NCBI RefSeq assembly: GCF_016908635.1
Contig: NZ_JAFBEG010000022.1
Coordinates: forward strand, 1 to 32,341
Source of the DNA: Sporohalobacter salinus
Lineage (GTDB): Bacteria; Bacillota; Halanaerobiia; Halobacteroidales; Acetohalobiaceae
DNA: 32,341 nucleotides
Direction: 5' to 3'
Shown here: piece by piece, positions 1 through 32,341 of the stretch
How the letters are laid out: each line of letters starts with the position of its first letter
Numbering within the stretch: the first letter of the stretch is position 1
The notes under the pieces: model-generated
Seen by the model: only the letters and a program-made list of their open reading frames with translations
The model's database searches: none
What the model was told of the DNA's origin: nothing
Program-made: the position numbers and the translations under genes

Positions 1-120
1 CCTCTCCTTTCTTTGTAGTTATGTTTTAGTGGGTTAAAACTATTATACTCCTAGGAAGGAGAGGGGTTCAAGTTTCATATAACTTAACAGAACTTGAATA
101 TAAGTTAGGAGGGAAAATAA
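1..120 (+). promoter_or_regulatory. carA leader with inverted repeats
   Basis: This untranslated stretch holds two possible stems. CCTCTCCTT at 1-9 is the exact reverse complement of AAGGAGAGG at 56-64, and TTCAAGTT at 67-74 is the exact reverse complement of AACTTGAA at 91-98. The second arm runs into TTGAATATAAGTTA, which keeps one half (TGAAT) of an ARG box. The leader could therefore carry an attenuator or a weak ArgR site. The window starts inside it, so the promoter and any upstream gene are not visible. The carA ribosome binding site TTAGGAGGG lies at 105-113. Confidence 0.3.
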
Positions 121-1203
121 ATGAAGGCGATTTTAGCATTAGAAGATGGAACCTATTTTGAAGGAAAAGCTTTTGGAGCTACAGGAGAAGTAACAGGAGA
201 GTTAGTTTTTAATACTAGTATGACTGGGTATCAAGAAGTAATAACTGATCCTTCTTATCGGGGTCAAATTGTAACTATGACTTACCCGCTAATTGGGAAT
301 TATGGAATTAATGATGAGGATAGCGAATCGGATGAACCACAGGTAAGGGGATTTATAGTAAGAGAGAGCTGTAATTATCCTAGTAATTGGCGCTGTCAAA
401 AAACAGATGAGGAGTTTCTAAAAGAGAATAATGTAATTGGTATTCAGAATATAGATACTCGGGCTTTGACCAAACATATTAGAAACCAAGGTATGATGCA
501 GGCAGTAATTTCGACTGAAGATCTTAATCCAGATAGTCTAATTCAGAAGGCTAAAGAGAGTAGTTTAGGTACTGAATTAGTTCAAAAAGTAACTGTCAAC
601 GAATCATATTCATTATCGGCAGCTACTTTTCAGTCCCAGTATCATATTGCTGTTTTAGATTTAGGAGTAAAAAAGAATATTTTGGATTCTTTTAGGCAGT
701 GTGGAGCTGATTTAACGGTTTTGCCAGCTGATACTACTGCTGATCAAATTTTAGAGTTAAATCCAGACGCTCTCTTTATTTCCAATGGTCCTGGGGATCC
801 CAAGGATAACCAAGAGATTATTAAAGAAATAGAGAAGTTGATCGGTAAGTTGCCGCTATTTGGTATCTGTTTTGGGCATCAGATTTTAAGTTTAGCTTTA
901 GGTGCTGATACCTATAAATTAAAATTTGGTCATCGAGGTGCTAATCATCCTGTTAAGGATTTAAGTAATGGACAGGTATATATTACTTCACAAAATCATG
1001 GTTATGCTGTAAAGGAAGAGTCATTACCAGAATATATTTTAGTAACTCATAAAAATTTAAATGATGGTACTATTGAAGGGATGAAGCATAGTAATTTGCC
1101 GATTTTCTCAGTTCAGTACCATCCAGAAGCAGCTCCAGGCCCTAATGATTCAACTTATTTATTTGATGAGTTTATTGAATTGATAGTAGATTCAGCAGCT
1201 TAG
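121..1203 (+). CDS. carA: Carbamoyl-phosphate synthase small (glutaminase) subunit
   Basis: CarA hydrolyses glutamine and passes ammonia to CarB for carbamoyl-phosphate synthesis, the shared precursor of arginine and pyrimidines. The 360-residue product has normal family length. An N-terminal CPSase small-chain domain (about residues 1-150) is followed by a class I glutamine amidotransferase domain. The triad is visible: nucleophile Cys250 in GICFGHQ, and His334 and Glu336 in QYHPEAAPGP. The SNGPGDP oxyanion-strand motif is near residue 221. The ATG start follows AGGAGGG at good spacing. The carA stop runs into the carB ribosome binding site, so the two are one transcript. Lying next to argF-argG-argH, this copy probably serves arginine synthesis, which is an inference. 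Confidence 0.97.
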   Translation: MKAILALEDGTYFEGKAFGATGEVTGELVFNTSMTGYQEVITDPSYRGQIVTMTYPLIGNYGINDEDSESDEPQVRGFIVRESCNYPSNWRCQKTDEEFLKENNVIGIQNIDTRALTKHIRNQGMMQAVISTEDLNPDSLIQKAKESSLGTELVQKVTVNESYSLSAATFQSQYHIAVLDLGVKKNILDSFRQCGADLTVLPADTTADQILELNPDALFISNGPGDPKDNQEIIKEIEKLIGKLPLFGICFGHQILSLALGADTYKLKFGHRGANHPVKDLSNGQVYITSQNHGYAVKEESLPEYILVTHKNLNDGTIEGMKHSNLPIFSVQYHPEAAPGPNDSTYLFDEFIELIVDSAA

Positions 1204-1215
1204 GAGGGGATAGAA

Positions 1216-4200
1216 ATGTCGAAAAATGAAGAATTAGAGAAGGTATTAGTAATTGGTTCAGGACCGATTGTTATAGGGCAGGCAGCAGAGTTTGATTATT
1301 CAGGAACTCAAGCATGTAAAGCCTTAAAAGAAGAAGGAATTGAGGTTGTATTAGTCAATAGTAATCCAGCAACAATTATGACTGATACTGATATTGCTGA
1401 CCAAGTTTATGTGGAGCCTATAACTATAGATTTTGTTGAAGAAGTAATTAAAAAAGAAAACCCAGATGGAATTTTACCGACTTTGGGTGGCCAGACTGGT
1501 TTGAATTTAGCAGTAGAATTGGCTGAGGCTGGTATTTTAAAAGAAACTGGAATTGAATTGTTAGGTACTTCTCTAGATTCTATTCAACAAGCAGAGGATA
1601 GAGATAGATTTAGAGATACTATGAAAGAGATTGGCCAGCCAGTAGCAGAGAGTAAAATTATTGATACATTAGTGGAAGCTAAGGAATTTGTTAGTGAAGT
1701 AGGGTTTCCAGTTATTATTCGACCAGCTTACACTATGGGAGGGGCTGGTGGAGGAATTGCTGATAACAATCAAGAGTTAGAAAATATAGTTAGTCGAGGA
1801 TTAAATAATAGTCCTATAAGCCAAGTTTTAATCGAAAAGAGTATTGCTGGTTGGAAGGAGATTGAATATGAAGTTTTAAGAGATGGGGGAGATAACTGTA
1901 TTACTATCTGTAATATGGAGAATATAGATCCAGTTGGAATTCATACTGGTGATAGTATTGTAGTTGCTCCTAGCCAGACATTAGCAGATTTGGAATATCA
2001 GATGCTTAGGTCAGCTTCTTTAAAGATAATTAAAGAGTTAGAGATCGAAGGTGGTTGTAATGTTCAGTTTGCTCTTAATCCTGATAGCTTAGAATATTAT
2101 GTTATTGAAGTTAATCCGAGAGTGAGCCGGTCTAGTGCACTAGCCTCTAAAGCAACAGGATATCCTATTGCTAGAGTAGCTGCCAAAATTGCAATTGGAC
2201 TTCGATTAGATGAAATAGAGAATTCAATTACTAAGGAAACTACTGCTTGTTTCGAACCGGCTTTGGATTATGTAGTTTCTAAAATTCCGCGGTGGCCTTT
2301 TGATAAATTCAGTTCTGCTGATAGAGATTTAAAAACTCAGATGAAAGCTACAGGAGAAGTTATGTCTATCGGTAGGAACTTCGAAGAATCAATTATGAAG
2401 GCTATTGAGTCATTAGATAGTGATCTTGATTTGATTGCAGCTGATTTTAGTCATTTATCTAAAGAGGAATTGATAACAAAATTAGAGATTCCAACAGATG
2501 AACGGTTATTTATTATTATCGAGGCATTACAGCGCGGCTTTGATTTGATGGATATAGTTGAAATGACAGGTATAGATAAATTCTTTATCTTTAAATTGGC
2601 TTATTTAGTTGAAAAGGCAGAGGAATTAAAAGAAAAGAATTTAGATGATTTAGAGGTTGATATGCTCAACGAAGTGAAGCGAAATGGTTTTTCTGATTCT
2701 TATTTAGCTAAATTGCTTCAAACTTCGGAAGAAAAGATAATAACTAAACGAAAAGAGTTGGGAGTTGAAGCAGTATTTAAGATGGTAGATACTTGTGCAG
2801 CAGAGTTTGAAGCGGCTACTCCTTATTATTATTCTACTTATGAACGAGAGGATGAAACTTTTACGTCAGATAAAAAGAGTGTATTGGTAGTTGGCTCTGG
2901 GCCTATTAGAATCGGGCAGGGAATTGAGTTTGATTATTGTAGTGTGCATTCAGTTAAAGCACTGTCCGAAGAAGGAATGGAATCTTTAATTATTAATAAT
3001 AATCCGGAAACAGTAAGTACTGATTATGATACTTCTGATAAGTTATTTTTTGAACCAATAACTGTTGAACATGTATTAAATATTATTGATCGGGAAAATC
3101 CTGATGGGGTTATTCTACAGTTTGGCGGTCAGACTTCAGTTAATCTGGCTCAATCCTTAGCTGAGAGAGATGTAGAAGTTTTAGGAACTTCAGTAGAGAG
3201 TATGGATTTAGCTGAAGATAGAGATAAATTTACGCAAGTACTTGATGAGTTAAATATTAATTATCCAAAAGGAACAACAGCAACTTCAATAAAAGAAGCA
3301 TTGGCAATTGCTGATGATTTAGGCTATCCCTTATTGGTAAGGCCTTCTTATGTATTAGGGGGAAGAGCCATGGAAGTCGTTTATAAAAAGCAGGAGTTAT
3401 TGGAATATATGGAGTTAGCAGTAAAAGTATCACCAGATTATCCAGTATTAATTGATAGATACATATCAGGTAAGGAAGTAGAAATAGATGCTATTGCTGA
3501 TGGTGATAATGCAGTGATTCCTGGTATTATGGAACATATTGAAAAAGCAGGAGTTCATTCAGGAGACAGCATGGCAGTCTATCCTCCACAGACATTAACA
3601 GATCAGCAGATTGATATGATAGTGGAGGATACTATTAAGATAGTGAAACGATTAGAAATGAATGGTTTAGTAAATATTCAATTTGTAGTTGATGAATCAG
3701 GTGTCCCCTATGTATTAGAGGTTAATCCTCGAGCTAGTCGGACAATACCAATTTTGAGTAAAGTTACAGGAGTACCTATGGTAAAGTTGGCTACTAAAAC
3801 AATGCTGGGAAAGAAACTCACAGAGTTGGGATATGATTATGGTCTGATGCCGGATTCAGATCTAATTACAGTTAAGGCACCTGTTTTCTCTTTTGAGAAA
3901 ATAACGGATTTAGATGTCTTTTTAGGGCCTGAAATGAAATCAACTGGTGAGGTTATGGGGACTGACACTACTTTTTCTAAGGCCTTATATAAGTCATTAT
4001 TATCAAGAGGACTCAATTTACCTCAAGGTGGAAAAGTATTATTATCAATAGCTGATCGGGATAAAAAGGAAGCAATTAAAGTAGCTGAAGAGTTTGTTGA
4101 ATTAGGATTTGATTTAGTAGGAACGCCTAATACGGCAGAGGGAATATCAGAAGCAGGAATGGAAATTGAATTTATTCCAAAAGATGATTCAAAAAAAGAT

Positions 4201-4419
4201 GTTTTTGATTTGATTAAGAAGGAAGAAGTTGATTTGGTTGTTAATACGCCAACACGGGGTAAGATAGCTGCTAGAATAGGATTTCAGTTACGTCGAACTG
4301 CTGTAGAGTATGGAATACCTTGCTTAACTTCCTTGAGTACGACTAAGGCATTATTAAAGGTATTAAAACAGGACTTGAATAATTTACGAATACTTTCTTT
4401 AGATGAATATTTAACTTAG
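1216..4419 (+). CDS. carB: Carbamoyl-phosphate synthase large subunit
   Basis: CarB makes carbamoyl phosphate from bicarbonate, ammonia supplied by CarA and two ATP. The 1067-residue protein has full family length and the expected internal duplication. The first half opens with [22 protein letters not shown] and the second, near residue 555, with the matching [19 protein letters not shown]. Each half carries an ATP-grasp domain with [14 protein letters not shown] or [13 protein letters not shown] and an EVNPR metal-binding motif. The last 130 or so residues form the MGS-like allosteric domain. AGGAGGGG at 1202-1209 precedes the ATG and overlaps the carA stop. A strong terminator follows, so carAB is its own unit, separate from argF. 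Confidence 0.97.
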
Positions 4420-4461
4420 TTAGGATAATGAGTTAATTTAATATTTTAGTCTAGAATAATA

Positions 4462-4510
4462 AATAAGTGTCAAGCATCGTGCTTGACACTTATTATTTAA
4501 TTTTTCAATT
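4462..4510 (+). terminator. Rho-independent terminator after carB
   Basis: AATAAGTGTCAAGCA at 4462-4476 pairs perfectly with TGCTTGACACTTATT at 4480-4494 around a TCG loop. A T-rich tract follows. It ends the carAB unit before the argF promoter. Confidence 0.9.
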
Positions 4511-4546
4511 TTTTTCTTCATTTTTTTTAAAAAAGTTCAAAAAACC

Positions 4547-4575
4547 TTGAATATTTATTCTTGAGCATGTATAAT
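4547..4575 (+). promoter_or_regulatory. argF promoter overlapped by ARG box
   Basis: A sigma-A promoter is visible as TTGAAT (4547-4552), a 17-bp spacer and TATAAT (4570-4575). TTGAATATTTATTCTTGA at 4547-4564 fits the ArgR operator pattern TGAATwwwwATTCA except for the last base, and it covers the -35 and part of the spacer. ArgR bound here with arginine would block RNA polymerase, so repression of argF-argG-GNAT-argH by arginine is expected. The match is seen in the sequence; the regulation is inferred. Confidence 0.75.
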
Positions 4576-4604
4576 TATAAAGAAAGAAGCGAGGAGTGAT
4601 AATT

Positions 4605-5546
4605 ATGAACCATTTATTGACAATTGCTGACTTAACTAATGAAGATTTAGAGCAAATTTTTGACTTGACTGATAGATTAAAAGAAGAGACTAACACTGGA
4701 ATTGATCATCCAATTTTGGCTGGGCAGACTTTAGGAATGATTTTTCAGAAATCATCAACTAGAACTCGAGTTTCTTTTGAGACAGGTATGTTCCAGTTAG
4801 GAGGTCATGCATTATTTTTAAGTTCTAATGATATTCAATTAGGTAGAGGAGAATCAATTAGTGATACAGCCAAGACATTGTCTAGATATGTTGATGGTAT
4901 TATGATTAGAACTTATGACCACAGTGACGTGGAGGAGTTAGCAGCAGCTGGTTCAATTCCAGTGATTAATGGTTTAACTGATTTATTACATCCATGCCAG
5001 GTATTGGCTGACTTATATACTATTCGGGAGAATAAGGGAAGGCTACAAGATAAGAAGCTAACTTATATAGGTGATGGCAATAATATGTCTAATTCTTTAT
5101 TAATTGGTGCTACTAAAGTAGGAATGGACATTTCATTAGCTATTCCTAAAGGTTATAGACCAGATGAAGATGTAGTTACCAAAGCCAAAATGCAGGCTCA
5201 AGAGAGCGGTAGTCAAATTGAGATTCTTGCTGACACTCTTACAGCGGCTGAAGATGCTGATGCTATTTATACTGATGTTTGGGCTAGTATGGGGGATGAG
5301 GATGAAGCTGAAGAGAGGAAGAAGGTTTTTAGTGGTTATCAGGTTAATGAAGAAGTAATGGATGTAGCTAAAGATAATGCAATCTTTTTGCATTGTTTAC
5401 CAGCTTATCGTGGTCAGGAAGTTACTGGAGAAGTAATTGATGGGCCTCAGTCAGTAGTATTTGATGAAGCTGAAAATAGAATGCACGTTCAAAAGGCAGT
5501 TATGGTATCTTTAATGGCTGATCAGGCTATAATGGAAGATTTATAG
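4605..5546 (+). CDS. argF: Ornithine carbamoyltransferase
   Basis: This enzyme condenses ornithine with carbamoyl phosphate to give citrulline. The carbamoyl-phosphate loop SSTRTRVSFE is in the N-terminal domain, HPCQVLADL in the middle, and HCLPAYRGQEV with its catalytic Cys near the end. Citrulline formation rather than aspartate carbamoylation is indicated by HCLPA. The product is 313 residues, normal for the family. I chose ATG 4605 because GAGGAG lies 8 nt upstream; an in-frame GTG at 4596 overlaps that ribosome binding site. It is the first gene of an apparent operon with argG, the acetyltransferase and argH, with no terminator in the 54-bp gap to argG. Confidence 0.96.
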   Translation: MNHLLTIADLTNEDLEQIFDLTDRLKEETNTGIDHPILAGQTLGMIFQKSSTRTRVSFETGMFQLGGHALFLSSNDIQLGRGESISDTAKTLSRYVDGIMIRTYDHSDVEELAAAGSIPVINGLTDLLHPCQVLADLYTIRENKGRLQDKKLTYIGDGNNMSNSLLIGATKVGMDISLAIPKGYRPDEDVVTKAKMQAQESGSQIEILADTLTAAEDADAIYTDVWASMGDEDEAEERKKVFSGYQVNEEVMDVAKDNAIFLHCLPAYRGQEVTGEVIDGPQSVVFDEAENRMHVQKAVMVSLMADQAIMEDL

Positions 5547-5600
5547 ATTTCTTAAGTATAAAAGGTATTTTCTGGGTAAATTATTTAAGGAGGAATTATA

Positions 5601-6812
5601 ATGAATAAAAAAGATATTGACAAAATTGTATTAGCCTATTCAGGAGGATTAGATACTTCGGTTGCAGTTAAGTGGCTGCAGGATAAATATGATGCTGAAG
5701 TAATTGCTTTTGCTGCTGATGTAGGACAGAATGAAGATTTAGAGCCAGTTAAAGAGAAGGCTTTAGAAACTGGAGCTATCAAGGCATATGTAGAGGATTT
5801 AAAGGAAGAATTTTTAACTGATTATGCATTTGAAGGATTAAAAGCAGGAGCAAAGTATGAAGCCAAGTATCCTTTAGCTACTGCTTATTCCCGACCATTG
5901 ATTGCTAAAAAGATGATTGAAGTGGCTAAAAAAGAAGGGGCAGATGCTGTAGCTCACGGCTGTACTGGTAAGGGTAATGATCAGGTAAGATTTGATGTTT
6001 CTTTTCAGGCTTTAGCACCGGGGATTGAAATTGTTGCTCCTCTAAGAGAATGGGAGTTTGGCTCTAGAGAGGAACAGATTGATTATGCTAATAAAGAAGG
6101 AATTTCAGTAGGAGCTACAAAAGAGAATCCATATAGTATTGATCGGAATCTCTGGGGGATCAGCATTGAGTGTGGTGTTTTAGAAGATCCTGCTCAAGAA
6201 CCTCCGGCTGAAGTTTATCAAATTACAAATGATCCAGAAGAAGCTCCGGATGAACCAGAATACTTAGAAGTTACTTTTGAAAATGGGGAACCTATAGCCT
6301 TGAATGGTAAAGAGTATGGTCCAGTAGAATTAGTAGATAAGTTAAATAAAATTGCAGGTAAACATGGTGTTGGCCGCGTGGATATGGTTGAGAATAGATT
6401 AGTTGGTATTAAATCGCGTGAGATCTATGAGGCACCAGCAGCAACTGTTTTATTGACTGCTCATAGACATCTTGAGGATCTAGTGTTGGATAGAGAAACA
6501 GCTCATTATAAAGAAGTAATTTCTGAAAAATATGCAGAATTGACTTATTATGGACAGTGGTTTTCCCCATTAAAGGAAGCTTTAGATGCTTTTGTAGAAA
6601 GTACTCAAAAGTATGTAACAGGAACAATTAAGTTAAAACTATATAAAGGTAATGCTACTGTAGTTGGTAGAATATCTGATGAGTCTTTATACCAGGAGAA
6701 TTTAGCTACTTATGAAAAATCAGATATTTTTAATCATGATGCAGCTGTAGGTTTTATTGAGCTTTTTGGTCTACCGTTAAAGGTCAATAGTTCAGTTCAT
6801 AACGAGAAGTAA
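5601..6812 (+). CDS. argG: Argininosuccinate synthase
   Basis: ArgG joins citrulline and aspartate using ATP to give argininosuccinate. The N-type ATP pyrophosphatase P-loop is visible as [15 protein letters not shown] near residues 13-27. It is followed by typical motifs, including [14 protein letters not shown] (ATP and citrulline binding) and EYGPVELV in the synthetase domain. At 403 residues it is full length. AAGGAGG lies just upstream of the ATG. The gene sits second in the argF-led operon, 28 bp ahead of the acetyltransferase gene. Confidence 0.97.
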
Positions 6813-6840
6813 ATATCTTAAATTAAGGAGGGGAAGAAGG

Positions 6841-7362
6841 ATGAATATTAGAATTAAGAAGGCAGAAATTGGTGATGGTGATTTAGTATTTAGACTTACA
6901 AAACGTGCTTTTCAGCATTATAATGTTTCTTCTTGCTCTCCAGTGACTCCAGCATTATCAGAAACATTAGAAGATGTTAGAGAGGATATTAAGGAAAAAA
7001 ATATTTTAATTGCTTATCTTCATGGTAAGCCTGTAGGATCAGTTCGATTCTATTCGTCGAATGGAGAAGACTTTTATTTAAGTAGATTGGGAGTAATAGG
7101 GAAATATCAGAATCAAAATATTGGACGTAGGTTAGTAGCAGAAGTAGAAAAGCGAGCAAAAGCAAAAGGTGGAGAAAGAATTATTCTTTATTCGGCTTAT
7201 AGTTCAAAGGGATTAATGGGATTTTATCAGAAATTAGGTTATAAGATTGTTGAAATTAGAAATGATCCTGATTATACTAGGGCAGTAATCCAGAAAGAAT
7301 TGGAGCAGGTTGATGTGGGAAAGATTAAGGAGGAGCAGAATTATGAAGTTATGGAGTGGTAG
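6841..7362 (+). CDS. GNAT acetyltransferase in arg operon (possible N-acetylglutamate synthase)
   Basis: This 173-residue protein is a single GNAT domain. The acetyl-CoA binding segment is recognisable as [20 protein letters not shown] at about residues 80-99, and the C-terminal part has the usual FYQKLGYK motif. The gene lies between argG and argH, starts behind AAGGAGGGG, and its last 20 bases overlap the argH start, so the two should be translationally coupled. The arginine pathway needs acetyl-CoA:glutamate acetylation, and GNAT domains act as this synthase in several lineages, including as C-terminal fusions to ArgH. That makes N-acetylglutamate synthase a fair inference from position. 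The sequence alone does not fix the substrate. Confidence 0.7.
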
Positions 7363-8713
7363 ATTTCAAGCAGAGACTGATCAATTGGTAGAGAAATATA
7401 CTTCTTCTATTGGTTTTGATCAGCGGTTGTATAAATATGATATTCAGGGTAGTATCGCTCATGTTAACATGTTAGCAGAATGTGAAATTTTAACTAATGA
7501 AGAACGTGATCAAATTATTTGTGGATTAAAGGAGATTTTAGAGGAGATAGAAGCTGGTGATTTTGAATTTGAGATTGGCTTAGAAGATATTCATATGAAT
7601 ATTGAACAGAGTTTAATTGATAAGATTGGTTCTGTAGGTGGGAAATTACATACAGCTCGCAGCCGAAATGATCAGGTTGCTTTAGATTTACGCCTTTATC
7701 TTAGAGACCAGATTGAAGTTATACAGACTTTAATCGAAAAGTTACAGAAAGTATTATTGAATTTAGCTGAAGAGAATATTGATATCATTATGCCTGGTTA
7801 TACGCATTTGCAGAGAGCACAGCCAGTTCGAGTAGCTCATCATTTATTAGCTTATTATTATAAATTAAAGCGCGATTATGACCGTCTAACGGATGTTTAT
7901 AAACGGACTAATGTGTTGCCGTTAGGAGCTGGGGCTTTAGCAGGAACTACTTTCGATATCGACCGCCAGTTTGTAGCTGATGAGCTTGGATTTGACAAAG
8001 TAAGTCAAAATAGCCTTGATACAGTTAGTGATAGAGATTTTGTAATTGAATTTTTGGCTGCTAGTTCTACTCTAATGATGCATCTAAGTCGATTTAGTGA
8101 AGAATTAGTGCTTTGGACATCACAAGAGTTTGACTTTGTTGATATTGATGATGCTTTCTGTACTGGAAGTAGTATTATGCCCCAGAAGAAGAATCCAGAT
8201 GTGCCGGAATTAATTCGTGGTAAGACAGGGCGAATTTATGGTCATTTAATGCAGCTTTTGACAGTAATGAAAGGGTTACCTTTGGCATATAATAAGGATA
8301 TGCAGGAGGATAAAGAAGGGTTATTCGATACAGTAGATACTTTGCAGGGAGCTTTAGAATTATTTAGCCGTATGTTATCGAATACAAGTTTTAAGCAGGT
8401 TAAGTTAGAAGAAACGGCTGAAGATGGTTTTACTAACGCTACTGATGTAGCTGATTATTTAGTGGAAAAGGGGCTTCCTTTTAGAGAGGCACATGAAGTA
8501 GTTGGTAAGACGGTTTTATACTGTATTAAGGAAGACAAGAAACTGTCTGAACTTAAGTTGAAAGAATGGCAGAACTTCTCTGATAAATTTAGTGATGATA
8601 TCTATCAAAAGATAGATATTGAAACGGCTGTAGATGCTAGAGATTCAGTTGGTGGTCCAGCCAAAGAAGAGGTTATGCGGGTAATTACAGCTGAAAATAA
8701 AGAATGGGAATGA
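7343..8713 (+). CDS. argH: Argininosuccinate lyase
   Basis: ArgH splits argininosuccinate to arginine and fumarate, the last step of the pathway. The fumarase/aspartase superfamily signature [15 protein letters not shown] is present, with [17 protein letters not shown] and the TxLQxAQP-type motif [11 protein letters not shown] upstream. I start the protein at ATG 7343 (MKLWSGRFQ, 456 residues). This matches the usual family N-terminus and follows AAGGAGGAG at 7327-7335. The longer frame from 7310 would add 11 residues without a ribosome binding site. The gene overlaps the GNAT gene by 20 bp and ends in a strong terminator. Confidence 0.97.
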
Positions 8714-8716
8714 TAA

Positions 8717-8767
8717 AAGAAGGGTTGATATAAGAGATAAAATTATCAACTCTTCTTCTTTTTTTCT
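8717..8767 (+). terminator. Terminator after argH
   Basis: AAGAAGGGTTGATA (8717-8730) pairs with TATCAACTCTTCTT (8744-8757) over 14 bp with one G-U pair, and is followed by CTTTTTTT. It closes the argF-argH operon. Confidence 0.88.
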
Positions 8768-8800
8768 GAGATATTTAAATTAAATTGGGCAGGTAAATTT

Positions 8801-8818
8801 TTATTCTGTCCAGAATAA
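8801..8818. promoter_or_regulatory. Dyad upstream of DUF2103-like gene
   Basis: TTATTCTG and CAGAATAA form a perfect 8-bp inverted repeat separated by only two bases. The spacing is too tight for an RNA hairpin of this depth and fits a dimeric repressor operator better. It lies 26 bp before the next gene. No cognate regulator is identified. Confidence 0.3.
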
Positions 8819-8844
8819 ATAACATAGATAGGTAGCAAGAAGGG

Positions 8845-9147
8845 GTGATAAGGATTAGCGGTAAATATAGAATTAATAAGATCAAGCAAGAACATACTAT
8901 AATTGAAGATATATTACCTTTACTAGAAAATTTAGCTGCTTTGAAGAGCATTAAAAGTATTATACCTGGTCGAATTAGTCAACGTGGGGGTAGTGGAATG
9001 CAGCCGTATTTACAGTTAAAGTATAATACCCCAACAGGAATAAAGGTGTTAGCTAAAACTAGTTCCTCAGTTCAAGAGGTATTTGTAGTTACTGATTATC
9101 CTGATAAGACTATGCGTTTAATGAAAGAAAAGGGATTAGTGAAGTAA
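8845..9147 (+). CDS. DUF2103-like small protein
   Basis: A 100-residue, basic, soluble protein. The central block IIPGRISQRGGSG followed by LQLKYNTPTGIKVLAK and VQEVFVVTDYP resembles, from memory, the DUF2103 family, annotated as predicted metal-binding proteins. No obvious Cys/His metal cluster is seen in this member, so metal binding is doubtful here. The frame opens at GTG 8845 directly behind AAGAAGGG, which is unusually tight spacing; an upstream in-frame stop leaves no earlier start. It is followed by a WYL-domain gene and may be co-transcribed with it. The function is unknown. Confidence 0.6.
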   Translation: MIRISGKYRINKIKQEHTIIEDILPLLENLAALKSIKSIIPGRISQRGGSGMQPYLQLKYNTPTGIKVLAKTSSSVQEVFVVTDYPDKTMRLMKEKGLVK

Positions 9148-9194
9148 TAATTTATTCATCAGTGAAAGTTTATTTAGTTATAGGGGGCGGAAGT

Positions 9195-9419
9195 ATGTTT
9201 CAAGAGCTAAGGCTTGGAATTAAAGAAAAAAGAATGGTGAAGATGGTTTATCAGAATTCGCAACAAGATATCCGTTATTGCCGAGTTGACCCCTATAAAA
9301 TGACAGATAAAAAGTTATATGGTTACTGTCATTTAAGGGGGCAAGAGATGATTTTCAATTTGGAAAATGTTTTAAGTGTTCAGTTGACTGATAAAAATTA
9401 TACTATTCATACTGATTAA
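9195..9419 (+). CDS. Stand-alone WYL-domain protein
   Basis: This short protein (74 residues from ATG 9195) consists only of what looks like a WYL domain. The helix LRLGIKEKRMVKMVYQ is followed by strands with RVDPYKM, LYGYCHLRGQEMIF and a final LENVLSVQL, in the order expected for WYL. The family's central W-Y-L is replaced by LYGY. WYL domains usually form the ligand-sensing part of transcription factors and of regulators of defence systems; here there is no helix-turn-helix. AGGGGGCGG precedes ATG 9195, so I prefer this start over GTG 9162. A sensor or oligomerisation role is inferred. Confidence 0.6.
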   Translation: MFQELRLGIKEKRMVKMVYQNSQQDIRYCRVDPYKMTDKKLYGYCHLRGQEMIFNLENVLSVQLTDKNYTIHTD

Positions 9420-9527
9420 TTTTTTTATTTGCCCTCCTATAAACTGTTCATTTTTTATATTTAACTTTCAGATAATAATAATTAAGTAGCATAAAGAATT
9501 TTCTTTACCTCTTATATAGTTATTTAA

Positions 9528-9555
9528 TTGTTGAATTAAATAGAATTGTTATAAT
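9528..9555 (+). promoter_or_regulatory. Putative promoter of orphan membrane gene
   Basis: TTGTTG (9528-9533), a 16-bp spacer and TATAAT (9550-9555) lie about 65 bp upstream of the next start, in the 199-bp gap after the WYL gene. No clear terminator is seen after the WYL gene. Confidence 0.5.
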
Positions 9556-9618
9556 TTTTATTTTAGCTGTAAATGTTATTAATTAGAGTTGTTTTCTAAA
9601 AGAGGTGAAGAATTAGAA

Positions 9619-10266
9619 ATGGAGATAATTGTCTTATTGGCAGTATTAGTTGGATTGGGTATTATTGAATTTAGTAATTTAAAAGCTATTTTATTGAGTA
9701 TAGTGGAGTTTGGAAATCAATATTCTGGTTTTCTGTCGCTGCTTACAAGTTTGATTTTAGCTTATGCTACTTGGCGTTACGTTGTAATGGGAAGAAAGAC
9801 TTTAAATTTTATGAAGGAGTCTTTTGAAAAGGAATATGAAGAAGATATAAAATTTATGTTTATCCAAAGACCTAAAAGAGAGATTAAAGAGGAATTTGTG
9901 ACCAATGACCAATTAATAATAGGAAAATTAGACGATAAGGATTTAACTGTAAGTAAAGATGATACTTATTTATATATTAACATTTTTAATTCTGGTCGGA
10001 GATTAATTTCTCATATTCAATTGATTTATCAAGTTAGGATTATTGACCCTTGGGAAGAAACTGTAATGAAAAATAGAGAAATAAAGACAGTAATTCAGGT
10101 GACTGTACAACCGAATGATTATATTTCTTTTCCTTTGGTGAAAATGATGAATCTACCTCAAGTAGAAATAGTGATTGAATCTTTGCGCAGCTTTAATGGA
10201 TTAGGCAAGGAGCAGTTACTTAATTCTCCTCAAAGAAAATTAGAGTATAAAAATAAAAATTTATAA
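9619..10266 (+). CDS. Two-TM membrane protein of unknown function
   Basis: I do not recognise this family. From ATG 9619 it is 215 residues. Two hydrophobic helices (about residues 3-20 and 35-58) are followed by a charged, helical linker and a cytosolic or exported domain of about 130 residues with strand-rich character (YLYINIFNSGRRLISHIQL, and VQPNDYISFPLVKM). GAGGTG lies 11 nt before the ATG. The frame is open to a TTG at 9589, but that has no ribosome binding site. The gene appears monocistronic: its own promoter lies upstream and a convergent terminator begins at its stop codon. Confidence 0.6.
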   Translation: MEIIVLLAVLVGLGIIEFSNLKAILLSIVEFGNQYSGFLSLLTSLILAYATWRYVVMGRKTLNFMKESFEKEYEEDIKFMFIQRPKREIKEEFVTNDQLIIGKLDDKDLTVSKDDTYLYINIFNSGRRLISHIQLIYQVRIIDPWEETVMKNREIKTVIQVTVQPNDYISFPLVKMMNLPQVEIVIESLRSFNGLGKEQLLNSPQRKLEYKNKNL

Positions 10267-10297
10267 GTCCGTAAATAATTTACGGACTTATTTTGTT
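10263..10297. terminator. Bidirectional terminator
   Basis: AAGTCCGTAAA (10265-10275) and TTTACGGACTT (10279-10289) form a perfect 11-bp stem around TAA. T-rich tracts lie on both sides. It serves the + strand membrane gene and the convergent minus-strand ORF, whose stop codon (10280-10282) is inside the stem. Confidence 0.85.
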
Positions 10298-10432
10298 TTT
10301 GTTAATAAGTATATAAAACCCAGCTATGATATCGGCTAAATCATAGTCTTTATTCAATTCTTGAGTAGGATTATTCTTTATTCGTTGGAGTAATTTAATA
10401 GCTTTTTTTAAGTATAATTTTCGGCGCTGCAA
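10280..10432 (-). CDS. Small basic protein, 50 aa, minus strand
   Basis: The only gene-like frame read from the minus strand. It starts with TTG at 10432, 8 nt behind a strong AAAGGAGG (10448-10441), runs 50 codons and stops inside a terminator stem. The predicted product is Lys/Arg-rich in its first half (LQRRKLYLKKAIKLLQRIKN) and has an amphipathic or partly hydrophobic tail (LADIIAGFYILINK). The combination of ribosome binding site, uninterrupted frame and matched terminator argues that it is real. I do not recognise a family; it could be a regulatory or membrane-associated peptide. No promoter stands out. Confidence 0.55.
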   Translation of the reverse strand: MQRRKLYLKKAIKLLQRIKNNPTQELNKDYDLADIIAGFYILINKNKISP

Positions 10433-10574
10433 TTTTAGTTCCTCCTTTACTATCTTTATTTAATTTTTATTGTTCTATAAATAGTTGGAATTAATACATG
10501 TTTTGTGAACTTCATAATAGAAGATTAGTTTTAATTTGCAATTTTCATTTTCTAGGAATAAAAAATTATAAATA

Positions 10575-10603
10575 TTGATTTTTTTGCTGTATCCAATTAT
10601 AAT
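10575..10603 (+). promoter_or_regulatory. folE promoter
   Basis: TTGATT (10575-10580), 17 bp, then TATAAT (10598-10603), a good sigma-A promoter. It leaves a leader of about 60 nt to folE. The rest of the 10433-10574 gap is AT-rich with no further structure seen. Confidence 0.75.
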
Positions 10604-10669
10604 AAAGAAATAAAGAAGTGAAAGATTAAGAAAATTCATTAAGTTATCTTAAAGGTTGGAGGGTAATTA

Positions 10670-11230
10670 ATGGTAGATAAAGATAAGATTAGAGAAGCAG
10701 TAAGTATGATACTAGAAGCTATTGGTGAAGATCCTGAGCGTGGAGGATTATTAGAAACTCCTGATAGAGTAGCAAGAATGTATGAGGAAGTCTTTAGTGG
10801 ATTGGATAAAGATCCAGAAGATGATTTACAGATCTTTTTTAATCAATCACATGAAGAATTAGTTTTAGTTAAGGATATTTCTTTTTATTCAATGTGTGAA
10901 CATCATTTACTTCCTTTTTACGGTAAAGCACATGTGGGTTATATTCCTAAAAATGGTAAAGTTACTGGCTTAAGTAAGTTGGCTAGAGTAGTTGATTCCT
11001 TTGCTAAGCGTCCACAGTTGCAGGAAAGATTGACAAGCCAGGTAGCTGACCTTATAATGGAAAATGTAGAGGCTCGTGGAGTAATTGTAGTTATTGAGGC
11101 CGAACATATGTGTATGACTATGCGTGGTATCAAAAAACCAGGCTCTTTGACTACTACTTCAGCTGTGAGAGGACTTTTGCAGACTAATCAAGCAGCTAGA
11201 GATGAGGCTCTGAAGTTAATTAAAAGTTAA
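10670..11230 (+). CDS. folE: GTP cyclohydrolase I (type IA)
   Basis: FolE opens GTP to 7,8-dihydroneopterin triphosphate, the first committed step toward tetrahydrofolate and also a source of queuosine precursors. The zinc and active-site motif [19 protein letters not shown] supplies Cys76 and His79, and EHMCMTMRG supplies the third zinc ligand Cys148. At 186 residues the length is typical of the bacterial enzyme. An ATG behind GGAGGG is used. Only 37 bp separate its stop from the DUF362 gene, so these are probably co-transcribed. No other folate gene is nearby. Confidence 0.96.
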
Positions 11231-11267
11231 AGAGATGGGAAAAGCTGTTAATGGGGAGGGGTTAGTA

Positions 11268-12377
11268 ATGAGTGAAGTTTATTATACGGATATGAAAGCT
11301 GAAAATAAGGAAAGTAATTTAATTAATAAATTATCAAGGCTTTTTTATAAAGCCGGTTTTGATGAAATGATTGATGAAGATGACTTATTTGGAATTAAAC
11401 TTCATTTTGGAGAAGAAGGAAATACAGCTTTTATTCGCCCAGTTTATATTAGGAGATTAGTAGAAGAAATTAAGAATGCAGCAGGGAAGCCATTTTTAAC
11501 TGATGCTAATACTTTATATGTAGGAACAAGGGCTAATTCTGTAGATCATTTAAATACTGCTATTGCCAATGGCTTTAGTTATTCAACTATTCAGGCTCCA
11601 ATAATTATTGCTGATGGTTTATGGGGAAGAAATGTTTATGAGGTAGAGATTAATCAAAAACATTTTGATAAAGTTAAGATTGGTAGCGAAATTTGTGAAG
11701 CGGATGGTATGTTGAGTGTGGCTCACGTAAAAGGACATGAATTGACTGGTTTTGGTGGAGCAATCAAGAATGTAGGAATGGGACTTGGCAGTAGAGCAGG
11801 AAAACAGCAGATGCATGCAACTGTTACACCAGAAGTGGTGGAAGAAGAGTGTATTGTCTGTGGAAAGTGTAGTGAATGGTGTCCGGAAGATGCTTTTGAA
11901 ATTGATGAAGTAAGTAGGATAGATGAGGAGAAATGTGTCGGTTGTGGTGAATGTATAGTTACTTGTCCTACTGATGCTATCACTTCTCAGATGATTGGAG
12001 ATTCATTGGATGATATACAGGAACGAATGTCCGAATATGCTCTGGGAGTTGTGAAGGGGAAGGAAGATAAAGTAGGATATATTAATTTTGTCATGGATGT
12101 CACCCCACTTTGTGATTGTACAGGCTGGAGTGATAGAAATATAGTTGATGATATCGGAATTCTAGCTTCTAAAGATCCAGTTGCTATTGATCAGGCTTCT
12201 GTCGATTTAATTAATCAACAGGTGGGAAATAAAGAGAGTGCTCTCCAATGTAATCATGAACCTGGTGCAGATAAGTTTAAAGGAATAAATTCTGGTCGAG
12301 ATTGGGAGACTCAATTAATTCATGCTGAAAAGATCGGATTAGGCAATAGAGAGTATGATTTAATTAAGATTGATTAA
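11268..12377 (+). CDS. DUF362 protein with 2x[4Fe-4S] ferredoxin domain
   Basis: The protein (369 residues from ATG 11268) has an N-terminal DUF362 domain, with KLHFGEEGNTAFIRP, PFLTDANTLYVG and HVKGHELTGFGGAIKNVGMG. A bacterial-type ferredoxin insertion at about residues 195-234 has two cysteine clusters, CIVCGKCSEWCP and CVGCGECIVTCP, each able to bind a [4Fe-4S] centre. The DUF362 fold continues to the C-terminus. The family is a widespread cytosolic Fe-S protein of anaerobes with no established reaction; electron transfer is likely. I chose ATG 11268 because GGGGAGGGG precedes it, rather than ATG 11235. It follows folE closely. Confidence 0.88.
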   Translation: MSEVYYTDMKAENKESNLINKLSRLFYKAGFDEMIDEDDLFGIKLHFGEEGNTAFIRPVYIRRLVEEIKNAAGKPFLTDANTLYVGTRANSVDHLNTAIANGFSYSTIQAPIIIADGLWGRNVYEVEINQKHFDKVKIGSEICEADGMLSVAHVKGHELTGFGGAIKNVGMGLGSRAGKQQMHATVTPEVVEEECIVCGKCSEWCPEDAFEIDEVSRIDEEKCVGCGECIVTCPTDAITSQMIGDSLDDIQERMSEYALGVVKGKEDKVGYINFVMDVTPLCDCTGWSDRNIVDDIGILASKDPVAIDQASVDLINQQVGNKESALQCNHEPGADKFKGINSGRDWETQLIHAEKIGLGNREYDLIKID

Positions 12378-12442
12378 ATTGAAATGTAGACAATGAAGTT
12401 TAGATAATGTATAATTGTACATGTTATATAATAATATTTATT

Positions 12443-12476
12443 AAAACAGCAATTTAAATTGCTGTTTTATTTTTTT
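12443..12476 (+). terminator. Terminator after DUF362 gene
   Basis: AAAACAGCAATTT and AAATTGCTGTTTT form a perfect 26-bp palindrome at 12443-12468, followed by ATTTTTTTA. It ends the folE-DUF362 unit. A TATAAT at 12487-12492 just after it is a likely -10 for rimO, though the -35 is not clear. Confidence 0.88.
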
Positions 12477-12521
12477 AGTTAAATGTTATAATAGATATTA
12501 AAGGAGGAGTCAAAGTAATTT

Positions 12522-13850
12522 ATGGTAGATATTGGTTTGATTAATTTAGGTTGTGCTAAGAACCAAGTAGATGCAGAAATTATGTTGGGACTTATTACTG
12601 AAGCTGGTTTTAATTTAGTTGAGGACTATGATCGAGCAGAGGTAATAATTATAAATACTTGTGGGTTTATTGATGATGCTAAAGAAGAGTCTATTGATAC
12701 AATTTTGCAGTCAGCTGAATATAAAGAAAATAACTGTAAAGCTTTAATTGTAACTGGCTGTTTAGCTCAGCGTCATTCAGAAGAATTGAAAACGGAAATT
12801 CCGGAGATAGATGCAGTTTTGGGTACGGGTAACTTTGATGAAATAGTAGAAGTAATTAAAGATGCGTTAGCAGGAGAAAGTAGATTTGAAATTGTTAATC
12901 CAGAATTTGATTATCATAATAATTTGCCTCAAAAAAGAATGGGGAAGGACTATACTGCCTATCTGAAGATAGCTGAAGGATGTAATAACTGTTGTAGTTA
13001 TTGTGTAATTCCTAAGTTAAGAGGGGAATTGCATAGTAGAAAGATTGAAGATATTAAAGCAGAAGTAAATGAGTTAGCTGATAAAGGAGTTAAAGAAGTT
13101 AATATTATAGCTCAGGATATTACTAAGTATGGTATTGATTTATATAGAGAGCCAAAGATAGTTGAATTATTAACTGAGTTAATGAAGATAAAAGGAATTA
13201 AGTGGTTTCGATTACTATATGCTTATCCCATAGATTTTAGTGATGAATTAATTGAAGTGATGGCTAAGCATGAGCGGATATGTAATTATATAGACTTGCC
13301 AATTCAGCATGTTGATGATAAGATTAGAAGTAAGATGGGGCGTCAGGGAAGCAAAAAGGATATTATGTCCTTGGTTCAGAAGTTAAGAGACAGAATTCCA
13401 GAGATAAGTATTAGAACTTCTTTGATTGTCGGTTTTCCTGGAGAAACGGAAGATGAGTTTGAAACTCTTTTAAACTTTGTACAGGAAGCAGAATTTGATC
13501 GCTTGGGTGCTTTTACTTACTCTCGTGAGGAGGGCACTGCTGCAGCTAAGATGTCGAATCAAGTAAAAGAAGAGATTAAAGAAGAACGCTATGAACGAGT
13601 TATGGATTTACAACAGAGAATTTCTTTAGAACGTAATCAAAAATGGATTGATAGAGAAGTTGAAGTTTTGGTAGAAGAGATACAACAGGATGGGGATAAA
13701 AGATTAGTAGTGGGAAGAACTCAGAGGGATGCACCGGAGATAGATGGCTTAGTTTATGTTGAGGATGAGGATGCAGAACCTGGAGAATTTATTAAGACTA
13801 GAATAACAGAGGCTTACGAATATGATTTAATAGGAGAGAGAGTGGAATGA
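12522..13850 (+). CDS. rimO: Ribosomal protein S12 methylthiotransferase
   Basis: RimO is a radical-SAM enzyme that adds a methylthio group to a conserved aspartate of ribosomal protein S12. Domains in order are: an N-terminal UPF0004 domain with cysteines 11, 47 and 80 for the auxiliary cluster (LGCAKNQVD distinguishes RimO from MiaB); a radical-SAM core with the CX3CX2C cluster (Cys154, Cys158, Cys161 in EGCNNCCSYCVIP); and a C-terminal TRAM domain after about residue 370. The length, 442 residues, is normal. AAGGAGGAG lies upstream with rather long spacing (12 nt). Its last four bases ATGA overlap the pgsA start, so rimO and pgsA are coupled. Confidence 0.95.
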   Translation: MVDIGLINLGCAKNQVDAEIMLGLITEAGFNLVEDYDRAEVIIINTCGFIDDAKEESIDTILQSAEYKENNCKALIVTGCLAQRHSEELKTEIPEIDAVLGTGNFDEIVEVIKDALAGESRFEIVNPEFDYHNNLPQKRMGKDYTAYLKIAEGCNNCCSYCVIPKLRGELHSRKIEDIKAEVNELADKGVKEVNIIAQDITKYGIDLYREPKIVELLTELMKIKGIKWFRLLYAYPIDFSDELIEVMAKHERICNYIDLPIQHVDDKIRSKMGRQGSKKDIMSLVQKLRDRIPEISIRTSLIVGFPGETEDEFETLLNFVQEAEFDRLGAFTYSREEGTAAAKMSNQVKEEIKEERYERVMDLQQRISLERNQKWIDREVEVLVEEIQQDGDKRLVVGRTQRDAPEIDGLVYVEDEDAEPGEFIKTRITEAYEYDLIGERVE

Positions 13851-14413
13851 ATCTACCTAATAAATTAACATTATTACGGATTATATTAGTACCTATTTTT
13901 ATGTTCTTTTTATTATTCAACCCTGCAGGTGAAGCTACAGTTTATACTCGTTATCTTGCTGTAGCTGTATTTACTATGGCAGCTATAACTGATGGTTTAG
14001 ATGGCTATATTGCTCGCAAACAGAACTTAGTTACTAGGTTTGGAAAATTTATTGATCCTTTGGCTGATAAATTATTGATTTCTGCTGCTTTAGTAGCTTT
14101 AGTAGATATGGGAGAAATTAGTTCTTGGGCAGCGATTATTATTATCGGACGTGAATTTGCTATTACTGGTCTTAGAGTAGTAGCTGCTTCTGATGGAATA
14201 GTGATTTCTGCCAGTAAGCTAGGTAAGTATAAGACTACTTTACAGATTATTGCTATCATAGCTATCATCATTAATCTTCCATATAGTCTTGCTTTGATTT
14301 GGTTGGCTGTATTGCTGACTATTATTTCTGGACTTGATTATCTCTGGAAGGGTAGAGAAGTAATTATGCCCAATGTTAAGGAGAATAATGATGCTGAAAA
14401 AAAGAATGATTAA
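13847..14413 (+). CDS. pgsA: CDP-diacylglycerol-glycerol-3-phosphate 3-phosphatidyltransferase
   Basis: PgsA makes phosphatidylglycerophosphate, the precursor of phosphatidylglycerol, in the cytoplasmic membrane. The CDP-alcohol phosphotransferase signature DG-x2-AR-x8-G-x3-D-x3-D is complete: DGLDGYIARKQ begins at Asp49, with Gly66, Asp70 and Asp74 following. Five or six hydrophobic segments are spread over 188 residues, normal for the family. The start codon overlaps the rimO stop (ATGA), and the 3' end overlaps pgpA, the next enzyme of the pathway. Confidence 0.95.
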   Translation: MNLPNKLTLLRIILVPIFMFFLLFNPAGEATVYTRYLAVAVFTMAAITDGLDGYIARKQNLVTRFGKFIDPLADKLLISAALVALVDMGEISSWAAIIIIGREFAITGLRVVAASDGIVISASKLGKYKTTLQIIAIIAIIINLPYSLALIWLAVLLTIISGLDYLWKGREVIMPNVKENNDAEKKND

Positions 14414-14834
14414 TCTGTTGGCTACTGGATTTTATACTGGTTTAAGCCCTATAGCCCCAGGAACTGTTGGTACAATAGCAGCTTTGATTTTTGCTCTTGT
14501 CTGGATACAGAAATATACGATAAGTTTTGCTTTTATATTAATTTTTGTATGCGGAGGGACTTTAATTTCTCAGTGGGCAGAAGAGTTATATGGTGTTAAG
14601 GATGCTTCTCAGATAGTAATTGATGAGTGGGCTGGTTTTTTTATAGCCGTCTTTGGTTTAGGTGTAGATAAATTTTTATTAGCTTTTATTCTTTTTCGAA
14701 TCTTTGATATATTTAAGCCCCCACCAATTAGAAACTTACAAAAGTTTCATGGAGGAATAGGAATTATGTTAGATGATATATTAGCTGGTTTAATGGCTAA
14801 TATATTATTACGAGTGGCACTTAACTTTTTTTAA
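14391..14834 (+). CDS. pgpA: Phosphatidylglycerophosphatase A
   Basis: PgpA dephosphorylates phosphatidylglycerophosphate to phosphatidylglycerol, directly after PgsA. The family motifs ATGFYTGLSPIAPGTVGT near the N-terminus, VIDEWAGFFIA in the middle and FRIFDIFKPPPIR are all present, with three to four membrane helices. From ATG 14391 the protein has 147 residues; AAGGAG lies 7 nt upstream. Earlier ATGs at 14373 and 14388 are less well placed. The first 23 bases overlap the end of pgsA, suggesting coupled translation. Confidence 0.93.
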   Translation: MLKKRMINLLATGFYTGLSPIAPGTVGTIAALIFALVWIQKYTISFAFILIFVCGGTLISQWAEELYGVKDASQIVIDEWAGFFIAVFGLGVDKFLLAFILFRIFDIFKPPPIRNLQKFHGGIGIMLDDILAGLMANILLRVALNFF

Positions 14835-14854
14835 CCAAATAGAAAATTATTATT

Positions 14855-14886
14855 GAACTCGGGTAACCGGGTTCTTTTATTTTGTT
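14855..14886 (+). terminator. Terminator after pgpA
   Basis: GAACTCGG (14855-14862) pairs with CCGGGTTC (14867-14874) around GTAA, with one G-U pair, followed by TTTTATTTTG. It ends the rimO-pgsA-pgpA unit. Confidence 0.8.
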
Positions 14887-14971
14887 TAGAGAATTATAAT
14901 GTAGCTAGAATGACAAGTGGATGTTATAAGTTGCCCTACCTTTTCTTCCAGTATTTACATTATCCTAACAG

Positions 14972-15000
14972 TTGTTACCTCGAAGAAGGTGTGTTATAAT
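14972..15000 (+). promoter_or_regulatory. Promoter of the FtsH-like operon
   Basis: TTGTTA (14972-14977), 17 bp, TATAAT (14995-15000). It lies 66 bp upstream of the next start codon. Confidence 0.7.
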
Positions 15001-15066
15001 ATTTATGTCGATATTGACCGAAAAAAGTAACAACCTGTAGTTAGTTAGAAGGGGGAAATAAGATAG

Positions 15067-15624
15067 ATGAAGTTTAAAGGTATTCGATTAGAGTTTGTAG
15101 CAGTTGCCCTGGTTATTTCTTTAGTTGCCTTTTTTGGAGTAAATTATTATATGGAGAATTATCGAACAGAGACTTTATTGAACGAAGACCTTTCATCTTT
15201 TACAGAAGTAGAGAAAATTGAAATAACTAATTTAGATAAAAAGAAAGAGATAAGCATATCTTTAAATCAGGTTGATAATTTACAGAAGTTGTATCAAAAG
15301 ATTAATTCTTTATTAAGCAGTTCATTAGGAAGTGGTAATTACATTATAAAGTTAGAAAATTCAGACAATAAGAAGTTGATGACAGCTTATCAGAAAATCC
15401 ATTTATCAGTTTATGAATCGATTATTACTGGCCGATTTACTGATTTGGGGACTAAACTAAATGAGCTTGAAGATAGATTAGAATTAGAATCAGCAGAAGT
15501 TAGTGTAGATGAAAATAATATTTATTTAAAATTGAGTGATAGTGAAGATGAATTTTATAAAGTAATTAAGCGGAGTTATCCTGCAGAAGAAGTAGCTTTG
15601 CAGGGAGGTGAAGGTAATGGTTAA
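15067..15624 (+). CDS. Membrane-anchored protein partnered with FtsH-like protease
   Basis: I recognise no family. The 185-residue product has one N-terminal membrane helix (about residues 9-27, after the basic MKFKGIR) and then a polar, helix-rich domain of about 155 residues predicted to lie outside the cytoplasm. The signal helix lacks a clear cleavage site, so it is probably an anchor. AAGGGGG precedes the ATG. The last 8 bases overlap the start of the FtsH-like gene and the two share a promoter. Classical FtsH carries its extracytoplasmic domain in the same chain, so this protein might supply a separate periplasmic or substrate-adaptor part. That is an inference from position and topology only. 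Confidence 0.6.
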   Translation: MKFKGIRLEFVAVALVISLVAFFGVNYYMENYRTETLLNEDLSSFTEVEKIEITNLDKKKEISISLNQVDNLQKLYQKINSLLSSSLGSGNYIIKLENSDNKKLMTAYQKIHLSVYESIITGRFTDLGTKLNELEDRLELESAEVSVDENNIYLKLSDSEDEFYKVIKRSYPAEEVALQGGEGNG

Positions 15625-17110
15625 AGAGATAAGTCTAGGTATTGGGATAGCAGTTGTTATCTTTTTAGCTTTTCAAGGTATCAATTTAGTTCCAACTTTA
15701 GTCTTAATAGGAGTTGGATATTTTCTGTTTAATCTTTTTAAGAAGCAAGGATTAGGTTCAAGTAATAACTTTAATACTCATCAGAAAAGTAATAAAGAAG
15801 CTGCTGATGTTACTTTTGAAGATATTGGCGGACAGGAGACGGCTAAAAATGAAATACTGGAAGCACTTGAGTTTGTCCGTGATATAGATGATGTAAAAAG
15901 CTTGGGTATTAGACCATTAAAGGGGATTATGCTCAGCGGCCCTCCGGGAACCGGAAAGACGTTGATGGCTAAAGCAGTTGCTCGTCATATAGACTCGGCC
16001 TTTATTTCAACTTCCGGTAGTGAATTTGTAGAGATGTATGCTGGGGTAGGGGCCAAGAGAGTTAGAGAACTATTTGAAAAAGCGAAGGATTTAGCTCGCA
16101 AAGAAGATAAGACTAATGCTGTAATCTTCATTGATGAGATCGAAATTTTAGGAGGTAAACGAGGACAGAATTCCAGTCATTTAGAGTATGACCAGACTCT
16201 AAATCAGCTATTAGTTGAGCTGGATGGAATGTCGATTGATGATGAGATAAATATTTTAGTTATTGGTGCAACCAATAGAATCGATATTTTAGATAAAGCA
16301 ATTTTACGTCCGGGGCGATTTGATCGAATTGTCAAAGTAGATCTTCCTGATAAAGAAGGAAGACATAATATATTAGAAATTCATACGCAGAATAAACCTT
16401 TAGCTGAAGATGTAGATTTGGAGCAGATAGCTAAGGAAACATTCAGATTTTCCGGTGCTCAACTTGAGAGTTTGGCTAATGAAGCAGCAATTATGGCCAT
16501 GCGGGATGATTCAAAAGAAATTAGGTCTGAGCATTTTAAAGAAGCAATTGATAAAGTAATGATGGGGGAGAAGTTAAATCGTCGGCCGCAAGAAGAAGAA
16601 CTGAAACGAGTAGCTTATCACGAAACCGGTCATGCTTTGGTTGCAGAATTTGTTAAGCCTGGTTCAGTATCTACAATTAATATTACTTCACGCGGAAAGG
16701 CTTTAGGTTATGTGCGTCACAATCCAGAGGATGATCATTACTTACAGACTCTGGATTATATTAGAGGACAGATTGCTGTCTGTATTGCTGGTGCTATTAC
16801 TGAAGAGAAGATCTTAGGTAATCGTAGTACAGGAGCAACAAATGATTTTAAAAAGGCAACGGAGTTAGCTAAGAAAATTATCTTTGGTGGTATGTCTGAA
16901 TTGGGAGTAGTTAGCAAGGAACATCTTACTTCTGATAAGATTCATAAAGAAATTAATAAGATTATTACTGCTGAAGAAAAGAGAGTAAATAAGTGGATAG
17001 ATAGTAATCAGGAGGTAATTTTAGAAGTAGGTGAAATATTATTAGAAGAAGAGAGTATTAGAGGAGAGGAATTTAGAAAAAAATTAAAAATTGAATCAGA
17101 AATTGCTTAG
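15617..17110 (+). CDS. Short FtsH-like AAA+ zinc metalloprotease
   Basis: From ATG 15617 the protein has 497 residues. A short hydrophobic hairpin (about residues 6-42) could cross the membrane twice with almost no loop. The AAA+ domain has Walker A GPPGTGKT (108-115), pore motif FVEMYAGVGA, Walker B VIFIDEIE (169-176) and second-region-of-homology arginines in LRPGRFDR (Arg231, Arg234). The M41 peptidase domain has zinc motif HETGH (335-339) and the third ligand Asp410 in GATND. All catalytic residues are thus present. True FtsH is usually above 600 residues with a periplasmic domain of about 70; that domain is absent here. It overlaps the anchored protein upstream and is probably a specialised FtsH paralogue for membrane protein turnover. 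Confidence 0.85.
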   Translation: MVKEISLGIGIAVVIFLAFQGINLVPTLVLIGVGYFLFNLFKKQGLGSSNNFNTHQKSNKEAADVTFEDIGGQETAKNEILEALEFVRDIDDVKSLGIRPLKGIMLSGPPGTGKTLMAKAVARHIDSAFISTSGSEFVEMYAGVGAKRVRELFEKAKDLARKEDKTNAVIFIDEIEILGGKRGQNSSHLEYDQTLNQLLVELDGMSIDDEINILVIGATNRIDILDKAILRPGRFDRIVKVDLPDKEGRHNILEIHTQNKPLAEDVDLEQIAKETFRFSGAQLESLANEAAIMAMRDDSKEIRSEHFKEAIDKVMMGEKLNRRPQEEELKRVAYHETGHALVAEFVKPGSVSTINITSRGKALGYVRHNPEDDHYLQTLDYIRGQIAVCIAGAITEEKILGNRSTGATNDFKKATELAKKIIFGGMSELGVVSKEHLTSDKIHKEINKIITAEEKRVNKWIDSNQEVILEVGEILLEEESIRGEEFRKKLKIESEIA

Positions 17111-17143
17111 AACAGATGTCAATTGACATCTGTTCTTTTTTTA
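17110..17143 (+). terminator. Terminator after FtsH-like gene
   Basis: GAACAGATGTCAA and TTGACATCTGTTC form a perfect 26-bp palindrome at 17110-17135, followed by TTTTTTT. It begins on the last base of the stop codon. Confidence 0.92.
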
Positions 17144-17198
17144 TTTTAAATTATATTATTTTTATTAATGTTCTTTAATTTAATACATTTTGGAATGA

Positions 17199-17289
17199 TT
17201 GACTATAATTGGATGGATATGTTATACTAGTGTCTGATATTTATTATAGCAGATTGAACTTGCTTTTTTCAGTTTTGATTTGGTATAAT
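17199..17289 (+). promoter_or_regulatory. Tandem promoters of the M16 peptidase operon
   Basis: Two sigma-A-like promoters lie in tandem: TTGACT (17199-17204)-18 bp-TATACT (17223-17228), and TTGCTT (17260-17265)-18 bp-TATAAT (17284-17289). The second is 58 bp before the start codon. The remaining part of the 17144-17347 gap is AT-rich with nothing else recognised. Confidence 0.6.
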
Positions 17290-17347
17290 TGCAACATGTT
17301 AACTAAATCTAGGAAATAGGAAAAAGGAAGGGAAGTGAATTTAGAGT

Positions 17348-18706
17348 ATGAAAAAAGAAATAAAGCTTTTATTGATTTCTTTATTAATATTTAGCTGTTT
17401 TGTTGGTATAGCTTTAGTTAGGGGGAATAGTAAGCAGGAACTATCTATACCAGAAGTTAATTATTCTCACTTTAAGTTGGATAATGGTCTGCAAATTTAT
17501 GTCTTTGAAGACCATCAAGTTCCTTTAACCAACTTTTCCATCTGGTATAAAGTTGGTTCAATTGATGAGCCAGAAAGAACAGCTGGAATATCACACTTAT
17601 TAGAGCATATGATGTTTTTAGGTACTGATACATTAGAGAAAGATCAAGTACATAATTTAATAAAGTCAGTTGGTGGAATTAATAATGCTGGAACTACCTA
17701 TGATTATACAAAGTATTATGAAGAGGTTCCATCAGCGAAACTAGAATTGGCTATGGCTATTGAGGCTGATCGAATGAGAAATCTACTGATTGATCCAAAA
17801 GAATTTAAACGAGAACGTAAGGTTGTAAAACAGGAAAGACGCATGAGATTAGAAAATGAAGTCTATAAGTCAGCTTTAGAAAAGATACAGGCAAAAGCCT
17901 TTACAAAATCTCCTCTAAAACACACGGTAATTGGAAGAATGGATAGCCTTAATAATATTACTGATGAAGATATACGAAATTATTATACGAGATATTATGC
18001 TCCTAATAATGCGGTTATGGTAGTTTCTGGTGATGTTAAGCCGAAAAGAGTTTATAAATTAGCTAAAAAGTATTACGGTGATTATCAGTCGCAGAAAATT
18101 AAACGTTTAGAAGTAAAGGAACCTGAACAGAAAGAAGAGAAGTCTATCAAATTAGAAAAGATGGTTAAGTTACCAATGGTAAGTATGATGTATAAGATTC
18201 CTAAAGGTAATCATCCTGATATTGTTCCAATTGAAGCGTTACTTGATATTTGGATTAATAATGCAACTTCTCGAGTTAAGACAGAATTAAAACAGAAGCA
18301 GCAGATGATTGTTCAAGCAGGAGGCTTTCCACTTACCATTCGGCGGCCGGGTTATGTTTTAGTATATGGTATGCCCATGTCCGAAAAAATGATGGATCAG
18401 GTTAAGAAGGGTATAGATCAAGAATTACATAGATTAATTGAAGAAGGAATTACTGATGAAGAATTAAAGATAGTAAAGAAAAAAGTGTTAAAAAAGAATA
18501 TCTTTCAACAGAAAAAGACTTCTTCTACTGCTCGAATGGTAGCTAAGGATGTTATTCGTTATGGAAAACCTAAGTTTTATCAAAAGGAAATCGAACGATG
18601 GAAGAGTTTAACTAAGAAAGATGTAATTAGAGTAGCTAAAAAATACTTTACAGAGAATAATAGAACTGTGGGATATATAGTACCTAAAGAAGATAAGGAA
18701 GATTAA
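17348..18706 (+). CDS. M16 family zinc peptidase (catalytic)
   Basis: A pitrilysin-family (M16) peptidase of 452 residues. An N-terminal hydrophobic segment (about residues 6-24) is a signal or anchor, placing it outside the cytoplasm. The inverted zinc motif HLLEH is at residues 83-87, and the third zinc ligand is Glu163 in KQERRM, 76 residues later as is usual. The C-terminal M16 domain follows. It is immediately followed, 17 bp later, by a second M16 gene lacking the motif. Such pairs form heterodimers closed around short peptides, with one chain catalytic. Likely substrates are peptides in the envelope; none is identified. Confidence 0.9.
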   Translation: MKKEIKLLLISLLIFSCFVGIALVRGNSKQELSIPEVNYSHFKLDNGLQIYVFEDHQVPLTNFSIWYKVGSIDEPERTAGISHLLEHMMFLGTDTLEKDQVHNLIKSVGGINNAGTTYDYTKYYEEVPSAKLELAMAIEADRMRNLLIDPKEFKRERKVVKQERRMRLENEVYKSALEKIQAKAFTKSPLKHTVIGRMDSLNNITDEDIRNYYTRYYAPNNAVMVVSGDVKPKRVYKLAKKYYGDYQSQKIKRLEVKEPEQKEEKSIKLEKMVKLPMVSMMYKIPKGNHPDIVPIEALLDIWINNATSRVKTELKQKQQMIVQAGGFPLTIRRPGYVLVYGMPMSEKMMDQVKKGIDQELHRLIEEGITDEELKIVKKKVLKKNIFQQKKTSSTARMVAKDVIRYGKPKFYQKEIERWKSLTKKDVIRVAKKYFTENNRTVGYIVPKEDKED

Positions 18707-18723
18707 TTGAGATGGGAGTGATG

Positions 18724-20190
18724 ATGAAAATGAAGAGATCTACTCTAGCTTTAGTTTTAATTGTTATTATATCACTATTAGCAGTACAGACTTCTTATGC
18801 TGCGGTTGAGTTTGATCAAAAGTTATTTAAAAAGTTAGCTGAGAAAAAGAATAAGATACCTCAAATAAATATTCCAGATTATAAAAAAATAACTTTAGAT
18901 AATGGGATGACTATTTATTTAGTTAAAAATGATAAGCTACCGATTGTTGAATTAACAGGTTATATCAAAGGTGGTAGCAGACAAGAACGAAAAGATATAA
19001 GTGGAATTTCTAACTTTATGTTTGAGATGATGAATACTGGAACTAAAAACTTATCTGAACAGGATTTTTCACGCTACAAGGAATTAAATGGAATTAACTT
19101 TGGTTTTGGTGTCAAGAAGGACTGTTTTAAGTTTAAGGGAAAAGCTTTGAGTACAGATAAGGAAGCACTTATTTCTTTAATTGCAGATATATTACAAAAG
19201 CCTAAGTTTGATGCTAATTACTTTAAGCGAATTAAGCAGGAGATGAAACGGAAGTTGGCTCAGGCTAAGACTGAGGATGACTCATTATTGAATATGTATT
19301 ATTACCGGAATATATATGAGGATCATCCTTACTCTTTTAGTAATGATTTAGATTTAAGAATGGCTGCTTTAGATAATATAACTCCATCTAGCTTAAAAAA
19401 GTTTTATCATAGGAATATAGCTCCTAATAATATCGTATTAGGTGTTATTGGTGATATTGATGTAGATCAGATGGAAAAGATGCTAAAAGAACACTTTGGT
19501 GATTGGCCAAAACGAAAGGTTAAGATTAGACATCCAAAAGTTAAGACTAATAAAGATAATTACAATAAAGTAATCTTAGTCAATAAACCTAATGCAACAC
19601 AAGCTACAATCATGATGGGATATAAATTTTTCAGTAGTGATTTTGAAGATAGAGTTGCTTTTAAGATGGCCAACCGTGTTTATGGTGGCGGTGACTTTAG
19701 CAGTAGATTGATGGAAAATTTACGAACAGAAAAGGGATATGTCTATAGTATTTATTCGCGTGGAAGATATCATAAGTTAGGTGGCGATTATTATATTACT
19801 ACGGAAGTTAAGCCAACTAAGAGTGTTGAAACTATATCGGCAGTAAAAAAAGAAATGCTTTCTATTAAAAAAGGTAAAAACAAGATAAGTGAAGATGAAT
19901 TATTTAAGATTGTAAATCGTTATAATGCTTTATTTCCCAAAACCTATAAGTCTAAACTGAGTATTTTGAATAAAGTAATTTATGATACTGAGATTAGAGA
20001 TAGAGAGCCAGATTATATAAATAAATATATTCAGCAATATAATAGTTTAGATGCTGCTAAGGCACAGAAGGCGTTTAAAAAATATACTTATCCAGATAGA
20101 TTCTTAACAGTGATTGTAGGTAAAAAGGATAAAATTTTACCTCAGTTTAAGGAGAAGGAGATTGATGTAGAAGTAATAGAGATAAATTAA
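18724..20190 (+). CDS. M16 family peptidase-like partner (zinc motif lost)
   Basis: A secreted M16-fold protein with a clear signal peptide: MKMKRST, a hydrophobic core, then cleavage after TSYA. The position of the HxxEH zinc motif reads NFMFE (within SGISNFMFEMMNTGT), so it cannot bind catalytic zinc. The C-terminal domain keeps the substrate-binding arginine-tyrosine segment SRLMENLRTEKGYVYSIYS typical of the non-catalytic subunit. It should pair with the catalytic M16 protein encoded just upstream. Several in-frame ATGs lie close together (18712, 18721, 18724); GGGAG at 18714-18718 best fits 18724. Length is about 488 residues. A strong terminator follows. Confidence 0.88.
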   Translation: MKMKRSTLALVLIVIISLLAVQTSYAAVEFDQKLFKKLAEKKNKIPQINIPDYKKITLDNGMTIYLVKNDKLPIVELTGYIKGGSRQERKDISGISNFMFEMMNTGTKNLSEQDFSRYKELNGINFGFGVKKDCFKFKGKALSTDKEALISLIADILQKPKFDANYFKRIKQEMKRKLAQAKTEDDSLLNMYYYRNIYEDHPYSFSNDLDLRMAALDNITPSSLKKFYHRNIAPNNIVLGVIGDIDVDQMEKMLKEHFGDWPKRKVKIRHPKVKTNKDNYNKVILVNKPNATQATIMMGYKFFSSDFEDRVAFKMANRVYGGGDFSSRLMENLRTEKGYVYSIYSRGRYHKLGGDYYITTEVKPTKSVETISAVKKEMLSIKKGKNKISEDELFKIVNRYNALFPKTYKSKLSILNKVIYDTEIRDREPDYINKYIQQYNSLDAAKAQKAFKKYTYPDRFLTVIVGKKDKILPQFKEKEIDVEVIEIN

Positions 20191-20201
20191 AATCTAATAT
20201 G

Positions 20202-20240
20202 AAAAATGGCCTACCTCATTATGAGGTAGGCCATTTTTTT
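20202..20240 (+). terminator. Terminator after M16 pair
   Basis: AAAAATGGCCTACCTCAT (20202-20219) pairs perfectly with ATGAGGTAGGCCATTTTT (20221-20238), followed by TT. The following 160 bp up to pelD are AT-rich; I could not identify a convincing promoter or riboswitch there. Confidence 0.92.
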
Positions 20241-20400
20241 ATGTATTAGAAAATATTAGTTTATTAATTAGATTTTATTTTTAATTTCTAATTAGTGGTG
20301 AAAATAGATTAAATTTTATAGATTATTTTGAAGGATAATACAGAAATATGACGAAATTTATAAGATGAAGTATTATTTATGAATAGAATATGATAAGGGA

Positions 20401-21633
20401 TTGGTAGTTTTGAATTTTAGAAGGTTTAAGTATTCTGCAATAGAGACCTTAATTTTAAATTTAATTATTTTTGGCATCTATTTCATGTTTAATCCGGCTC
20501 GAGAAGAATTTTTAACTTTGAATGTACATCCTTTGTTAATAGTTACAGCAGTTATCTCATTACGGTATGGGAATTATTTAGGTCTATTGAGTGCGACAAT
20601 TGCTTCATTTACATTTGGTACTGCTTATTATTTATTAGGTAAAGATTTATATCTTTTAGTGATGGATTTTAAATATTATAAATTTTTATTAATGTTTTAC
20701 TTTGCTGCTGTACTATTAGGACGATTTAGAGATAATTATGAAATGAAATTACGTAATCGGAAACGGGAATATCAACAGTTGAAAACAAATTATGATCAGC
20801 TGCAGAAGAATTATGAACAGATTGAAATGGTAAATAGTGAATTAAAGAAGCAGATTGTAGAAGCGGAGGATAGTATTTTATCTCTTTATCAGATAGCTTC
20901 TTCATTAGAAAGGTTAGATTCTGAAGAAGTTTATACAGAAGTGATGGGGGTTTTGACTAAGTTTTTGGAAGCAGAAGTGGTTTCGATCTATCTGTTAAAT
21001 GATAGAGGGGATTTTTTACGTTTGAAACTTAGATTAGGAGAAGAGAGCAGGCTGCAGAATTCTATTGAACTGGAAGAGTTTTCTGCTTTGCAGTTAGTAG
21101 TTTCAGAACAGAAAGTTATAAAAAAGAGCGGCCAACATAGGAGAGATACTCCATTGCTGTCAGCTCCGATCATAAATCAAGAAGAAGTTATAGGGATAAT
21201 TAATATTGAGAAGATGAATTTTAATCGAGTTACAGATTATAATTATAATTTATTTAAGATAATCATTGATTGGATTAATCAGGCTTTAGCTAGAGCTGTG
21301 TTAGTAGAAGATAGAACTAATGGAACTAAGTATCATAAAGAGACTGGAATTATGAAATATGAAGACTTTAAAGAGAGGCTTGCTGAGGAAAAAAAGCGTA
21401 AGGAACGTTATGGAATGGAGTATAGTTTATTGAAATTTAAGAATAAGGCGCTTGCTTTAGTTGATATCGATAGAAAGTTTCAACAATTAGTGAGAGGTGT
21501 CGATGTAATAAGTTATGACCAACAACAAGATATAATTTATGTTCTTCTTCCAGCGACTCCGCGTAAGTTTATACCTAAAATTGAAGATAGAATACTTGCA
21601 GTTTTTAATGAAGAAGTGGAGCGATTAGAATGA
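20401..21633 (+). CDS. pelD: PelD-like c-di-GMP receptor of Pel polysaccharide synthesis
   Basis: PelD is the inner-membrane protein that switches on Pel polysaccharide synthesis when it binds cyclic di-GMP. This 410-residue protein has the family layout: about four membrane helices (residues 13-105), a coiled coil (about 110-160), a GAF domain (about 160-300) and a degenerate GGDEF-like domain. No GGDEF active site is present, but an RxxD inhibitory-site motif, RGVD at residues 365-368, is preserved. It falls at the same place as the c-di-GMP contact pair R367/D370 of Pseudomonas PelD. The start is TTG 20401 or TTG 20410, both with weak ribosome binding sites, so translation may be low. Its stop overlaps the next start (ATGA). 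Confidence 0.85.
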   Translation: MVVLNFRRFKYSAIETLILNLIIFGIYFMFNPAREEFLTLNVHPLLIVTAVISLRYGNYLGLLSATIASFTFGTAYYLLGKDLYLLVMDFKYYKFLLMFYFAAVLLGRFRDNYEMKLRNRKREYQQLKTNYDQLQKNYEQIEMVNSELKKQIVEAEDSILSLYQIASSLERLDSEEVYTEVMGVLTKFLEAEVVSIYLLNDRGDFLRLKLRLGEESRLQNSIELEEFSALQLVVSEQKVIKKSGQHRRDTPLLSAPIINQEEVIGIINIEKMNFNRVTDYNYNLFKIIIDWINQALARAVLVEDRTNGTKYHKETGIMKYEDFKERLAEEKKRKERYGMEYSLLKFKNKALALVDIDRKFQQLVRGVDVISYDQQQDIIYVLLPATPRKFIPKIEDRILAVFNEEVERLE

Positions 21634-23459
21634 TTAAAAAGAAGTACTTTTTTTATTTAATGTTAATTATTCTAGTGTCTGCTTTGTTAGTTCAAGTTTT
21701 TAAGTCAGGGAGAATAGAGAGAATTTTAAGAGTTAATCAAAAGCAAGCTAAACAGGAGTTTGAAACTGTGTCTGCGTCATTACCTGAGAAATATCAACGG
21801 GTATTAGTTGCTTATTCTCGTGAAACGGAATCAACTAATAAAATTTATCAAAATATTTATCATACTTTTCGCTTAGCCAAGATACAGGCTGAGTTTTGTA
21901 GTATAGACTCTACAGATTTAGCTGCCAAAATAGATAATTTAACTAGTAATGATTTGTTAGTAATAGCTGCTGAAGATCTTAATCGTTTGAATGAAGATAA
22001 GGTAGTTTTAAATCATGTTGCAAATGGAGGTAAGGTTGTCTTTTTAATTAGATCTTATTATCCGGAGTTTAATAACTTAGTAGGAATTGAGAGTTTTAAA
22101 GGAGAGAAGTTAGTAACTGGTTTTAAGTTTGAACAGGGACTTTTTCCTGGGCTTGATGGACTAGAAATTGAGACTGCTAAAATTAATAATTCTATTCTTG
22201 ATGTTGAGCTTAAATCAAAAGTAGAGGTTTTGGCTACAGCTCAAAAGGAGCCTTTAATTTGGTTAAATAATTATGGGCAGGGAAAAGTATTATATGTTAA
22301 TTCTAATTTAATGGAACATAAATATAATCGTGGTTTATTGTTACAGTATATTTCTTATTTAACAGATTATTTTTTAACTACTATTTTTAATGGTAAGTTA
22401 GTTAATATTGATGACTTTCCTGCGCCGATTAAGCAGGGAAAAGATGATATTATTTATGAGCAGTATCATATGACTAATCGACAATTTTATAAGAATATTT
22501 GGTGGTCTGCTCTTTATAATATGAGTCAAAGATATAATTTGAAGTATACGGGGTTGGTGATTGGAAGTTATAATCTTCAGACTTCAGGTTCTTTACCAGA
22601 TTTTTATCAACAGAATTTAGAAGATATTAAGTATTTTGGTCGTCGCTTAGCAGAAGCAGGAGGAGAATTAGGGATTCATGGATATAATCATAATTCTTTA
22701 GCCTTAGCTGGAGAGATGAATTTTAATGAATACGGTTATTATCCTTGGGAGTCTCGACTGGTAATGGAGAAAGGGTTGATGAAGTTAAAGAAAGCATTAA
22801 AGAGTATGTATGGGGATATTAATGTTTATACTTATGTACCTCCATCTAATATTATTTCTCGCACTGGGAAGATAGCAGTTAAGAATATTTTTCCGGAATT
22901 GAAGGTGTTGGCAGGTCTATATACAGCTTCTAAAGAGCAGGGAATTTTAAAGCAGGAATTTGGCCCAGATCCTGACTTGCCAGGAGTCTATTGTTTGCCG
23001 CGGTTGAGCTCAGGTTATGATTATAATCCGAGTATTATGTGGAATATATATAATGGAATTGCTCATTATGGTATCTTTAATCACTTTATACATCCTGATG
23101 ATTTGTTGGATGAACAGCGTAGAAAGGGAAGAACATGGCGTGAGTTAAAAAATAATTTAGAACAAATTTTTAGCAATCTTTATAGTCATTATTCTTTCTT
23201 ACAGCCGATGACGAATTTAGAAGGTTATATGAATTATCGGAAGCTAGAAGATTTAGAAGTCTATTCTTATCAGCGTGAAGATGTTATTTATATTCATTAT
23301 CGGCAGGGAGTTATGCCGGTTAATCACTTTTTGCGGCTGAGAACAGGTCGGATTAGTCAGGTTCAGGGGGGAGATTTTCAGTTATTAAAGGAATATGGTG
23401 ATCATAGATTATACTTTATTACCGGTAAGCAGTCGGTTGTGAAGATTGAATTAAGGTGA
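21630..23459 (+). CDS. PelA-like membrane-anchored polysaccharide deacetylase (DUF2194 type)
   Basis: The 609-residue protein has one N-terminal membrane helix (residues 6-24). A Rossmann-like domain at about 55-245 (RVLVAYSRETEST, LLVIAAEDLNRL, NGGKVVFLI, GKVLYVNSN) recalls the middle domain of PelA. A carbohydrate-esterase domain from about 255 to 560 shows a paired Asp261-Asp262 (IDDFPAP) and HxxxH metal ligands His350 and His354 (LGIHGYNHNS), so deacetylase chemistry is likely. The GH166 hydrolase domain at the N-terminus of Pseudomonas PelA is missing, as in the deacetylase-only PelA described for Bacillus cereus pel clusters. It overlaps pelD by 4 bp. Partial deacetylation of the GalNAc-rich polymer outside the membrane is the likely role. 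Confidence 0.82.
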   Translation: MIKKKYFFYLMLIILVSALLVQVFKSGRIERILRVNQKQAKQEFETVSASLPEKYQRVLVAYSRETESTNKIYQNIYHTFRLAKIQAEFCSIDSTDLAAKIDNLTSNDLLVIAAEDLNRLNEDKVVLNHVANGGKVVFLIRSYYPEFNNLVGIESFKGEKLVTGFKFEQGLFPGLDGLEIETAKINNSILDVELKSKVEVLATAQKEPLIWLNNYGQGKVLYVNSNLMEHKYNRGLLLQYISYLTDYFLTTIFNGKLVNIDDFPAPIKQGKDDIIYEQYHMTNRQFYKNIWWSALYNMSQRYNLKYTGLVIGSYNLQTSGSLPDFYQQNLEDIKYFGRRLAEAGGELGIHGYNHNSLALAGEMNFNEYGYYPWESRLVMEKGLMKLKKALKSMYGDINVYTYVPPSNIISRTGKIAVKNIFPELKVLAGLYTASKEQGILKQEFGPDPDLPGVYCLPRLSSGYDYNPSIMWNIYNGIAHYGIFNHFIHPDDLLDEQRRKGRTWRELKNNLEQIFSNLYSHYSFLQPMTNLEGYMNYRKLEDLEVYSYQREDVIYIHYRQGVMPVNHFLRLRTGRISQVQGGDFQLLKEYGDHRLYFITGKQSVVKIELR

Positions 23460-23463
23460 TTTT

Positions 23464-24426
23464 ATGAATCTACTTTATTGGATATTTAATTTAATAATAA
23501 CAGCAGTAGAAATTACTATTTTAATTTTTATGTTTTATAAAGCTTATTTTAGCTTGGAATTATTTATTATCTGTCACTTATTAATTAGCCTACTTTATTG
23601 GCGCTTAAACAGACAATTGAAGAATAATTTTTCGCTAGCTTATTATTTAGTTTTATTAATGCCGGGAATTGGTTTAGTAGTAGTAACGATTATTAATTTT
23701 TTATTACAGGCTAAGGGGACTAGCGACGGACTAATATCTGATTATGAAGAGTATTTATCTTTTGTAGAAAGCTTTACAGAGGAGACGGAAGTTGATTTAG
23801 ATGAGGAGTTAAATCAACTTAGTATATTGGACAAGCTCAAGTATAGTAGTGAACAAGAGAAGAAGCAGGCTATCATTAATTTTACTACTGAAGATATATC
23901 ACTGCAGGTTGATATTCTCAAAGAAGCTTTGACTGATGATAATCCAGAGGTTGCTCACTATGCTGCATCAACGCTTAATCTTTTGGAAACAAATTTTGAA
24001 GAGAAAATTGAAGAGTTAATGATAGAGTATCGCCAGACAAATGAGATAGACTATTTGGGAGAATTAATTGAAGAATATGAGTATTATATTGAATCTAGCT
24101 TATTGAAGGCAGAGGTTAAATCAGTTTATGTACAGGATTATATTGAAATCTTGTTGGAAGCAAAAGAAAAGTTTAAGTCAGTATATGAGATTGATTTAAA
24201 GCTGACCAAAGCTTATAAACAGTTAGAAAAATATGAAAAGGCTATAGGTTTATTACAGGAATTGATTAAACAGTATCCCTATCGATATGAAGCTTATTTA
24301 AAATTAATGGAATTATATTATGATTTAGATCAGGAAAGTAAGATGTTGGAATTAATAGAGAAGATAGAGGGATTAGAGATTCATTTGCCAGAAGAAGTGA
24401 GAAAGCAGATTGAATTTTGGCAGTAG
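23464..24426 (+). CDS. pelE: PelE-like membrane TPR protein
   Basis: A 320-residue protein with about three membrane helices in the first 80 residues and a long helical cytosolic part. Residues from about 140 to 320 resemble HEAT/TPR repeats (ALTDDNPEVAHYAASTLNLL; AYKQLEKYEKAIGLLQELIK; AYLKLMELYYDLDQESKML). PelE in Pseudomonas has the same arrangement and length and forms a complex with PelD, PelF and PelG that tethers the glycosyltransferase to the membrane. Sequence alone is not diagnostic; the position between a PelA-like deacetylase and PelF is what settles the call. A GGTG ribosome binding site overlaps the end of the previous gene. Confidence 0.78.
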   Translation: MNLLYWIFNLIITAVEITILIFMFYKAYFSLELFIICHLLISLLYWRLNRQLKNNFSLAYYLVLLMPGIGLVVVTIINFLLQAKGTSDGLISDYEEYLSFVESFTEETEVDLDEELNQLSILDKLKYSSEQEKKQAIINFTTEDISLQVDILKEALTDDNPEVAHYAASTLNLLETNFEEKIEELMIEYRQTNEIDYLGELIEEYEYYIESSLLKAEVKSVYVQDYIEILLEAKEKFKSVYEIDLKLTKAYKQLEKYEKAIGLLQELIKQYPYRYEAYLKLMELYYDLDQESKMLELIEKIEGLEIHLPEEVRKQIEFWQ

Positions 24427-24438
24427 GGAGTGTAGATT

Positions 24439-25857
24439 ATGGAGGTCTGTGTATTACTTGAGGGTTCATATCCTTATGTTGCTGGAGGAGTTTCGTCTTG
24501 GATCTATTTTTTAATGAGTCAGTTATCAGATATAGATTTTAAGTTGGTCTCTATTATGCCTTCACGTAAGGAAGAATTAGATTATAAATATCCTGTTCCG
24601 GATAATGTGTTAGAAATAAAGACTATATATTTAGATGATTTTAAACAGTTGAAAACATCTAGATGGCAAAGAGAGCCTAAAATAGATGATAGAGAAATAG
24701 CTGAATTAACTAAGTTTTTTGGCTGTCAAGAAGATATTGACTGGCAGATGGTAACTGAGATTATTTGTGATTCTAATAGGATAGGCAATGCAGTGGAGTT
24801 TTTACAGAGTAAAACTTTTTGGGAGATTTTACTGAAGGTTTATCAACAGCAGTTTAGCCAACAAGGATTTAATCAATATTTTTGGACTATGCGTTCGATT
24901 TTTTTGCCGGTAATTCATATTATGCAGCAGAAGCTGCCTACGGCTGATATCTATCATTCTCTTGCTACTGGTTATGCAGGTTTGTTGGGGCTTTTGGCAC
25001 AGATTAAATATAATCAAGCTTTTATATTGACTGAACATGGTATTTATGCTCGGGAACGTGAAGAGGAGATTCTTAAAACGGGGTGGATAGAAGGAAACTA
25101 TAAGCAGTTATTAATTGATTTCTTTTATTTTCTATCTACTGGTGTCTATCGAAATGCAGATAGAGTAATTTCTCTGTTTAATCGTAATCGTGAAATTCAG
25201 CTAAAGTTAGGTGCTTTACCTGATAAGACAATGGTATTACCCAATGGGGTTGATTTGGATCGGTTTACGACTGAGAAAGAAGAACATCAAGGATTAAATC
25301 TAGGAGCTATTGTAAGGATAGTACCAATTAAGGATATTAAGACTTTAATTAAAGCTTTTAAGCTTGTAAATAATGAACTATCAAATGTGAAGTTATACTT
25401 AATTGGACCTTATGAAGAGGATAAGGAGTATTATTTGGAGTGTAAAAAATTAATTAAAAAACTGGATTTAGAAGAAGATATAATTATTACAGGTCGAGTG
25501 GAGGTAACAGATTACTTAAAGAAGTTAGATCTTTTAGTTCTAACTTCAATTTCTGAAGGGCAGCCGTTGGTAATGCTAGAGGGATTTGCTGCTGAGATTC
25601 CTTTTGTAGCAACTGATGTAGGTTCTTGTAGGGAATTAATAGAAGGAGGACCTGAAGATGATTTGGGTTCAGCAGGGATTATTACTAATCCGGCTTCTTA
25701 TGTTGAGACAGCAGAGGCAATAATTAAATTATTACAGGATAAAGAATTAAGAACTGAGATGGGGAAAATAGGGTGTAAGAGAGTAGAAAAATATTACAAT
25801 CAAGAAGAATTAGTTAATAATTATCAACAGCTTTATGAGCAGTTAGGAGGTTGTTAA
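24439..25857 (+). CDS. pelF: PelF glycosyltransferase (GT4)
   Basis: PelF is the cytosolic GT-B glycosyltransferase that polymerises the Pel polysaccharide from UDP-sugar. The protein (472 residues) begins with the characteristic CVLLEGSYPYVAGGVSSW. It has PNGVDLDRF at about 268 and the GT4 EX7E motif with Glu373 and Glu381 in EGQPLVMLE. TEHGIYAREREEE is also typical of the family. Length is close to Pseudomonas PelF. It follows pelE by 12 bp and its stop codon shares one base with the pelG start (TAATG). Confidence 0.93.
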   Translation: MEVCVLLEGSYPYVAGGVSSWIYFLMSQLSDIDFKLVSIMPSRKEELDYKYPVPDNVLEIKTIYLDDFKQLKTSRWQREPKIDDREIAELTKFFGCQEDIDWQMVTEIICDSNRIGNAVEFLQSKTFWEILLKVYQQQFSQQGFNQYFWTMRSIFLPVIHIMQQKLPTADIYHSLATGYAGLLGLLAQIKYNQAFILTEHGIYAREREEEILKTGWIEGNYKQLLIDFFYFLSTGVYRNADRVISLFNRNREIQLKLGALPDKTMVLPNGVDLDRFTTEKEEHQGLNLGAIVRIVPIKDIKTLIKAFKLVNNELSNVKLYLIGPYEEDKEYYLECKKLIKKLDLEEDIIITGRVEVTDYLKKLDLLVLTSISEGQPLVMLEGFAAEIPFVATDVGSCRELIEGGPEDDLGSAGIITNPASYVETAEAIIKLLQDKELRTEMGKIGCKRVEKYYNQEELVNNYQQLYEQLGGC

Positions 25858-27263
25858 TGGCAGGAATTGGGTTTGAATTAAAAGAGTTATTTGCTGAGGA
25901 TTTATTTACTAAAAGAATTAAAGCCTATCTTTACTCTATGATTGTAGCTGCAGGTCCCTGGATAATTACTACTATAACTATTAATCTCTTTGTTTTAGTA
26001 GCTAAATATTATTTTTCTGATTTAGGTCAAAGAGATTTATTTATGGGGACAATTATCTATAGTTTTGTATTTTCACAACTACTTACTGCTCCTTGTCAGC
26101 TCTTAATTACTAGATATATTGCTGATCAATTATATCAGAAAACTTATGGTTATGTTAAAGCTTCTTTTATGGGACTTAATAAAATAATTTTAGCTATAGG
26201 ATTAGTAGTGAGTATTGGCTATTATTTTGATAAACCGCTGCCGTTAGATTATAAATTTATGGCTAGTGGTTTGTTTATTTTGATATCTTTAATTTGGATT
26301 ATTACAATTTATCTTAGTACAATTAGAAATTACGGTGTGATCGTTCTAGCTTATAGTGTGGGTAGTATTATTTCGTTAATTTTAGCTATAATTTTAATGA
26401 ATTATCCTCTTAATTTACAAGGATATATTTATGCTGGTAATTTATTATTTAGTTATTTAGTAGGGGTAGTTATAATTTATGGTATTTTATTATATAATTT
26501 TTTGTCTTCATTTCCTTTTGTTAATAACAAAGAGTATGATTTCTTAGGTTATGTCAAGAAATTTCCTAGTTTAATTTTTATTGGATTATTTTATATATTA
26601 GGACTTTGGATTGATGATATTTTAATGTGGTATAGTTCACTAAGTGTTAATATTTATGAAGTCTATCGTTATGCTCCTTTATATGATAATGCTGTATTTT
26701 TATCTTATTTGACTATTATTCCAACGATGATGTTGTTTATGGTGTCGGTAGAGACGGAGTTTTATGATCTTTATAAGGAGTATTATGGTTTAGTTGTTAA
26801 TAATGCTACTTATGATCAAATTGAAAGAGCACGAAAAGAGATGGTTGGAGTTATTTATCGACAATTAGTTTATACTATGGAATTACAGACTATAATTACG
26901 TTAATTATAATTGTCTTGTCAGGACGGATCTTTACATATTTAGGAATTTCTTTGGCGGTTAAGGAGATATTTATGATTTGTGTTTTAGGATCGCTATGTA
27001 ATATATTTCTATTTTTAATCTTTTTAATTTTACTCTATTTTGAAGCGCGTAGTTATTCATTAGTAATAGCTAGTGTCTTTTTTATTAGCAATTTAGTTTT
27101 CACGCTGTATTTTATTCCTAAAGGAGAAGTATTTTACGGCTGTGGATATTTCAGTGGTTCATTTGTTACTTTGATTTTAGCTATTATAATGTTAATTTAC
27201 TTTATGAAGGATATTACATACTATACTTTTTCTAGTCAACCCTTCTTCGAAGAGAAAGAATAA
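25857..27263 (+). CDS. pelG: PelG polysaccharide transporter (MOP/Wzx-like)
   Basis: PelG is the polytopic inner-membrane protein thought to move the Pel polymer across the membrane. From ATG 25857 it has 468 residues, starts with the family signature MAGIGFELKELF, and contains about twelve hydrophobic helices. Acidic residues in the loop around DDILMWYSSLSVN and the segment VSVETEFYDLYKEYY also match my memory of the family. AGGAGG lies 6 nt upstream, inside pelF. It is the last pel gene; no pelB or pelC follows. No terminator is seen before the next promoter. Confidence 0.9.
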   Translation: MAGIGFELKELFAEDLFTKRIKAYLYSMIVAAGPWIITTITINLFVLVAKYYFSDLGQRDLFMGTIIYSFVFSQLLTAPCQLLITRYIADQLYQKTYGYVKASFMGLNKIILAIGLVVSIGYYFDKPLPLDYKFMASGLFILISLIWIITIYLSTIRNYGVIVLAYSVGSIISLILAIILMNYPLNLQGYIYAGNLLFSYLVGVVIIYGILLYNFLSSFPFVNNKEYDFLGYVKKFPSLIFIGLFYILGLWIDDILMWYSSLSVNIYEVYRYAPLYDNAVFLSYLTIIPTMMLFMVSVETEFYDLYKEYYGLVVNNATYDQIERARKEMVGVIYRQLVYTMELQTIITLIIIVLSGRIFTYLGISLAVKEIFMICVLGSLCNIFLFLIFLILLYFEARSYSLVIASVFFISNLVFTLYFIPKGEVFYGCGYFSGSFVTLILAIIMLIYFMKDITYYTFSSQPFFEEKE

Positions 27264-27292
27264 TTTTAAATAGAGTAGGTTTATGCTATAAT
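27264..27292 (+). promoter_or_regulatory. Promoter of zinc-ribbon gene
   Basis: TATAAT at 27287-27292 with a weak TTTTAA -35 element 17 bp upstream (27264-27269). The leader contains eight consecutive Gs at 27320-27327 within the ribosome binding site. Confidence 0.5.
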
Positions 27293-27333
27293 GAAGGTTA
27301 AGATTAACTATAAAGGGAAGGGGGGGGATTAAT

Positions 27334-27543
27334 ATGTCTAAAGAATATATTTGTGAGAAATGTGGATGTAAATCATATAACCGAGATGAAATTAGGACTA
27401 CAGGTGGTGGTTTATCTAAATTATTCGATGTACAAAATAAACGTTTTATAGCTGTAAGCTGTTCTGATTGTGGTTATACTGAACTTTATAGAGATAATGA
27501 TAGTGGAACTTTGAGTAATATTTTTGACTTCTTAACGAGTTAG
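27334..27543 (+). CDS. Zinc-ribbon protein (DUF2082 type)
   Basis: A 69-residue protein with two CxxC knuckles, CEKCGC near residue 7 and CSDCGY near residue 43, which together should bind one zinc. Between them lies RTTGGGLSKLFDVQNKRF, and the tail is TLSNIFDFL; both match the family annotated as nucleic-acid-binding Zn-ribbon (DUF2082). The function is unknown. It has its own promoter and a very G-rich ribosome binding site, and may continue into the nitroreductase gene 45 bp downstream. Confidence 0.85.
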   Translation: MSKEYICEKCGCKSYNRDEIRTTGGGLSKLFDVQNKRFIAVSCSDCGYTELYRDNDSGTLSNIFDFLTS

Positions 27544-27588
27544 GGAGTTAACTTTTAATATAATTTTTAAAAGATAGGACTGATTGTT

Positions 27589-28380
27589 ATGAATTTGCCA
27601 GTGGATGAATGGTTAGAAGCAGTAGAGACAAGGAAATCTAGACGTTGTTTTACTGATAAGTCGATAGAAGAAGAAAAGATAGCTAGAATAGAAGAATGTT
27701 GTGTTGAGTTTCGACCTTTTTCAGGAGTGAGAGGGGTTTTAGTCAAAGATTTAGGTGATGATATTTTTAATGGAATAATTGGCTCTTACGGAAAGGTGAA
27801 AGGAGCTTCGAGTTATCTAGCTTTGATTGGTGATAAAACTATCTCACATATAGAAGCTAAGATAGGCTATTTAGGTGAGGGATTGATTTTAGAGGCTACT
27901 TCAATTGGTTTATCTACTTGTTGGATTGGCGGCTTCTTTAAGCCGAAAGTTGTTGCTGAACAGATTGATTTGGCAGAGGAGGAGAAGGTGTTTGCAGTAT
28001 CTCCATTGGGTTATGCTAAAGAAAGTAAATCATTTGAAGAAAAGATAATGGGATTTTTGACTAAATCTCGACAGAGAAAATCATTATCAGAAATTGCTAA
28101 TAATTATGATGAAACTGAGTGGCCGATTTGGGCAAAGAAGGGAATTAAGGCAGCTAGAGTAGCTCCCTCGGCTATTAATCGTCAGCCCTGGAGATTTATT
28201 TATGAGGGAGATAGTATGCTTCTTTCGTTAGATAATATTGATGATGAATATGATGTATCTAAAGAGTTAGACTGTGGAATAGCTATGCTGCATTTTGAAT
28301 TGGGAGCATTAAAATCTGGTGTGAATGGTAAATGGGAGTTTCTTTCTGAATCTGGTATAGCTAGATATAAAAAAGAATAA
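27589..28380 (+). CDS. TM1586-type nitroreductase family protein
   Basis: A 263-residue FMN-binding nitroreductase-like protein. The N-terminus EAVETRKSRRCFTDKSIEEE and the central GYLGEGLILEATSIGLSTCWIGGFF are the usual FMN-contact and helix segments. A second half-domain with RVAPSAINRQPWRFI repeats the start of the fold; this internal duplication characterises the TM1586 subgroup. The substrate is unknown. The ATG has only a weak ribosome binding site. It may be co-transcribed with the zinc-ribbon gene. Confidence 0.85.
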   Translation: MNLPVDEWLEAVETRKSRRCFTDKSIEEEKIARIEECCVEFRPFSGVRGVLVKDLGDDIFNGIIGSYGKVKGASSYLALIGDKTISHIEAKIGYLGEGLILEATSIGLSTCWIGGFFKPKVVAEQIDLAEEEKVFAVSPLGYAKESKSFEEKIMGFLTKSRQRKSLSEIANNYDETEWPIWAKKGIKAARVAPSAINRQPWRFIYEGDSMLLSLDNIDDEYDVSKELDCGIAMLHFELGALKSGVNGKWEFLSESGIARYKKE

Positions 28381-28448
28381 TTATTGATAATAGATTGATA
28401 TATGAAGGTTATTTAGCTAACTTAAAAAGATGAGGATGAAATTATAAA

Positions 28449-29351
28449 TTGAAATTATTAAAGCTAATTTATAATCCGGTTTCGGGAAATAAGAATTTTT
28501 CAAAGGCACTTGATTATTGTATTGATAAGTTACAATCATTAGGTTATTTAGTTAATTTATATAGAACTGAAAGAAATCAAAAACTTACAAAGGCATTTTT
28601 TGATATTGAGAAATTAGATTATGATGCTATTATTACAGCAGGTGGAGATGGTACAATTAATAAAGTAATAAATCAGATACAACGCTATGATTTAGATATA
28701 CCGTTAGGTATAATACCAACAGGAACTGCAAATGATCTTGCTGCTCATTTAAATATTCCTTATAATTTGGATGGAGCCCTTGATATAATAGCTAAAGATA
28801 ATCTTAAAGCTATAGATTTAGGTAAAATTACCGGAGATGAAGAGAATTTTTTTGTAAATGTTTGTGCTGGAGGAATGTTTGCTAATGTAGCTCACCAGAC
28901 GGATAGAAAGTTTAAAAATACTTTTGGAAAGTTGGCTTATTACTTAAATGGTCTTGCAGAAGTATCAACTTTTGAAGCTGTGTCATTAAAGATAACGACC
29001 TCTAAGACTGTTATTGAAGAAGAAGTTCTTCTTTTTCTAATTTTTAACGGTAGTAGTGCTGGCGGATTTAATAATTTAGGTAAGTCAGCTGAAATTGATG
29101 ATGGTTTACTTGATTTAGTAGCTATTAAAAATGTATCATTTAATAAATTGCCAGCTCTTTTGCTTAAGATCTTACAGGGAAATCATATTAAAGATGAAAA
29201 TATAATTCATTGTAAGAGTAATTATATGAAGTTAGAAATGTTAGATAATAATATAGATAATTTTAAAATTGATGTTGATGGAGAAGTCGGACCTTTATTG
29301 CCTATAGAAGTCTCTATTTGTTTTAATGAGCTAAAGATTTTTGTACCGTAA
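28449..29351 (+). CDS. YegS/DgkA-type lipid kinase
   Basis: A 300-residue protein of the diacylglycerol kinase catalytic family. LIYNPVSGNKNF near the start and the nucleotide-binding motifs ITAGGDGTINKVI (about residue 69) and LGIIPTGTANDLA (about residue 93) are plain. The C-terminal half has the family beta-sandwich, with SAEIDDGLLDLV. Members phosphorylate diacylglycerol or related lipids at the membrane, consistent with recycling of lipid headgroups, but the substrate cannot be told from sequence. The start is TTG 28449, preceded by GAGGA; no better start is seen. A terminator follows. Confidence 0.88.
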   Translation: MKLLKLIYNPVSGNKNFSKALDYCIDKLQSLGYLVNLYRTERNQKLTKAFFDIEKLDYDAIITAGGDGTINKVINQIQRYDLDIPLGIIPTGTANDLAAHLNIPYNLDGALDIIAKDNLKAIDLGKITGDEENFFVNVCAGGMFANVAHQTDRKFKNTFGKLAYYLNGLAEVSTFEAVSLKITTSKTVIEEEVLLFLIFNGSSAGGFNNLGKSAEIDDGLLDLVAIKNVSFNKLPALLLKILQGNHIKDENIIHCKSNYMKLEMLDNNIDNFKIDVDGEVGPLLPIEVSICFNELKIFVP

Positions 29352-29389
29352 TAAGTAAAAATAAGTTAAAATTTTTTGATTATTATTTC

Positions 29390-29421
29390 CTCGCTACCAT
29401 AACCTGGTAGTGAGTTTTTTT
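29390..29421 (+). terminator. Terminator after lipid kinase gene
   Basis: CTCGCTACCA (29390-29399) pairs with TGGTAGTGAG (29405-29414) around TAACC, with one G-U pair, followed by TTTTTTTA. Confidence 0.88.
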
Positions 29422-29467
29422 ATTATATAACTAAAAAAGATTTTTTATAATTTAATTTTAAAATTAG

Positions 29468-29577
29468 TTGCATATATTGTGCTTTTATAGTAATATATTA
29501 ACATAAATAATCATTATTTCTTAGAATGCTTTTTATTTAACATTATTTTGATAAATAGATGTAATATATGCTAAAAT
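29468..29577 (+). promoter_or_regulatory. Two promoters upstream of RNA copy 1
   Basis: Distal: TTGCAT (29468-29473)-17 bp-TAATAT (29491-29496). Proximal: TTGATA (29548-29553)-18 bp-TAAAAT (29572-29577) with an extended -10 TG one base upstream. The proximal start would fall about 25 nt before the structured RNA. The same two-promoter arrangement recurs at RNA copy 2. Confidence 0.6.
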
Positions 29578-29607
29578 TCATAAAATGTATGTTACTAAAA
29601 ATAATAT

Positions 29608-29707
29608 AAAAGCAAGGAAGTATAACTCGTGTTTGGTTGCTGGAGTTATACGGAGCTAATGGCAAACCCACTTGTAGTCTTAAAAGATTACAAGTGTTAT
29701 TTTTTTG
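29608..29707 (+). ncRNA. Structured leader/small RNA, copy 1
   Basis: Hairpin GTATAACTC (29620-29628) / GAGTTATAC (29643-29651) encloses a 14-nt loop. Loop GGTTGCT (29635-29641) can pair with GGCAAACC (29661-29668) if one A is bulged, giving a pseudoknot. A 12-bp hairpin follows at 29669-29680 / 29685-29696, then GTTATTTTTTT, which looks like an intrinsic terminator. The joining segment CGGAGCTAAT is nearly invariant in the three copies. The element ends 42 nt before the lipoprotein start. It is either a riboswitch-like leader of that gene or a separate small RNA. I could not match it to a known class. Confidence 0.75.
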
Positions 29708-29737
29708 TAAAAATAAGGAATTGGAAGGAGTAAAGAA

Positions 29738-30562
29738 ATGAAGAAAGTATTGACCTTATTAATTGTAATAGTAGTAGTATTAGTTGGCTGTAATCAAGAT
29801 TTAAAAGCGAATGAAGAGGAGTTGCTGAATTTTTTAGAGGAATTAAAAGGAGTAGAATATAACGTAAGTAAATTTAGAATGTATTTTGATAGATATTCAA
29901 AAAGAGAAGAGAAGTTTACAGAGCAGTTTTATAAAGATTTTATTAATGGAGATGTGGAGTTTATAACTCCTGAGTATGAAACTAATAATCTTAATGAGTC
30001 TAAGTTTAGAAAATATACCAAGAAATATTCGGGGTTAGTTTTTAAAATAGGAAGAGTATTAAATAATGAAACTATTGTAGATATTAAAGAAGCTCATTAT
30101 AATTTTAAGGTATATCAAATTAATTTTGATGATAATGAGACAAATGGAAAAGAGGAAGTGTTTTATAGTAGTGGATATTGGAATGAAAAAGGAATAGATA
30201 ATGATGGAATATATGAAGTTTTAAATGATTCAAGTGAACAAAAAGCACCTTATTATGATTATAAGGGTTGGCTAGGAGAACAGGTTGTTGAGGCTGAGTA
30301 TGTAGAGAAAGAAAAGGAACGAACTAAGGATTATAATGGACTAATAAAATATAAAGGAAGATATTATATTTATGAAATTTTGAATTGGGATACAAGAATA
30401 ATGATAAGTTTTTACAGTTGGAATAAAGAATTAAATCAAGTGACTTGTATGGTAAATTATAAACTGAGTCTTAAAGGAGAAAATAAGAAAAGTAAGTCAG
30501 ATGAAGATGAATTTGTAATGGATACGGAAAGTTTATATGAAAACATGAAAGAAAGAGAATAA
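29738..30562 (+). CDS. Lipoprotein of unknown function
   Basis: A 274-residue protein with a lipoprotein signal peptide: MKK, a hydrophobic core of about twelve residues, then lipobox LVGC with Cys18 as the lipidation site. The mature part is highly charged (many Lys, Glu) and rich in Tyr, with no motif I recognise; strands such as GLIKYKGRYYIYEIL suggest a beta-rich domain. GGAAGGAG is well placed before the ATG. The gene lies directly behind structured RNA copy 1, which could control it. No terminator follows within the next 70 bp. Confidence 0.75.
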   Translation: MKKVLTLLIVIVVVLVGCNQDLKANEEELLNFLEELKGVEYNVSKFRMYFDRYSKREEKFTEQFYKDFINGDVEFITPEYETNNLNESKFRKYTKKYSGLVFKIGRVLNNETIVDIKEAHYNFKVYQINFDDNETNGKEEVFYSSGYWNEKGIDNDGIYEVLNDSSEQKAPYYDYKGWLGEQVVEAEYVEKEKERTKDYNGLIKYKGRYYIYEILNWDTRIMISFYSWNKELNQVTCMVNYKLSLKGENKKSKSDEDEFVMDTESLYENMKERE

Positions 30563-30634
30563 AGTTGTCTAAATTGCTATAATTTTATTTGTAATTACTT
30601 TCAAAAGTAGTATTAAAAAATATTTTAGAATAAT

Positions 30635-30663
30635 TTGCATATTTTTAGGTTATATGGTAAAAT
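30635..30663 (+). promoter_or_regulatory. Distal promoter, cassette A
   Basis: TTGCAT (30635-30640), 17 bp, TAAAAT (30658-30663), with an extended -10 TG. The identical 43-bp box begins 8 bp after this -10, about where transcription should start. Confidence 0.65.
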
Positions 30664-30670
30664 GTCAATA

Positions 30671-30713
30671 TGAATAATTATTACCTATTGAATAAATATT
30701 ACTTATTCTAAAA
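30671..30713. promoter_or_regulatory. 43-bp conserved box, copy A
   Basis: The 43 bases are identical to 31456-31498, although the flanks have diverged. An outer inverted repeat, GAATAA (30672-30677) and TTATTC (30703-30708), encloses a further GAATAA. It could be an operator at the start point or a structured 5' end of the distal transcript. Confidence 0.5.
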
Positions 30714-30735
30714 GTCTGTTTCAATTAATATTATT

Positions 30736-30765
30736 TTGACGAATAAAGATAATTTATGTTAAAGT
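30736..30765 (+). promoter_or_regulatory. Proximal promoter, cassette A
   Basis: TTGACG (30736-30741), 18 bp, TAAAGT (30760-30765), with an extended -10 TG. It aligns with the proximal promoter of RNA copy 1. Confidence 0.6.
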
Positions 30766-30797
30766 TTTATAGGATATATGCTGTTAAAGAATAATAT

Positions 30798-30898
30798 AAG
30801 AGCGAAGAAGTGTAACTCATGTTTGGTTGCCGGAGTTATGCAGAGCTAATGGCAAATCCACCTGTAGTCTTTCAAAAGATTACAGGTCTTTATATTTT
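30798..30898 (+). ncRNA. Structured leader/small RNA, copy 2
   Basis: Hairpin GTGTAACTC (30810-30818) / GAGTTATGC (30833-30841): two pairs that are U-A and A-U in copy 1 are U-G and G-U here. Loop GGTTGCC (30825-30831) can pair with GGCAAATC (30851-30858) with one bulged A; C-G replaces the U-G of copy 1 at the closing end. The second hairpin is 30860-30871 / 30876-30887, followed by CTTTATATTTT, a weaker T-tract than copy 1. The element lies about 100 nt before the membrane-protein start, with a non-conserved spacer between. Confidence 0.75.
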
Positions 30899-30999
30899 AA
30901 TATATGAAAAATTATACAAAGCGGATGGGCTATATTAGAGGATGATTATTTAAAAGTGAAAATTGAGAAGAGGAAAAATATATAGCGGGAGTGATGAAT

Positions 31000-31386
31000 T
31001 TGGCATTTAAAGATAATTGGAAAGATATAATAATTGTAATACTTGGAATAGGTTTGACTCAAATTATATGTGGGATTTTAGTTGTTAATTTATTTTCTAT
31101 GGATTGTTTAACTAAGGGGAAATTTCTTGTTGTATTATTCTCCGTATTTATAGGAGGAATAATATATGCCTTTAGATATAATCAGATTGTTTATTGTGAT
31201 ATTTTACTTATCTTAGGTTTATTATCTGTTAGTAGTATATTCAAAACTATTAAAGTAAGAACTTCTGCTATTATCGGTTTTTTTAGCTGTATAGGAATTG
31301 GTTTGTTAGTTTTTAGATTAGGAATATTTACTGGTTACTTAATTAATAGAAATAATCAGCAAGAAATTAAGAATAATAAAATGTAA
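31000..31386 (+). CDS. Four-TM membrane protein, paralogue A
   Basis: A small hydrophobic protein (128 residues from TTG 31000) with about four membrane helices (roughly residues 10-32, 41-58, 66-80 and 88-114) and a short charged C-terminal tail. I recognise no family. It is a little under 60% identical by hand alignment to the product at 31761-32141; the best kept stretches are NLFSMD, FIGGIIY, LLVFRLG and GYLIN. I prefer the TTG start because GGGAGTG at 30987-30993 is spaced correctly for it and the same arrangement recurs in the paralogue; GTG 30991 and ATG 30994 overlap that ribosome binding site. The gene lies downstream of structured RNA copy 2. Confidence 0.65.
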   Translation: MAFKDNWKDIIIVILGIGLTQIICGILVVNLFSMDCLTKGKFLVVLFSVFIGGIIYAFRYNQIVYCDILLILGLLSVSSIFKTIKVRTSAIIGFFSCIGIGLLVFRLGIFTGYLINRNNQQEIKNNKM

Positions 31387-31419
31387 AAGTTAGCATATAA
31401 AATATATTTTAGAAATAAT

Positions 31420-31448
31420 TTGCATATCTTTAACTTATATGGTAAAGT
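31420..31448 (+). promoter_or_regulatory. Distal promoter, cassette B
   Basis: TTGCAT (31420-31425), 17 bp, TAAAGT (31443-31448). Downstream, TTGTCG at 31521-31526 is a remnant of the proximal -35, but the only candidate -10 (TATAAG, 31538-31543) is 11 bp away. The distal promoter is therefore probably the only one left. Confidence 0.6.
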
Positions 31449-31455
31449 ATCTACA

Positions 31456-31498
31456 TGAATAATTATTACCTATTGAATAAATATTACTTATTCTAAAA
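31456..31498. promoter_or_regulatory. 43-bp conserved box, copy B
   Basis: Base-for-base identical to 30671-30713, and at the same 8-bp distance from the distal -10. See copy A for its inverted repeat. Confidence 0.5.
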
Positions 31499-31540
31499 AT
31501 CTATTTTAATTAATATTGTCTTGTCGAATGAAAATGATAT

Positions 31541-31640
31541 AAGAGCGAAGAAGTATAACTTACGTCTGGTTGCCTAAGTTATACGGAGCTAATGGCAAAC
31601 CCACCTGTAGTCTGTTTAAAAGATTACAGGTTTTTATATT
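31541..31640 (+). ncRNA. Structured leader/small RNA, copy 3
   Basis: Hairpin GTATAACTT (31553-31561) / AAGTTATAC (31576-31584): the top pair is U-A where copies 1 and 2 have C-G, a true double change. Loop GGTTGCC (31568-31574) can pair with GGCAAACC (31594-31601) with one bulged A. The second hairpin is 31603-31613 / 31621-31631, followed by TTTTTATATTT. The loop of the second hairpin differs in sequence and length from the other copies while the stem is kept. It lies 120-130 nt before paralogue B. Confidence 0.75.
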
Positions 31641-31760
31641 TAATACGAAAAAAACAAAGGTGGTGAGCTAGATAATAAATTAAGTTATTAGATAGGTTAA
31701 CTATTAAAAACAAGATAATGAAAATTGAGAAGAGGAGAAAATATATAGGGAGTGATAAAT

Positions 31761-32141
31761 TTGATATTCAAGGGTGATTGGAAAGATATAATAATTATAA
31801 CACTTGGAATGTTTTTGGTTCAAATTATATGTGCTATTTTAGTTTTTAATTTATTTTCTATGGATTATTTAATTAAGTGGAGAGTGCCTCTTGGATTCTT
31901 TAGCATGTTTATAGGAGGGATAATATATACTTTTAGATATAATCGGATTTCTTATTATGATATTCTATTTATTTTAATTTTGAGTAGTATGAATAGGATA
32001 CCTGAAGTTATTAGGGGAGAAATTTTTGGTATTATTACTTTCTTTATTGGTTTAGGAATTGACTTATTAGTTTTTAGATTAGGAACATTTATTGGTTATT
32101 TAATTAATAAGAATGATCAACAAGAAGCTAAGAAAACGTAA
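31761..32141 (+). CDS. Four-TM membrane protein, paralogue B
   Basis: A 126-residue hydrophobic protein with the same four-helix plan as paralogue A, including the conserved WKDIII start, NLFSMD after helix 1, FIGGIIYTFRYN around helix 2 and LLVFRLG in helix 4. TTG 31761 is spaced correctly behind GGGAGTG (31748-31754); GTG 31752 is inside that ribosome binding site. The family is unknown. The gene stands downstream of structured RNA copy 3. No terminator is seen after it. Confidence 0.65.
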   Translation: MIFKGDWKDIIIITLGMFLVQIICAILVFNLFSMDYLIKWRVPLGFFSMFIGGIIYTFRYNRISYYDILFILILSSMNRIPEVIRGEIFGIITFFIGLGIDLLVFRLGTFIGYLINKNDQQEAKKT

Positions 32142-32151
32142 AAATTTTATA

Positions 32152-32283
32152 GGAAGGTTATCAGAAGACTAAAAGTGAAGAGCTTAAAGATAAGATAAAA
32201 GAATTAAAATTACATGTTTTGATATAGCTGTAGATGTAGGAAAAAATTTAAATAATGAAAATAGAGCTCAGGAATGGAATTAA
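32152..32283 (+). pseudogene. Frameshifted gene remnant
   Basis: One frame reads KTKSEELKDKIKELKL and then hits TAG at 32225-32227. Another frame across that point continues as CFDIAVDVGKNLNNENRAQEWN's first part and ends at TAA 32281-32283. Both halves have protein-like composition and join naturally if one base is shifted near 32210. No start codon with a ribosome binding site is present. It looks like the decayed end of a small helical protein, of unknown identity. The last 58 bases of the window hold no recognisable feature. Confidence 0.4.
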
Positions 32284-32341
32284 CAGTTATAAATTGTTCT
32301 TGTAATTATTTATAAAATATGCATTAGAGAATAAATTTCTA

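Follow-up and report, generated by a model that had tools for sequence, protein, structure and literature searches.

A c-di-GMP-II-type RNA with an altered pocket, repeated upstream of surface-protein genes in Sporohalobacter salinus, is a predicted terminator-coupled ON switch

Introduction

The window analysed here (the whole 32,341-nt stretch of Sporohalobacter salinus contig NZ_JAFBEG010000022.1) ends in a region where the same RNA-like sequence recurs three times, each time upstream of a small envelope gene, and the question that this locus raises is what kind of RNA is repeated and what it would sense. An earlier note, made from the sequence alone, had described a structured RNA not matched to a known class, and had left a riboswitch ending in a terminator or a multi-copy small RNA as possible readings. 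Here, we propose, with reasonable confidence, that the best explanation overall is a c-di-GMP-II-type, terminator-coupled predicted ON switch, whose ligand is most likely still c-di-GMP.

Results

The repeat unit in the window is an 80-nt aptamer, present on the forward strand (as are the terminators, downstream genes and candidate promoters given below) at 29600-29679 (copy 1), 30790-30869 (copy 2) and 31533-31612 (copy 3), with 85% identity across 88 nt. The triplication of a unit of about 100 nt, which had been placed at 29608, 30798 and 31541, is real, but these starts are about 8 nt late because helix P1 had been overlooked. In copy 1, the fold is built from P1 (29603-29608 with 29673-29678), P2 (29611-29613 with 29655-29657), P3 (29620-29628 with 29643-29651) and the pseudoknot P4 (29635-29641 with 29661-29665 and 29668-29669). 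The three pairings previously drawn in every copy are all in the sequence, while P2, like P1, had been missed; the supposed loop-to-3' pairing with one bulged A is really P4, made of 5 + 2 pairs around the unpaired A69-Y70, and the segment GAGCTAATGG, taken to be nearly fixed and unpaired, includes the 3' strand of P2 (GCU pairing with AGC).

Copies 2 and 3 each belong to one unit of a duplicated ~760-bp cassette, which comprises, with similar spacing, an upstream region (D3), the aptamer, the terminator and a membrane-protein gene (D1); these two copies are therefore not independent, and independent covariation is supplied by wider homologues. The upstream duplication itself covers 146 nt (30611-30756 and 31396-31541) at 83% identity. 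The genome holds six copies in total, the other three being on two small contigs (two on C44, one on C38). The copies on these short contigs (L009 and L010, respectively) adjoin RTX calcium-binding exoprotein genes, and both contigs are probably part of the same repeat-rich locus as the right end of the window, broken in assembly. Candidate promoters precede copy 1 (TTGATA-18-TAAAAT, 29548-29577) and copy 2 (TTGACG-18-TAAAGT, 30736-30765); both are consensus matches only, and they count as weak evidence because the region contains 23 promoter-like matches in total against 18.9 in shuffles.

The compensatory changes listed in the earlier note are present both in the alignment and in the sequence: the C-G pair at 29628/29643 is U-A in copy 3, a U-A and an A-U pair become U-G and G-U in copy 2, the U-A pair at 29672/29693 is C-G in copies 2 and 3, and the closing pair of the pseudoknot alternates between U-G and C-G. 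Wider homologues extend this result: all four helices, pseudoknot included, covary across 42 distinct relatives. The alignment was fitted to R1, a covariance model made from the six copies of this genome, and the fit favours P1-P3, while P4 is absent from R1. In it, 93.9% of cells are paired; shuffling the columns gives 81.5%, with none of 500 shuffles reaching the observed value, and sliding the structure gives 33-39%. Both sides change in 19 of the 24 pairs, including pseudoknot pairs and all five P1 pairs, and two P4 pairs each show double-sided differences in 12 sequences.

Scanning the window against Rfam at gathering scores gave no match. On permissive settings, all three copies match the c-di-GMP-II family (RF01786) over the whole model, at 34.6, 31.1 and 35.9 bits for copies 1 to 3 (E 4.2e-5, 4e-4 and 1.7e-5), and the other three copies of the genome score 38.0, 36.9 and 31.2 bits (E 7.5e-5 to 0.0064). 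All six fall 15-22 bits under the gathering score of 53.5, and family membership was hidden because this threshold exceeds what the copies score. Matches to S10-Clostridia and SNORA79 in the same permissive scan were rejected as chance-level.

The absence of a known class does not hold, since beyond these sub-threshold matches the model R1 recovers canonical c-di-GMP-II RNAs in relatives. R1 finds matches in 12 of the 13 genomes of the order (Halanaerobiales), some of them at places where RF01786 scores above its cut-off; RF01786 in turn, run at E <= 0.01, marks 46 places in the order and not one in 14 control genomes. As these matches are shared across the order, the window RNAs and the canonical c-di-GMP-II RNAs form one continuum. 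Many real c-di-GMP-II RNAs of the Halanaerobiales sit under the Rfam gathering score (21 of the 46 places, the other 25 being above it).

With the canonical class (RF01786, structure 3Q3Z), the window RNAs share the P1-P2-P3-P4 topology, the GAG..A.UG core and U37, G38, G39, A61, A69, C71 and C72, as well as the coupling to a terminator and the kinds of target gene. The GAG..A core, U37, A69 and the pairing of G38-G39 with C71-C72 are invariant in all six copies. From covariation and comparison, the element is a true structured regulatory RNA of known fold, and that this fold is of the c-di-GMP-II type is nearly certain.

What sets these RNAs apart is the pocket. Ligand contacts in 3Q3Z involve A13, A14, U37, G39, U60, A61, C68, A69, A70, C71, C72, G73 and A74 (PMC7288161). 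At positions 69, 70 and 73 the canonical class reads AAG, whereas the window RNAs read A-(C/U)-A, with position 74 mostly C. By the alignment register and this contact list, the pocket of copy 1 (29666-29670) has A69 at 29666, C70 at 29667 in place of the canonical A, and A73 at 29670 in place of the canonical G; copy 2 has A69 (30856), U70 (30857) and A73 (30860), and copy 3 has A69 (31599), C70 (31600) and A73 (31603). C or U at 70 with A at 73 is found in all six genome copies, none of which has the A70 and G73 of the canonical pocket. Canonical RNAs read GUGC-A69-A70-CC-G73 or, within this order, GGUG-A-A-A-CC-G, and covariance-model alignment gives GGCA-A-A69-Y70-CC-A73-C74 for the window RNAs, where U40-A68 replaces the G40-C68 pair of the Rfam consensus.

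Compensatory changes at 38-72 (L085) and 39-71 (Brevibacillus) back the register of this alignment, and on their account we rejected a shifted pseudoknot that would pair G39 with Y70 in a one-bulge reading. An alignment with A70 deleted was rejected as well, because the 68-74 joining segment is equally long in the intermediates ACG and ATG (AAA and AAT also retain the spacing), and an A13-G73 swap was rejected, G13 being common only in part of the Halanaerobiales.

Two Rfam variants, c-di-GMP-II-GAG (RF03169) and c-di-GMP-II-GCG (RF03170), have the same fold and changes at the same three pocket positions. Their names, whose meaning we deduced from the sequences, appear to spell positions 69/70/73, in which case the window RNAs would be 'ACA' or 'AUA'. 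GAG RNAs carry G69-A70..G73, with U37 changed to C in 10 of 10 examples, whereas the window RNAs keep A69 and U37; GCG, read from its name as G69-C70-G73, differs from the A69 and A73 found here. At E <= 0.001, RF03169 matched nowhere in this genome, and the best own copy reached 36.5 bits with RF03170 against the 47.9 bits required. We found no named A69-Y70-A73 variant in Rfam or in the literature searched. As far as sequence comparison goes, these RNAs belong to a known riboswitch family, in which their pocket is a new variant.

C or U at position 70 occurs in 22 of 38 elements in the Halanaerobiales and in 3 of 48 in a rest-of-phylum sample weighted towards lower-scoring matches. In counts that ignore relatedness, A73 is found in 18 of 25 Y70 RNAs vs 2 of 59 A70 RNAs, C74 in 19 of 25 vs 7 of 59, and U40-A68 in 25 of 25 vs 32 of 59. 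Some members with an altered pocket (L066, L057, L058, L075 and L067) already score above the Rfam threshold as plain c-di-GMP-II, and part of the variant group is therefore already annotated under that name.

To follow the altered pocket more widely, a genome collection with one genome per species (84,980 species) was scanned with a pattern that fixes U40 and Y70-A73, and is silent on other combinations, giving 24 matches in 23 stretches; all were inspected, and every one has a P3-like hairpin, the GAG core and P4. Matches come from Orenia, Halanaerobacter, Halonatronum, Clostridium bowmanii, C. senegalense, C. lacusfryxellense, another Clostridium and Brevibacillus fulvus, and further from Acidimicrobiia and other actinobacterial MAGs, an unplaced bacterial MAG and candidate-phyla bacteria; in viral contigs, the pattern gave 0 matches. 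Canonical AAG copies occur alongside in several of these genomes. Aptamers of different code can be close neighbours: AAA and ACA nearly abut in Brevibacillus fulvus (L274), as do AAG and ACG in the genome G004 (L087, contig C4), and in an Acidimicrobiaceae genome (L268) ACG and ATA lie ~350 nt apart.

Each aptamer of the window runs into an intrinsic terminator with a T-tract. In copy 1, this has a 12-pair stem (29669-29696, -12.1 kcal/mol); in copies 2 and 3, the terminator starts from the pocket A73 itself, with 12 pairs (30860-30887) and 11 pairs (31603-31631), both at -14.8 kcal/mol. Terminator-like sites number three, each following a copy, where shuffled sequence would give 0.2 (sd 0.5). 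The 3' strand of P1 lies inside the terminator 5' arm, which starts at A73 in copies 2 and 3 and at C72 in copy 1, where it overlaps P1, the pocket A73 and C72 of P4. Because P1 and pocket nucleotides are shared with this arm, aptamer and terminator are mutually exclusive, and it is from this overlap that an ON switch is predicted. As long as no ligand is bound, formation of the strong terminator (-12 to -15 kcal/mol) would keep the gene off. With ligand bound, P4 and the weak, A/U-rich P1 would be locked, the terminator arm occupied, and RNA polymerase would read through. Each copy would then be a c-di-GMP-II-type aptamer fused to an intrinsic terminator, acting at the level of transcription to turn on genes for surface or exported proteins. 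We consider this ON logic likely; in C. difficile, class II switches turn on pili and adhesins (PMC11477304). Of the two readings of the earlier note, the riboswitch ending in a terminator is strongly supported, as a terminator-coupled, riboswitch-like structured RNA. As a separate observation, the P1 5' strand AATATAA is complementary to the TTTATATT tail 3' of the terminator in copies 2 and 3 and the L009 copies, and this pairing is present in the minimum-energy folds of several copies; it could be A/T-rich chance or a third alternative helix.

Every copy in the genome lies in the 5' leader of a gene that starts ~60-160 nt past the aptamer. In the window, gene 1 (29738-30562) encodes a 274-aa putative lipoprotein with a lipobox-like LVGC and no Pfam or NCBIfam match, and genes 2 (30991-31386, 131 aa) and 3 (31752-32141, 129 aa) encode paralogous small membrane proteins, neither with a Pfam match. 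Genome-wide, the six targets are the putative lipoprotein, three paralogous small membrane proteins, an RDD-family gene and a gene preceding an RTX/lipase-like exoprotein. Such targets are typical of c-di-GMP control: RTX exoprotein and membrane-protein genes here, and pilB, GGDEF, GGDEF-EAL and HD_5 genes in relatives.

Among homologues elsewhere, altered pockets precede pilB operons in Orenia (ACC) and C. senegalense (ACA), and canonical pockets precede the same pilB operon in Halonatronum and other relatives, the PilB proteins of Orenia and Halonatronum being 71% identical. Likewise, a gene of ~180 aa has ACA, ATG or AAT in its leader depending on the genome. Altered pockets also precede one GGDEF gene, one GGDEF-EAL gene and one HD_5-domain gene, hemerythrin and multiheme cytochromes, and, in actinobacterial MAGs and Dojkabacteria, TasA-like and SipW-like genes (named by sequence inspection). 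In G002, a relative of the same family, a large multiheme cytochrome cluster (L326/L327, contig C11, 30000-58000), with up to 14 CxxCH per protein, has two variant riboswitches and starts with a canonical-motif GGDEF gene (GHPAGD) and a GGDEF/HD-type gene.

Discussion

We propose that the ligand is probably still c-di-GMP, despite the changes of A70 to C or U and of G73 to A. Since the same orthologous pilB operons are led by canonical or altered pockets, c-di-GMP is favoured, and we also count for it the changing pocket over the ~180-aa gene, the mixed tandem pairs, the targets in c-di-GMP turnover, the GGDEF genes at the start of the cytochrome cluster with altered pockets, the nearby pelF and pelG, and the mostly canonical Asp of the GGDEF domains. 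On the other side we count the scores under gathering, the change of two of the three variant-naming positions, and the altered and canonical pockets in single genomes, which would be expected if each sensed a different ligand.

It is tempting to speculate that these changes instead re-aim half of the pocket, with U37 and A69 still holding one guanine, towards a hybrid or other cyclic dinucleotide such as 3',3'-cGAMP; we regard this as unlikely, though not negligible. The analogy is with position 20 of the class I aptamer, of unrelated fold, where a pocket change changes the ligand (PMC6456294), and the cGAMP (GEMM-1b) variants of c-di-GMP-I are a precedent for a ligand switch by pocket nucleotides, by logic only. 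The changed positions are among those where the Rfam GAG and GCG variants differ, Y70 and A73 co-occur in the counts given above, which ignore relatedness, and their combination recurs in several phyla. Moreover, both variant copies of G002 lead multiheme cytochromes, which recalls Geobacter, where GEMM-1b cGAMP switches are part of a pathway controlling extracellular metal respiration (PMC6456294). However, pockets swap over the same gene in orthologous switches, canonical and altered codes stand in tandem (AAG with ACG, AAA with ACA), and no Hypr serine was found among the GGDEF domains with a readable motif in the window's genome (G000) and in G001, G002, G005, G007 and G012, where nearly every such domain carries Asp and a few carry Asn. 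The frequent intermediate codes suggest drift that is tolerated, a notion made plausible by a review reporting that class II is less selective than class I, its aptamer having bound every c-di-GMP analogue tested (PMC11477304). That the A69-Y70-A73 RNAs form a distinct class II group with a changed ligand (for example 3',3'-cGAMP), spread over several phyla and largely below the Rfam threshold, is likewise an unlikely reading. Natural RNAs with both 70 and 73 changed, sometimes over one orthologous gene, are a ready test of a new ligand versus tolerated drift. With regard to the GGDEF proteins, one in the window's genome (L148, contig C12) has Asn (GHPAGN) at the nucleotide-selectivity position, and similar motifs occur in G007 and G012.

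A former riboswitch that has decayed and now attenuates transcription only, independently of any ligand, is a much less probable reading. It would fit the low covariance-model scores and the weak P1 (P1+P2+P3 give only -2.6 to -5.6 kcal/mol without P4), but the core is nearly invariant in six copies before mostly unrelated genes, the covariation of P4 is kept, and aptamer and terminator stay together. Least probable is the multi-copy small RNA that the earlier note had offered, here taken as a trans-acting one closed by a terminator. It would suit six copies each with a terminator at its end and is disfavoured by the constant position in a 5' leader, the competition of P1 with the terminator, and homologues before type IV pilus, cytochrome and c-di-GMP turnover genes.

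Two further features of this genome lie outside the riboswitch-gene units. A Pel-type exopolysaccharide cluster (20401-27263) is found in the window a few kb before the riboswitches, and includes a GAF-domain protein in a PelD-like position, a DUF2194/deacetylase protein, a TPR protein, PelF (NF038011) and PelG (PF16933). In other bacteria, the Pel-type exopolysaccharide pathway is linked to c-di-GMP. Elsewhere in the genome, a molybdenum/tungsten cofactor riboswitch (RF01055) scores 62.4 bits at positions 2992-3116 of L011.
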